A stretch of 64,000 nt of DNA, taken from Streptomyces luteolifulvus. Its GTDB lineage: Bacteria > Actinomycetota > Actinomycetes > Streptomycetales > Streptomycetaceae. Positions 1 through 64,000 of this stretch are shown here, piece after piece. The first letter of the stretch is position 1, and each line of letters starts with the position of its first letter. The notes under the pieces were generated by a model, which searched no databases, was not told where the DNA came from, and saw only the letters and a list, made by a program, of their open reading frames with translations. A program made the position numbers and the translations under genes. Location of the stretch: positions 1 through 64,000 of the forward strand of contig NZ_VZRB01000026.1 in the NCBI RefSeq assembly GCF_008806595.1, in the 5' to 3' direction.

Positions 1-160
1 AAAGGAACCTCGCCCCGGCCGTGACGGCCGGAGACGGGGTATCAACATATCTGGCGTTGATTTTTGGCACGCTGTTGAGTTCTCAAGGAACGGACGCTTC
101 CTTCGTACTCACCCGAGACCATCTCTCAGGTTTTCCTCCGGGCGCTTCCCTTCGGTCTTG
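1..160 (-). promoter_or_regulatory. Leader region of an rRNA operon (16S gene lies off the left edge)
   Basis: Read on the minus strand, this stretch contains the conserved actinobacterial rrn leader (TTGAGAACTCAACAGCGTG at about 76-94, then a GATATGTTGATACC block and a short GC hairpin near 10-40). That leader precedes the mature 5' end of 16S rRNA and is used in antitermination and RNase III processing. The 16S gene itself is not in the window and would be transcribed leftward. The assignment rests on recognising the leader, not on any rRNA sequence. Confidence 0.8.
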
Positions 161-168
161 CGTTTCCG

Positions 169-278
169 ACTCTATCAGATCCTTTCGGGCCTGACTCCCA
201 GTCAGCGGGATTTGTCCTCGCGGCCGTTGGGCCGTTCCGACGAGTGAGACTTTAGCGGATTCCCGGCTCCCGAGCTAA
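169..278 (-). promoter_or_regulatory. Tandem rrn promoters
   Basis: Two sigma-70-like promoters point left toward the rrn leader. The upstream one has -35 TTAGCT (273-278), an 18-bp spacer and -10 TAAAGT (249-254). The second has -10 TAGAGT (169-174) with a weaker -35 at 191-196. A 15-bp inverted repeat (CTGACT, 3-bp gap, AGTCAG; 191-205) covers the second -35. Tandem promoters are typical of Streptomyces rrn operons. Start sites are inferred from spacing only. Confidence 0.55.
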
Positions 279-508
279 TCGGAGGCCCGCGTCCTTTCGA
301 ACGGGATTCCTCATTTCGAAAATACGCATACCAATGGCACGACGGCAGTACGACTGATCGTCGGGTCTTGGCTGGTACTTACGGAATGGCTGCCCGGGGA
401 CCGACCGAAGTCGGCGCTCACGTCGGACAACCCGAAGAACACTACGTACCGGCCCCAGGTGTGTCAACTTCGGGCCGGACGGTCCCCCGGCGGCGTACGC
501 TGGGATCC

Positions 509-550
509 ATGACGACGCATACGTGCACCCAGCAGTGGTGGGCCGCCTGA
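509..550 (+). CDS. Tryptophan leader peptide (13 aa)
   Basis: The tiny frame reads MTTHTCTQQWWAA and stops at 548-550. Two adjacent Trp codons (536-541) sit just before attenuator segment 1, the position expected of a leader peptide that senses charged tRNA-Trp. It lies 111 bp upstream of trpS. Ribosome-mediated attenuation of an auxiliary, indolmycin-resistant TrpRS gene is published for S. coelicolor; here the leader peptide and pairing segments are directly visible. No strong Shine-Dalgarno precedes the ATG. Confidence 0.85.
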   Translation: MTTHTCTQQWWAA

Positions 551-612
551 CGGCGGCCGTACTCACGTATGCATGCAACGGCCGCCGACCCGGCGGCCGT
601 TCTCGTATCTCC
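541..612 (+). promoter_or_regulatory. Four-segment trp-type transcription attenuator
   Basis: Four mutually exclusive pairing segments are visible. Segment 1 (GGCCGCC, 541-547) pairs with segment 2 (GGCGGCC, 552-558). Segment 2, extended to 551-560, can instead pair over 10 bp with segment 3 (578-587). Segment 3 (577-587) forms an 11-bp stem with a 3-nt ACC loop with segment 4 (591-601), followed by pyrimidine-rich sequence: the terminator. Stalling at the Trp codons (536-541) would cover segment 1, free segment 2 to pair with 3 and prevent termination, raising trpS expression when charged tRNA-Trp is scarce. Pairings are seen; the mechanism is inferred by analogy. Confidence 0.85.
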
Positions 613-661
613 CTCCCGGGGCCGGCCGACGGTTCGGCGGTCTCTACCAGGAGGTGGAGAG

Positions 662-1711
662 ATGACGCGGGTCTTCAGCGGGATCAAGCCGACCGGGCAC
701 CTGACGCTGGGGAACTATCTGGGAGCCATGCGGCGGTGGGCAGCCGTCGACCAGCACCGGGCGGACGCGCTGTTCTGCATCGTCGATCTGCACGCGCTGA
801 CCGTGGACCACGATCCGGCGCGAGTACGCCGACTCAGTCGGCAGGCGGCGACGCTGCTTCTGGCGTCGGGGCTGGATCCCGAGCTGTGCACCGTGTTCGT
901 ACAGAGTCATGTGGACGAGCACACGCGGCTGTCGTACGTGCTGGAGTGCGTGGCCACGGACGGCGAGATGCGGCGGATGATCCAGTACAAGGAGAAGGCC
1001 GCACGGGAGCGGGAGCGGGGCGGGAGTGTTCGGCTGTCGCTGCTGACGTATCCCGTGCTGATGGCGGCGGACATCCTGGCGTACGGGACCGACGAGGTGC
1101 CGGTGGGGGACGACCAGACGCAGCATGTGGAGCTGACCCGGGATCTGGCGGTGCGGTTCAACCAGCGGTACGGGCACACGTTCGTGGTGCCGAGAGCCAC
1201 GCGTCCGCAGGTGGCTGCGCGGGTGATGAACCTCCAGGAGCCGACGTCGAAGATGGGCAAGAGCGACGACGCCGGGCCGGGGATCGTCTATCTGCTGGAT
1301 GAGCCGGACGTGGTGCGGAAGAAGATCATGCGGGCCGTGACCGACAGCGGGCGGGACGTCGTGTACGACCCTGAGGCGAGGCCCGGCCTGGCGAATCTGC
1401 TGGAGATCCTGGCGGCCTGCACGGGTGGGAACCCTTCGGGCTTGAGCGGTGTATATGAGTCGTACGGCGCTTTGAAAAGGGACACCGCGGAGGCGGTGGT
1501 GGAGGTTCTCAGGCCCGTGCAGGAAAGGCACAGGGAGTTGTGCGCGGATCCGGGCTATGTGGAGGGGGTGCTGCGGGATGGAGCGGAGAGGGCGCGGGCG
1601 TTGGCCCGGCCGACCGTGGATGCCGCATACCGTGCGATCGGGCTGCTGCCTGCCGTGTCCGACAGCGGCTCCCCCTCTGATACCGGGGCTGTGCTGAACG
1701 CGGCCCGGTAG
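662..1711 (+). CDS. trpS: Tryptophanyl-tRNA synthetase (auxiliary TrpRS)
   Basis: Charges tRNA-Trp with tryptophan in the cytoplasm. The 349-aa protein is a class I synthetase of normal TrpRS length. It starts MTRVFSGIKPTGHLTLGNYLG, with the HIGH-type signature in TGHLTLGN, and carries KMGKS at about residues 197-201. The ATG at 662 follows AGGAGGTGGAGAG, a strong ribosome site; an upstream in-frame ATG at 569 lies inside the attenuator and is unlikely. Streptomyces often carry a second, antibiotic-resistant TrpRS induced when the housekeeping enzyme is inhibited. The attenuator upstream supports that role, but resistance cannot be read from this sequence alone. The 3' end overlaps the convergent regulator frame by 157 bp. 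Confidence 0.95.
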   Translation: MTRVFSGIKPTGHLTLGNYLGAMRRWAAVDQHRADALFCIVDLHALTVDHDPARVRRLSRQAATLLLASGLDPELCTVFVQSHVDEHTRLSYVLECVATDGEMRRMIQYKEKAARERERGGSVRLSLLTYPVLMAADILAYGTDEVPVGDDQTQHVELTRDLAVRFNQRYGHTFVVPRATRPQVAARVMNLQEPTSKMGKSDDAGPGIVYLLDEPDVVRKKIMRAVTDSGRDVVYDPEARPGLANLLEILAACTGGNPSGLSGVYESYGALKRDTAEAVVEVLRPVQERHRELCADPGYVEGVLRDGAERARALARPTVDAAYRAIGLLPAVSDSGSPSDTGAVLNAAR

Positions 1712-2646
1712 GCGCGTGGGCTGGTGGCGAGGCGCGATGCGAAGTGCTGGCGCATGGTGACCTCGCTGCCGAAGCCGGCGCGGCGGGCAACCTCGGGCAT
1801 GGGGAGGTCAGTGCGTTCCAGGAGCTTCTGTGCGGCGGCGATGCGCTGGTCGAGGAGCCAGCGGAGGGGGGTCGTGCCGGTCGCCGCGGTGAAGTGGCGG
1901 GCGAAGGAGCGCGCGGACATACCTGCCTGGGCGGCCAGGTCGGCGACCGTGAGCGGTTCGTGCAGGTGGCGCAACGCGTGTTCGCGTACGGCGGCCAGGG
2001 CGTCGGCGTCCCGGTCCGTGTGGGGAGTGGGGTGCTCGATGAACTGTGCCTGGGTTCCGGTGCGGAAAGGGGCCGTGACCATGGAGCGGGCGATGGTGGC
2101 GGCCGCTTCGGCTCCCTGGGCGGTGCGTACGAGGTGGAGGCAGAGGTCGATGCCGGCGGCGGTACCGGCCGCGGTCCAGATGTTGTCGTCCTCGATGTAG
2201 AGGGCGTCGGGGACGACGCTGACTTGGGGGTGGTGTGCGCGAAGAAGGTCGACGAGATTCCAGTGGGTGATGGCGCGGCGGCCGTCGAGGAGGCCGGCCT
2301 GGGCCAGGGTGAAGGCGCCGCCGCAGAGCGCGGCGATGGTGGTGCCGCGGGCGTGGGCGCGGCGAAGGGCGTCGAGGACGGGGGTGGGTGCGGGTGTGAG
2401 GTGGTCGTCGAGGCCGGGGATCACGATGAGATCGGCCCGGTGGAGCCAGCCGAGGGTGCGGTCGGGGAGGAGGGTGAGACCGCCGCGCATCGGGACCGGG
2501 GTGGTGTCGGTGGCGACGCGGTGGAGGTCGAAGGCGGGGACGCCGCGGTCGGTGCGGTCGGCGCCCCAGACCTCGGTGATGACGGAGACGTCGAAGGCGC
2601 GGACACCGGGAAAGGCGACCAGGGCGACGCGGTACGCATGCTCCAC
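1555..2646 (-). CDS. GlxA-family transcriptional regulator (DJ-1/PfpI + AraC HTH)
   Basis: A 363-aa regulator with an N-terminal class I glutamine-amidotransferase-like (DJ-1/PfpI) domain, containing the nucleophile-elbow-like stretch ALCGGAFTLAQAG, and a C-terminal AraC-type double helix-turn-helix (AQAGMSARSFARHF and ARRAGFGSEVTMRQHF). The GTG at 2646 is chosen because the conserved domain begins there (VEHAYRVALVAFPG); the open frame reaches an ATG at 2733 but the extra residues are low complexity and a ribosome site is weak for both. The last 45 or so residues extend beyond the AraC domain and are antisense to trpS. It is divergent from the isochorismatase-like gene, its likely but unproven target. 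Confidence 0.88.
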   Translation of the reverse strand: MEHAYRVALVAFPGVRAFDVSVITEVWGADRTDRGVPAFDLHRVATDTTPVPMRGGLTLLPDRTLGWLHRADLIVIPGLDDHLTPAPTPVLDALRRAHARGTTIAALCGGAFTLAQAGLLDGRRAITHWNLVDLLRAHHPQVSVVPDALYIEDDNIWTAAGTAAGIDLCLHLVRTAQGAEAAATIARSMVTAPFRTGTQAQFIEHPTPHTDRDADALAAVREHALRHLHEPLTVADLAAQAGMSARSFARHFTAATGTTPLRWLLDQRIAAAQKLLERTDLPMPEVARRAGFGSEVTMRQHFASRLATSPRAYRAAFSTAPVSEGEPLSDTAGSSPIARYAASTVGRANARALSAPSRSTPST

Positions 2647-2720
2647 GGTGGCAGTAAACCATCGATCGCTGACTTCTGTAGCCCTGGGGTGAGGGGGTCC
2701 GCGACGGCAGCATCGTGGGC

Positions 2721-3305
2721 ATGGAGATCGCACAGAACGCAGCGCTGGTTGTCGTGGACGTCCAGAAGGGCTTCGAGGAACTGGACTTCTGGGGGCCGCG
2801 GAACAACCCCGGGGCGGATGACAGCATCGCGTCGCTCATAGACGTATGGCAGTCGACGGGGCGGCCGGTCGTCTTCGTCCGCCATGACTCGGACACGCCG
2901 CGGTCGCCCCTGCGGGCGGGGTATGCGGGCAATGAGTTCAAGGAGTACGTGGAGCGGCGGCGCGGAAAGGGGGCCGGAGCGGAGCTGTTGGTGACGAAGA
3001 CGGTGAACTCGGCGTTCTATGGCACGCCCGAGCTGGACGGCTGGCTGAAGGCGGAGGGGATCACGCAGATCGTCGTGGCCGGGATCCAGACCAACATGTG
3101 CGTGGAGACCACCGCGCGGATGGGCGGGAATCTCGGGTACGACGTGATGGTGGCGTTCGACGCCACGTACACCTTCGATCTGGAGGGGCCGTTCGGCTGG
3201 CGGCGGAGCGCCGAGGAGGTGGCGCAGTCGTCGGCGGTGTCCCTGCATGGGGGCGGCTTCGCGCGCGTGGTGACGGCGAAGGAGATCGTGGCTGCGGCGG
3301 GGTGA
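2721..3305 (+). CDS. Isochorismatase-like cysteine hydrolase
   Basis: A 194-aa alpha/beta hydrolase of the isochorismatase superfamily. The family's catalytic triad is visible: Asp13 in LVVVDVQKGF, Lys93 in VTKTVNSAF and Cys127 in GIQTNMCVETTAR, preceded by the usual cis-peptide region. Members hydrolyse small amides such as nicotinamide, N-carbamoyl compounds or isochorismate; the substrate cannot be told from sequence. It starts about 75 bp from the divergent GlxA-type regulator, and such regulator-hydrolase pairs often act on nitrogenous metabolites. The ATG at 2721 is preferred over the GTG two codons upstream. Confidence 0.9.
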   Translation: MEIAQNAALVVVDVQKGFEELDFWGPRNNPGADDSIASLIDVWQSTGRPVVFVRHDSDTPRSPLRAGYAGNEFKEYVERRRGKGAGAELLVTKTVNSAFYGTPELDGWLKAEGITQIVVAGIQTNMCVETTARMGGNLGYDVMVAFDATYTFDLEGPFGWRRSAEEVAQSSAVSLHGGGFARVVTAKEIVAAAG

Positions 3306-3368
3306 TGTGCCGCCCCCTGGGAGCAGGTCGGGCCGCCCCCGGGGAGCAGGTCGGTTCTTGGGGAGAGG

Positions 3369-4181
3369 TCAGTCCTTCTTGCCGGAGGCCAGTTCGCGGC
3401 TGCGGTCGCGGGCGGCTTCGAGGGCGGCGATGAGGGCGGCCCGTACACCGTGGTTCTCGAGTTCGCGGATGGCATTGATGGTGGTGCCGGCGGGGGAGGT
3501 CACGTTCTCGCGGAGCTTGACCGGGTGTTCGCCGCTGTCGCGGAGCATGGTGGCGGCGCCGATCGCGGACTGGACGATCAGGTCGTGGGCCTTGTCGCGG
3601 GGCAGGCCGAGGAGGATGCCGGCGTCGGTCATGGCTTCGACCAGGTAGAAGAAGTACGCCGGGCCGGAGCCGGAGAGTGCCGTGCAGGCGTCCTGCTGGG
3701 ACTCGGGGACGCGGAGCGTCTTGCCGACGGCGCCGAAGATCTCCTCGGCGTGCGCAAGGTGTTCCTCGCTGGCGTGGCTGCCGGGCGAGATGACGGACAT
3801 GGCCTCGTCGACAAGGGCGGGGGTGTTCGTCATGACGCGGACTACGGGGGTGCCGGCGGCAAGCCGGTCCTCGAAGAAGGAGGTGGGGATACCGGCGGCT
3901 CCGCTGATCACCAGGCGGTCGGCGGGGATGTGCGGGGCGAGCTCGTCCAGGAGGGTGCCCATGTCCTGCGGTTTGACCGTGAGGATCAGGGTGTCGGCGG
4001 TCTTGGCTGCCTCCGGGTTGCTGACCGGGGTGACGCCGTAGCGGGTGCGGAGTTCCTCGGCACGCTCGGGGCGGCGGGCGGTGACCAGAAGGTTGGCCGG
4101 TGCCCAGCCTGCGCGGATCATCCCGCTGAGCAGGGCTTCGCCGATCTTGCCGGTGCCGAGGACTGCGACTTTCTGGGTCAT
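3369..4181 (-). CDS. proC: Pyrroline-5-carboxylate reductase
   Basis: Catalyses the last step of proline synthesis, NAD(P)H-dependent reduction of 1-pyrroline-5-carboxylate. The 270-aa protein has an N-terminal Rossmann motif (VAVLGTGKIGEALLSG) and the family signature in the C-terminal dimerisation domain (LRENVTSPAGTT). Length is typical. The ATG at 4181 gives MTQKVAVLG directly before the nucleotide-binding strand; the frame stays open upstream to 4367 without conserved sequence. It stands alone between the convergent hydrolase gene and the ABC permease. In the short gap after its stop a GAGCAGGTCGG unit occurs twice. Confidence 0.95.
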   Translation of the reverse strand: MTQKVAVLGTGKIGEALLSGMIRAGWAPANLLVTARRPERAEELRTRYGVTPVSNPEAAKTADTLILTVKPQDMGTLLDELAPHIPADRLVISGAAGIPTSFFEDRLAAGTPVVRVMTNTPALVDEAMSVISPGSHASEEHLAHAEEIFGAVGKTLRVPESQQDACTALSGSGPAYFFYLVEAMTDAGILLGLPRDKAHDLIVQSAIGAATMLRDSGEHPVKLRENVTSPAGTTINAIRELENHGVRAALIAALEAARDRSRELASGKKD

Positions 4182-4410
4182 GGTGCGGGGCCCTCCGGGG
4201 GTGCGTCGTCCTACAGGCATCCTCGCATCGGGGGTGCGTGTGCGGCTTGTCTGTCCGGTGGGCGGAACGTGGCTGGAGCGCCCTCGGCCGGTTCTGGACG
4301 GGTGGGTAGCGCAGCCCGGAGCTGAGGGGGTGCCGCTTCTTTGGGACGGGCGCCGCCCCAGCGGCACGACTGCCCGCCGCGGGTCGGGACCGACCGGCGG
4401 TGAGCTGCGG

Positions 4411-5226
4411 TCACGCGGTCCTGCGCCGTAGCGTCGCCGCGCCCAGTCCCAGGACCAGGAGTGCGCACCCCGCCACGATCAGGACGTCCCTGATGAACGT
4501 CGCCGTCATGTCCGTGTGGCGCAGGACCTCGTTCATGCCGTCGACGGCGTAGGACATGGGGAGGACGTCGGAGATGGCTTCCAGGACCGGGTGCATGTTG
4601 TCGCGGGGGGTGAAGAGGCCGCAGAGGAGAAGCTGGGGGAAGATCACCGCCGGCATGAACTGGACCGCCTGGAATTCCGAGGCTGCGAAGGCGGAGACGA
4701 ACAGACCGAGGGCGGTGCCGAGGAGGGCGTCGAGGAGGGCGACCAGGAGGAGGAGCCAGGGGCTGCCGACGACGTCCAGGCCGAGGAACCAGACGGCCAG
4801 GCCCGTCGCGAGGGCCGACTGGATGATCGCGAGGGTGCCGAAGGCGAGGGCGTAGCCGGCGATCAGATCGCCTTTGCCGAGGGGCATGGCGAGGAGGCGT
4901 TCGAGGGTGCCGGAGGTGCGTTCACGCAGGGTGGCGATGGAGGTGACCAGGAACATCGTGATGAGCGGGAAGATCCCCAGGAGGGATGCGCCGATGCCGT
5001 CGAAGGTGCGCGGGCTGCCGTCGAAGACATAGCGCAGCAGGAAGAGCATCACGCAGGGGATCAGGATCATCATCACGATCGTGCGCGGGTCGTGGCGGAG
5101 CTGGCGGAGGACCCGGGCCGCGGTGGCGGTGGTGCGGGAGACGTTGAGGGCGCTCGTGGGGGCGGTGGTGTTCATCGTCGGCTTCTTCGTCGGCTTCGTC
5201 GGCTTCTTCGTCGTCGGTGTGCTCAT
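4411..5226 (-). CDS. ABC-2 type transporter permease
   Basis: A 271-aa integral membrane subunit of an ABC-2 exporter with six predicted membrane segments (one near residue 55-70, the rest between about 95 and 265) and the ABC-2 signature around TSIATLRERTSGTLERLL. The ATG at 5226 overlaps the ATPase stop (ATGA) and is preceded by AAAGGAAA. The first 20 residues contain tandem KPTKK-type units, apparently a small repeat expansion; a second possible start is at 5175. It forms a two-gene operon with the ATPase at 5223-6032 and presumably exports a lipid, drug or peptide. The substrate is unknown. Confidence 0.9.
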   Translation of the reverse strand: MSTPTTKKPTKPTKKPTMNTTAPTSALNVSRTTATAARVLRQLRHDPRTIVMMILIPCVMLFLLRYVFDGSPRTFDGIGASLLGIFPLITMFLVTSIATLRERTSGTLERLLAMPLGKGDLIAGYALAFGTLAIIQSALATGLAVWFLGLDVVGSPWLLLLVALLDALLGTALGLFVSAFAASEFQAVQFMPAVIFPQLLLCGLFTPRDNMHPVLEAISDVLPMSYAVDGMNEVLRHTDMTATFIRDVLIVAGCALLVLGLGAATLRRRTA

Positions 5227-6032
5227 CGGGCCGTTTCCTTTCGCCGGCCGGCGGCTGCGGCCTCGTCGACCAGGTGCAGGAAGGCCGCCTCGACCGTTTC
5301 CGAGCCGGTGCGCGTGCGCAGGGCGTCCGGGGTGTCGTCGGCGAGGATCTCGCCCTCGCGCATCAGCAGCAGGCGGTGGCAGCGCTCGGCCTCGTCCATG
5401 ACGTGCGAGGAGATGAGGAGGGTGGCACCGCGGGAGGCCGCGATGTCGTGGAAGAGGTTCCACAGGTCGCGGCGCAGGACGGGGTCCAGGCCGACGGTCG
5501 GCTCGTCGAGGATCAGGAGTTCGGGGGTGCCGAGCAGTGCGACCGCGAGGGAGACACGGCTGCGCTGGCCCCCGGAGAGGTTGCCGGCGAGGGAGTCGGC
5601 GTGGGTGGTGAGGTCGACGTCGGCGAGGACGCGGTCGATGTCGGTGCGGCGGGCGGATGCCGCGCGGCCGAGGGTGAGGATCGCGGCGAAGTAGTCGAGG
5701 TTCTGGCGGACGGTCAGGTCGTCGTAGACGGAGGGGGCTTGGGTGACGTAGCCGATGCGGGTGCGCAGGGTGGGGTGGCCTGCGGAGAGGCCGAGGACGT
5801 CGAGGGTGCCGGTGACCTTGGCCTGGGTGCCGACGATCGCGCGCATCAGGGTCGACTTGCCGCAGCCGGAGGGGCCGAGGAGGCCGGTGATCTGGCCTCG
5901 CGGGACGGTGAAGTCGAGGCCGCGCAGGACCGTGCGGGGGCCTCGGACGACGGTGAGGCCTTCGGCGCGTACGGCTGGGGTGGGCAGGGTGCGGCTCTCC
6001 GTCTCCGGCGGACCGGAAGAATAATTCATCAT
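5223..6032 (-). CDS. ABC transporter ATP-binding protein
   Basis: A 269-aa nucleotide-binding subunit driving the adjacent ABC-2 permease. Visible motifs are Walker A (GPSGCGKST), signature (LSGGQRSR), Walker B with D-loop (LLILDEPTVGLD) and switch histidine (ISSHVMDEAE). The open frame extends to 6239, but start ATGATG at 6032/6029 is chosen because a well-spaced promoter ends seven bases before it, implying a leaderless transcript, and the conserved region begins soon after. A palindrome covers the start. No regulator gene is adjacent, so the repressor acting here is presumably encoded elsewhere. Confidence 0.92.
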   Translation of the reverse strand: MMNYSSGPPETESRTLPTPAVRAEGLTVVRGPRTVLRGLDFTVPRGQITGLLGPSGCGKSTLMRAIVGTQAKVTGTLDVLGLSAGHPTLRTRIGYVTQAPSVYDDLTVRQNLDYFAAILTLGRAASARRTDIDRVLADVDLTTHADSLAGNLSGGQRSRVSLAVALLGTPELLILDEPTVGLDPVLRRDLWNLFHDIAASRGATLLISSHVMDEAERCHRLLLMREGEILADDTPDALRTRTGSETVEAAFLHLVDEAAAAGRRKETAR

Positions 6033-6068
6033 GCGATGAATAATCCTCGCGGGCCGGTTCGCCGTCAA
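6021..6068 (-). promoter_or_regulatory. Leaderless ABC-exporter promoter with overlapping palindromic operator
   Basis: On the minus strand, -35 TTGACG (6063-6068) and -10 GATTAT (6040-6045) are separated by 17 bp. The start site predicted from this spacing falls on or next to the first A of ATGATG (6032). An inverted repeat, ATTCATC and GATGAAT (6024-6030 and 6035-6041, 4-bp gap), extends to 10-bp arms with one mismatch (6021-6044). It covers the -10 edge, start site and start codon, as a repressor operator would. No binding protein can be named. Confidence 0.65.
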
Positions 6069-6271
6069 GTGGGGCGTGTTCGGCGGCGCAGGCGCATGGT
6101 GTGGCGATCGGGAGCGGACGCCCCGGGCCGTGTGCCTCCGTGCCCCCGCCTGGTCACTCGGACGGGGCTGCACAGACGTCCTTCCGTTCCTGACAATGGA
6201 TTTCAGTTCGCCGAGCCCCTCCCCCGGCTCGGCGCCCACGCATCTCCCACATCCCTGGAGGTGCTTCTGTC

Positions 6272-7705
6272 ATGCGCTGTGGCGTACGCAAGGCCGATCT
6301 GTCCGCTTCCCTCGTCGTGTTTCTCGTCGCGCTGCCGCTGTGCGTCGGAGTGGCCCTGGCCTCGGGCGTGCCCGCCGAACTGGGGCTGGTCACCGGAATC
6401 GTCGGCGGGCTCGTCGCCGGGGCGCTGCCCGGCAGCAGCCTGCAGGTCAGCGGGCCGGCGGCGGGGCTGACGGTGCTCGTGTACGAAGCCGTGCAGAGGT
6501 ACGGCCTCGAAACGCTCGGAGTGCTGGTGTTCGCGGCGGGGCTCGTGCAGCTGGGGCTCGGGGCGCTGCGGCTCGGGCGGTGGTTCCGGGCCGTGTCCGT
6601 GGCCGTCGTACAGGGGATGCTCGCCGGGATCGGGCTGATGCTGGTCGCCGGGCAGGTGTACGCGCTGGGTGACGCCGCCGCACCGGCGACCGGGCTCGGG
6701 AAGGTCGCCGGGCTGGTGTCGCTGCCGGGGCTGCTGGATCCGGTGGCGTTGTCAGTGGGCGGTGCCACCCTTGCCGTACTGCTGCTGTGGCCGCGGTGGA
6801 AGCGGGCGGCGCGGCTGGTGCCCGGGCCGCTCGTGGCGGTGGCCCTGGCGGCTGCGGTGACCGGGGCGTTCGACCTGGGGGTGCGGCGGGTCGACGTCCG
6901 GGGGCTGCTGGATGCCGTGCGCGTACCGGAGGCGGGGGATTTCGGGCGGCTTACGGAAGTGGGGGTGATCGGGACCGTCGTCGCCTTCGCGCTGATCGCG
7001 TCCGCCGAGTCGCTGTTCAGCGCGGCGGCGGTGGACCGGCTGCACCGGGGTGCGCGGACCGACTACGACCGGGAGTTGATGGCACAGGGAGCCGGGAACG
7101 CGGTGTGCGGGGTGCTCGGGGCCCTGCCGTTGACCGCGGTGATCGTGCGGAGTGCGGCGAATGTGCAGGCCGGGGCGCGGACCAAGGCGTCGCGGGTGCT
7201 GCACGGGGTGTGGCTGCTGGTGTTCACGGTCGTGCTGCCCGGGGTGCTCGGGCTCATCCCGGTGGCGGCGCTGGCCGGACTGCTGGTGCATGCCGGGTGC
7301 AAGCTCGTGCCGGTGCGGGAGGTGCGCGGGCTGTGGCGCGGGCATCGGGGAGAGGTCGTCGTGCTGGGGGTGACCGCCGGGGTGATCCTTGCCGGGAGTC
7401 TCTTCGAAGGGGTGCTGGTCGGATTGGCGCTGGCCATCGGGAAGACGGCGTGGGACGCGAGCCATGTGCATGTGGAGACCGAGGACCGGGGGGAGGGCGG
7501 GTTGCTGGTGCGGGTGCTCGGGCACGCGACGTTTCTGCGGCTGCCGAAGCTGCTGGACGAGCTGGAGTCCCTGCCGCACGACCGGGAGGTCAAGCTTGAA
7601 CTGGGCGGGCTGCGGCACCTGGACCACGCGTGTGCGGCGGCCCTTGAGGGGTGGGCCGCCGCACGTGGTCAGGAGTTGGTGGCGAGCAGCAGGTCGACGT
7701 CGTAG
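6272..7705 (+). CDS. SulP-family inorganic anion transporter with STAS domain
   Basis: A 477-aa membrane protein of the SulP/SLC26 family, whose members move sulfate, bicarbonate or other anions. The N-terminal part opens with the typical first segments (LSASLVVFLVALPLCVGVAL then a GIVGGLVAG turn) and has 10 or more membrane segments up to about residue 395. A STAS-like domain follows (about 405-470, KLELGGLRHLDHAC). The ATG at 6272 follows GGAGGTG with good spacing. The 3' end overlaps the convergent methyltransferase gene by 37 bp. Absence of an adjacent carbonic anhydrase or sulfur gene leaves the substrate open. Confidence 0.9.
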   Translation: MRCGVRKADLSASLVVFLVALPLCVGVALASGVPAELGLVTGIVGGLVAGALPGSSLQVSGPAAGLTVLVYEAVQRYGLETLGVLVFAAGLVQLGLGALRLGRWFRAVSVAVVQGMLAGIGLMLVAGQVYALGDAAAPATGLGKVAGLVSLPGLLDPVALSVGGATLAVLLLWPRWKRAARLVPGPLVAVALAAAVTGAFDLGVRRVDVRGLLDAVRVPEAGDFGRLTEVGVIGTVVAFALIASAESLFSAAAVDRLHRGARTDYDRELMAQGAGNAVCGVLGALPLTAVIVRSAANVQAGARTKASRVLHGVWLLVFTVVLPGVLGLIPVAALAGLLVHAGCKLVPVREVRGLWRGHRGEVVVLGVTAGVILAGSLFEGVLVGLALAIGKTAWDASHVHVETEDRGEGGLLVRVLGHATFLRLPKLLDELESLPHDREVKLELGGLRHLDHACAAALEGWAAARGQELVASSRSTS

Positions 7706-8457
7706 ATCTCCTCGACGATTCCGTCGGGGAAGGCCCGCAGCAGATGGGCGCGCTCCTCGGTGAAGAAGGCGGCGGCCGCCTCCTCGTCGTGGACCAGGAA
7801 GAGGGAGTGGCTGCCGACGTTGGCGAGATGGATGTCGACGGGGACGCGGCGGCTCCAGCGGAGCCGGCGGACGGCGAAGTCGAGACGGCCGTCCGGGTCG
7901 GGGGCGCGAGCGCCGGCCCCCGCCTTCTCGGCCGCGATGTCGATGCCGAGGAAGCGGCCGATGCGGTCCGCCTCCTCGGCGATCCACGGCACGTCGAGGG
8001 CGTCGGTGTTCCACCACAGCGCGAGCGCGCCGCCGGGGCGCAGGACGCGGAAGGCCTCAGGGATCGACTCGGCGGGGTCGGTCCAGTGCCAGGACTGCGC
8101 GTAGGTGAGGAGGTCGGCGCAGCCGTCGGTGAGGGGGAGGGCGTTGCCGTTGCCCCTGATCACCGGGATGCCGGGGAGGGCGCGGCGGAACTGGGCCGCC
8201 ATGCCCTCGCCGGGCTCGACGGCGATCACATCGGCGCCGCGGTCGCGGAGGAGGGCGGTGGCTATGCCGGTTCCGGCGCCGATGTCTGCGACCCGGGAGC
8301 CGGTGAGGGGGCGGGCGGTCAGGGCCTCGATCGCGTCGAAGAGGGCGGGTGGGTAGGAGGGGCGGTTGGCGGCGTACTGGGCCGCGGCGGCGTTGAAGGA
8401 GTGGGCTCGGCTTGTGTGGGAGGGGGGCGGGGGTGCGGAGGCCGAGGGTGTGGTCAT
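7669..8457 (-). CDS. Class I SAM-dependent methyltransferase
   Basis: A 262-aa soluble protein with a Rossmann methyltransferase fold: motif I VADIGAGTG (about residues 56-64), acidic residue after strand 2 (VIAVEPGEGM), and the post-motif LTYAQSWHWTD typical of the UbiE/Methyltransf_11 group. The substrate is unknown. Start at 8457 (MTTPSAS) is chosen because alignment to the family begins shortly after; an in-frame ATG at 8490 has a slightly better purine-rich upstream sequence and cannot be excluded. It is a single gene, convergent with the SulP transporter. Confidence 0.88.
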   Translation of the reverse strand: MTTPSASAPPPPSHTSRAHSFNAAAAQYAANRPSYPPALFDAIEALTARPLTGSRVADIGAGTGIATALLRDRGADVIAVEPGEGMAAQFRRALPGIPVIRGNGNALPLTDGCADLLTYAQSWHWTDPAESIPEAFRVLRPGGALALWWNTDALDVPWIAEEADRIGRFLGIDIAAEKAGAGARAPDPDGRLDFAVRRLRWSRRVPVDIHLANVGSHSLFLVHDEEAAAAFFTEERAHLLRAFPDGIVEEIYDVDLLLATNS

Positions 8458-8529
8458 ACGGCCATGGTGGCGGGCGGGGTGGGACGGCATCGGGTTTTTC
8501 GCCCCCGCCGCCCCTGCCCCTGCCCCTTC

Positions 8530-8624
8530 CCGTCCCCTGGGGCTGCGCCGCCAGACCCCCCTTCGGCCTCAACGGCCTCGTCCTCAAACGCCGGACGGGC
8601 TGGATCAAACGCCGGACGGTCTGG
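8530..8624 (-). repeat. Streptomyces interspersed intergenic repeat, type A (copy 1)
   Basis: The gap between the methyltransferase and the following membrane protein holds a GC-rich element. Its minus-strand core, TCCAGCCCGTCCGGCGTTTG, continues into GAGGACGAG (8577-8604), with a partial second core (8605-8624) and an imperfect GGGGTCTGG/CAGCCCC hairpin (about 8534-8560). I recognise this as a family repeated many times in Streptomyces intergenic regions. A second copy is at 27719-27790. It codes for nothing obvious and may act as a terminator or mRNA-end structure. Confidence 0.7.
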
Positions 8625-8625
8625 G

Positions 8626-9126
8626 TTATCGCTTCCGCTTCTTCGACGGGTTGCCCGTGCGGCGGCCGGTGCGCTTCTCGTGCTGGGCGCGAGCCCTGTC
8701 GTACTCCTCGCGGTGGAGCTTTTCGCCGGGAGCCTCGGTGAGGGAGCGGAAGAAGTACGCGAGCAGCGAGCCCACGAAGCCGATGGCCAGCAGGCCGCGC
8801 AGGGAGGCCTGGCGGGCCGGGTCGTGGCGCTTGGTGAAGCCGTCCCAGGTGTGGCGGAAGGCCAGGGCGCTGCACACCGCGAACATGACGACGACCAGGA
8901 ACGTCACGAAGGTGCCGATGTCCGCGATCTGGAGGCCTTCGTAGGCGAAGCGCAGGACCAGGCAGGAGGCGACCGCGGCGGCGAGTGAACCCGCGGACGC
9001 GGCGACACGGCGGAGGGTGTAGCCGTCGTCGTGGTTCACCCAGGTCGTGCCGAAGAAACGCAGGGGCTCCGGGCGGGGGCCGGTGGAGCCCGCGGGGGTG
9101 GACGGGGTGCCGTTCTCGTCGCTCAC
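8626..9126 (-). CDS. Conserved small membrane protein, function unknown
   Basis: A 166-aa protein with a Pro/Ser/Thr-rich N-terminus, three likely membrane segments (about residues 45-62, 69-90 and 110-128) and a strongly basic C-terminal tail ending GNPSKKRKR. I recognise no catalytic domain. The GTG start at 9126 gives SDENG; it lacks a clear Shine-Dalgarno, but CATAAT six bases upstream of the GTG resembles a -10 element, suggesting a leaderless mRNA. It lies alone between the methyltransferase and the SH3-domain gene on the same strand. Confidence 0.75.
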   Translation of the reverse strand: MSDENGTPSTPAGSTGPRPEPLRFFGTTWVNHDDGYTLRRVAASAGSLAAAVASCLVLRFAYEGLQIADIGTFVTFLVVVMFAVCSALAFRHTWDGFTKRHDPARQASLRGLLAIGFVGSLLAYFFRSLTEAPGEKLHREEYDRARAQHEKRTGRRTGNPSKKRKR

Positions 9127-9168
9127 CCGTCGATTATGACTCGGGGTGTCCGCGGGCTCCGTGGCGCG

Positions 9169-9486
9169 TCAGGAGCAGCGCGGGGCGATGTACCCGTCGG
9201 CGCCCGTCTTCACATACGCGTCCGAGACGTACTCGCCGTCGTTGATGTTGTCCCAGATCCTGGTGGTGCCGTACGGGCCGGTCACCGTCGAGCCCGGTGT
9301 CTGACAGAAGATCGGGACTCTGGCGCCCTCGGCCAGTACCCGGACGATGCTGTACGTCGTGCCGGGACCACTGCGGACATTGAGCCGGACGCCCGGCGCG
9401 ACCGGGTAGTAGTGCAGGGCCGTCGTCGTGACGGCCTCCTCGACGGCCTCGGCCGCTCCGGCCTCGTCGACACGGTCGACTGACAT
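9169..9486 (-). CDS. Small SH3-domain protein
   Basis: A 105-aa protein with a bacterial SH3 (SH3b) motif, LNVRSGPGTTYSIVRVL, in the centre and two Cys residues (in IFCQTPG and PRCS) that could form a disulfide. SH3b domains usually bind cell-wall or other peptides. There is no clear signal peptide from the chosen ATG at 9486, which is preceded by the strong GGGGGGAG; the frame is open further upstream but without a better start. It is divergent from the Ser/Thr kinase gene, and palindromes lie between them. Confidence 0.75.
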   Translation of the reverse strand: MSVDRVDEAGAAEAVEEAVTTTALHYYPVAPGVRLNVRSGPGTTYSIVRVLAEGARVPIFCQTPGSTVTGPYGTTRIWDNINDGEYVSDAYVKTGADGYIAPRCS

Positions 9487-9579
9487 ACCGAACTCCCCCC
9501 GTTGAACCCCATGACTGCCATGGGGCCACGTTGATTCCCCTGATACGCGTGATGAAACACATATGCGCAACTCGTACAT

Positions 9580-9626
9580 GGAGGCTAGCAAGCCTCCTCT
9601 GACTCGTACGAGTCATCGACTAGGCT
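9580..9626 (+). promoter_or_regulatory. Adjacent palindromes over the kinase promoter
   Basis: Two inverted repeats lie side by side in the divergent gap: GGAGGCT/AGCCTCC (9580-9597, 4-bp gap) and the perfect 16-bp palindrome TGACTCGTACGAGTCA (9600-9615). A -10-like TAGGCT (9621-9626) follows, so the second palindrome overlaps the -35 position for the kinase gene. This geometry suits a repressor or two-site regulator of the SH3/kinase pair. The binding protein is unknown. Confidence 0.5.
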
Positions 9627-9669
9627 CCCTGCGTCGCGCGCGCGGACGAACAGCACCGGGGGTGGTTCC

Positions 9670-11826
9670 ATGGCGCCACAGCAGAACGCCGGAGCGGGCG
9701 CGGAAGCGGAACTTCCCGAGTACGCCGGTCACTACCGTCTTGAGTCCTCCCTCGGCTCCGGCGGCATGGGGGTCGTGCACCTGGCCCGGAGCACCTCCGG
9801 GATGCGGGTCGCGGTGAAGGTCGTCCATGCCGAGTTCGCCAGGGATCCCGAGTTCAGGGGGCGTTTCCGCCAGGAGGTGGCCGCCGCGCGGCGGGTCAGC
9901 GGGGCCTTCACCGCGTCCGTCGTCGACGCCGACTTCGAGGCCGAACGGCCCTGGATGGCCACGCTGTTCATCCCCGGACCGACCCTCTCGGACCATGTGA
10001 AGCGGAACGGGCCCATGGAGCCCGACCAGCTGCGCCGTCTGATGGCCGGTCTCGCCGAGGCGCTGCGCGACATCCACCGGGTCGGGGTCGTGCACCGGGA
10101 TCTGAAGCCGAGCAATGTGCTGCTGGCCGAGGACGGGCCGAAGGTCATCGACTTCGGCATCTCACGGCCCAAGGACAGCGAACTGCGCACGGAGACGGGG
10201 AAGCTGATCGGGACGCCTCCGTTCATGGCACCCGAGCAGTTCCGCCGGCCGCGGGAAGTCGGACCGGCCGCCGATGTGTTCGCGCTCGGGTCCGTGATGG
10301 TGCACGCGGCGACGGGGCGCGGGCCGTTCGACTCCGACAGTCCGTACGTCGTCGCGTACCAGGTCGTGCACGACGAACCGGATCTGACGGGTGTTCCGGA
10401 GAATCTCACGCCGCTGGTGCTGCGCTGCCTCGCCAAGGAACCGGAGGACCGGCCCACCCCGGACGAGCTGATGCGGGAACTGCGATCGGTGGCCGCGTCG
10501 TACGAGACCCAGGCGTTCATACCGGCGCAGCGGACCACCGACGCGCGGCCGCCCGCGCAGGAGTCTCGTGGCAGAAACGGCAAGAACAGCAAGGACAACA
10601 AGAACAACAAGAACAGCGCGGACAGGAAGAAGCAGGGTCCTCGCACGAAGAGGAGCCCGCGCAGGCAGGTGCTCATGGTGGCCGGTGTGCTCGGCCTGGC
10701 CGTGGTCGCCGCCTTCGCCTCGGTGCCAATGCTGCGCGGCGGGGGAAGCCCCGTACCGAAGGAATCGGGCTCCCCGGTCGCCGCGGCCGGGTTCACGTCG
10801 TGGGAGACGAAGCCGGTCGCCGGGAAGGCGGCGGCTTCGCAATGCTCGTACGGGGCACGGATGTTGCTCTGCGCCCAGCCCGGCGTGGTGTTCGCGCTCG
10901 ACCCGTCCGACGGCACCGTGCTGTGGCGGCACCGGGTCGCCGAGTCCAGCAGGAGTGAGCCGCCGGTTCTGTCGGGCGGGCTCGTGCAGGTGTCGGCGAA
11001 CGACGGGCGGCGGCTGGAGGCGCTCGATCCCGCCTCGGGCAGGACGCGCTGGCACCGGGACGCGCCGGCGCACAGTGGGACGGCGTACGCCGGGGGCGTG
11101 CTGCTGCTGACGGGCGCCGACGGGACGGTCACCGGCGTGGACGGCTCCTCGGGCGAGACGAAGTGGAGCCGGCGGGTGCCGGATCAGAAGACGCCGTACT
11201 TCTCCTCGTTCGGCGAGGACTCGCTCGCCTATGCGGCGAGCAGTTCCGACGACGGGTCGAGCACACGGATCAGCGCGGTGGACCCGGCCACCGGGGACGT
11301 GCGGTGGGACGCACAGCTGAAGGGCTCGCTGAGACCGGTCGGCGTGCGTGGCGGGTCCGTGTACTTCGTCGCCGTGGATCCGGTGTACGAGGAGACGAAG
11401 GCCGTTGTCCGCTACACCCCCGGGGACAAGGACCTGCGGCGGGTGGCTCTGCCGTTCCCGCTGGCGCGTGCACGGGCCGCCGTCCACGGGGACGTCGTCC
11501 ATCTGCTGGCCGCCGACGGTGCTCTGGCGGCCGTCGACCTGGCCGCGGGGAAGCAGCTCTGGAGCCTTCAGACGGCCGTGAACCGGGGTTCGACTCCGGT
11601 CGTGGACGACCGGCATGTGTTCTTCACGGCCGCCGACGGGCGGCTCCTCGCGGTCGACACGCGCAGGGGGAAGCTGGTCGGGCAGACCAAGCCGCGGCCG
11701 GGCACGGACTCGGACCGGGTCGCGGGCTCGCTGCCCGAGCCGTTGATCGCCGACGGCCATGTGTTCGCGGGCGCCCCCGACGGCACCGTCTTCGGCGTCA
11801 ACGGGCGCAACCCCTCGACCTGGTAG
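9670..11826 (+). CDS. Membrane Ser/Thr protein kinase with PQQ beta-propeller sensor
   Basis: A 718-aa Hanks-type kinase. The cytoplasmic kinase domain (about residues 20-280) has the glycine loop GSGGMG (29-34), ATP-binding Lys50, catalytic HRD at 142-144 and DFG at 161-163. A charged Asn/Lys-rich linker (about 300-330) leads to one membrane segment (about 333-356). The extracellular C-terminus has repeated PQQ/WD-like blades (for example LDPSDGTVLWRHR, VDGSSGETKWSRR, VDLAAGKQLWSL). Such receptors sense an external signal and phosphorylate cytoplasmic targets. Ligand and substrates are unknown. Start ATG 9670 follows a short GGGGGTGG stretch. Confidence 0.93.
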   Translation: MAPQQNAGAGAEAELPEYAGHYRLESSLGSGGMGVVHLARSTSGMRVAVKVVHAEFARDPEFRGRFRQEVAAARRVSGAFTASVVDADFEAERPWMATLFIPGPTLSDHVKRNGPMEPDQLRRLMAGLAEALRDIHRVGVVHRDLKPSNVLLAEDGPKVIDFGISRPKDSELRTETGKLIGTPPFMAPEQFRRPREVGPAADVFALGSVMVHAATGRGPFDSDSPYVVAYQVVHDEPDLTGVPENLTPLVLRCLAKEPEDRPTPDELMRELRSVAASYETQAFIPAQRTTDARPPAQESRGRNGKNSKDNKNNKNSADRKKQGPRTKRSPRRQVLMVAGVLGLAVVAAFASVPMLRGGGSPVPKESGSPVAAAGFTSWETKPVAGKAAASQCSYGARMLLCAQPGVVFALDPSDGTVLWRHRVAESSRSEPPVLSGGLVQVSANDGRRLEALDPASGRTRWHRDAPAHSGTAYAGGVLLLTGADGTVTGVDGSSGETKWSRRVPDQKTPYFSSFGEDSLAYAASSSDDGSSTRISAVDPATGDVRWDAQLKGSLRPVGVRGGSVYFVAVDPVYEETKAVVRYTPGDKDLRRVALPFPLARARAAVHGDVVHLLAADGALAAVDLAAGKQLWSLQTAVNRGSTPVVDDRHVFFTAADGRLLAVDTRRGKLVGQTKPRPGTDSDRVAGSLPEPLIADGHVFAGAPDGTVFGVNGRNPSTW

Positions 11827-11835
11827 CACGCGAAA

Positions 11836-11861
11836 GGGCCGCCCCCGCACGGAGGCGGCCC
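11836..11861. terminator. Bidirectional terminator between kinase and ilvD
   Basis: GGGCCGCC (11836-11843) pairs with GGCGGCCC (11854-11861) over a 10-nt loop, just after the kinase stop and before the convergent ilvD stop. There is no T tract, which is usual for Streptomyces terminators. Confidence 0.6.
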
Positions 11862-11895
11862 CAGGAAGCGGGCGAGCCCTCGGAGCCTGCGGCTC

Positions 11896-13749
11896 TCAGC
11901 CCAGCCGGCTCACGTCCCGCACCGCGCCCTTGTCCGCGCTGGTCGCCATCGCCGCGTACGCCCGCAGCGCCGCCGACACCTTCCGGTCGCGGTTCTTCGG
12001 GGCGTACGTCCCGCCCAGCGCCTGCTCGCGGCGGGCCAGTTCGGCCTCGTCGACCAGCAGCGCGATGGAGCGGTCCGGGATGTCGATGCGGATGCGGTCG
12101 CCGTCCTCGACGAGGGCGATGGTGCCGCCGGACGCGGCCTCCGGGGAGGTGTGGCCGATGGACAGGCCGGAGGTGCCGCCGGAGAAACGGCCGTCGGTGA
12201 TCAGGGCGCAGGTCTTGCCGAGGCCGCGGCCCTTGAGGAAGGAGGTCGGGTAGAGCATCTCCTGCATACCCGGGCCGCCCTTGGGGCCCTCGTAGCGGAT
12301 GACCACGACGTCGCCGTCCGTGACCTGCTTGTTGAGGATCTTCTCGACGGCCTCCTCCTGCGACTCGCAGACGACCGCCGGGCCCTCGAAGGTCCAGATG
12401 GACTCGTCGACGCCCGCCGTCTTCACCACACAGCCGTCGACGGCCAGGTTGCCCTTCAGCACCGCGAGGCCGCCGTCCTTGGAGTAGGCGTGCTCGACGG
12501 AGCGGATGCAGCCGCCCTCGGCGTCCTCGTCGAGGGCGTCCCAGCGCTCGGACTGGGAGAACGCCTCGGCGGAGCGGACGCAGCCGGGCGCCGCGTGCCA
12601 CAGCTCGACGGCCTCCGCGGACGGGGAGCCGCCACGCACGTCCCAGGTCTTCAGCCAGTCGGCCAGGGACGGGCTGTGGACCGAGTTCACGTCCTCGTTG
12701 AGCAGGCCCGCGCGGTGCAGTTCGCCGAGCAGGGCGGGGATGCCGCCGGCGCGGTGCACGTCCTCCATGTAGTAGGTGCGGTTCTTGGCGACGTTCGGGG
12801 CGACCTTCGCCAGGCACGGCACACGGCGCGAGACCGCGTCGATCTGCTCCAGGCCGAAGGGGACGCCCGCCTCCTGGGCCGCGGCGAGCAGGTGCAGGAT
12901 CGTGTTGGTCGAGCCGCCCATCGCGATGTCCAGGGCCATCGCGTTCTCGAAGGCCGCGAAGGAGGCGATGGAGCGGGGCAGGACCGTCTCGTCGTCCTGC
13001 TCGTAGTAGCGGCGAGTGATGTCCATGACCGTGCGGGCCGCGTTCTCGTACAGCGCCTTGCGGGCGGTGTGCGTGGCGAGGACCGAGCCGTTGCCGGGCA
13101 GGGAGAGGCCGATGGCCTCGGTCAGACAGTTCATCGAGTTGGCGGTGAACATGCCGGAACAGCTGCCGCAGGTCGGGCAGGCGTTCTCCTCGATACGGGA
13201 GATGTCCTCGTCGGAGATCTTGTCGTTGACCGCGTCGGAGATCGCGTCGACCAGGTCGAGCGTGCGGACCGTGCCGTCGACCAGGGTGGCCCGGCCGGAC
13301 TCCATCGGGCCGCCGGAGACGAAGACGGCCGGGATGTTCAGGCGCAGGGCCGCGTTGAGCATGCCCGGGGTGATCTTGTCGCAGTTGGAGATGCAGATCA
13401 GGGCGTCGGCGCAGTGCGCCTCGACCATGTACTCCACGCTGTCCGCGATCAGGTCGCGGGAGGGCAGGGAGTAGAGCATGCCGCCGTGGCCCATGGCGAT
13501 GCCGTCGTCGACGGCGATCGTGTTGAACTCGCGCGGGATGCCGCCCGCCTCCCTGATCGCCTCGCTGACGATCCGGCCGACCGGCTGGAGGTGGGTGTGG
13601 CCCGGCACGAACTCCGTGAAGCTGTTGGCGACGGCGATGATCGGCTTGCGGCCGATGTCCGCACCGGGTACACCGGAGGCGCGCATAAGGGCGCGGGCGC
13701 CCGCCATGTTGCGGCCGTGGGTGACTGTGCGGGACCTCAGCTCGGGCAT
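11896..13749 (-). CDS. ilvD: Dihydroxyacid dehydratase
   Basis: Converts 2,3-dihydroxyisovalerate and its homologue to 2-keto acids in valine and isoleucine synthesis. The 617-aa protein has both family signatures, [12 protein letters not shown] and [19 protein letters not shown], which hold Fe-S ligands. The length and the early AVANSFTEF segment (Asn, not Cys) resemble the E. coli-type [4Fe-4S] enzyme rather than the shorter [2Fe-2S] class. The ATG at 13749 follows GAAGGAGCGAGCGACG, and TACGCT upstream (about 13808-13813) may be its -10. It stands alone, convergent with the kinase gene. Confidence 0.97.
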
Positions 13750-13924
13750 CGTCGCTCGCTCCTTCAGAGACGGCTGTCAGAGATTTCGGGATTCTGACTG
13801 AGTCGAGCGTACGCCGGTTGCTCCAAGGGGCGGACACGTCGTCCGGAATGCGGGATGCACATCTCAGAGCCCGTGTCGCCTGCTCTCGGCGATCGGGTGC
13901 CCTGCGCTTCGGGGATTGGGCTGA

Positions 13925-14530
13925 TCAGGGGTCGGTGAGGTGCCCCTGCACCACCGGCGCCAGCCGCGCGATGATCGCCTCCAGATCCGCCGAGGCCAGC
14001 GGCTCCACCTTGATCACGTATCGCAGCATCGCCGTACCCACGAGCTGCGCCGCCGCGAGTTCGGCGCGCAGCTCCGCGTCCGGCAGCTCCAGCTGGGCGG
14101 CGATACGGCGCAGCAGCTGCGCGGCGACGAGCCGGCGGAAGACGGCGGCGGCGGTCTCGTTGCTCACGGCGGAGCGGAGGATCGCCAGCAGGGGCGCACG
14201 GGTGGTCGGGTTCTCCCAGACGCCGAAGACGAAGCGGGTCAGCCGCTCGCCGACCCCGTCGAGGGGACCGTCGGCGATCGCCTCCGGCGCATTCATGGCG
14301 GGCGCGAAGGCGACCTCCACGGCCGCCGCGAAGATCTGTTCCTTGGTGCCGAAGTAGTGGTGGACCAGGGCCGAGTCCACCCCGGCGGCCTTCGCGATGC
14401 CGCGCACGGACGTCTTCTCGTAACCCCGCTCGGAGAACTCCTCGCGGGCCGCGGCCAGGATGCGGTCGCGGGTGTCGGCGGATTCCGTACGAGGAGGCCG
14501 GCCCCGGCGCCGGGCGGTCGCGCCGGTCAT
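13925..14530 (-). CDS. TetR-family transcriptional regulator
   Basis: A 201-aa regulator: the first residues are basic (ARRRGRPPR), followed by a TetR helix-turn-helix at about residues 20-66 ([31 protein letters not shown], ending [12 protein letters not shown]). The C-terminal half matches the TetR_C domain commonly seen with this N-terminus. Its ATG overlaps the stop of the upstream TIM-barrel gene (ATGA at 14527-14530), so the two are co-transcribed. No autoregulatory palindrome was identified. Ligand and regulon are unknown. Confidence 0.93.
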
Positions 14531-15351
14531 CGCCGCGGCACCTTCACTGCCGAGGCAAGATGGAGGCGGGTGAAGGCCAGCGCCTCGGCGAGGTCGGCCT
14601 CCCGCTCGGCTCCGGACATGGCACGCCGGGTGTTGACCTCGATGACGACATGGCCGTCGAAGCCGGTCAGGGCGAGGCGTTCCAGCAGTTCGGCACAGGG
14701 CTGGCCGCCGCGGCCGGGAACGAGGTGCTCGTCCTTCGCCGAGCCCTTGCCGTCCGCGAGATGGACGTGCCCGAGACGGTCGCCCATGCGGTCGAGCATC
14801 TGCAGTGCGTCGGAGCGGGCCGTCGCGGCGTGCGAGAGGTCGAGCGTGAAGTGGCGGTAGTCGTCCTTCGTCACGTCCCAGTCGGGCGCGTAGGCGAGCA
14901 TCTCGCGGTCGCGGTAACGCCATGGGTACATGTTCTCGACGGCGAACCGCACATCCGTCTCGTTCGCCATGCGCCAGATCCCGGTGACGAAGTCACGGGC
15001 GTACTGGCGCTGCCAGCGGAACGGGGGGTGGACGACGACCGTGCTCGCGCCGAGCTTCTCGGCCGCAGCCCGGGCCCGCTGGAGCTTCACCCACGGGTCG
15101 GTGGACCACACGCGCTGGGTGATGAGCAGGCACGGCGCGTGCACCGCCAGGATCGGGATGCCGTGGTAGTCGCTGAGTCTGCGCAGCGCCTCGATGTCCT
15201 GGCTGACCGGGTCGGTCCACACCATGACCTCGACTCCGTCGTAGCCGAGGCGCGCGGCGATCTCGAAGGCCGTCGCCGTGGACTCCGGGTACACGGAGGC
15301 CGTGGACAGCGCGACCTTCGCATCCGGGATGCGTACGACTGGCTCCGCCAT
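14527..15351 (-). CDS. Sugar phosphate isomerase/epimerase-like TIM barrel (AP endonuclease 2 superfamily)
   Basis: A 274-aa protein of the xylose-isomerase-like TIM barrel superfamily. Recognisable features are YDGVEVMVW early, the metal-site-like ILAVHAP and TVVVHPP strands, an AVENM segment, [16 protein letters not shown] and VIEVNTR near the end. These supply metal-binding Glu, His and Asp residues typical of sugar epimerases/isomerases or endonuclease IV-like proteins. The reaction is not predictable. The ATG at 15351 has TAACCT seven bases upstream (15359-15364, minus strand) and no Shine-Dalgarno, suggesting a leaderless mRNA. It precedes the TetR gene in one transcript. Confidence 0.87.
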
Positions 15352-15440
15352 GGGGGACAGGTTACGGGGTGCGGTCGGGTGGGGGCGGGGTGCCTATTCG
15401 CCGTTGTGGGGTTTGCCACGTGGGCGGGTGCGGGTGCGTC

Positions 15441-15472
15441 GGGGCTCGTCGCGCCCACGCGGCGGAGCCGCA
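15441..15472 (-). repeat. Streptomyces interspersed intergenic repeat, type B (copy 1)
   Basis: The minus-strand sequence starting TGCGGCTCCGCCGCGTGGGC matches a second copy at 21946-21975. I recognise this block as a frequent intergenic sequence in Streptomyces. It lies in the 149-bp gap between the Ppx/GppA gene and the upstream end of the TIM-barrel gene. Confidence 0.6.
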
Positions 15473-15500
15473 ACGTCACAGCCCCGCCCCCGTGGGTCCG

Positions 15501-16433
15501 TCATGCCGAGCCCATGTGATCAAGCCTCCGCAGGATCACGCCCTCTCTCAGGGCCCAGGGGCAGATCTCCAGGTTGTCCACTCCGAAGAGGTCCATCGTG
15601 CCCTCGGCGACCAGGGCGCCGGCCAGGAGCTGGTTGGCGCGGCCTTCCGAGACTCCGGGGAGTACGGCGCGTTCGGCGGTGGTCATGCCCGCCAGGCGTG
15701 GGACCCAGGCCTCCAGGGACTCGCGCTTGAGTTCGCGCTGGACGTACAGGCCGTCGGCGGAGCGGGCGGCGCCGGCGATACGGGCCAGTTGCCTGAAGGT
15801 CTTGGACGTGGCGACGACGTGGTCGGGGGCGCCGAAACGGCTGAATTCGCCGACGGTACGAGCGATCTGCGCACGGACATGGCGGCGCAGGGCCCTTATG
15901 TCGTCCGGTTGGGGCGGGTCCCCGGGCAGCCAGCCGGCGGTGAGGCGGCCCGCGCCGAGCGGCAGGGAGACGGCCGCGTCGGGCTCCTCGTCGATGCCGT
16001 ACGCGATCTCCAGCGAGCCCCCGCCGATGTCGAGGACGAGCAGCTTGCCCGCGGACCAGCCGAACCAGCGGCGGGCGGCGAGGAAGGTCAGCCGGGCCTC
16101 CTCCGCGCCGGTGAGGACCTGCAGCTCCACACCCGTCTCCGCCTGCACGCGCGCGAGGACGTCGTCGGCGTTGCTGGCCTCGCGCACGGCGGAGGTCGCG
16201 AACGGGAGCAGATCCTCGACGCCCTTGTCCTCGGCGGCCTGAAGCGCCTCGTGAACGACGGAGATGAGCCTGTCGACCCCGCCGGGGGCGACAGCTCCGC
16301 TCTCGTCGAGAAGTTGGGCAAGGCGCAACTCCGCCTTGTGCGAATGGGCGGGAAGGGGGCGCGCGCCTGGGTGTGCGTCCACCACCAGCAGATGCACCGT
16401 GTTCGATCCCACGTCGAGGACACCGAGTCTCAT
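15501..16433 (-). CDS. Ppx/GppA family phosphatase
   Basis: A 310-aa ASKHA-fold phosphatase of the exopolyphosphatase/guanosine pentaphosphate phosphohydrolase family. The first nucleotide-binding loop is at the N-terminus ([14 protein letters not shown]) and the second is [15 protein letters not shown] in the middle. At 310 residues it is the short actinobacterial type lacking the C-terminal HD-like domain, so it probably acts on short polyphosphate or (p)ppGpp-related substrates; which one is not clear. Its ATG has TAGCGT seven bases upstream (16441-16446), implying a leaderless mRNA. It is divergent from the cysteine-cluster gene 83 bp away. Confidence 0.9.
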
Positions 16434-16516
16434 GTACGGAACGCTACTGCCACCTGGGCGGACTTCCGTCCTCCGTGCTGTCCCTGGAGGGGTCTCGGGC
16501 GACTTACCCTGGACGC

Positions 16517-17383
16517 GTGCCAAAGACGAAAAAGGCGAAGGACGACAAGGCGGCCAAATCTGTCGGCGGTTCTTCGCCGGAGAAGCAGGCGAAGCTGTCG
16601 AAGCAGTCCAAGCAGTCGAAGAAGGCCCTGGCGGACGACGAGAAGGGCCTCGACTTTGCGCGGGCGTGGGTGGAGTTCCCTGATCCGGCGGACGACGAAC
16701 AGGTCTTCCGCTGCGATCTGACATGGCTGACCTCCCGCTGGAACTGCATCTTCGGCAGCGGCTGCCAGGGCATCCAGGCGGGCCGCGCGGACGACGGGTG
16801 CTGCACGCTGGGCGCCCACTTCTCCGACGAGGACGACGAGAAGCGGGTCGCCGAGCACGTGGCGCGGCTCACGCCGGAGATCTGGCAGCACCACGACGTC
16901 GGCACGAAGACGGGCTGGATCTCGGAGGACGACGAGGGCTCCCGGCAGACCCGCCCCTACCAGGGCTCGTGCATCTTCCAGAACCGGCCCGGCTTCGCGG
17001 GCGGCGCGGGCTGCTCGCTGCACATCCTGGCCCTGAGGGAGGGCCGCGAGCCGCTGGAGACCAAGCCGGACGTCTGCTGGCAGCTGCCGGTGCGGCGGAC
17101 CTACGACTGGATCGACCGGCCCGACGACACCCGCGTGCTCCAGGTGTCGATCGGTGAGTACGACCGGCGCGGCTGGGGCCCGGGCGGCCACGATCTGCAC
17201 TGGTGGTGCACCTCGGCGACCTCGGCGCACGGCGCGGGCGACCCGGTGTACGTGTCCTACCGGGCCGAGCTGACCGAGCTGATGGGCAAGGCCGGCTACG
17301 ACCGTCTGGCCGAGCTGTGCGAGGAGCGGCTGGCCTCGCAGCTGCCGTTGCTGGCACCTCATCCGGCGGATCCGGTCGACTGA
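16517..17383 (+). CDS. Conserved actinobacterial cysteine-cluster protein
   Basis: A 288-aa soluble protein. A Lys/Ser-rich N-terminal tail (about residues 1-40) precedes a conserved core with many cysteines: [32 protein letters not shown] and KPDVCWQLP, which could bind a metal or Fe-S cluster. I recognise it as a widespread conserved hypothetical in Streptomyces but not as a characterised enzyme. GTG 16517 is chosen because TACCCT (16505-16510) ends exactly six bases upstream, giving a leaderless start, and the basic tail begins there. Its stop is 3 bp from the stop of the convergent sigma-like gene. Confidence 0.8.
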
Positions 17384-17386
17384 CCC

Positions 17387-19081
17387 CTACGGAGCGGCCA
17401 CGGTGGGGTCGCCGCCGCCCGCGGGCGGCGTGGGCGAGCCCCCCGGGTCGGTCGGGGCGGTGTCGCTGGGGGTCGGTTCCGGGTCCGGTGACGAGGGCGG
17501 GTCGGCCGGCGTGGGGTCCGAGACGACCGTTGCCGTCGGTGTCGGGTCCGGGCCGGGCGGGGGCGGGTCGCCCGGGTCGGGGTCGGAGGGACGGGGCGCC
17601 CTGCCGTAACCCTCGATGGTCACGACGGCACCGGCGGGCGCGATCGCCACGCGCGCGCTCCAGCGGCCGGACGGCTCGCGCAGATGATCGACGTACACCT
17701 TGATCGTCACCGTGTCACCGGGGTCGAGGGTTCCCGACGACCGGCTCAGATAGAGCCAGGGGGCGGCCGTGGTCGCGGACCAGCGGACCGGGGCGGACCC
17801 GGTCGCGGTGAGGGTGATGAGTGTGGTGTCGCCGCTGTGCCCGGCCGACACACCCAGGCGGGCCTGGCCCTTCCGGTCGCCGCCGGTGACGCTGACGACC
17901 TCGACGGAGACAGCACCGGAACCCTTGCCGAAGCGGCCGCCGGGGCTGGTCCTGGCGTTGCCAGCATTCGCGTATCCGTCGCCCGCCGCCTCACCGTCGA
18001 GACTGCCCGGGCCCCGCGCCTCGCTGGCCGAGGCCGAGCGGCCGTCCTGGCCCTCGACGGCCGGCTCACCCCGGTACGCGGCCCACAGGGCGAGCACCGG
18101 GGCGGCGACGACGGTGGCGACGACCGTCGTCGTGACGGCACGCGCGCGCAGGCGCTCTCTTCGGGCGGCGCGGTCCTTGGGGTCCATCGGAAATCCGCGC
18201 CGGTCGAAGCGCGGGGCGGCGCTCCCCCGCGCGCGGGGAAGGTGCGCCACGGCGGAGCGCAGGGCCGCGCGGGGCGCCTCCAGGACCGGCAGCTCGGCGG
18301 GCGTGACACTGGCGCCGGGCCAGCGGCCGGGCACGGCGCGCTCGGCGGTACGGCGGCAGCGCGGGCAGTCGTCGACATGCCGGACGAGCTCACGGCGTAC
18401 AGCCGTACTGAGCACGAGCCGGCTGTCGCCCGTGAGACGGGCCACGTCCGGGCAGGCGCCGGTCTCGACGACGGCGAGCGCCGCGCGCGTGCGCTCCACT
18501 TCGCAGGCGGCCGTGGCGAGCAGCTCGCGGGCTGCTGCCGGGTCCATGCCGAGGACGGCGGCGACCTCGGGGGCGGCCAAGTGGTGGCGCACGGCGAGTT
18601 CGAGCGCCTCGCGCTGCTCCGGGGTGGTGCCGGCCGCCTCCGGCCAGGCGAGCAGGGCGAGTTCACGCCGGCGCTGCTTCTGGGTCTCTTCGGCGACCGG
18701 CGGTGCGGCGGGCTGTGCGGGAGGCTTCCGGCCGGCGGTGGGGCGGCCCGCCGCGTGGGTGCCCTGACGTTTCTGCCTGGCCTCGGCCAGCTTGCGCAGA
18801 CACGCCCAGCGGGCCAGTGCGTACAGCCAGGCCCTGCGGTCGTCGGCGCCGTCCGGGCCACGGCGGCGCTCGGCGAGCGCGAGGGCGTCCCCGAGGGCGG
18901 CGGTCGCCGCCTCGTGCTCGCACAGCACGGACAGACAGTAGGTGAACAGGCCGTCCAGATACGGCTCGCAGCGCGCGAACGGCCGCTGGGCCAGCGAGCG
19001 TGCGGCGGCGCGGTCACGCGCTTCCCGGTGGGCCCGGTGAGCGCCGGTGGTACGGATCGAGGTCTCCGAACTGCTGCTCAT
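17387..19081 (-). CDS. Sigma-like / zinc-finger anti-sigma-like / membrane / BACON-type fusion protein
   Basis: A 564-aa multidomain protein. Residues about 35-105 resemble ECF sigma region 2 and about 150-205 region 4 (QREALELAVRHHLAAPEVAAVLG), but both are divergent. A zinc-finger anti-sigma-like motif follows (His235, Cys239, Cys242 in HVDDCPRC), then one membrane segment (about 315-335), an extracellular beta-domain resembling BACON (about 400-495) and a Pro/Ser/Thr tail (496-564). A regulatory protein tying an extracellular domain to transcription is inferred. ATG 19081 is chosen, but the frame stays open to 19132 and no ribosome site is convincing. Confidence 0.72.
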   Translation of the reverse strand: MSSSSETSIRTTGAHRAHREARDRAAARSLAQRPFARCEPYLDGLFTYCLSVLCEHEAATAALGDALALAERRRGPDGADDRRAWLYALARWACLRKLAEARQKRQGTHAAGRPTAGRKPPAQPAAPPVAEETQKQRRRELALLAWPEAAGTTPEQREALELAVRHHLAAPEVAAVLGMDPAAARELLATAACEVERTRAALAVVETGACPDVARLTGDSRLVLSTAVRRELVRHVDDCPRCRRTAERAVPGRWPGASVTPAELPVLEAPRAALRSAVAHLPRARGSAAPRFDRRGFPMDPKDRAARRERLRARAVTTTVVATVVAAPVLALWAAYRGEPAVEGQDGRSASASEARGPGSLDGEAAGDGYANAGNARTSPGGRFGKGSGAVSVEVVSVTGGDRKGQARLGVSAGHSGDTTLITLTATGSAPVRWSATTAAPWLYLSRSSGTLDPGDTVTIKVYVDHLREPSGRWSARVAIAPAGAVVTIEGYGRAPRPSDPDPGDPPPPGPDPTPTATVVSDPTPADPPSSPDPEPTPSDTAPTDPGGSPTPPAGGGDPTVAAP

Positions 19082-19253
19082 CCATGGACCGTAGGCGGCG
19101 TACGGCAGCCCCTTCCTCCCGCTTGAGCACATTTAATCCGTACGGGTGAAACGATCCCTCATGTCCATGGTCCCGTGAGCGGCCGGGCAGCGCGGGAGGA
19201 ACACCATCCTCCGCCCTCGGGCGTTGTCAGTGGCCTCGGCTACGGTTCCGTCC

Positions 19254-20663
19254 ATGGCTGCCCGTGCGAAGACCACCAAGGACCGTCCGTCCTACCGCTG
19301 CACCGAGTGCGGCTGGCAGACGGCCAAGTGGCTCGGCCGCTGCCCGGAATGCCAGGCATGGGGGACGGTCGAGGAGTACGGCGCGCCCGCTGTCCGTACG
19401 ACGACGCCGGGACGTGTCACCACCTCCGCCCTGCCCATCGGCCAGGTCGACGGGCGCCAGGCCACCGCCCGTCCCACCGGTGTGCCCGAGCTGGACCGGG
19501 TGCTCGGCGGCGGGCTGGTGCCCGGTGCCGTCGTCCTGCTCGCGGGCGAGCCCGGCGTCGGCAAGTCCACGCTCCTGCTCGACGTGGCGGCCAAGTCGGC
19601 GAGTGACGAGCACCGCACCCTGTATGTGACCGGCGAGGAGTCGGCGAGCCAGGTGCGGCTGCGCGCCGACCGCATCAAGGCCATCGACGACCACCTGTAT
19701 CTGGCCGCCGAGACCGATCTGGCCGCCGTGCTCGGCCACTTGGACGCGGTCAAGCCGTCGCTGCTGATCCTCGACTCGGTGCAGACGGTCGCCTCGCCGG
19801 AGATCGACGGCGCCCCCGGCGGCATGGCGCAGGTGCGGGAGGTCGCGGGGGCCCTGATCCGGGCCTCCAAGGAGCGCGGGATGTCCACGCTCCTTGTGGG
19901 CCATGTCACCAAGGACGGCGCCATCGCCGGGCCCCGTCTCCTCGAACACCTCGTGGACGTCGTCCTGCACTTCGAGGGCGACCGCCACGCACGCCTCCGG
20001 CTCGTACGCGGTGTCAAGAACCGCTACGGCGCGACGGACGAGGTCGGCTGCTTCGAACTGCACGACGAGGGCATCACGGGGCTTGCCGACCCGAGCGGGC
20101 TTTTCCTGACCCGGCGTGACGAGCCCGTCCCGGGCACCTGCCTGACCGTCACCCTGGAGGGCCGCCGTCCCTTGGTGGCCGAGGTCCAGGCGCTCACCGT
20201 CGACTCGCAGATCCCCTCCCCCCGGCGCACGACCTCGGGTCTGGAGACCTCCCGCGTCTCGATGATGCTGGCCGTCCTCGAACAGCGGGGCCGGATCAGC
20301 GCCCTGGGCAAAAGGGACATCTACTCCGCGACGGTCGGCGGTGTGAAGCTCTCGGAGCCCGCCGCCGACCTCGCGATCGCCCTGGCGCTGGCGTCGGCCG
20401 CGAGCGACACCCCGCTGCCGCAGAACCTCGTCGCGATCGGCGAGGTGGGACTCGCGGGCGAGGTGAGACGGGTCACGGGCGTCCAGCGCCGGCTCACCGA
20501 AGCACACCGTCTGGGCTTCACGCACGCCCTGGTACCGGCCGATCCCGGCAAGATCCCGCCAGGCATGAAGGTGCTGGAAGTGGCGGACGTGGGGGACGCC
20601 CTGAGAGTCCTTCCGCGCTCGCGTCGACGAGACGCCCCACAGGAGGCGGAGGACCGCCGGTAG
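19254..20663 (+). CDS. radA: DNA repair protein RadA
   Basis: A RecA-like branch-migration ATPase for recombinational repair. The 469-aa protein has the N-terminal zinc finger (Cys16, Cys19, Cys30, Cys33), Walker A GEPGVGKSTL, the RadA-specific KNRYG motif (GVKNRYGATDEVG) and a C-terminal Lon-protease-like domain. Length is normal. TACGGT seven bases before ATG 19254 suggests a leaderless transcript; a TTG further upstream at 19224 is less likely. It lies 81 bp upstream of disA. RadA is known to inhibit DisA in other bacteria, which fits the pairing. Confidence 0.96.
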   Translation: MAARAKTTKDRPSYRCTECGWQTAKWLGRCPECQAWGTVEEYGAPAVRTTTPGRVTTSALPIGQVDGRQATARPTGVPELDRVLGGGLVPGAVVLLAGEPGVGKSTLLLDVAAKSASDEHRTLYVTGEESASQVRLRADRIKAIDDHLYLAAETDLAAVLGHLDAVKPSLLILDSVQTVASPEIDGAPGGMAQVREVAGALIRASKERGMSTLLVGHVTKDGAIAGPRLLEHLVDVVLHFEGDRHARLRLVRGVKNRYGATDEVGCFELHDEGITGLADPSGLFLTRRDEPVPGTCLTVTLEGRRPLVAEVQALTVDSQIPSPRRTTSGLETSRVSMMLAVLEQRGRISALGKRDIYSATVGGVKLSEPAADLAIALALASAASDTPLPQNLVAIGEVGLAGEVRRVTGVQRRLTEAHRLGFTHALVPADPGKIPPGMKVLEVADVGDALRVLPRSRRRDAPQEAEDRR

Positions 20664-20744
20664 ACTTTGCCCTGGTCTCGCCCGTCCGTACGAACCGAGA
20701 GTGCGGACGGGAGCGCCAGAAGAACCTGCGACCGGAGGAGTGCA

Positions 20745-21869
20745 GTGGCAGCCAACGACCGGGCAGCAGCTCCCGGAAAGTCCGGTGGGAGTTCCGGTGC
20801 CGATGGCCTGATGCGCGCCTCACTGAGCGCCGTGGCACCCGGCACGGCGCTGCGCGACGGCCTGGAGCGGGTTCTCCGCGGCAACACCGGCGGCCTCATC
20901 GTGCTCGGCTCCGACAAGACCGTCGAGACCATGTGCACGGGTGGATTCGTCCTGGATGTCGAGTTCACCGCGACCCGGCTGCGCGAGCTGTGCAAGCTGG
21001 ACGGCGGCATCGTGCTGTCCTCGGACCTGTCGAAGATCCTGCGGGCCGGGGTGCAGCTGCTCCCGGACCCGACGATCCCCACCGAGGAGACGGGCACCCG
21101 GCACCGCACCGCGGACCGGGTCAGCAAGCAGGTCGGCTTCCCCGTCGTCTCCGTCTCCCAGTCCATGCGGCTGATCGCGCTGTACGTGGACGGCCAGCGC
21201 CGCGTCCTGGAGGACTCGGCGGCGATCCTGTCCCGTGCCAACCAGGCCCTGGCGACCCTGGAGCGCTACAAGCTCCGCCTCGACGAGGTCGCGGGGACGC
21301 TGTCGGCGCTGGAGATCGAGGACCTGGTGACCGTGCGGGACGTCTCCGCGGTGGCCCAGCGTCTGGAGATGGTGCGCCGTATCGCCACCGAGATCGCGGA
21401 ATACGTGGTCGAACTGGGCACGGACGGACGGCTGCTCGCCCTCCAGCTGGACGAGCTGATCGCGGGCGTGGAGCCCGAGCGCGAGCTCGTCGTGCGGGAC
21501 TATGTCCCCGAGCCCACCGCCAAGCGCTCCCGCACGGTCGACGAGGCGCTGTACGAGCTCGACGCCCTCACCCATGCCGAGCTCCTCGAACTGCCCACGG
21601 TGGCCCGGGCGTTGGGCTACACCGGCTCGCCCGAGGCGCTCGACTCGGCGGTGTCCCCGCGGGGCTTCCGCCTGCTGGCGAAGGTGCCGCGGCTCCCGGG
21701 CGCGATCATCGACCGGCTCGTGGAACACTTCGGCGGCCTGCAGAAGCTGCTCGCCGCGAGCGTGGACGACCTGCAGACGGTGGACGGCGTCGGCGAGGCC
21801 CGCGCCCGCAGCGTCCGCGAGGGCCTGTCCCGGCTGGCGGAGAGCTCGATCCTAGAGCGGTACGTCTAA
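20745..21869 (+). CDS. disA: DNA integrity scanning protein DisA (diadenylate cyclase)
   Basis: Makes c-di-AMP from two ATP and scans for branched DNA. The 374-aa protein has the DAC domain (about residues 20-150) with the substrate motifs LDGGIVLS and GTRHRTAD, a helical linker, and a C-terminal helix-hairpin-helix domain ([22 protein letters not shown]). Length equals the known streptomycete enzyme. GTG 20745 is preceded by GGAGGAG; an open extension to 20667 has no conserved sequence. It follows radA on the same strand. I searched the window for a ydaO c-di-AMP riboswitch and found none convincing. Confidence 0.96.
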
Positions 21870-21945
21870 GAAGACGCACCGCCCGCCCGGCTACCGGAGC
21901 GGTGTGTCTCAGGGCGTCCCGAAGGGGCCCGGGGCCGCGTCCCTG

Positions 21946-21975
21946 TGCGGCTCCGCCGCGTGGGCGCGACCAGCC
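21946..21975 (+). repeat. Streptomyces interspersed intergenic repeat, type B (copy 2)
   Basis: Starts TGCGGCTCCGCCGCGTGGGC, matching the inverted copy at 15441-15472. It lies in the convergent gap after disA (21870-22028). That gap also has an imperfect hairpin, AGACGCACCGC with GCGGTGTGTCT (about 21871-21908), which may end disA transcription. Confidence 0.6.
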
Positions 21976-22028
21976 ACGACGGCGCCGCAGACGGCCGACG
22001 ACGCATCGCGGCACGTCCAGCGGAGCGC

Positions 22029-22883
22029 TCAGTCGTTCTCCAGCACGAACGAGGTCCGCGCCTTCGCGTACCCCGGTGTCTTCGCCTCCACCAGATACGT
22101 GCCCGCCGCGGCCGACCCCGCCGGAGGCGTCGCGCAGCGGGCGGCGCTCGGCTTGCGGTCCCACTTCACGGTGTACGTGATGGTGCTGTGGGCGGGCACC
22201 CGGAAGAGTTGGCTGCCGGAGGCCTTCGGGCAGTCGGCGGAGGACCAGTAGGCGTCGTCGGCGCCCGCCCGGGTGATTGTCAGCACCGCGTTCTTCGGGC
22301 CGAGGTCGACCTTGCAGTCGCCGGCGGAGGAGTTCTTCACGGTGAGCTCGATGGCGGGCGTCTGGCCGGGCTCGTACGAGTTGCCGGCGCTGCGCAGGGT
22401 CAACGTGACCGTGCTCGCCGTGCAGTTGGGCAGGGTCGAGCCGACCGGAAGCGCGTCGCCGGTGCTGACACCGCCGGTCGTGCCGCCCACCGAGCCGCCG
22501 CCCGCGGATCCGTCCGAGGAGCCGCCCGAACCGCCGGAGTCACCGGACCCGGAGCCCGTGCCGGTGTCCGATCCGGAACCGGAGCCCGATCCCGACCCGC
22601 CGGAGCCCCCGCCGCTCGACTCGTCGCGCCCGCCCGGCGCTTGGCTGATCGCCGGTCCGGAGCCGGACGGGCCCGGGGTGATCGACGGCGCGGGATTCTT
22701 GCCGTTGGTACCGTCCGCGCCGTTGTTTCCGCCCGACCCGCTGGAGCCGACCACCCAGGCGATCAGCAGCGCCAACAGGGCGAGCATGGACAGCAGTACG
22801 GCCCTCCGACGCCAGTAGATGGAGGAGGGAAGCGGCCCGACAGGATTGCGCAGAGATCCCACGGCGCAAACTGTACGAGACAT
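22029..22883 (-). CDS. Membrane-anchored protein with Gly/Ser linker and extracellular beta-domain
   Basis: A 284-aa protein: a short cytoplasmic N-terminus, one membrane segment (about residues 28-46), a long Gly/Ser/Asp-rich linker (about 50-160) and an extracellular domain with four cysteines (NCTAS, GDCKVD, SADCPKA, AARCATPP) that probably form two disulfides. The C-terminal domain looks immunoglobulin-like, of the DUF4232 kind, but I cannot assign a function. ATG 22883 (MSRTVCAVG) is preferred because conserved sequence starts there. It is divergent from mutY with 134 bp between the starts. Confidence 0.72.
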   Translation of the reverse strand: MSRTVCAVGSLRNPVGPLPSSIYWRRRAVLLSMLALLALLIAWVVGSSGSGGNNGADGTNGKNPAPSITPGPSGSGPAISQAPGGRDESSGGGSGGSGSGSGSGSDTGTGSGSGDSGGSGGSSDGSAGGGSVGGTTGGVSTGDALPVGSTLPNCTASTVTLTLRSAGNSYEPGQTPAIELTVKNSSAGDCKVDLGPKNAVLTITRAGADDAYWSSADCPKASGSQLFRVPAHSTITYTVKWDRKPSAARCATPPAGSAAAGTYLVEAKTPGYAKARTSFVLEND

Positions 22884-23017
22884 CGGGTCGTTCGCTTGTA
22901 CCACCCGCCGCCCGGACCCACAACTTTTCCGGATCATCATCCCGGACACCCTTGTCGTGCCACCTGGGGTGGCGCTCCCGGCGACCCCCCGCTCCCCCGT
23001 GGGAGGATCGGAAGGCC

Positions 23018-23974
23018 ATGACTGCGCCCACGAAGCCCCCGCACAGCAGCCCCTCCGACGCCCTCTCCGGTGCCTCGCAGGGAGAGGACCTCCACGCCCC
23101 CGTCATCGACTGGTTCGACGCGCATGCCCGTGATCTGCCCTGGCGGCGGCCCGAGGCCGGTGCGTGGGGTGTGATGGTCAGCGAGTTCATGCTTCAGCAG
23201 ACGCCGGTGAACCGGGTCCTGCCCGTCTACGAGCAGTGGCTGGCCCGCTGGCCCCGCCCCGCCGATCTCGCCGCGGAAGCCCCCGGCGAGGCCGTCCGCG
23301 CCTGGGGCCGGCTCGGCTACCCGCGCCGCGCCCTGCGGCTGCACGGCGCCGCCCTCGCCATAACGGAACGGCACGACGGCGACGTACCGACCGACCATGC
23401 GCAACTGCTCGCGCTGCCCGGCATCGGCGAGTACACGGCCGCGGCCGTCGCCTCCTTCGCCTACGGACAGCGGCATCCCGTCCTGGACACCAATGTGCGC
23501 CGGGTGTTCGCGCGGGCCGTCACCGGAGTGCAGTACCCGCCGAACGCCACCACCGCCGCCGAACGCAGGCTCGCCCGCACGCTGTTGCCCGAGGACGTGC
23601 CGACCGCCGCGCGCTGGGCCGCCGCCTCCATGGAGCTCGGGGCGCTGGTGTGCACGGCCAAGAACGAGACCTGCGGGCGCTGCCCGATCGCCGCACAGTG
23701 CGCCTGGCGGCTAGCGGGGAAGCCGGAGCACGACGGGCCGCCGCGCCGCGGCCAGACCTACGCGGGCACGGACCGGCAGGTGCGCGGCAAGCTGCTGGCC
23801 GTGCTGCGGGAGGCGCACGCGCCCGTCCCGCAGGCGGCGTTGGACCGGGTGTGGCACGAGCCGGTGCAGCGTGCCCGGGCGCTGGACGGTCTGGTCTCGG
23901 ACGGTCTGGTGGAGCCTCTGCCCGGTGGTCTGTTTCGGTTGCCGCTGACCCCGCCGCACCCCAAATCGCCCTGA
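23018..23974 (+). CDS. mutY: A/G-specific adenine glycosylase
   Basis: Removes adenine mispaired with 8-oxoguanine in base excision repair. The 318-aa protein has the catalytic Glu region (SEFMLQQTPVNRV), the helix-hairpin-helix LPGIGEYTAAAVASFAYG, catalytic Asp in VLDTNVRRVF, and an Fe-S loop CTAKNETCGRCPIAAQC (C-x6-C-x2-C-x5-C). It is shorter than E. coli MutY and the NUDIX-like C-terminal domain is reduced. ATG 23018 follows GGGAGGATCGGAAGG. The next gene, sigE, starts 206 bp downstream with its own regulatory region. Confidence 0.95.
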   Translation: MTAPTKPPHSSPSDALSGASQGEDLHAPVIDWFDAHARDLPWRRPEAGAWGVMVSEFMLQQTPVNRVLPVYEQWLARWPRPADLAAEAPGEAVRAWGRLGYPRRALRLHGAALAITERHDGDVPTDHAQLLALPGIGEYTAAAVASFAYGQRHPVLDTNVRRVFARAVTGVQYPPNATTAAERRLARTLLPEDVPTAARWAAASMELGALVCTAKNETCGRCPIAAQCAWRLAGKPEHDGPPRRGQTYAGTDRQVRGKLLAVLREAHAPVPQAALDRVWHEPVQRARALDGLVSDGLVEPLPGGLFRLPLTPPHPKSP

Positions 23975-24073
23975 ACCAGGGCCATTCGGTGCGCCTCTTT
24001 ACCCCGTTCCTACGGCTGTTACACAACCGACGGACAGCCGAGTGCTGGCCGCGCGCTGCTTCGGACAGCGCCG

Positions 24074-24102
24074 TGACAACCCGTCCGTAGCTTCTTTGCC
24101 AT
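24074..24102 (+). promoter_or_regulatory. Candidate sigE promoter
   Basis: TGACAA (24074-24079), 17 bp, then TGCCAT (24097-24102) lies about 80 bp upstream of sigE within the 206-bp gap. The S. coelicolor sigE promoter is known to be activated by CseB; this placement is plausible, but I see no confirmed CseB site. Confidence 0.35.
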
Positions 24103-24180
24103 GCCGCACGGACCGCGGCACACAGGCAGAGGACAACCGGCAGCAGGCGGGTCGGGAACGGGGACGGGAGGCGGTTGATC

Positions 24181-24720
24181 ATGGCGCAGGGCGAGGTGCT
24201 CGAATTCGAGGAGTACGTCCGCACCCGGCAGGACGCGCTGCTGCGCAGTGCACGCCGGCTGGTCCCGGACCCGGTCGACGCGCAGGATCTGCTGCAGACG
24301 GCACTGGTGCGGACGTACGGCCGCTGGGAGGGCATCTCGGACAAGCGGCTCGCGGACGCCTATCTGCGCCGGGTCATGATCAACACGCGGACGGAGTGGT
24401 GGCGGGCCCGCAAGCTCGAGGAAGTGCCCACCGAGACACTCCCGGAGGCCCCCGTCGACGACTCGACCGAGCAGCACGCGGACCGCGCCCTGCTGATGGA
24501 CGTCATGAAGGTGCTCGCTCCCAAGCAGCGCAGTGTCGTGGTGCTGCGACACTGGGAGCAGATGTCCACGGAGGAGACGGCCGCCGCCCTCGGCATGTCG
24601 GCCGGAACGGTCAAGAGCACGCTGCACCGGGCGCTCGCCCGGCTCCGCGAGGAGCTGGAGAGCCGCGATCTGGACGCACGCGCGCTGGAGCGTGAGGAGC
24701 GGGAGCGTTGCGCGGCCTGA
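24181..24720 (+). CDS. sigE: ECF RNA polymerase sigma factor SigE (cell-envelope stress)
   Basis: Directs transcription of cell-envelope genes under wall stress. The 179-aa protein has sigma region 2 (ARRLVPDPVDAQDLLQTALV and AYLRRVMINTRTEWWR) and region 4 (KQRSVVVLRHWEQMSTEET and SAGTVKSTLHRALARL). The sequence is nearly that of S. coelicolor SigE as I recall it. ATG 24181 is chosen; a TTG two codons upstream is also open. It heads the sigE-cseA-cseB-cseC operon, where the CseB/CseC system activates sigE and no anti-sigma gene is present. A hairpin 8 bp after its stop may limit read-through. Confidence 0.97.
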   Translation: MAQGEVLEFEEYVRTRQDALLRSARRLVPDPVDAQDLLQTALVRTYGRWEGISDKRLADAYLRRVMINTRTEWWRARKLEEVPTETLPEAPVDDSTEQHADRALLMDVMKVLAPKQRSVVVLRHWEQMSTEETAAALGMSAGTVKSTLHRALARLREELESRDLDARALEREERERCAA

Positions 24721-25364
24721 TCTGCGCCGGGCCAACACCGGCCCGAGGGACCAAACAGGCGGCGATCACGGCACTGGCCGTGGTCGCCGCCCTCGCCCTT
24801 TCCGTCTCCGCGTGCGGCACGGGCGGGACCGGTGCCCGCGACGAGGGCCCGGCGCACTCCGACTATGTGGCGGGCGCCACACCCTCGCCCGCCTCGGCCG
24901 CTCCCAGCAGCACCCCCGACCCGGTGGACGCGGTGCGTCTCGTCAAGGCGGATCCCCAGGTCTCCAGGGAGGTCAAGAGCGAACTGAAGCCGTGCGTCGG
25001 CGACGAGTACCCCGTCGACGTCTCCTACGGCGACCTGACCGGGGCGTCGGCCGAGGACGTCGTGGTCAACGTTCTGACGTGCAGTGACGCGGTCGGAGTC
25101 GGCTCGTACGTATATCGCGCGGACGACGGCCGGTACGAGAATGTGTTCAAGTCCGAGGAGCCTCCGGTCTACGCAGAGATAGACCGGGGCGCCCTGGTGG
25201 TGACCAAGCAGGTGTACGAGGGGGGCGATCGGGTGTCGAGCCCGTCCGGCGAGGACGTGATCACCTACGCCTGGACCTCGGGCCGGTTCGTCAAGAAGTA
25301 CAGCACGCGCACCGAGTACAGCGACGCCGTCGGGGGCGAGCCCTCGCCGGTGCCCGACACCTGA
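24708..25364 (+). CDS. cseA: CseA lipoprotein
   Basis: A 218-aa extracytoplasmic lipoprotein. Its signal peptide ends in the lipobox LSVSAC with lipidated Cys36, followed by a Gly/Ser/Pro-rich spacer and a conserved domain with two further cysteines. The TTG start at 24708 overlaps the end of sigE by 13 bp, indicating coupled translation. In S. coelicolor CseA dampens activity of the SigE pathway, probably by acting on CseC outside the membrane. A 114-bp gap with a small GC hairpin (25366-25383) separates it from cseB. Confidence 0.93.
   Translation: MRGLICAGPTPARGTKQAAITALAVVAALALSVSACGTGGTGARDEGPAHSDYVAGATPSPASAAPSSTPDPVDAVRLVKADPQVSREVKSELKPCVGDEYPVDVSYGDLTGASAEDVVVNVLTCSDAVGVGSYVYRADDGRYENVFKSEEPPVYAEIDRGALVVTKQVYEGGDRVSSPSGEDVITYAWTSGRFVKKYSTRTEYSDAVGGEPSPVPDT
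24728..24745 (+). terminator. Candidate attenuating hairpin between sigE and cseA
   Basis: CGGGCC (24728-24733) and GGCCCG (24740-24745) form a 6-bp stem with a 6-nt loop, 8 bp after the sigE stop and within the cseA 5' coding sequence. In S. coelicolor most transcripts from the sigE promoter are reported to end just after sigE; this is the visible candidate here. Confidence 0.4.
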
Positions 25365-25478
25365 GCCGCGGATCTCCCCGCGGAGTGAACCGATCGGGCC
25401 CCCCGGTCCGATTATCTGGTACCGGTCCATGGGCGACCGTTCACGAGCAACGGCAGAACGAGAGGTGAGAACAGCGGG

Positions 25479-26183
25479 ATGGCAGACCAGACCCATGTCC
25501 TGTTCGTCGAGGACGACGACGTCATCCGCGAGGCCACCCAGCTCGCCCTGGAGCGGGACGGCTTCGCGGTCACGGCCATGCCCGACGGGCTGTCGGGCCT
25601 GGAGGCGTTCCGCGCCGACCGCCCCGACATCGCCCTCCTGGACGTCATGGTCCCCGGCCTCGACGGGGTCAGCCTCTGCCGCCGTATCCGGGACGAGTCG
25701 ACCGTCCCGGTGATCATGCTGTCCGCCCGTGCCGACTCGATCGACGTCGTCCTGGGTCTGGAGGCCGGCGCCGACGACTATGTGACGAAGCCGTTCGACG
25801 GTGCCGTCCTGGTCGCCCGGATCCGCGCGGTGCTGCGCCGATTCGGTCACGCCGGCGGCAGCGACCGGGCGGACGACTCCGCCGCCGCGGCGGACGCCGG
25901 CGTGCTCACCTTCGGCGAACTGGAGGTCGACACCGAGGGCATGGAGGTGCGCCGGGCCGGTCAGCCGGTGGCGCTGACGCCGACCGAGATGCGGCTGCTG
26001 CTGGAGTTCTCCTCCGCTCCGGGCACGGTCCTGTCCCGCGACAAGCTCCTGGAGCGCGTGTGGGACTACGGCTGGGGCGGGGACACCCGCGTGGTGGACG
26101 TCCATGTGCAGCGGCTGCGTACGAAGATCGGCCAGGACCGGATCGAGACGGTCCGCGGCTTCGGCTACAAGTTGAAGGCCTGA
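25479..26183 (+). CDS. cseB: Response regulator CseB
   Basis: A 234-aa OmpR/PhoB-type regulator. The receiver domain has the acidic pocket EDDD near residues 11-14, phospho-acceptor Asp55 (ALLDVMVPG) and the conserved Lys in YVTKPFDG. The C-terminal winged helix (about 140-230) includes LTPTEMRLL and RTKIGQDRIETVRGFGYKL. It is phosphorylated by CseC and activates sigE. It lies 17 bp upstream of cseC, with which it is certainly co-transcribed. Confidence 0.96.
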   Translation: MADQTHVLFVEDDDVIREATQLALERDGFAVTAMPDGLSGLEAFRADRPDIALLDVMVPGLDGVSLCRRIRDESTVPVIMLSARADSIDVVLGLEAGADDYVTKPFDGAVLVARIRAVLRRFGHAGGSDRADDSAAAADAGVLTFGELEVDTEGMEVRRAGQPVALTPTEMRLLLEFSSAPGTVLSRDKLLERVWDYGWGGDTRVVDVHVQRLRTKIGQDRIETVRGFGYKLKA

Positions 26184-26200
26184 GCAGGGGTATCAGAAGT

Positions 26201-27571
26201 ATGCGGGGGAACTTCCGACGCCCGGTCCCGAAGCACGGGGGCAGACGTGCGGCGCCGGGCCGGCAGCTCACCACGGGGATGCGCACCGGTCTGCGGTGGA
26301 AGCTCAGCGCGGCCATCGCGCTGGTCGGCGCGCTGGTGGCGATCGCGCTCAGCCTGGTGGTGCACAACGCGGCCCGGGTCTCGATGCTGGACAACGCGCG
26401 CGACCTCGCGGACGAGCGTGTCCAGATCGCCCAGCGCAACTACGAGCTGTCCGGGCGGCCGAACTTCCCCAACATCAAGATCGACGACCCGCAACTGCCC
26501 GGCGAGCTGCGGCAGAAGGTCGAGCAGGGCCGCAGAGCGACCTATGTCACCGACGACGCCCGCAGCGGGCCCGACATATGGGCCGCCGTGCCGGTGAAGG
26601 ACGGGCATGTGCTGTCCCTGCACACCGGGTTCACCGACCGCAGCACCGACATCCTCTATGACCTCGACAAGGCCCTCGTGATCGGCTCCATCGCGGTCGT
26701 CCTCGGCGGCAGCGCGCTCGGCGTGGTCATCGGCGGCCAGTTCTCGCGCCGGCTGCGCAAGGCGGCGGCCGCCGCCAACCAGGTCGCCAACGGCGAGCCG
26801 GACGTGCGCGTGCGGGACGCCATCGGCGGGGTCGTCCGGGACGAGACCGACGACCTCGCGAGCGCCGTGGACGCCATGGCGGACGCCCTCCAGCAGCGGC
26901 TGGAGGCCGAACGCCGGGTGACCGCCGACATCGCGCACGAGCTGCGCACCCCGGTGACCGGGCTGCTGACCGCCGCCGAACTGCTGCCGCCGGGCCGGCC
27001 GACGGAACTGGTCCTCGACCGGGCCAAGGCCATGCGCACCCTCGTCGAGGACGTCCTGGAGGTGGCCCGCCTGGACGGCGCCTCGGAGCGGGCCGAACTC
27101 CAGGACATCCTGCTGGGTGAGTTGGTCAGCCGGCGGGTGGCGGCGAAGGACCCGACGATCGAGGTGCATGTGGTGCACGAGTCGATGGTCACCACCGACC
27201 CCCGGCGCCTGGAACGCGTCCTGTTCAACCTGCTGGCCAACGCGGCACGGCACGGCAAGCCGCCGATCGAGGTCAGCGTCGAGGGCCGGGTCATCCGGGT
27301 GCGCGACCACGGCCCCGGCTTCCCCGAGGATCTGCTCGCCGAGGGCCCGAGCCGCTTCCGGACGGGCAGCCGCGACCGTGCCGGACACGGTCACGGCCTC
27401 GGTCTGACCATCGCGGCAGGTCAGGCCCGGGTGCTGGGCGCCCGGCTGACCTTCCGCAACGTACGGCAGGCGGGGGCGCCGGAGCACGTACCGGCGGAGG
27501 GGGCGGTGGCGGTGCTGTGGCTGCCGGAGCACGCGCCCACGAACACGGGCAGCTACCCGATGCTGCCGTAG
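26201..27571 (+). CDS. cseC: Sensor histidine kinase CseC
   Basis: A 456-aa membrane kinase that senses envelope damage. It has two membrane segments (about residues 35-55 and 158-179) flanking a roughly 100-residue extracellular sensor, a HAMP region, the dimerisation and phosphorylation motif with His246 (ADIAHELRTPVTG), and an ATPase domain with N-box NLLANAARHG, G1 DHGPGFP and G2 GHGLGLT. The ATG at 26201 is the first that gives a basic cytoplasmic N-terminus. It is the last gene of the sigE operon, followed by a repeat element with a hairpin. Confidence 0.96.
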   Translation: MRGNFRRPVPKHGGRRAAPGRQLTTGMRTGLRWKLSAAIALVGALVAIALSLVVHNAARVSMLDNARDLADERVQIAQRNYELSGRPNFPNIKIDDPQLPGELRQKVEQGRRATYVTDDARSGPDIWAAVPVKDGHVLSLHTGFTDRSTDILYDLDKALVIGSIAVVLGGSALGVVIGGQFSRRLRKAAAAANQVANGEPDVRVRDAIGGVVRDETDDLASAVDAMADALQQRLEAERRVTADIAHELRTPVTGLLTAAELLPPGRPTELVLDRAKAMRTLVEDVLEVARLDGASERAELQDILLGELVSRRVAAKDPTIEVHVVHESMVTTDPRRLERVLFNLLANAARHGKPPIEVSVEGRVIRVRDHGPGFPEDLLAEGPSRFRTGSRDRAGHGHGLGLTIAAGQARVLGARLTFRNVRQAGAPEHVPAEGAVAVLWLPEHAPTNTGSYPMLP

Positions 27572-27608
27572 GACTGCCGTCGCCGCGGGACAGGCCCCAG
27601 CCGAAGTC

Positions 27609-27671
27609 CGGATCGGCCCAGTCGCGGTCCATGGCGTCCTTGGCGAGACGCAGCCGCCGCAGCTTGTCCAT
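27609..27671 (-). pseudogene. Possible remnant of an AraC-type regulator N-terminus
   Basis: The minus-strand frame from ATG 27671 reads MDKLRRLRLAKDAMDRDWAD, which looks like the first helix of single-domain AraC regulators. The match ends there, and the remaining frame runs into antisense of cseC with low-complexity residues. Nothing of the DNA-binding helices follows. I call it a decayed fragment, tentatively; a chance resemblance is possible. Confidence 0.3.
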
Positions 27672-27718
27672 GGGCCGATGGTGGCACGCGGCACTGACAT
27701 CGGCCGAGATCGGCACAA

Positions 27719-27790
27719 TCCAGCCCGTCCGGCGTTTGAGAACGAGGTCCTTCGGGCCGACCGGGGGTCTGGGGGCAGAGCCCCCAGCCA
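27719..27790 (+). repeat. Streptomyces interspersed intergenic repeat, type A (copy 2), with terminator-like hairpin
   Basis: The core CCAGCCCGTCCGGCGTTTGA begins at about 27720 and matches the inverted copy at 8530-8624. It is followed by a hairpin, CTGGGGGC/GCCCCCAG with a 3-nt loop (27769-27787). It sits between the stops of cseC and the convergent efflux pump and could terminate both. Confidence 0.7.
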
Positions 27791-27814
27791 GCCCCGCCCT
27801 CAGCCGACCGCAGG

Positions 27815-29383
27815 TCAGACCGCCTCGGCGACCGTCTGCTGCGGCGCAGCCTCGTCGCTCTTCTCCGGCCCCGCCCCCTTCAGCGGAACCTCCTTCACGA
27901 ACACCGCCGCCACCAACGCGACCACCGCGACGACCGCCCCCAGCAGGAACGCCGTGTGCGTACCCGCCGACACCGCGTGCTGGTACGCCTCCCGTACCGC
28001 CGCAGGCAATGTCGGCAGACTCGGCGCATCCAGCTGCGCGGACCGCTCGGTCACCTTGGACCCCAGCGCCCCGGCCCGCTCGGCCATGACGTCCTGGACC
28101 CGGTTGTTGAACAGCGCGCCCATGATCGCGACTCCGAAGGACGCGCCGAGCGTACGGAACAGGGTGGTGGACGAGGACGCGACGCCCATGTCCTTCATCT
28201 CCACGCTGTTCTGCGCGACGAGCATGGTGATCTGCATCAGACAGCCCATGCCGAGACCGACGACGGCCATGAACACACCGGAGGTGAACCGGCTCGTGCC
28301 GGTGTCCATCAGCGACAGCAGATACAGCCCGACGACCATCAGGACGCTGCCGAGGACCGGGAAGACGTAGTACCTGCCGGTGCTCGTGGTCACTCGCCCC
28401 GCGACCATCGACATGACGAGCATCGCACCCAGCATCGGCAGGAGCAGCAGCCCGGAGTTGGTCGCGGAGGCGCCCTGCACCGACTGCTGGTACAGCGGCA
28501 GGAAGAGGGTCGCGCCGAACATCACGAAGCCGGTGATGAAGCCGATGACCGACATCAGTGTGAAGTTGCGGCTGCGGAAGATGTGCAGCGGCACGATCGG
28601 CTCGGCGGCCCTGGTCTGCCAGAACACGAACCCGATGAGCGCGGCGACGCCGATCCCGATGAGCTCCATGATCCGCGCGGACGACCAGGCGTACTCCGTG
28701 CCGCCCCAGGTGGTGACGAGCACGATGGCGGTGATGCCCACGGTCAGCAGGCCGGCGCCCAGGTAGTCGATCCGCGCCTGCGCCCGCTTCTTCGGCAGGT
28801 GCAGTACGGCGCTGATCGCGGCGAGGGAGACCACGCCGAGCGGCAGGTTGATGTAGAAGGACCAGCGCCAGCCCCAGTTGTCGGTGATGGTGCCGCCGAC
28901 CAGCGGGCCGCCGATCATGGCGAGCGCCATCACGCCGGCCATCATGCCCTGGTACTTGCCGCGCTCCCGCGGTGGGATCAGATCACCGATGATCGCCATG
29001 ACGCCGACCATCAGACCGCCCGCACCGAGGCCCTGCACGGCGCGGAACCCGATCAGCTCGCCCATGTTCTGGGCCATGCCGCTGAGCGCCGAGCCGATCA
29101 GGAAGATCACGATGGAGGTCATGAAGGCGCCCTTGCGCCCGTACATGTCCCCGAGCTTGCCCCAGATCGGGGTGGAGGCGGCGGTCGCGAGGGTGTACGC
29201 GGTCACCACCCAGGAGAGATGTTCGAGCCCGCCCAGCTCGCCCACGATCGTCGGCATCGCCGTGCCCACGATCATGTTGTCGAGCATCGCGAGCATCATC
29301 GTGATCATGAGCGCGAGCAGGACGACCCGCACACTTCTGGGCTGCTTTTCCGTCCCCGCCTCGACCGCCGCCGCGTCCGCCAT
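27815..29383 (-). CDS. MFS drug-efflux transporter (DHA2 family, 14 TM)
   Basis: A 522-aa proton-driven efflux pump. Typical DHA2/EmrB features are LDNMIVGTAMPTIVGELG in the first segment, GDMYGRKGAFM (motif A), RAVQGLGAGGLMVGVMA (motif B) and 14 hydrophobic segments ending in a charged tail. ATG 29383 follows GGGGAG; the frame extends 7 codons further. It is divergent from a TetR gene, and matching operators overlap both promoters, so repression by that TetR protein and relief by a drug is very likely. The drug is unknown. Confidence 0.94.
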   Translation of the reverse strand: MADAAAVEAGTEKQPRSVRVVLLALMITMMLAMLDNMIVGTAMPTIVGELGGLEHLSWVVTAYTLATAASTPIWGKLGDMYGRKGAFMTSIVIFLIGSALSGMAQNMGELIGFRAVQGLGAGGLMVGVMAIIGDLIPPRERGKYQGMMAGVMALAMIGGPLVGGTITDNWGWRWSFYINLPLGVVSLAAISAVLHLPKKRAQARIDYLGAGLLTVGITAIVLVTTWGGTEYAWSSARIMELIGIGVAALIGFVFWQTRAAEPIVPLHIFRSRNFTLMSVIGFITGFVMFGATLFLPLYQQSVQGASATNSGLLLLPMLGAMLVMSMVAGRVTTSTGRYYVFPVLGSVLMVVGLYLLSLMDTGTSRFTSGVFMAVVGLGMGCLMQITMLVAQNSVEMKDMGVASSSTTLFRTLGASFGVAIMGALFNNRVQDVMAERAGALGSKVTERSAQLDAPSLPTLPAAVREAYQHAVSAGTHTAFLLGAVVAVVALVAAVFVKEVPLKGAGPEKSDEAAPQQTVAEAV

Positions 29384-29419
29384 GGTTCCCACTCCCCTGG
29401 GCACTCCCCGGCCGGCGGC

Positions 29420-29486
29420 TTACTTGCCGCCCGGCTAGTTCACTACACTGGGAAGGTAGCCCCGCAACTAGCCGGGCGTCAAGTAA
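29420..29486. promoter_or_regulatory. Divergent promoter with two inverted TetR-type operators
   Basis: Two 21-bp sites in opposite orientation (29420-29440 and 29466-29486, one mismatch between them, 25-bp spacing) flank the promoters. Each contains a near-palindrome, ACTTG-8 bp-CTAGT in the second site. The pump promoter on the minus strand is TTGACG (29477-29482), 18 bp, TACCTT (29453-29458); its -35 lies inside the second operator. For the TetR gene, TACACT (29444-29449) is a -10 with the first operator at -35. Confidence 0.75.
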
Positions 29487-29505
29487 GTTTCTCGGGGGTG
29501 CGAAG

Positions 29506-30093
29506 ATGGGCGACACGATGGACGGCAGCAAGCAGCAGCGCCGCGGAAACACCCGCCAGCGCATCCAGGACGTGGCGCTCGAACTCTTCGCCGAGCAGGG
29601 CTACGAGAAGACCTCACTGCGGGAGATCGCCGAGCGCCTGGACGTCACCAAGGCCGCGCTCTACTACCACTTCAAGACCAAGGAAGAGATCATCGTCAGT
29701 CTCTTCGAGGATCTGACGCGGCCGATCAACGAGCTGATCGAGTGGGGCCGGGAACAGCCGCACTCCCTGGAGACGAAGCAGGAGCTCGTACGCCGCTACA
29801 GCAGGGCCCTGGCCGGGGCGGCCCCGCTGTTCCGCTTCATGCAGGAGAACCAGGCGACGGTGCGGGAGTTGAGCATCGGCGAGTCGTTCAAGAACCGCAT
29901 GCTGGGCATGCGCGACATCATCGTCGACCCGGACGCGGACCTGGTCGCCCAGGTCCGCTGCGTCAGCGCGCTGTTCACGCTGCACGCCGGGATGTTCGTG
30001 ATGCAGGACATCGAGGCCGATCCCGAGGAGAAGCGCGAGGCCGTCCTCCAGGTCGCGATCGACCTCGTGACCCAGGCGCATCAGGGTTCCTGA
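29506..30093 (+). CDS. TetR-family repressor of the adjacent efflux pump
   Basis: A 195-aa regulator with an N-terminal TetR helix-turn-helix at about residues 14-60 (TRQRIQDVALELFAEQGYEK, then VTKAALYYHFKTKEEII) and an all-helical ligand-binding domain. ATG 29506 follows a GGGGGTGCGAAG stretch; a second Met is at codon 5. It is divergent from the MFS pump and the 21-bp operators lie between them. The local arrangement is the classic drug-sensing one, and autoregulation is likely because one operator covers its own -35. Confidence 0.95.
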   Translation: MGDTMDGSKQQRRGNTRQRIQDVALELFAEQGYEKTSLREIAERLDVTKAALYYHFKTKEEIIVSLFEDLTRPINELIEWGREQPHSLETKQELVRRYSRALAGAAPLFRFMQENQATVRELSIGESFKNRMLGMRDIIVDPDADLVAQVRCVSALFTLHAGMFVMQDIEADPEEKREAVLQVAIDLVTQAHQGS

Positions 30094-30119
30094 GCGCCTG
30101 TCGGACGTCAGAGCCTGTG

Positions 30120-30845
30120 TCAGACCTTCAGGCCCTTGGCGCGCAGGAAGGCGACCGGGTCGATGGCCGAGCCGTAGTTCGGGGTCTTACGGATCTCGAA
30201 GTGCAGGTGCGGACCACTGGAGTTGCCCGTGTTGCCGGACCGGGCGATGTGCTGGCCGGTCTTGACGACCTGGCCGACGCTCACGTCGATGCGCGAGAGG
30301 TGGGCGTACTGCGAGTAGGTGCCGTTGCCGTGCTTGATGACGATGGCGTTGCCGTACGCCGGGCCGTCACCGGCGCCGTTGCCACCCGCCTTGACGACGG
30401 TGCCGCCGTGCGTGGCCATGACGTTGGTGCCGCTCGGCACGGCGAAGTCCTGCCCGCTGTGGGTGGACTGCCACATGCCGCCCGCCTGCGCGAACTTGGC
30501 GGAGAGGGCGTACTTCTTCACCGGGTCGACCCAGGAGACGGCCTTCTTGGCGGCGGCAGCCTTCTTCGCGGCTGCGGCGGCCTTCTTGGCAGCGGCGACG
30601 GCCTTGGCCTTCGCCTTCGCGGCCGCGGCGGCCTGCGCAGCCTTGGCGGCCCTGGCCTGCGCGGCGGCCTGCGCCTGGACGGCGCTCGCGGTGGTGGCGG
30701 CCGGGGCGGCGGCCGCGCTGGTGTCGGCGGCGACCGCGACCCCGGCCCCCAGTACGGCCGTAGCCCCCAGGCCGGCGGCCATGAAGGCCGCACGAGTACG
30801 GAGCCGGGACGTACGGGAAGAACGGGACGAGACGCGCTGGGACAT
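30120..30845 (-). CDS. Secreted M23-family metallopeptidase
   Basis: A 241-aa secreted lysostaphin-type peptidoglycan endopeptidase. The N-terminus has Arg residues and a hydrophobic segment ending VAVAADTSAAAA, a signal peptide. A long Ala/Lys-rich region (about residues 50-105, repeated AAKKA units) may bind wall polymers. The catalytic domain has zinc ligands in HSGQDFAVPSG and HLHFEI. It cleaves cross-links in the wall and probably supports growth or germination. ATG 30845 follows GAGGTTTCC. The roughly 280-bp upstream region could hold a long leader, but I could not match it to the ydaO riboswitch that controls similar genes. Confidence 0.92.
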   Translation of the reverse strand: MSQRVSSRSSRTSRLRTRAAFMAAGLGATAVLGAGVAVAADTSAAAAPAATTASAVQAQAAAQARAAKAAQAAAAAKAKAKAVAAAKKAAAAAKKAAAAKKAVSWVDPVKKYALSAKFAQAGGMWQSTHSGQDFAVPSGTNVMATHGGTVVKAGGNGAGDGPAYGNAIVIKHGNGTYSQYAHLSRIDVSVGQVVKTGQHIARSGNTGNSSGPHLHFEIRKTPNYGSAIDPVAFLRAKGLKV

Positions 30846-31238
30846 GGAAACCTCATGGGAACGGGGACAGGAAGACCACCCGGCGTTCAGACACCTGCCG
30901 AATGGGCCATCCCTTGGTAACCCCGCGACCAGCGGACTCCCAAACCCCCCATCTACGACGGGAGCTAGTACTCCACCGCAAAGCTCACCACCTATTGACA
31001 GAGCTGCCATCCGGGACGAATCCACCCATAGCAACCGGGTTGTTCCTTAACGGGCGAGATATATGTCCGTTTTGCCCAAATGACGCCATCCACTATTCCA
31101 CCTAGTAACGGACAAATCGCCTGTGCGGCATGTCACCGGCGGCAAAGATCCAAGCACCGGGGAATGTGACGGGCGCTACGCTGCTGGCCAGTCAACAAGG
31201 TTGGGGAATGTGACGACATGCCCCGAGGGGGAGGCCGA
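30846..31238. other. Long divergent intergenic region between the M23 peptidase and the NACHT gene
   Basis: Nearly 400 bp, less GC-rich than its surroundings (for example AGATATATGTCCG near 31058). On the minus strand it would carry the peptidase leader, including GGTCGCGGGGTTACCAAGGG around 30911-30930. No tRNA, riboswitch or gene is recognised. The right end holds the NACHT promoter candidates and the 13-bp repeats described separately. Confidence 0.5.
31159..31215 (+). promoter_or_regulatory. Paired 13-bp direct repeats around the NACHT gene's -10 candidate
   Basis: GGGGAATGTGACG occurs at 31159-31171 and again at 31203-31215, 44 bp apart. A -10-like TACGCT (31177-31182) lies between them and GTG 31239 follows. 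The repeats may be operator sites controlling the gene; no regulator is adjacent. Confidence 0.45.
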
Positions 31239-34200
31239 GTGGATCCGACGGTCATCGGCATCAGGCTTGCGTCGAGCCTGGTCGGTCCGCTGGTGAAGAG
31301 GCTGTTCGTGACCGAAGGCCCCGGCGCCGGGCTGGTCGACAAGCCGGTGCGGATATCGGGGTTCGTCTCGTTCAAGGGTGAGCACCGCACCCTCGACAAG
31401 GCCGCCCTGCTCAAGCTCTCCGCCGAGCTGGTGCGCCAGTCAACGAAGACCGGCGAGCGTCCCCTCCACGCCGACGAGGAACAGGCCGTCGTGCACGCCC
31501 TCGCCGACACCCTGCACGCCCTCGGCGACCTCACCATGACGGACGCCCAGGCCGTCGAGCTCGGACACGAAGTCCTGGCCGCCGGCCTCCGGTCCGCGAG
31601 CGGCAATCCGGACCGGGACCTGTCCTTCGACGCGAGCCTGCTCTACGGCAGCCTGCTCACCACGGCCTGTCTGCACATCGTCCACTTCTTCACCCAGCGG
31701 TCCACCTTTGTCGCCCGCACCCTCGTCGAGCAGAGCCGCCGGCAGCGCCAACTCATCGCCAAGGTGGACGAGTTGATCGCCCGGACGCCCCCGGTCGGCG
31801 GCACCGACACGGCCTTCGAGGAGCGCTATCTGTCGTACGTCGTCACCCGGCACAGCCATCTCACGATCTACGGCATCGACCTGACCGACTCCCCCGACCG
31901 CTGGCCCCTGGATGCCGCCTACCTCAGTCTCCAGGCGCTGGGACCGGCCGAGGACGACCACGCGACCGGGCCCGGCGGGCTGCAGATCGCCGCCGCCGCG
32001 ACCGCGCGGCCCGCCGAACAGGCCCTCGCCGAGCGCGACCGGGTGCTGCTGCGCGGGGTGGCCGGCTCCGGCAAGACGACCCTCGTGCAGTGGCTCGCGG
32101 TGACATCGGCGCGGGGCGAGCGCGGTGACCGGATCCCGTTCGTGCTGCCCCTGCGCAGTCTCGTCCGCCGTCCCGACGGCCTCCCGGCCCCCGACGCCTT
32201 CCTGGCCGCCGTACGCGTCCCCTTCCACGCCTCACAGCCGGACGGCTGGGCGGACCGGGTGCTCGGCGCCCGCCGCGGACTGCTCCTGGTCGACGGGATC
32301 GACGAGATCCCCGAGCGGGACCGCGAGCACACCCGCCGCTGGCTGCGCGACCTGCTGGACGTCTATCCCGGCAACCGGTGGCTGGTCACCTCCCGCCCCT
32401 CCGCCGTACGGGAGGACTGGCTCGCCCCGGACGGCTTCGCCGAGCTGGCCCTCACCCCCATGGGCCGGAGCGATGTCGCCGCGTTCATCGCCCGCTGGCA
32501 CGCGGCGGCCCGCACCGGTGCCCCCGAGGCCGACCTCGACCGCCTCACCGGCTACGAGCACGGCCTCCTCGACGCCGTACGGACCAAACCCGACCTCGGC
32601 CGTCTCGCCACCAACCCCCTGATGTGCGGACTGATCTGCGCCCTGCACCGGGACCGGCGCGGCTACCTCCCGCACGGGCGGCAGGAGTTGTACGACGCCG
32701 CCCTGTCGATGCTGCTCGCCCGCCGGGACGAGGAGCGGGACATGTTTCCCCGAGGAGGCGGCGAGGGCGTCCACCTCACCGAGCTCCCCCAGATCCAACT
32801 GCTCCAGCGGCTCGCCTACTGGCTGATCCGCAACAACCAGTCGGAGATGGACCGCGAGCGCGCCGAGCGCATCGTGGCGGACGTCCTGCCGTCGCTGCCG
32901 GCCGCCGCGGCGCAGGGCGACGCCCGGAAGATCCTGCGGTATCTGCTCGTCCGCAGCGGGCTGCTGCGGGAACCCTCCGCCGGCACGGTCGAGTTCGTGC
33001 ATCGCACCTTCCAGGACTACCTGGGCGCGAAGGCGGCCGTCGAGGACGGCGACTTCGGGCTGCTCGTCCGCGGTGCGGTGGACGAACAGTGGGCGGACGT
33101 GGTCCGCATGGCGGTGGCGCACGCCCGGCCCCGTGAACGGGCCGAACTGCTCACCGACCTGACCGGGTCGGCACGGCACCTGGACGGCCCGGCGGCCACC
33201 CGGGTACGGCTCCTCGCCCTGGCCTCACTGGAACACGCCACCCAGCTCGACCCGGCCGTCCGGGCCGCCGTGGAGCGCGACGCCGCGACGCTCATCCCGC
33301 CCCGGACCACGGAGGAGGCCCGCGCCCTCGCCTCGGCCGGCCCCCTCGCCCTGGAACTGCTGCCGGGCCCGGAGGGCCTGAGCGACGCAGAAGCACGAGC
33401 GGTCGTGGTCACGGCGTCCCTGATCGGGACGGAGGCGGCGATGGGGGTGCTGGCCCGGTTCCGGGACCATCGGGCGGTGGATGTCCGCGCCCAGCTCTCC
33501 TGGAGCTGGTGGCGTTTCGACACCCGACGGTACGCCGAGGAGATCATCGCCCATCTGCTCCCGGACGACCTCTTCTTCTCCGTGCGTTCCAGGGAGCAGT
33601 TGCGTGCCCTGTGCGACCTCGGCGGCAGGCCGGCCGTGCAGCTCCTCGACGGGACCGACCCGGCCGAGCTGAGCGCCGCGCCCTCTCCCGACACGGTGAC
33701 CCGCCTGCATGTGGGCGAGTGCGGGGAGCTCAACGACCTGAACTGTCTGACGCCCCTGCGCCGGCTCAGCCACCTGTCCCTGTACGGATCCCCACTGCTG
33801 GAGGAGCTCTCCCCGCTCGCGCGTCTGCCCTTGCAGCAGCTGTCCCTCAACCGCCTCGCCGGCCTCGAACGGCCTGGCGCCCTGGCCCCGTTCAGCGGCT
33901 CCGCCACCCTGTGGCACCTCAGCATCGGTGTGACGCTGATGGCGGCGAGCCTCCACGACGCCCTTCCGCAGGACGTGTCCCTGCGCTATCTGAGGGTCAC
34001 GCCGAGGGCGGTCCAGCACACCGGCCTGCGCGGTCTCCATCGGCGCTGCTCGCTGAAGACGCTGAGCCTGGGCGGACTGTTCGACGACCTCCCCGCCGCA
34101 GACCACGATGAGATCGCCCTGCTCCCCGCCTTGGAGGAACTGCGCCTCGTCTGGCCGCCCGGCGGATGGACCGGCCCGCCCCTTCGCGGCGTCACCAGTC

Positions 34201-34373
34201 TGCGAATCAACCCGTTCATGGGTGACGAGGACCTCTCAGGGCTCCACGCGTCCTTTCCCGACGTACAGAACGTCACGCTCCAACTCGCCCCGAACGTCTA
34301 CGAGATCCCCGATCGGATCCTTGCGCCCCTCCCGGTCCGACCCACCATCGTGAAATCGCACACGTCAGTGTGA
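31239..34373 (+). CDS. NACHT NTPase (NLR-like) with LRR-type C-terminus
   Basis: A 1044-aa STAND ATPase. An N-terminal helical region (about residues 1-250) resembles the all-helical domains that precede NACHT modules in actinobacteria. The NACHT domain has Walker A GVAGSGKTT at about 273-281 and Walker B LLLVDGIDEIPE at about 347-358, with downstream SRPSAVRED and NPLMCGLI segments. A helical arm follows, then leucine-rich-like repeats from about 820 (RLHVGECGELNDL, LSHLSLYGSPLLEEL, LQQLSLNRLAGLE). Bacterial NACHT proteins of this class are known to protect against phages. GTG 31239 is chosen for its GGGGGAGG ribosome site; ATG 31218 is open but lacks one. Phage defence is inferred. Confidence 0.9.
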   Translation: MDPTVIGIRLASSLVGPLVKRLFVTEGPGAGLVDKPVRISGFVSFKGEHRTLDKAALLKLSAELVRQSTKTGERPLHADEEQAVVHALADTLHALGDLTMTDAQAVELGHEVLAAGLRSASGNPDRDLSFDASLLYGSLLTTACLHIVHFFTQRSTFVARTLVEQSRRQRQLIAKVDELIARTPPVGGTDTAFEERYLSYVVTRHSHLTIYGIDLTDSPDRWPLDAAYLSLQALGPAEDDHATGPGGLQIAAAATARPAEQALAERDRVLLRGVAGSGKTTLVQWLAVTSARGERGDRIPFVLPLRSLVRRPDGLPAPDAFLAAVRVPFHASQPDGWADRVLGARRGLLLVDGIDEIPERDREHTRRWLRDLLDVYPGNRWLVTSRPSAVREDWLAPDGFAELALTPMGRSDVAAFIARWHAAARTGAPEADLDRLTGYEHGLLDAVRTKPDLGRLATNPLMCGLICALHRDRRGYLPHGRQELYDAALSMLLARRDEERDMFPRGGGEGVHLTELPQIQLLQRLAYWLIRNNQSEMDRERAERIVADVLPSLPAAAAQGDARKILRYLLVRSGLLREPSAGTVEFVHRTFQDYLGAKAAVEDGDFGLLVRGAVDEQWADVVRMAVAHARPRERAELLTDLTGSARHLDGPAATRVRLLALASLEHATQLDPAVRAAVERDAATLIPPRTTEEARALASAGPLALELLPGPEGLSDAEARAVVVTASLIGTEAAMGVLARFRDHRAVDVRAQLSWSWWRFDTRRYAEEIIAHLLPDDLFFSVRSREQLRALCDLGGRPAVQLLDGTDPAELSAAPSPDTVTRLHVGECGELNDLNCLTPLRRLSHLSLYGSPLLEELSPLARLPLQQLSLNRLAGLERPGALAPFSGSATLWHLSIGVTLMAASLHDALPQDVSLRYLRVTPRAVQHTGLRGLHRRCSLKTLSLGGLFDDLPAADHDEIALLPALEELRLVWPPGGWTGPPLRGVTSLRINPFMGDEDLSGLHASFPDVQNVTLQLAPNVYEIPDRILAPLPVRPTIVKSHTSV

Positions 34374-34485
34374 CGCACATCTCTAGCGACTTACCCTCCA
34401 GTAACCCTACGGTTCCCCTCGCGCCACTCGCCCCAACGAACATGCACCCGACAAAGCACGTATGGACGTGAGAGGACCCCCCACC

Positions 34486-35115
34486 ATGAGCAGTCGCCAC
34501 CTGGCGCGCCGCACAGCAGTCACCGTCGTCTCCGCGGCCGCCCTTGTGGCCATGGCCGCCCCGGCCGACGCCGCGACCACGACGAGCACCTCCACCACGG
34601 CCGCCGCTGCATCGGCGGGGGATGTCGACTACGCCACCTGGCAGAAGGACTGCCAGGCCGTGATGAACCAGGCCCTGCCGTATCTGAAGCAGCGCATCGC
34701 CGCCACCAAGCCGGGCGAGAAGCAGGCGATCGTCTTCGACATCGACAACACCACGCTGGAGACCGACTTCGGCTTCAGCTACCCGCAACCGGCCAACAAG
34801 CCGGTCCTGGACGTCGCCAAGTACGCCCAGGAGCACGGCGTCTCACTGTTCTTCGTGACCGCACGGCCCGGCATCATCTACACGTTCACCGACTACAACC
34901 TCAGGTACGACGGCTACAAGGTCTCCGGGCTGTACGTCCGCGGTCTGTTCGACCTCTTCAAGGACGTCGCCGCCTACAAGACCGCCCAGCGCGCCGACAT
35001 CGAGAACAAGGGCTACACGATCATCGCGAACATCGGCAACAGCGCCACCGACCTGTCGGGCGGCCACGCCGAGAAGACGTACAAGCTGCCGGACTACAAC
35101 GGTCAGCTGTCGTAA
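34486..35115 (+). CDS. Secreted HAD-family acid phosphatase
   Basis: A 209-aa secreted phosphatase of the HAD superfamily, subfamily IIIB/class B type. A signal peptide (about residues 1-30, ending APADA) precedes the mature protein. The catalytic DxD is IVFDIDNTTLE with Asp85 and Asp87; FFVTARPG supplies motif II and ANIGNSATDLSGG the late acidic motif. It probably hydrolyses phosphomonoesters outside the cell. ATG 34486 is preferred over the in-frame ATG 34462 because the Arg-rich signal n-region begins there. A strong hairpin follows its stop. Confidence 0.92.
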   Translation: MSSRHLARRTAVTVVSAAALVAMAAPADAATTTSTSTTAAAASAGDVDYATWQKDCQAVMNQALPYLKQRIAATKPGEKQAIVFDIDNTTLETDFGFSYPQPANKPVLDVAKYAQEHGVSLFFVTARPGIIYTFTDYNLRYDGYKVSGLYVRGLFDLFKDVAAYKTAQRADIENKGYTIIANIGNSATDLSGGHAEKTYKLPDYNGQLS

Positions 35116-35133
35116 CAGGCAGGCCTGCCATGC

Positions 35134-35170
35134 GAAAGGGGCCGGTGCTCCGAGAGCACCGGCCCCTTTC
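35134..35170. terminator. Bidirectional terminator between phosphatase and clpC
   Basis: A perfect 17-bp stem (35134-35150 with 35154-35170) with a 3-nt CGA loop, 19 bp after the phosphatase stop and just before the convergent clpC stop. The stem starts GAAAGGGGCCGG and ends in CCCCTTTC, so it is terminator-like in both directions. Confidence 0.9.
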
Positions 35171-35192
35171 GGTCAGGCGAACCCCTTCGGGG

Positions 35193-37718
<2,526 letters not shown>

Positions 37719-38159
37719 CGTTAATCGCTCCTCAGAGCGGTCAGGCAGTAAGGGGACGCTCCCCTCGCTGTCCTTCCGCAGCTTAGTCCCGCAAGCGGGG
37801 ACCGCTCATTCCAACTGCCGACACCGGACCGAGAACCAACACTGCCTCCTGACCCCGAACGCCGACATCTGCTCCAACCCGATGGTGCGAGACGATGTTC
37901 CCGCAGGCCAGACAGTTACCCTCACCATCAGTACGCCGATGGCGAACGTGAGACGCCGTGATCTGCGTGTCGCCCCCTCCCACTAGGGATGTCTTACCCG
38001 CTGCCACGGACAGTCCATGCCGCGTGCACCGGTTCCCTCCGCTACGGGCGAACAACCTTGCGCCACCCCGTGCCCCCGCACGCCCCGAAATCCGGCACTC
38101 TGTGCGTTTAAGGGAGCACCCAGCGTAACCTGCGGGCCGTTCCCACTGTTGCACTTGTC
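37719..38159. promoter_or_regulatory. Divergent clpC regulatory region with a ClgR-like box
   Basis: A 441-bp gap without a gene. On the minus strand GTTCGCCATCGGCGTAC (about 37932-37948) matches the ClgR consensus core CGC-N5-GCG, with two departures from the published pattern. No certain -10/-35 for clpC could be chosen; the real promoter may lie between 37800 and 37920. On the plus side the gap precedes the 38160 gene. Confidence 0.4.
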
Positions 38160-38795
38160 ATGGTTGGCAGCCTCCCTCCGGTCACGGTTCCCCTCCCCCG
38201 CCGGCCGCTCGACGAGAGCGATCAGGTTCGCCGGTGGTACGAGAACGAACTGGGCTGGCCCGTGGTGCCCGCGAACGAGGGAGAACCCGAAAACCGCAGA
38301 ACGGCGGTACGACTCCGTACGGGCCTGCGCTTCGACGTGCTGGACGTACCGGCCGAGGCGGGCCGGGCGACGCTGCGGCACCTGGCAGCGGGCTCTCCGG
38401 TGGCCGTGCAGGGCGACCGGATGCGGCTGCTGGTGGCGGCGGGCAGCGCGGAGGAGCTGCCCGGGGTGCTGCGCTGGCTGGAGTGGGGCGCGCTGGCACT
38501 CGACCTCGCCGTGCTGGGCGAGGGCGGGCTCATGGACGCGCCGCTGCCCCCCGCCGGGGGACCGGCCGGAGCGCGGCCGCCCGCGCCGGGACGCCCCGGT
38601 GTCCTGCAGGGGGCCGCCGTGTGGCTGCGGCCCCCCGGGCCGGGGTGCGAGGTCGAGGCCTCGCTGCCGACGGTGTCGGCTCTGGGGGGCGGTGGTGGCG
38701 CCCCCGATCTGGTGCGCGTTGTGGACACGGTGGCCACCCAGTGCCACCGGCTGCGGCTGGTGCGCGCGTGCGCTCAGCCGTTGGCCTTCTCGTAG
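38160..38795 (+). CDS. Conserved hypothetical protein between clpC and lsr2
   Basis: A 211-aa soluble protein beginning MVGSLPPVTVPLPRR, with a DQVRRWYENELGWPVVP segment and Pro/Gly-rich stretches (about residues 130-150). The WYENELGWPV part recalls the N-terminus of actinobacterial primase/polymerase-like proteins, but no catalytic residues are recognised, so no function is proposed. Codon usage is normal for the window. It is convergent with lsr2 and overlaps its 3' end by 22 bp. Confidence 0.65.
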   Translation: MVGSLPPVTVPLPRRPLDESDQVRRWYENELGWPVVPANEGEPENRRTAVRLRTGLRFDVLDVPAEAGRATLRHLAAGSPVAVQGDRMRLLVAAGSAEELPGVLRWLEWGALALDLAVLGEGGLMDAPLPPAGGPAGARPPAPGRPGVLQGAAVWLRPPGPGCEVEASLPTVSALGGGGGAPDLVRVVDTVATQCHRLRLVRACAQPLAFS

Positions 38796-39109
38796 GCCTC
38801 GCGGATGGACGCGGGAACACGGCCTCGGTCATTGACCTCGTAACCGTTCTCCTTGGCCCACGCGCGGATCTGTGCGGTGTCCTGGCTGCCGCCGGAAGCG
38901 GCGCGCGCCTTTCCGCGGCCGCCCGAAGCGCGGCCTCCGGTACGACGACCACCCTTCACGTAAGGCTCGAGAAGCCCGCGCAGCTTGTCCGCATTGGCGG
39001 TCGTGAGATCGATCTCGTACGTCTTGCCGTCCAGTGCGAACGTGACAGTCTCGTCCGCCTCGCCGCCGTCGAGGTCGTCGACAAGAAGGACCTGAACCTT
39101 CTGTGCCAC
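38774..39109 (-). CDS. lsr2: Nucleoid-associated silencer Lsr2
   Basis: A 111-aa H-NS-like protein that bridges DNA and silences AT-rich or foreign genes. The N-terminal beta-rich dimerisation domain runs to about residue 58, followed by a basic, Gly-rich linker and a C-terminal DNA-binding domain (about 75-111) with the RGR minor-groove hook in NDRGRVPASIREAY. GTG 39109 follows AAAGGAA; the size equals the known protein. It is single, with an upstream region that is AT-richer than its surroundings and holds overlapping palindromes, consistent with self-regulation. Confidence 0.97.
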   Translation of the reverse strand: MAQKVQVLLVDDLDGGEADETVTFALDGKTYEIDLTTANADKLRGLLEPYVKGGRRTGGRASGGRGKARAASGGSQDTAQIRAWAKENGYEVNDRGRVPASIREAYEKANG

Positions 39110-39112
39110 CGG

Positions 39113-39348
39113 ATTTCCTTTCATCCATAACTTGAGGGCCGGGGGCCTGCGGCGTCCGCCGTTTCGCCGTCCCCTGTTATATGCAGTACTGCAGTACGTC
39201 GGAAAGCAAACCGCTTTTGCTGGAAAAACACAAACCCCTGGGAGAGACCCGCAGGCCGCCCCCACCCCGGAAACATGCGCGTTTCGGACATAGGGAACCC
39301 GGGCAGGGTCGGGAGCAGGGTGGAATATGCCTTGCGGATCCTCGGCGA
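39113..39348 (-). promoter_or_regulatory. lsr2 upstream region with overlapping palindromes
   Basis: A 236-bp gap with A/T runs around 39200-39235. TATAAC (minus strand, about 39176-39181) is a -10 candidate. Two perfect 12-bp palindromes overlap just upstream of it: TGCAGTACTGCA (39182-39193) and GTACTGCAGTAC (39186-39197). They could bind a dimeric repressor at the -35 position. Confidence 0.5.
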
Positions 39349-39882
39349 TCACAGATGCAGAAGCATCCGGCTGTTGCCCAAGGTGTTCGGTTTCACTCGT
39401 TCGAGACCGAGGAACTCGGCCACGCCTTCGTCATAGGAACGCAGCAGCTCCGTGTAGACATCGGTGTCAACCGGGGTCTCGCCGATCTCGACGAAGCCGT
39501 GCTTGCCGAAGAAGTCCACTTCGAAGGTCAGACAGAAAACCCGGCGAACGCCGAGCCAGCGCGCGGTCTGCAGCAACTTCTCCAGCAACTGATGACCGAC
39601 GCCGGCGCCCTTCAGGCCGTGCTTCACGGCGAGAGTGCGCACTTCCGCGAGGTCTTCCCACATCACGTGCAGGGCACCGCAGCCGACCACCTCGGCGTTG
39701 TCGTCCCGTTCGGCGACCCAGAACTCCTGGATGTCCTCGTAAAGCGTCACCGTGGCTTTGTCGAGCAGGATGCCCTCACGGACGTACGCGTCAAGGAGAC
39801 GGCGCACGACCGGGACATCGCTGGTACGGGCCCGCCGGACGGTGATGGCTTTAGCGGTGACTTCGGGACGCTCTGCTGACAT
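39349..39882 (-). CDS. GNAT N-acetyltransferase (N-acetylglutamate synthase-like)
   Basis: A 177-aa acetyltransferase. The acetyl-CoA loop is in VRTLAVKHGLKGAGVGHQLL (about residues 80-100) and the fold ends with VFCLTFEVDFFGKHGFVEIG. Actinobacterial proteins of this type are annotated as amino-acid N-acetyltransferases (N-acetylglutamate synthase, arginine pathway), but the substrate is not proven here and no arg gene is near. It starts 9 bp after the BlaI-type regulator stop, so the two are co-transcribed. Confidence 0.87.
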   Translation of the reverse strand: MSAERPEVTAKAITVRRARTSDVPVVRRLLDAYVREGILLDKATVTLYEDIQEFWVAERDDNAEVVGCGALHVMWEDLAEVRTLAVKHGLKGAGVGHQLLEKLLQTARWLGVRRVFCLTFEVDFFGKHGFVEIGETPVDTDVYTELLRSYDEGVAEFLGLERVKPNTLGNSRMLLHL

Positions 39883-39891
39883 GAGCGGACG

Positions 39892-40365
39892 CTATCGCCC
39901 GTCACGCTCCTGTGCCGAGCCGGGGTTCTCGCCGCCGGTATCGGCCACGGTATCCGTCTCGGCTTCGGAAGTTTCCGGTCCCTGGACGATGCGTACGGCG
40001 TCCCGCAGAGCCTGTCGCTGTTCGTCGCTCATCATCCCGAAGAAGGCGACGAGAGCGGCGGCGGGGTTGTCGCTCTGGGACCAGGCGTCGTTCATCAGCG
40101 CGGCGGCGTAGGCGGCGCGTGTGGAGACCGCCTCATATCGATAGGCCCGGCCTTCCGCCTCGCGGCGCACCCAGCCCTTCTGATGGAGATTGTCCAAAAC
40201 GGTCATCACCGTGGTGTAGGCGATGGACCGTTCCCGCTGAAGGTCTTCCAGGACTTCTCGAACGGTCACCGGGCGGTTCCACTTCCACACCCGCGTCATG
40301 ACCGCGTCTTCGAGTTCTCCCAATGGGCGAGGCACACCTCGCACAATAGTGGGCGATCTCTGCAT
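39892..40365 (-). CDS. BlaI/MecI/CopY-family transcriptional regulator
   Basis: A 157-aa winged-helix repressor. The DNA-binding domain (about residues 12-85) has LGELEDAVMTRVWKWNRPVTVREVLEDL and YTTVMTVLDNLHQKGW, typical of BlaI. There is no BlaR1/M56 sensor protease gene beside it, so induction works some other way. An acidic tail closes the protein. ATG 40365 (MQRSPTIVRG) is chosen; GTG 40338 is a possible internal start. It is co-transcribed with the N-acetyltransferase downstream. Confidence 0.85.
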   Translation of the reverse strand: MQRSPTIVRGVPRPLGELEDAVMTRVWKWNRPVTVREVLEDLQRERSIAYTTVMTVLDNLHQKGWVRREAEGRAYRYEAVSTRAAYAAALMNDAWSQSDNPAAALVAFFGMMSDEQRQALRDAVRIVQGPETSEAETDTVADTGGENPGSAQERDGR

Positions 40366-40435
40366 TGGCGTGCCGAACGTGCACATTCAGCAACAAACAG
40401 GGACAAAAGGGCGCGGCGCCCCGGCCCGAGGTGGC

Positions 40436-40615
40436 TCAGTCGTCGGTCTTCGGAGAGCCCTGCCGGGCCCCCTCGGCCCGCGCGAGGGCGGCATCGACGA
40501 CCGCGTCCTCCTTGGCCTTGTTGGCCCCGCCCTGGGTCTTCACGATCACCCTGATGAGCCCAGCAAAGAAAACGGCCATGACAACCGGGGGCAAGAGCGC
40601 GGAGACGTAGTCCAT
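40436..40615 (-). CDS. Small single-pass membrane protein
   Basis: A 59-aa protein starting MDYVSALLPPVVMAVFFAGL, with one membrane segment (about residues 8-26) and a charged helix containing NKAKEDAVVDAALARAE. I recognise it as conserved in Streptomyces; function is unknown. TACCCT, six bases before ATG 40615, suggests a leaderless start, although CTGGAG also lies close. It is too short to be assigned by domains but has normal codon bias. Confidence 0.75.
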   Translation of the reverse strand: MDYVSALLPPVVMAVFFAGLIRVIVKTQGGANKAKEDAVVDAALARAEGARQGSPKTDD

Positions 40616-40706
40616 GGCTCCAGGGTAGCTACGGGGTCGGGGGCGCCAGGGGCGGGGTGGGACGGACAGGGGCTGGGCTTGGGAACGAGGGCGTCCCGGC
40701 GTCGGC

Positions 40707-41399
40707 TCAGCCCGCGGCCAGCTGCTGGGGTGGGTTCGGTGGGGGCGGGGTTGGTTTGCGGCGGGGGAAGACCTCGCCCGGGGTGGGGATGGGGCGGGTG
40801 GGTTTTGGTGGGGCGGGCCTCGGGGTCGGCTTCTCCGCCGGCTTTTCCTCGGGTTTTTTCTCCGGACGCCGGGCCGGGTCCTGGCCGCCGTCCGCGGCCG
40901 GGTCCGTGGGGCCGTCGGAAAGGCCGCCGGGGAGGGCCAGGAGGCGCGTACGGGAGGCAGGGACGACCGGGGCGACCAGGGCGGGCCCGGGCTCCGTACG
41001 GCGGGCGAGACGGGCGCGTACGTCCTGCTCGGCCAGGTCCTGGCAGCGGGCCAGCAGCGCGGCCGCGACCGGGTTGCCGCGCAGCGCCCGGAGTCCCGCG
41101 AGGTCGTCCGCGTCCGGGCGGTACCCCGCACTCAGCGCCTCCTCCAGGAGCGAGAGATAGCCGGCCGCGGTGCCGGGCAGGGCGGCGCGGTACCGGGCGA
41201 GGTCGGCCACCAGGAAGGCCCGCAGCCGGGCGCCCTCCCGCAGCGCCTCGTCGAGGGACTCGGCGAGGCGGAGACAGTCCTGGACGTCCCCGGCCGAGGC
41301 GGGGCTGGGCTGAAGGGCGAGGGCGAGAGCGCGGCGGAGCACACGCAGCTCCTCCGCACCGAACGCCATGCCGCCGCGGGATCCGTATGGCGTGGGCAT
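40707..41399 (-). CDS. Conserved hypothetical protein with Pro/Lys-rich tail
   Basis: A 230-aa soluble protein: a helical N-terminal region (about residues 15-140, with FGAEELRVLRRALALALQPS) and a Pro/Lys/Glu-rich C-terminal tail (about 175-230). No enzyme motif is seen. TAGTGT lies six bases before ATG 41399, suggesting a leaderless mRNA; MAFGAEEL at 41369 is the alternative start. It lies upstream of the 59-aa membrane gene on the same strand; their relation is unknown. Confidence 0.7.
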   Translation of the reverse strand: MPTPYGSRGGMAFGAEELRVLRRALALALQPSPASAGDVQDCLRLAESLDEALREGARLRAFLVADLARYRAALPGTAAGYLSLLEEALSAGYRPDADDLAGLRALRGNPVAAALLARCQDLAEQDVRARLARRTEPGPALVAPVVPASRTRLLALPGGLSDGPTDPAADGGQDPARRPEKKPEEKPAEKPTPRPAPPKPTRPIPTPGEVFPRRKPTPPPPNPPQQLAAG

Positions 41400-41507
41400 G
41401 CTCCGACACTACGCGCTAATCGGACAAACCCGACACAGGGGCACGGGTGTGGCGTGGTGCAGGCCACCCGGGTGGGCGGGTGGCCCGCCCGGCCCGGGGC
41501 GCGCACG

Positions 41508-42305
41508 TCACATGCGCGAGATGTTCCGCTCGTACACCAGCCGCAGCCCGATCAGGGTCAGCCACGGCTCGTGCTCGTCGATGACCGAGGACTCGCCGAG
41601 GACCATGGGCGCAAGCCCACCGGTCGCGATCACCGTCACCTCGGCGGGATCGTCCGCCAGCTCGCGCGCCATCCGGGTCACGACCCCGTCCACCTGGCCC
41701 GCGAACCCGTAGATGATGCCCGCCTGCATCGCCTCGACCGTGTTCTTGCCGATCACGCTCCGCGGCCGCGCCACTTCGATCTTCCGCAGCTGCGCACCCT
41801 TCACGCCCAGCGCCTCGACCGAGATCTCGATACCGGGGGCGATCACCCCGCCGACGTACTCCCCGCGCGCGCTGACCGCGTCGAACGTCGTCGCCGTACC
41901 GAAGTCGACCACGATCGCCGGGCCGCCGTAGAGCTCGACGGCGGCGACCGCGTTGATGATGCGGTCCGCGCCGACCTCCTTCGGGTTGTCGGTGAGGATC
42001 GGCACGCCCGTCTTCACGCCCGGCTCGACGAGCACCGCCGGCACGTCGCCGTAGTAGCGCCGGGTCACCTCGCGCAGCTCGTGCAGCACGGACGGCACGG
42101 TCGCACAGATCGCGATGCCGTCGATGCCGTCGCCCAAATCCTCGCCGAGCAGCGGGTGCATGCCCATGAGGCCCTGCAGCAGCACCGCCAGCTCGTCGGC
42201 CGTGCGGCGTGCGTCCGTGGAGATGCGCCAGTGTTCGACGACGTCCTCGCCGTCGAACAGGCCGAGCACCGTCTGTGTGTTGCCCACGTCGATCGTGAGG
42301 AGCAT
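41508..42305 (-). CDS. coaX: Type III pantothenate kinase
   Basis: Phosphorylates pantothenate, the first step of coenzyme A synthesis from vitamin B5. The 265-aa ASKHA-fold protein has the phosphate loop LLTIDVGNTQTVLGLFDG, the GADRIINAVAA motif and VVDFGTATTFDAV, all characteristic of CoaX. Length is typical. ATG 42305 lies 4 bp after the nadC stop. It is the last gene of a five-gene operon with panC, whose product it uses. Confidence 0.96.
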   Translation of the reverse strand: MLLTIDVGNTQTVLGLFDGEDVVEHWRISTDARRTADELAVLLQGLMGMHPLLGEDLGDGIDGIAICATVPSVLHELREVTRRYYGDVPAVLVEPGVKTGVPILTDNPKEVGADRIINAVAAVELYGGPAIVVDFGTATTFDAVSARGEYVGGVIAPGIEISVEALGVKGAQLRKIEVARPRSVIGKNTVEAMQAGIIYGFAGQVDGVVTRMARELADDPAEVTVIATGGLAPMVLGESSVIDEHEPWLTLIGLRLVYERNISRM

Positions 42306-42309
42306 GGCC

Positions 42310-43296
42310 CTACTCCGCCTCGCGCAGGTCCAGGCCGATGTCCAGGATCGGCGAGGAGTGGGTCAGCGCCCCGACGGCCAGGTAGTCGACGCCCGTGTCC
42401 GCGTACGCCCTCGCGTTCTCGAGGGTCAGCCGGCCGGACGCCTCCAGGGCCGCGCGGCCGTGGGCGAGGGTCACCGCCTCCTCGCACTCCATGGGAGTGA
42501 AGTTGTCGAGCAGGATCAGGTCGGCCCCGGCGTCCACGACCTCGCGCAGCTGGTGCAGGGTGTCGACCTCGACCTCGATCGGTACGTCCGGGAAGGCCTC
42601 CCGCACGGCCTTGAAGGCCTGCCCGACGCCGCCCGCGGCGACCACGTGGTTGTCCTTGACCAGCGCCGCGTCGGAGAGGGACATGCGGTGGTTGACCCCG
42701 CCGCCGCAGCGGACCGCGTACTTCTCCAGCGAGCGCAGGCCCGGCGTGGTCTTGCGGGTGTCCCGCACCCGGGCCTTCGTGCCCTCCAGGACGTCCGCCC
42801 ACGCGCGCGTGGCGGTCGCGATGCCCGACAGCCGGCACATGAGGTTGAGCGCGCTGCGTTCGGCGGTCAGCAGGTCACGCGTGCGCGTGGTGACCGACAG
42901 TAGCTTCTGCCCAGCCTCCACCCGGTCGCCGTCCTCGACGTGCCGCTCGACCTCGAACTCGTCCGTGCAGACCACGGAGACGACCGCTTCGGCGACCCGG
43001 AGGCCGGCCACGACGCCCGCCTCGCGCGCGGTGAAGTCGGCGGTGGCGACGGCGTCCTCGGGGATGGTCGCCACCGTGGTGACGTCCACACCGCCGGCCA
43101 GGTCCTCCTGGATGGCGACGTTGGCGATGTCCTCGACCTCCAGGGGGTCGAGTCCGGCGTCGGCCAGGAGCTGCGCGAGCGCGGGGTCGAGCCCGCACTC
43201 GAGGAATTCTTCGTCGGTCTCCGCGCCGCAGGCACAGCCGTCGCCGCAGCCGCCGGTCGACGCGAGGGGGAGGTCGGGGGTACTCACTTCTGTCAC
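42310..43296 (-). CDS. nadC: Nicotinate-nucleotide pyrophosphorylase (quinolinate phosphoribosyltransferase)
   Basis: Converts quinolinate and PRPP to nicotinate mononucleotide in NAD synthesis. The 328-aa protein carries the family segments LMCRLSGIATATRAWAD, VRDTRKTTPGLRSLEKYAV and GGGVNHRMSLSDAALVKDNH. Unlike many NadC proteins it has an extra Cys-rich N-terminus (GGCGDGCACGAE followed by ECG, about residues 14-34). GTG 43296 overlaps the nadB stop (GTGA) and follows AGGAG. The frame stays open far upstream, antisense-free but in nadB DNA, so longer starts are rejected. Confidence 0.95.
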   Translation of the reverse strand: MTEVSTPDLPLASTGGCGDGCACGAETDEEFLECGLDPALAQLLADAGLDPLEVEDIANVAIQEDLAGGVDVTTVATIPEDAVATADFTAREAGVVAGLRVAEAVVSVVCTDEFEVERHVEDGDRVEAGQKLLSVTTRTRDLLTAERSALNLMCRLSGIATATRAWADVLEGTKARVRDTRKTTPGLRSLEKYAVRCGGGVNHRMSLSDAALVKDNHVVAAGGVGQAFKAVREAFPDVPIEVEVDTLHQLREVVDAGADLILLDNFTPMECEEAVTLAHGRAALEASGRLTLENARAYADTGVDYLAVGALTHSSPILDIGLDLREAE

Positions 43297-45017
43297 TGCT
43301 CCTGGAGGCGCTGCCGGTGCTGCCGGGTCGGGGGGAAGTCTGCGGTATCGGTGGTGTGCAGGGCGAGTGTGCGGTCCGGATTCAGCCGTACGACGATATG
43401 GCGGCGCCACGTCGTGTCGTCGCGCTCGGGCCGGTCCTCGCGCCAGTGGCAGCCGCGGGTCTCCTCGCGCTGCCGGGCGGCGGCGACCAGGACGCGGGCC
43501 ACGCACAGGAGGTTGGTGGCCTCCCAGGTGTCGACGCCGGGCTCGGCGGTCTTGCCGTTCTCGTCGAGCGCGTCGCGGGCGTCGGTGTGCAACCGCTGGA
43601 GCTGGTCGGCGGCCCCGGCGAGGGAGCCTGCCGAGCGCAGGACGCCCGCGCCGTTGGCCATGATCCGCTGGATCGTGAACCTGGCCTCCGGCGCGAGCAG
43701 GGGGTGCGCGGGCTTGTCGGGGTACGGGACCGGGTGGGGCACGCGCGCGTGGAGGCCGTTGTCCGTATGGCTCTCCGCGATGTCGGCGGCGATCCGCTCG
43801 GCGTAGACGAGGCCCTCCAGGAGGGAGTTGGAGGCCAGCCGGTTCGCGCCGTGCACGCCGGTGCAGGCGACCTCGCCGCACGCGTACAGACCCGGGACCG
43901 TCGTGCGGCCGTGGGAGTCGGTGCGCACGCCTCCGGAGGCGTAGTGGGCCGCCGGGGCGACCGGGACGGGCTCGGTGACCGGGTCGATGCCGTTCGCCCG
44001 GCAGGCGGCGAGGATCGTCGGGAAGCGGTGCTCCCACATCTCGGCGCCGAAGTGCCGGGCGTCGAGGAACATGTGCTCGGCGTCCTGCTCCTGCATACGG
44101 CGCATGATGCCCTTGGCGACGATGTCCCTCGGCGCGAGTTCGGCCAGCTCGTGCTGCCCCGCCATGAAGCGCACGCCGTCCGCGTCGACCAGGTGGGCGC
44201 CCTCGCCGCGCACCGCCTCGGAGACGAGGGGCTGCTGGCCCTCCGCGTCCGGGCCGAGGAACAGCACCGTCGGGTGGAACTGGACGAACTCCAGGTCGCT
44301 GACCTCCGCGCCCGCACGCAGCGCGAGGGCCACGCCGTCGCCCGTGGACACGGACGGGTTGGTCGTCGCGGAGAACACCTGGCCCATGCCGCCCGTCGCG
44401 AGGACCACGGCGGGCGCGTGCACGGCGCCGACGCCGTCGTGCTGGCCCTCGCCCATGACGTGCAGGGTCACGCCGGCGGTGCGGCCGTCCGCATCCATGA
44501 GCAGGTCCAGCACGAGCGCATTCTCGATCGTGCGGAGGCCACGCGCGCGTACGGCCTCGACGAGCGCGCGGGAGATCTCCGCGCCGGTCGCGTCGCCGCC
44601 GGCGTGCGCGATCCGGCGGCGGTGGTGGCCGCCCTCGCGGGTGAGCTCCAGGCCGCCTTCCTCCGACTCGTCGAAGTGGGCACCCGTGTCGATCAGCCGC
44701 CGTACGGCGTCGGGACCCTCCGTCACGAGGATGCGTACCGCCTCCTCGTCGCACAGCCCTGCGCCCGCCACCAGCGTGTCGTCCTGGTGCTGTTCGGGGC
44801 TGTCGCCCTCGCCCAGGGCCGCGGCGATGCCGCCCTGCGCCCAGCGGGTGGAGCCGTCGTCGAGGCGCGCCTTGGTGACGACGACCGTCGTCAGTCCGGC
44901 GGCCTCGCACCGCAGGGCGGCGGTGAGCCCGGCGACGCCCGAGCCGACGACCACCACGTCCGCGGAGATGGACCACCCGGGGGCGGGGGCGTGCAGACGT
45001 ATGCCTGTGCTGGTCAC
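43293..45017 (-). CDS. nadB: L-aspartate oxidase
   Basis: Oxidises L-aspartate to iminoaspartate, the first step of de novo NAD synthesis. The 574-aa flavoprotein has the FAD loop [18 protein letters not shown], a [16 protein letters not shown] segment and active-site-like THxE-region sequence [11 protein letters not shown], and ends in a fumarate-reductase-type helical domain. GTG 45017 overlaps the panC stop (GTGA), and its own stop overlaps the nadC start. The quinolinate synthase gene nadA, needed for the next step, is not in this operon or window. Confidence 0.96.
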
Positions 45018-46006
45018 GAGGCGGCTCCGAAGGTGAGGGGGATGTTGTCGATCAGCCGGGTCGTCCCGACCCGGGCGGCGACGGCGAGGACGGCCTCGCC
45101 GGTGAAGTCGTCCTCGATCTCCGTGAAGTCGGACGGGTCGACGAGGGCCAGATAGTCCAGGACCAGCGGCGGGTCGAGGCGAAGGGCCTCGTCGAGGACC
45201 AGGCGGGCGGCCGCGCGGACGGCCGCCGGGCCGCCCGGGGAGGCCTTGGCGACGGCGTGCGCGTCGGCCGCAGCGCGCGACTCCCCTATGGCGCTGAGCG
45301 CCTCGGCACGCGCACGCGTGGCGGGCACTTCGCGGGCCCGCGCGCGCAGCGCCTCCTGGGCTGCGTGCCGGTCGCCGCCCGCGAACAGGGCCCCGGACAG
45401 CGCGAGCGCCGTGCGCCGCTCCTCGGCGGACAGATAGCGGTTGCGGCTGGACAGGGCCAGTCCGTCGTCCTCACGCACGGTCGGTACGCCGACGATCTCG
45501 ACGCCGAAGTTCAGATCGCGGACCATACGGCGGATCAGGGCGAGCTGCTGGGCGTCCTTCTGCCCGTACAGGGCGATGTCGGGGCGCGTGAGGTGCAGCA
45601 GTTTGGCGACGACGGTGAGCATGCCGTCGAAGTGCCCGGGCCGCGAGGCACCCTCCAGGCGCTCGCCCATCGGGCCCGCCGTGATGCGGACCTGGGGCGC
45701 ACCGCCCGGATAGACCTCCTCCACGGCCGGGGCGAACACGACGTCCGCGCCGGACTGTTCCGCGATCTTGAGGTCGGCGTCCAGGGTGCGCGGGTAGCGG
45801 TCGAGGTCCTCGCCCGCGCCGAACTGGAGGGGGTTCACGAAGACGGTGACGACGACCTCGCCGTCCGCTCCGGCGATCTCGCGCGCGGAGCGGATCAGGG
45901 TGGCGTGGCCCTCGTGCAGGGCGCCCATGGTCATCACGACGGCACGGCGGCCCACGCGCGCGCGTGCGTGCAATTCGTCGGCGGTACGCAGCAGCGTGGT
46001 GGTCAT
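45014..46006 (-). CDS. panC: Pantothenate synthetase
   Basis: Joins pantoate and beta-alanine using ATP. The 330-aa protein has the nucleotide-site HIGH-like motif [31 protein letters not shown], the GQKDAQQL motif and SSRNRYLS, all diagnostic for PanC. It is somewhat longer than the 280-310 usual, owing to Ala/Arg-rich insertions around residues 225-260. ATG 46006 overlaps the stop of the upstream DUF2520 gene (ATGA), and its stop overlaps nadB, so the genes are translationally coupled. Confidence 0.96.
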
Positions 46007-46959
46007 CGGGCGTCTCCCTCGGCGCCGTCGGTCCCGTCGGTCCCGTCGGTTTCCTCGGCCCCGTCGGCGAGTACCCCGAGAAGGTCCTCGGCGAGTTCCG
46101 GTTTGAGCAGACCGTGGGCGAGTGCCCGGTCGGCGGTCGCGCGGGCCATCGCGAGATAGCCGCCGACGGTCTGCGGGGCGTGCCTGCGCAGTTCCGCGAC
46201 ATGCGCGGCGACCGTGCCCGCGTCCCCGCGCGCGACGGGGCCGGTCAGCGCCGCGTCGCCGGAGCGCAGGGCGTTGTCCAGGGCGGCGCCGAGCAGGGGG
46301 CCGAGCATCCGGTCGGGGGCCGCGACACCGGCCGTGCGCAGCAGTTCCAGGGACTGGGCGACCAGCGTCACCAGGTGGTTGGCGCCGAGCGCGAGTGCCG
46401 CGTGGTAGAGCGGCCGGTTCTCCTCGGCGATCCACTCGGGCTCGCCGCCCATCTCGATGACGAGGGCCTCGGCGGCCAGCCGCAGTTCGTCGGGCGCGGT
46501 GACGCCGAAGGAGCAGCCGGCCAGGCGCTGGACGTCCACGGGGGTGCCGGTGAAGGTCATCGCCGGGTGCAGGGCCAGCGGCAGCGCGCCCGCGCGCAGG
46601 GCGGGGTCCAGGACCTTCGCGCCGTACCGCCCGGAGGTGTGCACCAGCAGCTGACCGGGCCGCACGGCGCCGGTCTCGGCGAGGCCCTGCACAAGCCCGG
46701 GCAGGGCGTCGTCCGGGACGGTCAGCAGGACCAGGTCGGCGCGCTGGAGGACGTCCGCGGGCGGGACGAGCGGCACATCGGGGAGCAGCAGCGCGGCACG
46801 CCGTCTGGAGGCGTCGGAGACCCCCGAGACGGCCACCGGGCGGTGTCCGGCGAGCTGGAGCGACGCGGCCAGTGCGGGGCCCACGCGACCGGCGCCGACG
46901 ACGCCGACGGTGAGCCGCGCGGGGCGGTCCTTGGGGTCTGGCTGGTGGACTGTACTCAC
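46003..46959 (-). CDS. Rossmann-fold DUF2520 oxidoreductase (possible ketopantoate reductase)
   Basis: A 318-aa protein: N-terminal Rossmann domain ([18 protein letters not shown]) and a C-terminal helical DUF2520 domain with [14 protein letters not shown]. It is the first gene of the panC-nadB-nadC-coaX operon. Proteins of this type usually sit beside panC and may supply pantoate by reducing ketopantoate in place of PanE; that is inference from context. GTG 46959 is used, and the tail ([13 protein letters not shown]) is a short repeat of low complexity just before the panC overlap. Confidence 0.85.
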
Positions 46960-47195
46960 GCGACGGCGGCCTTCCCGTTCCAGTCCGCTCTGGGTACCGG
47001 ACGATTTCTCGTCATGTTAACGCTAATCGCTTCCCGGGCCGTCCGGTTGTCCACAGGCTGTGGGTTTCGGCACACATCGCACGCGGACGGCGGGAACGGA
47101 GCACGCGCGCGGGCGGCGAGCCGAAATACGCGTACCCGCACGGAACGCCGCACGGCATGATCCCGACTGTCAGTGGCGGAGTGCACGATGTGGGC
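46960..47195. promoter_or_regulatory. Divergent promoter region of the pan-nad operon
   Basis: 236 bp without a gene. A -10-like TAACAT lies on the minus strand (47014-47019). A perfect DnaA-box-like nonamer, TTGTCCACA, is at 47047-47055; a single box is not an origin and may be a chance or regulatory site. No riboswitch was recognised. Confidence 0.4.
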
Positions 47196-47680
47196 ATGAG
47201 CGTGCGCATCGACATCGCGGGGCTGCGGCAGGAGAGGGTCGCCGTCGTGCGGTCGACAAGCTGGGCGAGGCCCGGACGGCCACGGAGGACGGCGGCCTGC
47301 TGCTCGTCCCGACGAGCCTCGGCCGGCCGCACCTGATGGTCCTGCACCGGTACGCCTGGCAGCCGGTGCTGCACTACCCGGTGGGCTCCCCCGAGCCCGG
47401 CGCCCCGCCCTCCGTCGAGCAGCTGGCCCTGCGGATGACCGCCCTGTCCCACCCGGTGCGGATGCAGCTGTGCCGCAGCCTGGCCCGCAGCGCGTTCACC
47501 ACGGGCGAGCTGGCGCAGGCGCACGGCGTGACGGCCCCCGAGAAATCCCGGCATCTGGGCGTGCTGAAGAAGGCGGGCCTGGTCACCACCCGCCGCCGCG
47601 GGCGGTACGTCCTGCACCAGCTGGACGTGACGGTGGTGGCCCGGCTGGGCAGTGACTTCCTGGAGGGACTTCTCAGGTAG
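47196..47680 (+). pseudogene. Broken ArsR-family regulator (internal deletion and frame change)
   Basis: The beginning MSVRIDIAGLRQERVAVV (frame from ATG 47196) matches the start of a known streptomycete ArsR-type regulator of about 370 residues. A little further on the reading frame must change for the C-terminal part to appear: VDKLGEARTATEDGGLLLVP (from about 47250), then the HTH (MTALSHPVRMQLCRSLAR, TTGELAQAHGV, SRHLGVLKKAGLVTTRRRGR) to 47680. Roughly 180 middle residues are missing. The C-terminal HTH frame is intact and might be expressed from an internal start, so loss of function is inferred. It is divergent from the pan-nad operon. Confidence 0.65.
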
Positions 47681-47750
47681 CCCGCGGGCGGGCCATCACC
47701 GGCCGGACGGGCGGGCCGCCACCGGTCGACGGGCCGGACGGGGTTGTCGA

Positions 47751-48422
47751 TCAGCCGTGCCCGCCCGCCCGTACGAGCCCCGTCTCGTACGCCAGGACCA
47801 CCACCTGCACCCGGTCCCGCAGCCCCAGCTTGGTGAGGATGCGGCCGACGTGCGTCTTGACGGTGGCCTCGGACAGGACGAGCCGGGCGGCGATCTCGCC
47901 GTTGGACAGGCCCTGCGCGACCAGCACCATGACCTCGCGCTCACGTTCGGTGAGCCGCTCCAGCTCCTTGTGCTGGGGCTCCTTGCCGGTCGTGGGCAGC
48001 ATCGGCGCGAACCGGTCCAGCAGGCGCCGGGTCGTCGACGGCGCCACGACCGCGTCGCCGCTGTGCACGGAGCGGATGGCGGCGAGGAGTTCGCCGGGCG
48101 GCACGTCCTTCAGCATGAAGCCGGAGGCGCCCGCCTTCAGCCCGGAGAACGCGTACTCGTCAAGGTCGAAGGTGGTCAGGATCAGGACCTTCGGCGCTTC
48201 GGGCTCCGAGCAGATGCGGCGGGTCGTCTCCACGCCGTCCAGCTTCGGCATGCGGACGTCCATCAGGACGACGTCCACGGCGGTCGCGCGCAGCACCTGG
48301 AGGGCCTCGACGCCGTCACCCGCCTCCGCGACGACCTCCATGTCCGGCTGCGCGGCGAGCACCATCCGGAACCCGGTGCGCAGCAGCACCTGGTCGTCGA
48401 CGAGCATCACGCGGATCGTCAT
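47751..48422 (-). CDS. NarL-family response regulator
   Basis: A 223-aa regulator with a receiver domain (MLVDDQVLLRTGF, phospho-Asp in VVLMDVRMPKLDG, conserved Lys in MLKDVPPG) and a C-terminal LuxR-type HTH (LTEREREVMVLVAQGLSNGEIA, SEATVKTHVGRIL). It is paired with the histidine kinase gene upstream, about 60 bp away on the same strand. Targets are unknown. Confidence 0.95.
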   Translation of the reverse strand: MTIRVMLVDDQVLLRTGFRMVLAAQPDMEVVAEAGDGVEALQVLRATAVDVVLMDVRMPKLDGVETTRRICSEPEAPKVLILTTFDLDEYAFSGLKAGASGFMLKDVPPGELLAAIRSVHSGDAVVAPSTTRRLLDRFAPMLPTTGKEPQHKELERLTEREREVMVLVAQGLSNGEIAARLVLSEATVKTHVGRILTKLGLRDRVQVVVLAYETGLVRAGGHG

Positions 48423-48482
48423 CGGGCCTCTTCCGTCTCTTCGGTGGTCGTTACAGGTGTCAGCGGTCGGCGTGCGAACACG

Positions 48483-49682
48483 TCAGTGCGCGGGCTTGAG
48501 GGGCAGCAGCGCACTGATGCGGAATCCTCCGCCCGGGCGCGGGCCCGCGTCCAGGGTGCCGCCGACCATCCCGACCCGCTCGCGCATACCGATCAGGCCG
48601 TGTCCGTGGCCGTCGGCGCCGCCCTCCTCGTACAGCTCGTGCGGGGCGCCCTTGCCGTCGTCCTCGACGAGCAGTCCGAGCCCGTCGTCGAAGTAGACCA
48701 GGCGCACGCTCGCGCCGGCGTTCGGTCCGCCGTGCTTGCGGGTGTTGGTGAGGGCTTCCTGCACGATCCGGTACGCGGTGAGCTCGACGCCGCTGGGCAG
48801 CGGGCGCGGGGTCCCCTCGATCTTGAAGTCGACGGGCAGACCGGAACCACGGCACTGTTCGACGAGGTCCTCGATCTGCTGGACGTCCGGCTGCGGAACG
48901 TACTCGCCGCTTTCCTGGTGCTCGCCGGTACGCAGCACGCCGAGCAGGCGGCGCATCTCGGCGAGGGCCTGCCGGCCGGTGGAGGAGATGGTCTCCAGGG
49001 CCTTCTTGGCCTGGTCCGGAGCGGTGTCGAGGACATAGGCGGCACCGTCGGCCTGCACGACCATCACCGACACGTTGTGCGCGACGACGTCGTGCAGCTC
49101 GCGCGCGATCCGAGCGCGCTCGGCGGCGACCGCGACCTTCGCCTGCGCCTCGCGCTCCTTCTCCAGGCGCGCGGCCCGCTCCTCCAGCTGCGCGAAGTAG
49201 GCGCGCCGGGTGCGGATGGAGTCGCCGAGCACCCAGGCGAGGGCGTACGGCACCGTCAGGAATATCGCCTTCGCAATGTTGCCCAGCGCGTCGTCCTCCA
49301 GCGGCCAGCGCAGCTGCGCCACGGGCGCCGCACACAGGCCCACGACAAGCGCAAGCCGGGAGGCCCAGCGGGCACCGGTTGCGGCCACGGTGTAGACGAT
49401 CACCAGCAGCGCGAAGTCGGCGGCCATCGGCGCGACGTCCAGCACCAGCTGGGCGACCCCGAGGGCGACGGCCAGCAGCAGCATCTTCTCCGGCATGCGG
49501 CGGCGCAGCGCGATCACCAGGCACAGCAGGAGCGTGATCGGAACGATCACGGCCATCGCGTCGGTGCCGCTGATGCCCTCGGCGGCGGCCCCGCTCGCGA
49601 CGGAGATCCCGAAGAGGAAGACGGCCCAGAAACCGTCGACCCATGTCGGGTGCCTGCGGAGAAAGTCATAGAGGCGCTGCAC
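48483..49682 (-). CDS. Sensor histidine kinase (HisKA_3 type)
   Basis: A 399-aa NarX/DesK-like kinase. The N-terminal half has five or so membrane segments (about residues 15-165) with short loops, so it likely senses a membrane signal. The HisKA_3 phosphorylation motif is ARIARELHDVVAHNVSVMVVQAD, and the ATPase domain has LVEDDGKGA and GHGLIGMRERVGMVGG. GTG 49682 begins MQRLYDF. It partners the NarL-type regulator. Membrane stress or antibiotic sensing is a common role of this type, but is not shown here. Confidence 0.94.
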   Translation of the reverse strand: MQRLYDFLRRHPTWVDGFWAVFLFGISVASGAAAEGISGTDAMAVIVPITLLLCLVIALRRRMPEKMLLLAVALGVAQLVLDVAPMAADFALLVIVYTVAATGARWASRLALVVGLCAAPVAQLRWPLEDDALGNIAKAIFLTVPYALAWVLGDSIRTRRAYFAQLEERAARLEKEREAQAKVAVAAERARIARELHDVVAHNVSVMVVQADGAAYVLDTAPDQAKKALETISSTGRQALAEMRRLLGVLRTGEHQESGEYVPQPDVQQIEDLVEQCRGSGLPVDFKIEGTPRPLPSGVELTAYRIVQEALTNTRKHGGPNAGASVRLVYFDDGLGLLVEDDGKGAPHELYEEGGADGHGHGLIGMRERVGMVGGTLDAGPRPGGGFRISALLPLKPAH

Positions 49683-49800
49683 GTAACCCAGCGTAGGGAA
49701 GCGTGATGCGTGCAGGGGTCAACCGGAGGGCCGATCCGTATCGGGCGCGCATACTCCGCAAGGTGGAGGCTCGCTTCTCCGTTGTGCCTAACCTGTGCCC

Positions 49801-50799
49801 GTGGCAGCAGAGATGACTGATCGGTGGCTCGGCTGGCGGGCGGCCGCGCAGGAAGCCCTGTACGGCCCGGACGGCTTCTATCGCAGGCCGGAGGGGCCGG
49901 CCGGGCACTTCCGTACGTCCGTGCACGCCTCGCCGCTCTTCGCGGGGGCCGTGGCCCGGCTGCTGTGCCGGGTCGACGAGGCCCTGGGGCGGCCCGCCGC
50001 GCTCGACTTCGTGGACATGGCCGCGGGGCGGGGAGAGCTGGCCGCCGGGGTCCTCGCCGCGCTCCCCGCCGAGGTGGCCGCCCGCACGCACGCGTATGCC
50101 GTCGAGGTCGCCTCCCGGCCCGAGGGCCTGGACCGGCGGATCGAGTGGCTGCCCGAGTTGCCGCAGCAGATCACGGGGCTGCTGTTCGCCAACGAGTGGC
50201 TGGACAACGTACCGGTGGAGGTCGCCGAGGTGGACTCCGCCGGCGTACCGCGGCTGGTGCTCGTACGGCAGGACGGGAGCGAGCGGCTCGGGGAGCGGGT
50301 CCCGGGGGCGGAGGCGGAGTGGCTCGCGCGGTGGTGGCCGCTGCCCGCGGAGGAGGGGCTGCGGGCGGAGATCGGACTGTCCAGGGACCGCGCCTGGGCG
50401 GGCGCGGTCGCGTCCGTCGGGCGGGGCCTCGCGGCCGCCGTCGACTACGCGCACACATCGGACGCGCGCCCGCCCTTCGGGACGCTCACCGGCTTCCGGG
50501 AGGGGCGCGAGACGGCACCCGTGCCGGACGGGTCGTGCGACATCACGGCGCACGTGGCACTGGACGCGTGCGCGCTCCCCGGCGCACGACTGCTTGCACA
50601 GCGCGACGCCCTGCGCGCCCTGGGCGTGACAGGCGCGCGCCCCCCGCTCGCACTCGCCTCCACCGAGCCCGCAGCCTATGTCCGCGCCCTCGCGAGCGCC
50701 GGTGAGGCCGCGGAGCTCACCGCGGCGGGCGGACTCGGCGACTTCGGGTGGCTCGTGCAGCCGGTAGGAATTCCGGACCCGCTCCACGCGCAGACCTGA
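49801..50799 (+). CDS. MidA/NDUFAF7-like SAM-dependent methyltransferase
   Basis: A 332-aa protein. It starts with the MidA-like block [22 protein letters not shown], has a SAM loop ([15 protein letters not shown]) and the acidic region [14 protein letters not shown], which match the MidA/DUF185 family. In eukaryotes and some bacteria, family members methylate an arginine on the 49-kDa/NuoD subunit of complex I. Here the neighbouring convergent gene is a NuoD paralogue, 17 bp away. GTG 49801 has TAACCT six bases upstream (49789-49794), suggesting a leaderless mRNA; the ATG at 49813 is an alternative. Confidence 0.88.
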
Positions 50800-50816
50800 A
50801 CCGGCTGAGCCGGTTC

Positions 50817-51968
50817 CTATTTGTCGATGTCTCCGACCACGAAGAACAGCGACCCGAGGATCGCCACCATGTCCGCCACCAGCGTCCCCGGCAGGAGCTC
50901 CACGAGCGCCTGGATGTTGTTGTACGAAGCCGAGCGCAGCTTCAGCCGGTACGGGGTCTTCTCGCCCTTGCTGACCAGGTAGTAGCCGTTGATGCCGAGC
51001 GGGTTCTCGGTCCACGCGTACGTGTGGCCCTCGGGCGCCTTGAGCACCTTGGGCAGCCGCTGGTTGATCGGCCCGGGCGGCAGCCCAACCAGCCGGTCGA
51101 GGCAGGCGTCGGCGAGGTCGAGGGAGTTGTGCGTCTGCTGCAGGAGGCACTCGAAGCGGGCGAGGCAGTCGCCCTCCTCCCGGGTGACGACCTCCAGGGT
51201 GTCCTGGAGGTCGCCGTACGCCAGATACGGCTCGTCCCGGCGCAGATCGAAGTCCACGCCCGAGGCGCGCGCGATGGGGCCGCTGACGCCGTACGCGTGC
51301 ACGGTCTCCGGCGCGAGGACGCCCACGCCGCGGGTGCGCCCCCGGAAGATCTCGTTGCCGAGGACCAGGTCGTCGAACCGGTCCATGCGGGAGCGCAGGG
51401 CCGCGACGGAGGCACGCGCGCGGGACGTCCATCCCGCGGGCAGGTCCTCCTTGAGGCCGCCGACGCGGTTGAACATGTAGTGCATGCGCCCGCCGGAGAC
51501 CTCCTCCATGACGTGCTGGAGTTCCTCGCGCTCCGTGAAGGCGTAGAAGATCGGGGTGATCCCGCCCAGCTCCAGCGGGTACGACCCGAGGAACATCAGG
51601 TGGTTCAGCACCCGGTTGAGCTCCGCGAGCAGGGTGCGCGTCCACACGGCACGCTCGGGGACCTCCATGCCGAGCATCCGCTCCACGGCGAGGACCACGC
51701 CCAGTTCGTTGGAGAAGGCCGACAGCCAGTCGTGGCGGTTGGCGAGCATGATGATCTGGCGGTAGTCGCGGGCCTCGAAGAGCTTCTCCGCGCCGCGGTG
51801 CATATAGCCGATCACCGGCTCCGCGCGCGTGATGCGCTCGCCGTCCAGGACGAGCCGCAGGCGCAGCACCCCGTGCGTGGACGGGTGCTGCGGCCCGATG
51901 TTGAGCACCATGTCGGTGCTCTCCGCGGCGCCGCCGATACCGACCATGGTCTCCGTCGTAGGAGTCAT
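50817..51968 (-). CDS. nuoD2: NADH-quinone oxidoreductase subunit D paralogue
   Basis: A 383-aa homologue of the 49-kDa subunit. Recognisable are [32 protein letters not shown], an [10 protein letters not shown] segment and the late [16 protein letters not shown], with a C-terminus ending GDIDK. No other nuo gene is near, so it is a stand-alone copy in addition to the main operon expected elsewhere. It could replace NuoD in an alternative complex or act in another [NiFe]-hydrogenase-like complex. ATG 51968 follows AGGAGAG. It is divergent from the PH-domain genes, 31 bp away. Confidence 0.92.
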
Positions 51969-51999
51969 GGACACAGTCTCTCCTACGTACGCTGGCCCC

Positions 52000-52512
52000 A
52001 TGGAGACGGGGAGCGCGGGGAGCGCGGAGGACACGGGGGCCGGGGACGGCGAGCCGGTGTGGACCGGGCTGCCGCCGGGGCTGCTGCGGATGCGACGGCT
52101 GCTGCTGGTGGTGTGGCTGGGGCTGACGGCCGTCGCCACCGGACTGCTGCTGGGGCTGACGGCCGGGCCCGTCTGGGCCTCCATCGCGCTGCTCCCGTCG
52201 GCGCTGACGGCCTGGGGCTGGGTGATGCTCGGCCGCAACTGGCGCTCCTGGCGCTACGCCGAGCGCGCCGACGACCTGCTGATCAGCCGGGGCGTGCTGT
52301 GGCGCGAGGAGACCGTCGTGCCGTACGGGCGGATGCAGCTGGTCGAGGTCACCTCCGGGCCGGTCGAACGGCATTTCGGGCTGGCCAGCGTGCAGCTGCA
52401 CACGGCGGCCGCGGCGACCGACGCGACCATCCCTGGCCTCGATCCGGCCGAGGCGGAACGGCTGCGCGACCGGCTCACCGAGCTCGGCGAGGCCCGATCG
52501 GCGGGTCTGTGA
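52000..52512 (+). CDS. PH-domain membrane protein (YdbS-like)
   Basis: A 170-aa protein with two membrane segments (about residues 33-75) followed by a bacterial PH domain (bPH2; [30 protein letters not shown]). ATG 52000 lies six bases after TACGCT (51988-51993), implying a leaderless mRNA. Its stop overlaps the GTG start of the larger PH-domain gene (GTGA). In Bacillus the YdbS/YdbT pair gives resistance to some antimicrobial peptides; a similar envelope role is possible here. Confidence 0.86.
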
Positions 52513-53843
52513 CGGTGCCGGGCCGCGAGGACGCCGTATCCGGGAAGCCGTCCGTCACCGAGCGGCGGCTGCACCCCGTGACGCCGCTCAGGCGGGCATG
52601 GGCGCCGATCGCCGTGGTAGCCGGGTGGGCGGTGCACGATCCCGACCAGGCGCAGCGTCACCTGACCAGGCTGACGACCACCACACTGACGGCCGCCCTC
52701 GCCGTGCTCGTCCCGGCCGCCGCCCTCTACGGCTTTCTGACCTGGTGGTTCACCCACTTCGCGGTCACCGACACCGAACTGCGCATCCGCACCGGCCTGT
52801 TGTTCCGGCGCACCGCGCACATACGGCTGGAACGGATCCAGGCCGTCGACGTCACCCAGCCGCTGCTCGCCCGCGTCGCGGGAGTCGCCAAGCTGAAACT
52901 CGACGTCGTCGGGACGGACAAAAGGGATGAACTTGCCTTTCTGGGTGAGGGAGAGGCCCGTGCGCTACGGGCCGAACTGCTCGCACGGGCGGCGGGTTTC
53001 GCACCCGAGGCGGCGCACGAGGTCGGCGAGGCGCCGTCCCGGCAACTGCTGCGCGTGCCGCCCCGCGTCCTCGCCGTCTCGCTGGTGCTGACCGGCGCCA
53101 CCTGGGGATCGCTGGCCGCCGCGCTCGTCGTACCTCCGCTGCTGTGGCTCGGTACCCACAGCGTGTGGACGGTCCTCGCGAGCGGTGTGCCGCTGCTCGG
53201 CGCGGCGGGCGCAAGCAGCGTGGGGCGGTTCGTCGGCGAGTACGACTGGACGGTGGCCGAGTCGCCCGACGGGCTCCGCATCGACCACGGACTGCTCGAC
53301 CGGACCCACGAGACCGTGCCGCCCGGGCGCGTGCAGACCGTACGGATGGTGGAGCCGCTGCTGTGGCGGCGGCGCGGCTGGGTGCGGATCGAACTCGACG
53401 TGGCCGGGTCGTCCAACTCCGTGCTGGTGCCGGTGGCTCCGCGCGAGGTCGCCGAAGCGGTCGTCGCGCGCGTGCTGCCCGGTGTGACCGTGCCGACGGC
53501 GACGTCGATGGCGCGGCCGCCACGCCGGGCACGGTGGTGCGTGCCGCTGTGGTGGCGGGGCTACGGGTTCACCGCCACGGACGCGGTGTTCGCGGCCCGG
53601 CACGGGCTGCTGCGGCGCAGCCTGGCGCTGGTGCCGCACGCGAAGGTGCAGAGCGTCCGGCTGACCCAGGGCCCCTGGGAGCGCGCCCGGGGGCTCGCCG
53701 ACGTCCACGTGGACACGGGGGCGGACAAGACGGTGACGGCGCGGCTGCGGGACGCACAGGAGGCCGCGGAGCTGCTGCGGGAGCAGGCGGAACGGTCCCG
53801 GACCGGGCGCCGGGGGGCGCGGCCGGACCGCTGGATGACCTGA
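52509..53843 (+). CDS. PH-domain membrane protein (YdbT-like)
   Basis: A 444-aa protein with several PH-like domains: after two membrane segments (about residues 55-82) comes a bPH2 (VTDTELRIRTGLLFRRTAHI, LERIQAVDV), then more membrane segments (about 195-245), a second (EYDWTVAESPDGLRIDHGLL, VPPGRVQTVRMVEPLLWRRR) and a third near the end (FAARHGLLRRSLALVPHAKV). The GTG start at 52509 overlaps the upstream stop codon, so the pair is coupled. I infer that both proteins form one membrane complex. Confidence 0.88.
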   Translation: MTVPGREDAVSGKPSVTERRLHPVTPLRRAWAPIAVVAGWAVHDPDQAQRHLTRLTTTTLTAALAVLVPAAALYGFLTWWFTHFAVTDTELRIRTGLLFRRTAHIRLERIQAVDVTQPLLARVAGVAKLKLDVVGTDKRDELAFLGEGEARALRAELLARAAGFAPEAAHEVGEAPSRQLLRVPPRVLAVSLVLTGATWGSLAAALVVPPLLWLGTHSVWTVLASGVPLLGAAGASSVGRFVGEYDWTVAESPDGLRIDHGLLDRTHETVPPGRVQTVRMVEPLLWRRRGWVRIELDVAGSSNSVLVPVAPREVAEAVVARVLPGVTVPTATSMARPPRRARWCVPLWWRGYGFTATDAVFAARHGLLRRSLALVPHAKVQSVRLTQGPWERARGLADVHVDTGADKTVTARLRDAQEAAELLREQAERSRTGRRGARPDRWMT

Positions 53844-53864
53844 CCCCCGCCCCCGCCCTGGGGC

Positions 53865-55256
53865 CTACGAGACCGCGCTGCGCAGCCCCTTTACGTCGAT
53901 CTGCTCCGTCTCGTCGTGCGCCGTCAGGTCGATCACCTGGCCGACGCCCCGGGACTCCTCGCCGGCGGGCTTGAACTCCGCCTCGGACTCGGCCTTGTGG
54001 AGGGCGAGCGCCTCCTGTCCCACCACATCGGCGAGATCCTCGTTCTGCACGGCCTCCAGGGCCTCGTGCGGGCTCGCCTGCTTGGTGCCGAAGAAGTCGA
54101 ACCCGCCCTCGACCGCGGGACGCCGCACGGGCGCCGCCGGTACGACGGCCACGGCGGTCGGCGAGACGAAGTGCCCGGAGGGCTGCTGGGCGGGCTGTGC
54201 GGCCGGTCCGGCCGGGTTGGTGGCGGCCGCGCGCTCATGCCCGTCGGCCGCCTCGGGCTTCCCCCGCGACTCATCCTCCTGCGCGGCCTCCGCCGCGGTC
54301 CCGCCGGCCGCGGTCCCGGGCTCGGCGGCGGCCATCACCGGCTCGCCCTTCGCGGGCGAGGGGATGTCGATCTTGCCCTCGGCCTTGCCGTCGACCTGGG
54401 CGCGGGACGTGCCGCCCGGCGTGACGTCGGCCTTGTCCCTCGCCTTGCCGTCCGACGGGCCGGCGTTCTCGGCGTCGGCGACCTCGGACGCGTCGTCGGC
54501 CATGGGGCCGGCCTTGGGGTCGGCCTTGGGGTCGGCCTCCTCCTCGGAGCCGGACGCGTCGTCGGCCTGCGCCGAGTCGTCGCCCTGCGCAGACGCGCCG
54601 TCCTCGGCGGACTGATCGTCGTCGCCGTCGCCGTCGAACCGGCCCAGCGCCTCCTTCGCCCGCAGGAACAGCCGCGAGCCCTCCGGCGAGAAGACCTCAG
54701 GGGCGGCCTCGCTCTCCTCGACCTCCGCCGGGACAGCCACAGCCCCGGCCTCCTCCCCGGGCTCCGTCACCGGCGCGGGCGGCAGGGCGGGCGCCGGAAC
54801 GGTCGCCTCGATCTCCAGCAGCCGGCGGCCCTCCAGGGCGCTCGCACGCTCGGTCTCCGCCGTGGCGTACCGGCGCAGCAGCGCGGCGTGCTCGTTGCGC
54901 AGCCCGGCCAACTCCCCGCGCTTCGCCCGCAGCCGCTGTTCCAGCTTCACGCGCAGCTCGCGCGACTCCTCGAGGTCGGTCTCCAGTTCGGCGACCCGTT
55001 CCTCGTGCCGCCACTCGTCGCTCGCACGCGCGCGCGTGAGATCGGCGACCTGTTTGCCGGCCTGGGCATCCCAGCGGCGCATGACGGCCGCACCGACGAC
55101 CGCCGTCGCGGCGGCGACCGCGGCGACGACACGGAGCACGGCCGGCTCCGAGAACGCCCAGGGGCCGAAGGCGCAGACGAAGGAGACGCCTGCGATCGCC
55201 GACGGAGGCAGCAGCCTGTGCAAGGGCGGGGAATGGCGATGACGTCCACGTGGCAT
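53865..55256 (-). CDS. Membrane protein with coiled coil and long acidic low-complexity tail
   Basis: A 463-aa protein: basic N-terminus (MPRGRHRHS), two membrane segments (about residues 20-60), a coiled-coil (about 75-145, with HEERVAELETDLEESRELRV), then a long Ala/Glu/Asp/Lys-rich disordered region with short units such as DPKADPKAGP. The C-terminal 75 residues look conserved (GGFDFFGTKQASPHEALEAV). No enzyme motif is seen. I recognise the type as a streptomycete conserved protein; it may scaffold at the membrane. The ATG at 55256 is used; the frame extends to 55331. Confidence 0.72.
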   Translation of the reverse strand: MPRGRHRHSPPLHRLLPPSAIAGVSFVCAFGPWAFSEPAVLRVVAAVAAATAVVGAAVMRRWDAQAGKQVADLTRARASDEWRHEERVAELETDLEESRELRVKLEQRLRAKRGELAGLRNEHAALLRRYATAETERASALEGRRLLEIEATVPAPALPPAPVTEPGEEAGAVAVPAEVEESEAAPEVFSPEGSRLFLRAKEALGRFDGDGDDDQSAEDGASAQGDDSAQADDASGSEEEADPKADPKAGPMADDASEVADAENAGPSDGKARDKADVTPGGTSRAQVDGKAEGKIDIPSPAKGEPVMAAAEPGTAAGGTAAEAAQEDESRGKPEAADGHERAAATNPAGPAAQPAQQPSGHFVSPTAVAVVPAAPVRRPAVEGGFDFFGTKQASPHEALEAVQNEDLADVVGQEALALHKAESEAEFKPAGEESRGVGQVIDLTAHDETEQIDVKGLRSAVS

Positions 55257-55376
55257 GGCCAGAAACTTACCGCGCGTAGAGGAATCGTGGTGCCCCGCAC
55301 CGTAAAAACACCGCCATCCCGCAGCCTTCATATGACATCAGGAATCAGGCCATCGCCGAATTCGGCCCTTCCTTGG

Positions 55377-56504
55377 TCATCGGTCGGTCAGCCGCCCGCT
55401 GATCCACTGAAGCGTCCCGGGGATCTCCCGCCGCCAGGTGTTGAAGTTGTGCCCGCCGCTGTCGAGGACGATCGACGAGATCCGGGTCGGCGTCTTGGCC
55501 TTCACCTGCTCGATGAACCTCAGCGTGTCCCGGTAGTTGGACTCGCCGATCCGGCTGGTGGTGACCAGCAGTGAAGTGTCGGGGGCGGGCATGTGCTTGA
55601 GGTACCAGAACAGGTTCGCGCGGTCCTTCAGCGACTTGTTCCCATGGAAGAGGTCGCCCGTGGTGGGATCGACCGGCGCGTTGTAGTACGCGGACAGGCC
55701 CGCCCCCGCGGCGTACACCTCGGGGTGGTGCAGGGCGAGCTTGAGGGCGCAGTAGCCGCCCGTGGAGTCGCCGATGATGCCCCAGCTGCCGGGCTTCGTG
55801 CCCACCCGGTAGTGGGCGAGCACGGCTTCGGGCAGGTCCTCGGCGAAGAACGACTCGGTCTGCGGCCCGTCCGGGATGTCCACGCACTCCGTGTCCCGCG
55901 GCGGCGCCACCGTCGGCCGCATCATCACCAGGATCATCGGCTGCGCCCGCCCGTCCTTGGCGAGCTCCAGGGCCGTACGCGGGTAGTGCAGCTTGTCCAC
56001 CAGCGCCTGGGCGGTTCCGGGGTAGCCGGTGAGGACGACGGCCGCGGGGAACGTACGCGTGCGGTACTGCGGCTGGAAGTACTCCGGCGGCAGATACACG
56101 TACGCGGGCGTGGCGATGCGGGTCGTACGGCCGACGATGTCGACCTTCTGGATCTGCCCGCCGACCTCGGGCCGCGCGCTGCCCTTCTCCCTCACCCGCC
56201 GCGTCTCGACGACCTGGAGCGGGCCGCCCGACCCGCCGCCCGCCGTGTGGTCGACGACCACGCCCTGGCCGTCCTCCTGCCCGAACAGGTCCGCCCAGGT
56301 GGCGTAGAACCCGAAGGCCTGGTTCGCGGCCAGGCCCACCGACACGAAGATCGCCAGCTGCGTGGCCAGCAGCAGCCCCACCCGGCCGCTGACGGCCCGC
56401 CAGCCGCGCCGAGCCAGCCGTGGCCACAGCCACACCGTACCGACGAACAGCACCAAGGCGAACGAGACCGCCGACGCCAGTGCCGTGTTGCTCGTGAGTC
56501 CCAT
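55377..56504 (-). CDS. Membrane-anchored esterase (alpha/beta hydrolase, Esterase D/antigen-85-like)
   Basis: A 375-aa protein: two or three N-terminal membrane segments (about residues 8-80) and an extracellular alpha/beta hydrolase domain. The nucleophile elbow is GDSTGGYCALK, and a His near the end in SGGHNFNTWRRE completes the triad with an Asp in between (VLDSGG region). Related domains act as esterases or, in mycobacteria, mycolyltransferases; Streptomyces lack mycolic acids, so an esterase on surface lipids or drugs is more likely. ATG 56504 (MGLTSNTA) is chosen; the frame extends to 56543. Confidence 0.87.
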   Translation of the reverse strand: MGLTSNTALASAVSFALVLFVGTVWLWPRLARRGWRAVSGRVGLLLATQLAIFVSVGLAANQAFGFYATWADLFGQEDGQGVVVDHTAGGGSGGPLQVVETRRVREKGSARPEVGGQIQKVDIVGRTTRIATPAYVYLPPEYFQPQYRTRTFPAAVVLTGYPGTAQALVDKLHYPRTALELAKDGRAQPMILVMMRPTVAPPRDTECVDIPDGPQTESFFAEDLPEAVLAHYRVGTKPGSWGIIGDSTGGYCALKLALHHPEVYAAGAGLSAYYNAPVDPTTGDLFHGNKSLKDRANLFWYLKHMPAPDTSLLVTTSRIGESNYRDTLRFIEQVKAKTPTRISSIVLDSGGHNFNTWRREIPGTLQWISGRLTDR

Positions 56505-56642
56505 GGGCTGCTTCCCGCCTGCGCTTTCCGCCCGGCCCCTCACTCCTTCGCGAGGGCTTGTCCGGGACTTTCCTCGGCCTTTGAACCGGCTTTGAGGAGA
56601 GGAGTGAACCTCTCCCCCCGAGACACCGTCCTAGAGGGCGCA

Positions 56643-58547
56643 ATGTCGCCGGATGCCCGAATCGGCACCGGATCCAAGGTCTCTCGCAACCAGTGGGATG
56701 CGATGTCTGTCAGGACAGATGAGGAAATGTCGGTCGAGGTTCCGAAACGATCACACCCCCTGCAGCGCGTCCTGCGTGGCCCGCGCCCCGAAGCGGTGCC
56801 CGCCCTCGTAGCCAGGGCCAGTGCCCTGGTCGGGCTCCTGGACATCGCCGCCGGCGTCTTCCCCCGCTTCCGGCACAGCCGTATGCACACCCTCGCCGAG
56901 GTGCTGCCCGGCGCGCTCGGCCCGTTCGCGGCCGCGCTCTCGCTCAGCGCCGGCGTGCTGCTGCTCCTGCTCGCCCACGGCCTGCGGCGCCGCAAGCGCC
57001 GGGCGTGGCGCGCGGCCGTGGCGCTGCTGCCGGCCGGCGCGATGGCGCAGTTCACCTACCGCCACTCCGTCCTCGGAGTGGTCATCTCGCTCCTGCTGCT
57101 CGCACCGCTGCTGCGGCACCGCGACCAGTTCCGGGCCCTGCCCGATCCGCGCAGCCGGTGGCGCGCGCTCGCCAACTTCGTCCTCATGGGCGCCGGTTCC
57201 CTCGTGCTCGGGCTGATCATCGTCAGCGTCCACCCGAAACGCATGGTCGGCGACCCCAGCCTGGCCGATCGCATCAGCCACGTCCTCTACGGCCTGTTCG
57301 GCTTCGAGGGTCCCGTCGACTACCAGGGCAACACCTCCTGGACGGTCGCCTTTTCCCTGGGCGCCCTCGGCCTGCTCACCGCGGTCACCACGATCTACTT
57401 CGCCTTCCGCCCCGAACACCCGGCCGCGCACTTGACGGAGGAGGACGAGGCCCGGCTGCGCGCCCTGCTGGACAAGCACGGCGGCCGCGACTCCCTCGGC
57501 CACTTCGCGCTGCGCCGCGACAAGGCCGTCGTCTTCTCGCCCAGCGGCAAGGCGGCGGTGACCTACCGGGTCGTGTCCGGCGTCATGCTCGCCAGCGGCG
57601 ACCCCATCGGCGACGTCGAGGCCTGGCCCGGCGCCATCGAGCGCTTCATGGACGAGGCCCACGCCCACTCCTGGACCCCAGCCGTCATGGGCTGCTCCGA
57701 GACCGGCGGCGAGGTGTGGACCCGCGAGACCGGCCTGGACGCCCTCGAACTGGGCGACGAGGCGGTGGTGGACGTCGCGGATTTCTCACTCGCCGGCCGC
57801 GCGATGCGCAACGTGCGCCAGATGGTCAAGCGCATCGAGCGTGCCGGTTACGAAACCCGCGTACGGCGCGTCCGTGACCTCGGCGAGGCCGAGCTGGAGC
57901 GGATCCGCCGTGCCGCCGACGACTGGCGCGGCACCGACACCGAGCGCGGTTTCTCCATGGCGCTGGGCCGCATCGGCGACCCCGCCGACGGCGACTGCCT
58001 CATCGCCACCGCCCACAAGGCAGACGGCGAGCCGGGCCCGTACGGCGACCTCAAGGCGATCCTGCACTTCGTGCCGTGGGGCACGGACGGTGCCTCCCTG
58101 GACCTGATGCGCCGCGACCGCTCGGCCGACCCCGGCATGAACGAACTGCTCATCGTGGCGGCCCTCCAGGCGGCCCCGCGCCTCGGCGTCACCCGCGTCT
58201 CGCTCAACTTCGCCATGTTCCGCGCGGCGCTCGCGCGGGGGGAGAAGATCGGCGCGGGCCCGGTGCTGCGCGCCTGGCGCGGGCTGCTGGTCTTCCTCTC
58301 CCGCTGGTTCCAGATCGAGTCGCTGTACAAGTTCAACGCGAAGTTCCGGCCCCGCTGGGAGCCCCGCTTCGTCGTCTACCGCGCCTCGGGCGACCTGCCC
58401 CGCATCGGCCTGGCCGCGATGCAGGCGGAGGGCTTCGTCAACGTCGCCCTCCCGCTGCCGCGCTTCCTGCGCCGCCACAGGACGGCCCCACGCGCGTGCA
58501 CCCACGCCGTCGCGGAACAGGACATCCGGGACATCCGCGCGGCCTGA
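56643..58547 (+). CDS. MprF-like phosphatidylglycerol aminoacyltransferase (DUF2156)
   Basis: A 634-aa integral membrane protein. Several membrane segments lie between about residues 50 and 260, followed by a cytoplasmic DUF2156 domain of GNAT-like fold (about 280-610, with FALRRDKAVVFSPSGKAAVT, GDPIGDVEAWPGAIERFM and ESLYKFNAKFRPRWEPRF). MprF-type enzymes transfer an amino acid from tRNA to membrane phosphatidylglycerol, lowering the negative charge and giving resistance to cationic peptides. ATG 56643 follows GAGGG; later starts at 56703 and 56727 are possible. It is divergent from the esterase. Its last codons are partly duplicated just downstream. Confidence 0.88.
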   Translation: MSPDARIGTGSKVSRNQWDAMSVRTDEEMSVEVPKRSHPLQRVLRGPRPEAVPALVARASALVGLLDIAAGVFPRFRHSRMHTLAEVLPGALGPFAAALSLSAGVLLLLLAHGLRRRKRRAWRAAVALLPAGAMAQFTYRHSVLGVVISLLLLAPLLRHRDQFRALPDPRSRWRALANFVLMGAGSLVLGLIIVSVHPKRMVGDPSLADRISHVLYGLFGFEGPVDYQGNTSWTVAFSLGALGLLTAVTTIYFAFRPEHPAAHLTEEDEARLRALLDKHGGRDSLGHFALRRDKAVVFSPSGKAAVTYRVVSGVMLASGDPIGDVEAWPGAIERFMDEAHAHSWTPAVMGCSETGGEVWTRETGLDALELGDEAVVDVADFSLAGRAMRNVRQMVKRIERAGYETRVRRVRDLGEAELERIRRAADDWRGTDTERGFSMALGRIGDPADGDCLIATAHKADGEPGPYGDLKAILHFVPWGTDGASLDLMRRDRSADPGMNELLIVAALQAAPRLGVTRVSLNFAMFRAALARGEKIGAGPVLRAWRGLLVFLSRWFQIESLYKFNAKFRPRWEPRFVVYRASGDLPRIGLAAMQAEGFVNVALPLPRFLRRHRTAPRACTHAVAEQDIRDIRAA

Positions 58548-58830
58548 CCCTGACAGGCGATCGCCACGCAGGCAGGCAGGCATTGACGACAGGGCCCGGC
58601 CCGAGCGCCTCCGCTCGGGCCGCAAGATGCGGCAGCTTGCCCGACCCTGCCCGGGACCTCGCACCGCCGCAAGGCCGCCCCGCGCGCGTGCACCCACGCC
58701 GTCGCGGAACGCGATACCAGCGAGGCCTGACCCGGCCCGAGCCGGGGCCCGCCCCAGGCGCCGCCAGGCAGGCGGGCATGTGACGACAGGGCCCGACCCA
58801 AAGGCGTCCGCTCGGGCCGTACGAAGCGGC
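58480..58830 (+). repeat. Decayed direct duplication of the mprF-like gene 3' end and its terminator
   Basis: A block with GTGCACCCACGCCGTCGCGG occurs at 58496 and again at 58688 (192 bp apart), and GACGACAGGGCCCG occurs at 58585 and 58782 (197 bp apart). The first copy contains the last codons of the mprF-like gene and its hairpin; the second has drifted and is non-coding. The small change in spacing shows indels since duplication. Confidence 0.75.
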
Positions 58831-58928
58831 GGCACCCGAGCCGTGGCCCCGCCCCTCCTGCAGGGGCCCCTGCTCGGGCCGCTGGACGGGTGGGCTTGCC
58901 CGGGGCGCCCGGGGCCTACGCTGAACAT
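58548..58928. other. Gene-free gap before folP
   Basis: 380 bp without a coding sequence. It holds the terminator, the second copy of the duplicated block and, near its right end, the folP promoter with TACGCT (58917-58922), whose spacing implies that transcription starts at the folP ATG. Confidence 0.6.
58597..58622 (+). terminator. Terminator after the MprF-like gene
   Basis: CGGCCCGAGCG (58597-58607) and CGCTCGGGCCG (58612-58622) form a perfect 11-bp stem with a 4-nt CCTC loop, about 50 bp after the stop. The equivalent left arm in the second copy of the duplication has degenerated. Confidence 0.75.
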
Positions 58929-59828
58929 ATGAGCAAGCAGAGCGGACGCGGGCGCGTCGCGGGCCTTCCTGAGTGGGACCGCTGCGCGGTCATGGGAGTC
59001 GTGAACGTGACCCCCGATTCCTTCTCCGACGGCGGCCGCTGGTTCGACACGACGGCCGCCGTCAAGCACGGCCTCGCCCTCGTCAGCGAGGGCGCGGACC
59101 TGGTCGACGTCGGCGGCGAGTCCACCCGGCCGGGCGCCACCCGCGTCGACGAGGCCGAGGAACTCAAGCGGGTCATTCCCGTCGTCCGCGGCCTCGCCTC
59201 CGAAGGCGTCTCCGTCTCCGTCGACACCATGCGCGCCTCCGTCGCCGAAAAGGCCCTCGCCGCCGGCGCCGCCCTCGTCAACGACGTCAGCGGCGGCCTC
59301 GCCGACCCCGCGATGATCAGCGTCGTCGCCCAGAGCGGCGCACCCTTCGTCGTCATGCACTGGCGCGGCTTCCTGGACGGCGGCGCCATCAAGGGCGTGT
59401 ACGACGACGTCGTCACCGAAGTCGTCGAGGAACTGCATGCGCGCGTGGAGGCCGTGCTGGCCGGCGGCATCGCCCCCGACCGTGTCGTCGTCGACCCCGG
59501 CCTCGGCTTCTCCAAGGACGCCGAACACGACCTCGCCCTGCTCGCCCACCTCGACCGCCTGCTCGTCCTCGGCCATCCGCTGCTCGTGGCCGCCTCCCGC
59601 AAACGGTTCCTCGGCCGCGTACTCGCCGGACCGCAGGGCGCACCCCCGCCCGCGCGCGAGCGCGACGCCGCCACGGCCGCCGTGTCCGCACTAGCAGCGC
59701 ACGCCGGCGCATGGGCCGTACGCGTACACGAGGTGCGTGCCACCGCGGACGCGGTACGCGTCGCACGCGCCGTCGAGGGAGCGCGCGCAGAGAGAAACGC
59801 TCCGGACTCGCCCGAAGGAGCCCGGTGA
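58929..59828 (+). CDS. folP: Dihydropteroate synthase
   Basis: Joins p-aminobenzoate to the pterin pyrophosphate in folate synthesis; the target of sulfonamides. The 299-aa protein has the two family signatures MGVVNVTPDSFSDGG and GADLVDVGGESTRPGA, the KRFLGR-like substrate loop SRKRFLGRVL and VVDPGLGFSKD. ATG 58929 lies six bases after TACGCT and has no ribosome site, suggesting a leaderless mRNA. Its stop overlaps the start of the NTF2-like gene (GTGA), the next gene of the folate operon. Confidence 0.97.
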   Translation: MSKQSGRGRVAGLPEWDRCAVMGVVNVTPDSFSDGGRWFDTTAAVKHGLALVSEGADLVDVGGESTRPGATRVDEAEELKRVIPVVRGLASEGVSVSVDTMRASVAEKALAAGAALVNDVSGGLADPAMISVVAQSGAPFVVMHWRGFLDGGAIKGVYDDVVTEVVEELHARVEAVLAGGIAPDRVVVDPGLGFSKDAEHDLALLAHLDRLLVLGHPLLVAASRKRFLGRVLAGPQGAPPPARERDAATAAVSALAAHAGAWAVRVHEVRATADAVRVARAVEGARAERNAPDSPEGAR

Positions 59829-60328
59829 GCGCCCCCCACACCGATGTCGAAGAGGTGGAACTCGCCAACACCGCCTTCTACGAGGCGATGGAACGCGGCG
59901 ACTTCGAAGAGCTGACCTCCCTCTGGCTGACCCCGTCCGACCTGGGCATCGACGAGGAGTACCACGACCCGGCCGACGCCGGGGTGATCTCCTGCGTGCA
60001 CCCCGGCTGGCCCGTGCTCACCGGCCGCGGCGACGTCCTGAGGTCGTATGCGCTGATCATGGCGAACACCGACTACATCCAGTTCTTCCTCACCGATGTG
60101 CATGTCTCCGTCACCGGCGACACCGCCCTGGTCACCTGCACCGAGAACATCCTCAGCGGCGGCCCCGCACCCGAGGGCGGCGAGGAACTCGGACCGCTCG
60201 TCGGCCAGCTGGTGGTCGCCACGAACGTGTTCCGCCGCACATCCGACGGCTGGAAGCTCTGGTCGCACCACGCCTCCCCCGTTCTGGCCGAAAACGACGA
60301 GGACGAGAACGACGACTCCCCCTCCTGA
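59825..60328 (+). CDS. NTF2-like (SnoaL-type) small protein in the folate operon
   Basis: A 167-aa protein with a cystatin-like NTF2 fold: VELANTAFYEAMERGDFEELTSLW, then a ...VTGDTALVTCTENIL strand pair and FRRTSDGWKLWSHHAS near the end. Such domains bind or convert small molecules. A conserved place between folP and folB suggests a link to pterin metabolism, but no reaction can be named. The GTG at 59825 overlaps the folP stop. The acidic C-terminal tail is low complexity. About 280 bp separate it from folB. Confidence 0.82.
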   Translation: MSAPHTDVEEVELANTAFYEAMERGDFEELTSLWLTPSDLGIDEEYHDPADAGVISCVHPGWPVLTGRGDVLRSYALIMANTDYIQFFLTDVHVSVTGDTALVTCTENILSGGPAPEGGEELGPLVGQLVVATNVFRRTSDGWKLWSHHASPVLAENDEDENDDSPS

Positions 60329-60609
60329 GTGGGTAGGCGCGCCGTACGGGCACCCGGCGGACCGCCGGAGCCCGCCCGCAAGGACCAAGAAGTGGTTGGA
60401 ATCACGGAAGCAGGGGTAAGGGCGGCTACCAGCCCGTGAGCCACCGGATTCCCCAGGGGAAACGCACGGTGAAAACTCCTGGGACCGGCTCGGGCCGCGC
60501 CCCCGTGGCCCGACCCTGTCAGTGCCCGCAGGTAGATTCGTTCGAGGCCGGTGTGCCGCCCGCACACGGCAGTGACCGGCCGACACCGACGATTGCAGGA
60601 GTGATTCGC
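60329..60609 (+). other. Intergenic stretch between the NTF2-like gene and folB
   Basis: 281 bp with no gene I can support. It contains AGTGGTTGGAATCACGGAAG near 60391 and a purine-rich CCCCAGGGGAAAC. A separate promoter for folB may lie here, but no clear -10/-35 pair was found. Confidence 0.4.
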
Positions 60610-60969
60610 GTGGATCGTGTCGCGCTGCGCGGCCTGAAGGCCCATGGGCACCACGGGGTGTTCCCGCAGGAACGCGAGGAGGGGCAGACCTTCGTCGTGG
60701 ACCTCGTCCTCGGCCTGGACACCCGACCGGCCGCGGCCGACGACGACCTGGCGAAAACCGTGCACTACGGCATCGTGGCCGAGGAGGTCGTGGCCGTCGT
60801 CGAGGGCGAGCCCGTCAACCTCATCGAGACGCTCGCCGAGCGCATCGCCCAGGCCTGTCTGAAGCACGAAGGGGTAAAGGAGGCCGAGGTCACCGTCCAC
60901 AAACCGGACGCCCCGATCACCGTCCCCTTCGACGACGTGACCGTCACCATCACCCGGAGCCGAGTATGA
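60610..60969 (+). CDS. folB: Dihydroneopterin aldolase
   Basis: Converts 7,8-dihydroneopterin to 6-hydroxymethyl-dihydropterin. The 119-aa protein starts MDRVALRGLKAHGHHGVFPQ and has the catalytic-site residues of the family (Glu in REEGQTFVVDL, Lys in VTVHKPDAPI), with YGIVAEEV between. GTG 60610 is chosen because AGGAG lies 8 bases upstream; the GTG at 60601 falls in that ribosome site. Its stop overlaps the folK ATG (60966-60969). Confidence 0.96.
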   Translation: MDRVALRGLKAHGHHGVFPQEREEGQTFVVDLVLGLDTRPAAADDDLAKTVHYGIVAEEVVAVVEGEPVNLIETLAERIAQACLKHEGVKEAEVTVHKPDAPITVPFDDVTVTITRSRV

Positions 60970-61577
60970 CCGCGTCCTTCACCGAGGGTCACAGCGACCC
61001 GACCGTACAGCCGGTACCCGCCTCCGTCGTGCAGCAGGTGGACGCCGCGGACACGACGCTCCACAACCCCAAACGGGCCGTCATCTCCCTCGGCTCCAAC
61101 CTCGGCAACCGCCTGGAGAACCTCCAGGGAGCCGTCGACGCGCTGGAGGACACCCCGGGCGTGCGCATCAAGGCCGTCTCGCCCGTGTACGAGACGGAGC
61201 CGTGGGGCGTCGAGCCCGGCAGCCAGCCGTCGTACTACAACGCCGTGGTGATCCTGAAGACCACCCTCCCCCCGTCCTCCCTCCTGGAGCGGGCCCACGC
61301 CGTCGAGGAGGCCTTCAACCGCGTCCGGGACGAGCGCTGGGGCCCGCGCACCCTCGACGTCGACATCGTCGCGTACGCCGATGTCGTCACCGACGACCCG
61401 CATCTCACGCTCCCCCACCCGCGCGCCCACGAACGCGCCTTCGTCCTCGCCCCCTGGCACGACGTGGAACCGGAGGCCCAACTGCCCGGCCGCGGCCCGG
61501 TCGCCGCCCTCCTCGGCACCGTCACCCGCGACGGCGTCGAGCCCCGCCACGACCTGGAACTCCGGCTGCCTGAATAG
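60966..61577 (+). CDS. folK: 6-hydroxymethyl-7,8-dihydropterin pyrophosphokinase
   Basis: Transfers pyrophosphate from ATP to the pterin, giving the substrate of FolP. The 203-aa protein has an extra N-terminal region (about residues 1-35) before the conserved VISLGSNLGNRLENL start, then VYETEPWG, a substrate loop and the signature RWGPRTLDVDIV, and LPHPRAHERAFVL near the end. It is longer than the usual 160 residues because of the extension. ATG 60966 overlaps folB. Confidence 0.96.
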   Translation: MTASFTEGHSDPTVQPVPASVVQQVDAADTTLHNPKRAVISLGSNLGNRLENLQGAVDALEDTPGVRIKAVSPVYETEPWGVEPGSQPSYYNAVVILKTTLPPSSLLERAHAVEEAFNRVRDERWGPRTLDVDIVAYADVVTDDPHLTLPHPRAHERAFVLAPWHDVEPEAQLPGRGPVAALLGTVTRDGVEPRHDLELRLPE

Positions 61578-61638
61578 TCGTTAAGGTCAAGACGACCGAC
61601 CACGGTCCGTGGGGACCCGGGGGAATCGAAGGGACACC

Positions 61639-62124
61639 GTGAGAGAGCTGCGTATCAGGGTGCTGGCCGGCGTCTTCCTCGTCGCCGGGATCCTGTCCTG
61701 GGCGGGCGCCCGCCTCTGGAACTCGATCGGGACCCTCCCCAGCGTCCCCCTGGCCGCACCCATCGTCCTCGCGGTGATCGCCGTCGTCCTCCTGGCCACC
61801 GCGCTCTCGCTGCGCGCCCGCCTCAAGGCACAGCGCGAGCGCCGCCCGGGGGCGAAGGGAGTCGACCCGCTGATGGCGGCTCGCGCGGTCGTCTTCGGGC
61901 AGGCCAGCGCCCTGGTCGCCGCCCTCGTCGCCGGCATGTACGGCGGCACGGGCGTCTTCCTCCTGGAGTCCCTCGACATCCCCGCCCGCCGCGACCAGGC
62001 CATCTACGCCGGCTTCGCGGTCCTGGCAGGCATCGGCGTCATAGCGGCGGCCATCTTCCTGGAGCGCGTCTGCAAACTCCCCGAGGACGACGACCGGAAC
62101 ACGGGGGCCGCGTCGACGGCGTGA
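61639..62124 (+). CDS. DUF3180 membrane protein
   Basis: A 161-aa integral membrane protein with four hydrophobic segments (two in the first 60 residues and two after about 90). It matches the DUF3180 family, conserved next to folate genes in actinobacteria but without a known function. GTG 61639 follows AAGGGA; the frame opens to 61609. It follows folK by 61 bp on the same strand and is probably the last gene of the operon. Confidence 0.85.
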   Translation: MRELRIRVLAGVFLVAGILSWAGARLWNSIGTLPSVPLAAPIVLAVIAVVLLATALSLRARLKAQRERRPGAKGVDPLMAARAVVFGQASALVAALVAGMYGGTGVFLLESLDIPARRDQAIYAGFAVLAGIGVIAAAIFLERVCKLPEDDDRNTGAASTA

Positions 62125-62136
62125 CCCGCCGGAGCG

Positions 62137-62742
62137 TCAGCGGGCCATGATGAGGCTCATCGCCTCGTTGCGGGTCGTCATGTCCCGCAGCTGCCCGCGC
62201 ACGGCGGACGTGATGGTCTTGGCGCCGGGCTTGCGGATGCCGCGCATCGACATGCACATGTGCTCGCACTCGATGACGACGATGACACCACGAGGCTCCA
62301 GGATCTCCATCAGGGAGTCCGCGATCTGCGTGGTGAGTCGTTCCTGCACCTGCGGCCGGCGGGCGTAGACGTCCACGAGACGGGCCAGCTTGGACAACCC
62401 CGTGATCTTTCCGGTAGTGGCCGGAATGTATCCGACGTGCGCGACGCCCCGGAACGGCACCAGATGATGTTCACAGGTCGAGTACACCTCGATGTCCTTC
62501 ACGAGCACCATCTCGTCGTGCCCCAGGTCGAACGTCGTGGTCAGCACGTCCTCGGGCTTCTGCCACAGCCCCGCGAATATCTCCTTGTACGCCCGAGCGA
62601 CCCGCCCCGGCGTCTCCCTGAGACCCTCCCGGTCGGGGTCCTCTCCGACCGCGATCAGCAGTTCGCGTACGGCGTTCTCGGCGCGCTTCTCGTCGAACTC
62701 GCCGATGGTGCCCTCGCCGTCCAGCGTCACGGGGTCGGTCAT
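62137..62742 (-). CDS. folE: GTP cyclohydrolase I
   Basis: Makes dihydroneopterin triphosphate from GTP, the first step of folate synthesis. The 201-aa protein has the zinc-site segment [28 protein letters not shown] and the late [12 protein letters not shown], all conserved. ATG 62742 follows GAGGCACCAC; an upstream ATG (62787) gives only MHACMHARH residues encoded by a tetranucleotide repeat. It lies downstream of ftsH on the same strand but is separated by a terminator hairpin, so it may use its own promoter in the 128-bp gap. Confidence 0.97.
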
Positions 62743-62767
62743 GTGGTGCCTCGTTCCTGTGTGTCTC

Positions 62768-62789
62768 GCATGCATGCATGCATGCATGC
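62768..62789. repeat. GCAT tetranucleotide microsatellite upstream of folE
   Basis: Five and a half perfect GCAT units in a row (22 bp), 26 bp upstream of the folE start, next to the ftsH terminator. The unit is its own complement after rotation. Repeats of this sort can change length by slippage. Confidence 0.85.
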
Positions 62790-62792
62790 GGA

Positions 62793-62834
62793 AATGCCGC
62801 GCCCCCCAGGCTAGAACCTGGGGGGCGCGGCATT
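62793..62834 (-). terminator. Terminator after ftsH
   Basis: An 18-bp perfect stem (62793-62810 with 62817-62834) with a 6-nt CTAGAA loop, 37 bp after the ftsH stop and upstream of folE. It ends in ATT on the minus strand. Confidence 0.85.
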
Positions 62835-62870
62835 CATTCCGGGCCGGGTGAGGTCACGGTGCCTGAGACG

Positions 62871-64000
62871 TCAGGCCTCCGGACGGTCCTCGGTGGCCGT
62901 CTCCGCCGCCGGGGCGGGCTCCGTCGCGGTGGACTTGACGGTGGAGATCGCCGGCGTCGCGCCGTTGGCGCCGTTCGTCAGTGCCAGCTCCTTGGGGGAG
63001 AGCACCGGCGGGCGGGTCGAGGGCGTGCGGCGGGAGGAGCCGGTCCAGGCCGGCCGCGGGGGACGCTTGACGATCGGGGCGAAGATCTCGGCGATCTCCT
63101 CCTTGCCCAGCGTCTCCTTCTCCAGCAGCTGAAGCACCAGGTTGTCGAGGACGTCGCGGTTCTCGACCAGGATCTCCCAGGCTTCGTTGTGCGCGTTCTC
63201 GATGAGCTTCTTGACCTCTTCGTCGACCAGCGCGGCGACCTCTTCCGAGTAGTCGCGCTGGTGGGCCATCTCACGTCCGAGGAACGGCTCGGTGTTGTCG
63301 CCGCCGAACTTGATGGCGCCGAGACGCTCGGTCATGCCGTACTGCGTGACCATCGCGCGGGCCGTAGTGGTGGCCTTCTCGATGTCGTTCGCGGCGCCGG
63401 TGGTCGGGTCGTGGAAGACCAGTTCCTCGGCCGCCCGGCCGCCCAGCATGTAGGCGAGCTGGTCGAGCATCTCGTTGCGGGTGGTCGAGTACTTGTCCTC
63501 GTCCGGCAGGACCATCGTGTAGCCGAGGGCCCGGCCCCGCGAGAGGATCGTGATCTTGTGGACCGGGTCGGAGTTCGGGGACGCCGCCGCGACCAGGGCG
63601 TGGCCGCCCTCGTGGTACGCGGTGATCTTCTTCTCCTTGTCCGACATGATCCGGGTCCGCTTCTGCGGGCCCGCGACCACGCGGTCGATCGCCTCGTCCA
63701 GCATCTGGTTGTCGATGAGCTTGCGATCGCTGCGGGCCGTGAGCAGCGCCGCCTCGTTCAGCACGTTCGACAGGTCGGCGCCGGTGAAGCCCGGAGTGCG
63801 GCGGGCGACCGCCGACAGGTCGACGTCGGGGGCGACCGGTTTGCCCTTCTGGTGGACCTTGAGGATCTCCAGACGGCCCTGCATGTCCGGGCGGTCGACC
63901 GCGATCTGGCGGTCGAAGCGGCCGGGGCGCAGCAGCGCCGGGTCGAGGATGTCGGGCCGGTTCGTGGCGGCGATGAGGATCACACCGCCCTTGACGTCGA
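62871..64000 (-). CDS. ftsH: Cell-division protease FtsH (5' part beyond the window)
   Basis: The visible 376 or so codons are the C-terminal part of this membrane AAA+ zinc protease. They contain the second region of homology ([20 protein letters not shown]), the zinc motif [11 protein letters not shown] with both His ligands, and the later [19 protein letters not shown] segment. The N-terminal membrane segments and Walker A lie to the right of 64000. The tail is Pro/Thr/Ala-rich (from about 63070 to 62871) and longer than in E. coli. It degrades membrane and some soluble proteins. A strong hairpin follows. Confidence 0.97.

What the first reader, a model, noticed from the sequence alone, without database searches (positions are those of the whole stretch)
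31239..34373. NACHT-LRR (NLR-like) protein, a likely immune gene in an otherwise core region
Walker A/B motifs of the NACHT type, an N-terminal helical domain and leucine-rich-like repeats together resemble bacterial NLR relatives shown to defend against phage. It stands alone with an unusually long upstream region and codon use like its neighbours, so it may be a long-settled resident. The N-terminal effector and the sensed ligand are unknown.
Basis: partly seen in the sequence, partly recalled or inferred. Interest (0 to 1): 0.7.

Follow-up and report, generated by a model that had tools for sequence, protein, structure and literature searches.

The report
Streptomyces immune-receptor-like gene cluster beside clpC
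The gene encodes a bacterial relative of animal and plant immune receptors, sits at a fixed spot beside clpC where many Streptomyces keep one or more such genes, and its sensing half varies far more than the rest, which suggests a rapidly changing anti-virus defence locus that has yet to be tested.

Summary
The gene at 31239-34373 (+) encodes 1044 aa: NNH1 (aa 7-181), NACHT (268-423), a helical linker and about 11 leucine-rich repeats (799-1039). From residue 186 on, the predicted structure is closest to NLRC4, NLRP3 and NOD2. It is a genuine bacterial NLR, a known kind of protein.

New here is its locus. The gap between an M23 peptidase gene and clpC holds an NLR of at least 600 aa in 60 of 116 bounded Streptomyces loci, which were chosen by another gene. 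Ten loci have tandem or frame-split copies, 13 only remnants, 43 no detected trace. All 83 NLR ORFs in the 127 loci fetched point the same way. Most carry NNH1; some carry a trypsin domain, typically behind a Trypco2 gene. In the window's lineage the repeats average 38% identity against 76% for the NACHT core, and variation peaks on the exposed strand face. The NLR diverges in step with neighbouring genes, but presence is patchy.

Best reading: a diversifying NLR locus, resembling a plant resistance-gene cluster, that senses phage or other invaders and stops the infected cell. Immunity is inferred. The ligand and NNH1's activity are unknown; NNH1 gave no convincing solved-fold match.

The parts
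31239..34373 (+). NLR gene (NNH1-NACHT-helical linker-LRR), 1044 aa
31257..31781 (+). NNH1 domain (aa 7-181), presumed effector
   Evidence: Pfam PF22733 E 8.1e-56; same place
32040..32507 (+). NACHT NTPase domain (aa 268-423), Walker A aa 273-280, Walker B aa 348-356
33159..33608 (+). helical linker region (aa 641-790)
   Evidence: secondary structure
33633..34355 (+). leucine-rich repeats, about 11 strands (aa 799-1039), hypervariable sensor part
30846..31238 (.). AT-richer divergent intergenic region; GGGGAATGTGACG at 31159-31171 and 31203-31215 upstream of the NLR
30120..30845 (-). M23 peptidase gene, left border of the NLR locus (start inferred)
34462..35115 (+). acid-phosphatase-like HAD protein; present in 46 of 116 bounded loci
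35193..37718 (-). clpC, right border of the NLR locus
   Evidence: the name ClpC is recalled from the SCO3374 context; the best NCBIfam hits are ClpB and ClpA models below their cut-offs
38160..38795 (+). SCO3374-family gene used as an NLR-independent anchor
   Evidence: NF040464 E 1.2e-73

Best explanation
The gene is one member of a recurrent NLR locus in the Streptomyces chromosome between an M23 peptidase gene and clpC. It most likely works as an intracellular alarm. The LRR concave face binds an invader product, or a host protein that the invader disturbs; the NACHT NTPase then opens and oligomerises; this brings the NNH1 domains together and activates them, so that the infected hyphal compartment is arrested or killed before phage spread. 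The locus evolves by birth and death: copies duplicate in tandem, decay and disappear, the LRR face diversifies, and lineages differ in effector (NNH1 or a trypsin-like protease with Trypco2). Shown here by computation: architecture, locus, copy number variation, remnants, effector difference, LRR variability. Inferred: ligand binding, oligomerisation, cell killing, phage as target.
For: NNH1 + NACHT by Pfam; LRR and NLRC4/NLRP3/NOD2-like model, Z about 24-26. Locus surveyed with an NLR-independent anchor: of 116 loci bounded by M23 and clpC, 55 had 0, 51 one, 8 two and 2 three NLR ORFs, one of the ones being a 146-aa fragment; 60 have an NLR of at least 600 aa. All 83 NLR ORFs found in the 127 loci are co-oriented. 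Of 83 ORFs of at least 300 aa inside the 116 intervals, 72 are NLR. 13 of the 56 intervals without a 600-aa NLR hold NLR remnants at E<=1e-3; reversed sequence gave 0. 23 of 53 NNH1 matches in 61 Streptomyces genomes lie at this site. Trypsin-NACHT NLRs with Trypco2 upstream at the same site, His/Asp/Ser motifs kept in at least 90% of 21. Lineage identity NNH1 0.66, NACHT 0.76, LRR 0.38; entropy 1.87 at strand-exposed, 1.42 at other, 0.70 at buried LRR positions, exposed against other p 0.0016; pooled dN/dS LRR 0.57, NACHT 0.19. NLR distances track flanking genes, rho 0.77-0.82.
Against: No phage, expression or toxicity data. No PADLOC model matches well (best E 0.015). NNH1 has no convincing solved-fold match (best Z 4.9) and no clear membrane helix (5 of 103 NNH1 proteins reach a mean hydropathy of 1.6), so the killing step is a guess. 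LRR dN/dS is below 1, and exposed positions vary more in most proteins, so relaxed constraint could explain part of the variability. On a flank-gene tree, presence of the window's own lineage shows no significant signal (8 changes, shuffled mean 9.7), so exchange or very frequent loss must be allowed for besides vertical descent; within the inner clade the match to flanking genes is weaker (rho 0.28-0.61). The neighbours are housekeeping-type genes, not a defence island.
Confidence: 0.58

Rival explanations
1. The protein senses internal stress or cell-wall state (its neighbours are a peptidoglycan peptidase and clpC) and controls development or programmed death without any role against phage.
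For: Fixed position beside M23 and clpC; NNH1 is enriched in Streptomyces: 16 of 28 genus genomes and 9 of 268 others of the class, by my count of the rows listed; STAND proteins are discussed in connection with apoptosis and immunity in multicellular bacteria (PMC8195603, passages).
Against: 43 of 116 bounded loci have no detected trace and 13 only remnants; the LRR part is hypervariable, unlike a receptor for a conserved internal signal.
Confidence: 0.17
2. Recognition of non-kin hyphae or other mobile elements (plasmids, conjugation) rather than phage, comparable to fungal NLR incompatibility.
For: Hypervariable sensor and turnover; the host is hyphal (recalled).
Against: No allorecognition data; the bacterial NACHT proteins described in PMC12169576 act on phage (passages).
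Confidence: 0.12
3. The site is a neutral insertion hotspot where accessory genes land, and the NLRs are passengers with no selected link to the place.
For: 11 of 83 larger ORFs at the site are not NLRs; two of them were scanned: L116 is an S13 carboxypeptidase and L191's had no Pfam match; the rest were not scanned. Relatives occur on plasmids and elsewhere in chromosomes.
Against: 72 of 83 are NLRs and all NLR ORFs share one strand; on-locus NLRs cluster on the NLR tree (on-locus NNH1 label 11 changes, shuffled mean 50.8); divergence follows flanking genes; no match in 50,697 phage records.
Confidence: 0.1
4. The window copy is decaying and non-functional.
For: Remnants and frame-broken copies exist at the site (L109, L163).
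Against: Full ORF, intact Walker motifs; pooled dN/dS 0.19 in NACHT over 21 pairs, one of which is the window and L032.
Confidence: 0.03

Closest known systems
Bacterial NLRs and NLR-related bNACHT antiphage proteins (e.g. bNACHT25)
   Same: Central NACHT, N-terminal effector position, C-terminal sensor; proteins with NACHT plus LRR are called bona fide bacterial NLRs (PMC12169576, passages)
   Different: bNACHT25 has a nuclease effector and an NCH1 C-terminus; this one has NNH1 and LRRs, and sits in a recurrent chromosomal cluster
Animal NLRs NLRC4, NLRP3, NOD2
   Same: Model aligns across NACHT to LRR, Z about 24-26
   Different: 15-21% identity in the best rows; NNH1 in place of CARD or PYD (those names recalled)
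Plant NLR resistance-gene clusters
   Same: Tandem copies, remnants, variable exposed LRR face; the likeness is recalled, not tested
   Different: NACHT rather than NB-ARC; bacterial; at most four copies seen in one fetched locus
Trypsin/Trypco conflict systems
   Same: Alternative occupants of the site carry trypsin with a Trypco2 neighbour; Trypco2 was named for this pairing (PMC7159879, passages)
   Different: The window gene has no trypsin and no Trypco2; the switch is NACHT-LRR, not MoxR-vWA

Membership tests
Bacterial NLR (NACHT-LRR STAND protein) | NACHT domain with Walker A and B | tested here: met
Bacterial NLR (NACHT-LRR STAND protein) | C-terminal leucine-rich repeats | tested here: met
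   no Pfam LRR family matched the window protein at E<=1; matches below cut-off in three site relatives
Bacterial NLR (NACHT-LRR STAND protein) | N-terminal effector-position domain | tested here: met
   NNH1; trypsin in the same position in relatives; activity not tested
Bacterial NLR (NACHT-LRR STAND protein) | nucleotide-dependent oligomerisation on ligand binding | not testable with these tools
   needs biochemistry
Antiphage defence system | protects against phage | not testable with these tools
   needs plaquing assays
Antiphage defence system | match to a known defence model | tested here: inconclusive
   PADLOC best E 0.015; the library dates from 2023
Antiphage defence system | lies in a defence island or mobile element (common, not obligatory) | tested here: not met
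   housekeeping-type neighbours
Trypsin/Trypco2 conflict system | trypsin-like domain and Trypco2 neighbour | tested here: not met
   no trypsin match in the window protein; its interval holds only the NLR and HAD ORFs in my gene calls; both features occur in other occupants of the site

The most novel reading that the evidence does not exclude
Streptomyces carry a chromosomal immune-receptor locus that evolves like a plant resistance-gene cluster: ancient fixed position, tandem birth and death of NLRs, exchange of effector type, and selection for diversity on the LRR recognition face, giving a soil bacterium a rapidly changing receptor repertoire at one site in the core chromosome.
Probability: 0.45. 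Interest if true: 0.85.

Novelty: new member of a known kind. Interest (0 to 1): 0.6.

Why it matters
Many defence systems were discovered by genomic co-localization (PMC13092281, abstract in the listing). This family lies among housekeeping-type genes and escapes the PADLOC models used here, and the held main text of an Actinobacteria defence survey has no occurrence of NLR or NACHT (PMC10482375, term search only). If it is an immune locus, the variable LRR face names the residues to test for ligand binding, and related strains with and without the gene make the question of what bacterial NLR repeats recognise directly testable. It would also show that clustered, diversifying NLR loci exist in bacteria as they do in plants (the plant comparison is recalled).

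Tried and rejected
Known defence model: none (PADLOC; NCBIfam). PHROGs gave weak NACHT-region matches, the best two to families of unknown function. PDB by sequence: no match at E<=0.1. NNH1 fold: predicted alone (mean pLDDT 82.5); best Z 4.9, to a P450, by VIA-align 2 and no Foldseek match at E<=0.001; a known fold is not excluded. NNH1 as a membrane-inserting helix bundle: highest 19-residue hydropathy in the N-terminus 1.40 in the window protein, median 1.24 over 103 NNH1 proteins, so not supported. Structured RNA near the gene: no Rfam match at E<=0.05 in 29500-38200; no promoter-like or terminator-like match in 30800-34600. LRR swapping between copies: LRR distance rises with core distance (rho 0.79 over 666 pairs, binned minima rise too), so gradual divergence is preferred. 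Phage-borne copies: no match in 50,697 phage records. Strict vertical inheritance of the window lineage: weakened.

Label corrections: in the tree I labelled L224 off-locus although it is the on-locus gene of G098, and L239 off-locus although it adjoins M23; the count of 11 on/off changes may therefore be slightly too high. Off-locus rows were chosen from NNH1 and P0001 matches, so the tree says little about off-locus trypsin types. ORFs in the intervals were called by my own codon-usage script trained on nine window ORFs, and NLRs were recognised by a profile grown from P0001.

Not in print: ten full-text searches, of which I saw only the listed papers (at most 20 each), listed none on an NLR cluster beside clpC in Streptomyces; subscription papers are largely not held. 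The 2023 Cell paper on bacterial NLR-related proteins was not held and is recalled only.
Full report
What is there. The ORF at 31239-34373 (+) is real and complete. Pfam places NNH1 at aa 7-181 (E 8.1e-56) and NACHT at 268-423 (E 2.8e-28). Walker A is at 273-280 and Walker B at 348-356. An AlphaFold2 model built on a 42-row alignment (the window protein and 41 relatives) has mean pLDDT 81.9 and pTM 0.62; it shows a helical N-terminus, the NTPase, a helical stretch at about 641-790 and about 11 regularly spaced short strands from 799 to 1039. The closest solved chains are NLRC4 (Z 25.7, 679 aligned, rmsd 19.8), NLRP3 (Z 25.7, 646 aligned, rmsd 12.4) and NOD2 (Z 24.6, about 600 aligned, rmsd 17); the part 191-709 aligns to the NLRP3 NACHT domain at rmsd 4.1 over 410 residues. 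I read the large rmsd over the full length as a different domain arrangement. I take the NLR architecture as established.

The N-terminal domain. NNH1 predicted alone (35 sequences, mean pLDDT 82.5) gave no convincing solved fold: best Z 4.9, no Foldseek match at E<=0.001. Its family rang in 0 of 14 control genomes. In a class sample, 25 of 296 genomes match, 23 over the cut-off; by my count of the listed rows these are 16 of 28 genus genomes and 9 of 268 others, two of the 9 below the cut-off (251 rows without a match are not listed, and I assume that the genus rows are all listed). Invariant or nearly invariant polar positions include E48, D102, H146, R154, S155 and R167. Whether it is an enzyme, an adaptor or a killing domain is not decided.

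The locus. Of 150 genus genomes, 117 have at least one relative of the protein anywhere. Among 39 loci fetched by similarity, most carry the same order: HK, MFS, M23 (-), one or two NLRs (+), sometimes HAD (+), ClpC (-), SCO3374 (+). To avoid choosing by the NLR, I anchored on the SCO3374-family gene, which matched in 148 of 150 genus genomes, the window's own included. I fetched 127 of the 147 others; 20 were left out, 5 because the anchor lay near a contig end and 15 because the best anchor match was weaker than about 1e-15. Of the 127, 116 are bounded by M23 and ClpC. Among these 116, 55 have no NLR ORF, 51 one, 8 two and 2 three. One of the ones (L109) is a 146-aa fragment, so 60 have an NLR of at least 600 aa; one of the twos (L163) looks like a single gene split by a frame break. 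The 11 unbounded loci have none in 4, one in 6 and four in 1. All 83 NLR ORFs of the 127 loci, fragments included, lie on the strand opposite clpC. Of 83 ORFs of at least 300 aa inside the bounded intervals, 72 are NLRs and 11 others; that both numbers are 83 is a coincidence. Of 56 bounded intervals without an NLR of 600 aa, 13 hold NLR remnants at E<=1e-3 (12 at 1e-6), against none in reversed sequence.

Share of the family at this site. In 61 genus genomes 37 have an NNH1 match and 53 matches are listed, one below the cut-off and one a 40-position piece; 23 lie within 20 kb of the anchor, 25 do not, and 5 are in genomes for which I gave no anchor. So this is a major but not the only home. 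Relatives also occur on 44 plasmid records, 14 of Streptomyces, all under 60% identity, and in no phage record.

A second effector at the same site. Four of eight site proteins scanned carry trypsin-like N-termini and the other four NNH1. By profiles built here, 21 on-locus NLRs are trypsin type, 103 NNH1 and 4 unassigned (this set of 128 mixes the survey and the similarity-fetched loci and includes the window). The small ORF just upstream of trypsin-type NLRs is Trypco2 in two of two scanned; a third scanned Trypco2 ORF (L082) stands without a trypsin-type NLR. Similar small ORFs precede most other trypsin-type NLRs by eye. Conserved LT.AH, D.ALL and GLSG motifs in at least 90% of 21 suggest active proteases. 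Loci L063, L107, L124 and L139 carry both types. This supports reading the N-terminus as an exchangeable effector.

Evolution. On a FastTree of 166 NACHT cores, on against off locus needs 11 changes; in the group table the on-locus NNH1 label needs 11 against a shuffled mean of 50.8. The 21 on-locus trypsin rows and two unassigned rows form one on-locus clade; the single off-locus trypsin row (L231) lies elsewhere on a long branch. The window lies in a set of 38 rows that are all on-locus (support 86), and in starred sets of 16 and 23 on-locus rows. For the distance tests I used 38 rows: that set without L189 (identical to L053) plus its neighbour L191. NLR-core distances follow those of flanking genes (rho 0.82 MFS, n 31; 0.82 HK, n 31; 0.82 SCO3374, n 37; 0.77 ClpC, n 37; p 0.0005 each), and less strongly in the inner 23-row clade (rho 0.28-0.61, p 0.001-0.030). 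Against simple descent, presence of any NLR needs 28 changes on a flank-gene tree of 117 loci (shuffled mean 39.1, lowest of 200 shuffles 30) and the trypsin type 13 (mean 20.5, lowest 17), but the window lineage needs 8 (mean 9.7, lowest 7) and a second lineage 10 (mean 10.7, lowest 9), which is no signal. I conclude long residence at the site with very frequent loss, and possibly exchange by recombination in the conserved flanks.

Sensor variability. Mean pairwise identity in the 38 rows: NNH1 0.66, NACHT core 0.76, linker 0.61, LRR 0.38; the window against nine nearest relatives has 0.84-0.88 in the NACHT core and 0.46-0.53 in the LRR. In 23 rows (the window and 22 close relatives), entropy averages 1.87 at strand-exposed LRR positions, 1.42 at other LRR positions and 0.70 at buried ones; exposed against other, permutation p 0.0016. 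I assigned the strand register from the model's strands. Over 21 non-overlapping close NNH1-type pairs, pooled dN/dS is 0.32 NNH1, 0.19 NACHT, 0.25 linker, 0.57 LRR; the highest LRR value of one pair is 0.88. Synonymous change is high too in the LRR (pooled pS 0.31 against 0.18 in NACHT), so alignment quality or mutation may contribute. Diversifying selection is plausible, not proved.

Mechanism. By analogy to NLRs, I propose sensing by the LRR face, NACHT opening and oligomerisation, and effector activation that halts the infected cell. bNACHT25 shows that a bacterial NACHT protein can defend against phage, with a nuclease effector and sensing that needs host DnaJ (PMC12169576, passages). Nothing here tests phage defence for this gene.

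Standing. As a protein it is a new member of a known kind. As a locus, a fixed, NLR-dominated, multi-copy chromosomal site with two effector types was not seen in the papers that my searches listed. PADLOC models do not reach it; an S. venezuelae phage study screened for defence genes with DefenseFinder and PADLOC (PMC10117723, passages), so such genes could have been passed over.

Noticed in passing
window 31159-31215: GGGGAATGTGACG occurs twice, starts 44 bases apart, in the AT-richer region upstream of the NLR start; a single GGGAATGTGA lies upstream in L032 and L041 of 18 relatives looked at, the shorter GAATGTGA in L043, L162 and L171. Possible operator.
   Followed up: partly
L063:12119-15442, L119:12399-15647, L072:3759-7079, L193:3658-5862: Trypsin-NACHT NLRs occupy the same site in other Streptomyces; small ORFs upstream of such NLRs are Trypco2 where scanned.
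   Followed up: yes
L181 (G128), L118, L104: Three or four NLRs in the same orientation at the site.
   Followed up: partly
L018 and L019 (G096 C6:5043560, G055 C3:455784): An M23-like gene and an NLR lie together far from the anchor, while the anchor loci of the same genomes (L141, L160) have an NLR but no M23 match; a rearrangement may have split the locus. More context could not be fetched.
   Followed up: partly
L116, L145, L128, L134, L113, L052, L164: ORFs with similar starts recur at the site next to or instead of NLRs; the one scanned (L116) is an S13 D-Ala-D-Ala carboxypeptidase.
   Followed up: no
L052:14952-16025 and L127:3722-4825: YhcG/DUF1016 PDDEXK nuclease gene at the site in L052, and an ORF with a near-identical start in L127.
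   Followed up: no
L213-L219, L230, L233-L236: A separate 12-row clade of off-locus relatives (11 NNH1, 1 unassigned), roughly 43-49% identical to the window protein, recurs in many genomes and may have its own fixed site.
   Followed up: no
window protein aa 261-598: PHROGs family phrog_18297 (unknown function) matches the NACHT region at E 2.1e-10, so some viruses may encode NACHT-like proteins, though no phage record matched the protein by tblastn.
   Followed up: no
H1: NZ_CP108307.1 302952-305902: A 51%-identical NLR on a Streptomyces plasmid has no listed gene under the match, in a stretch with two transposase genes.
   Followed up: no
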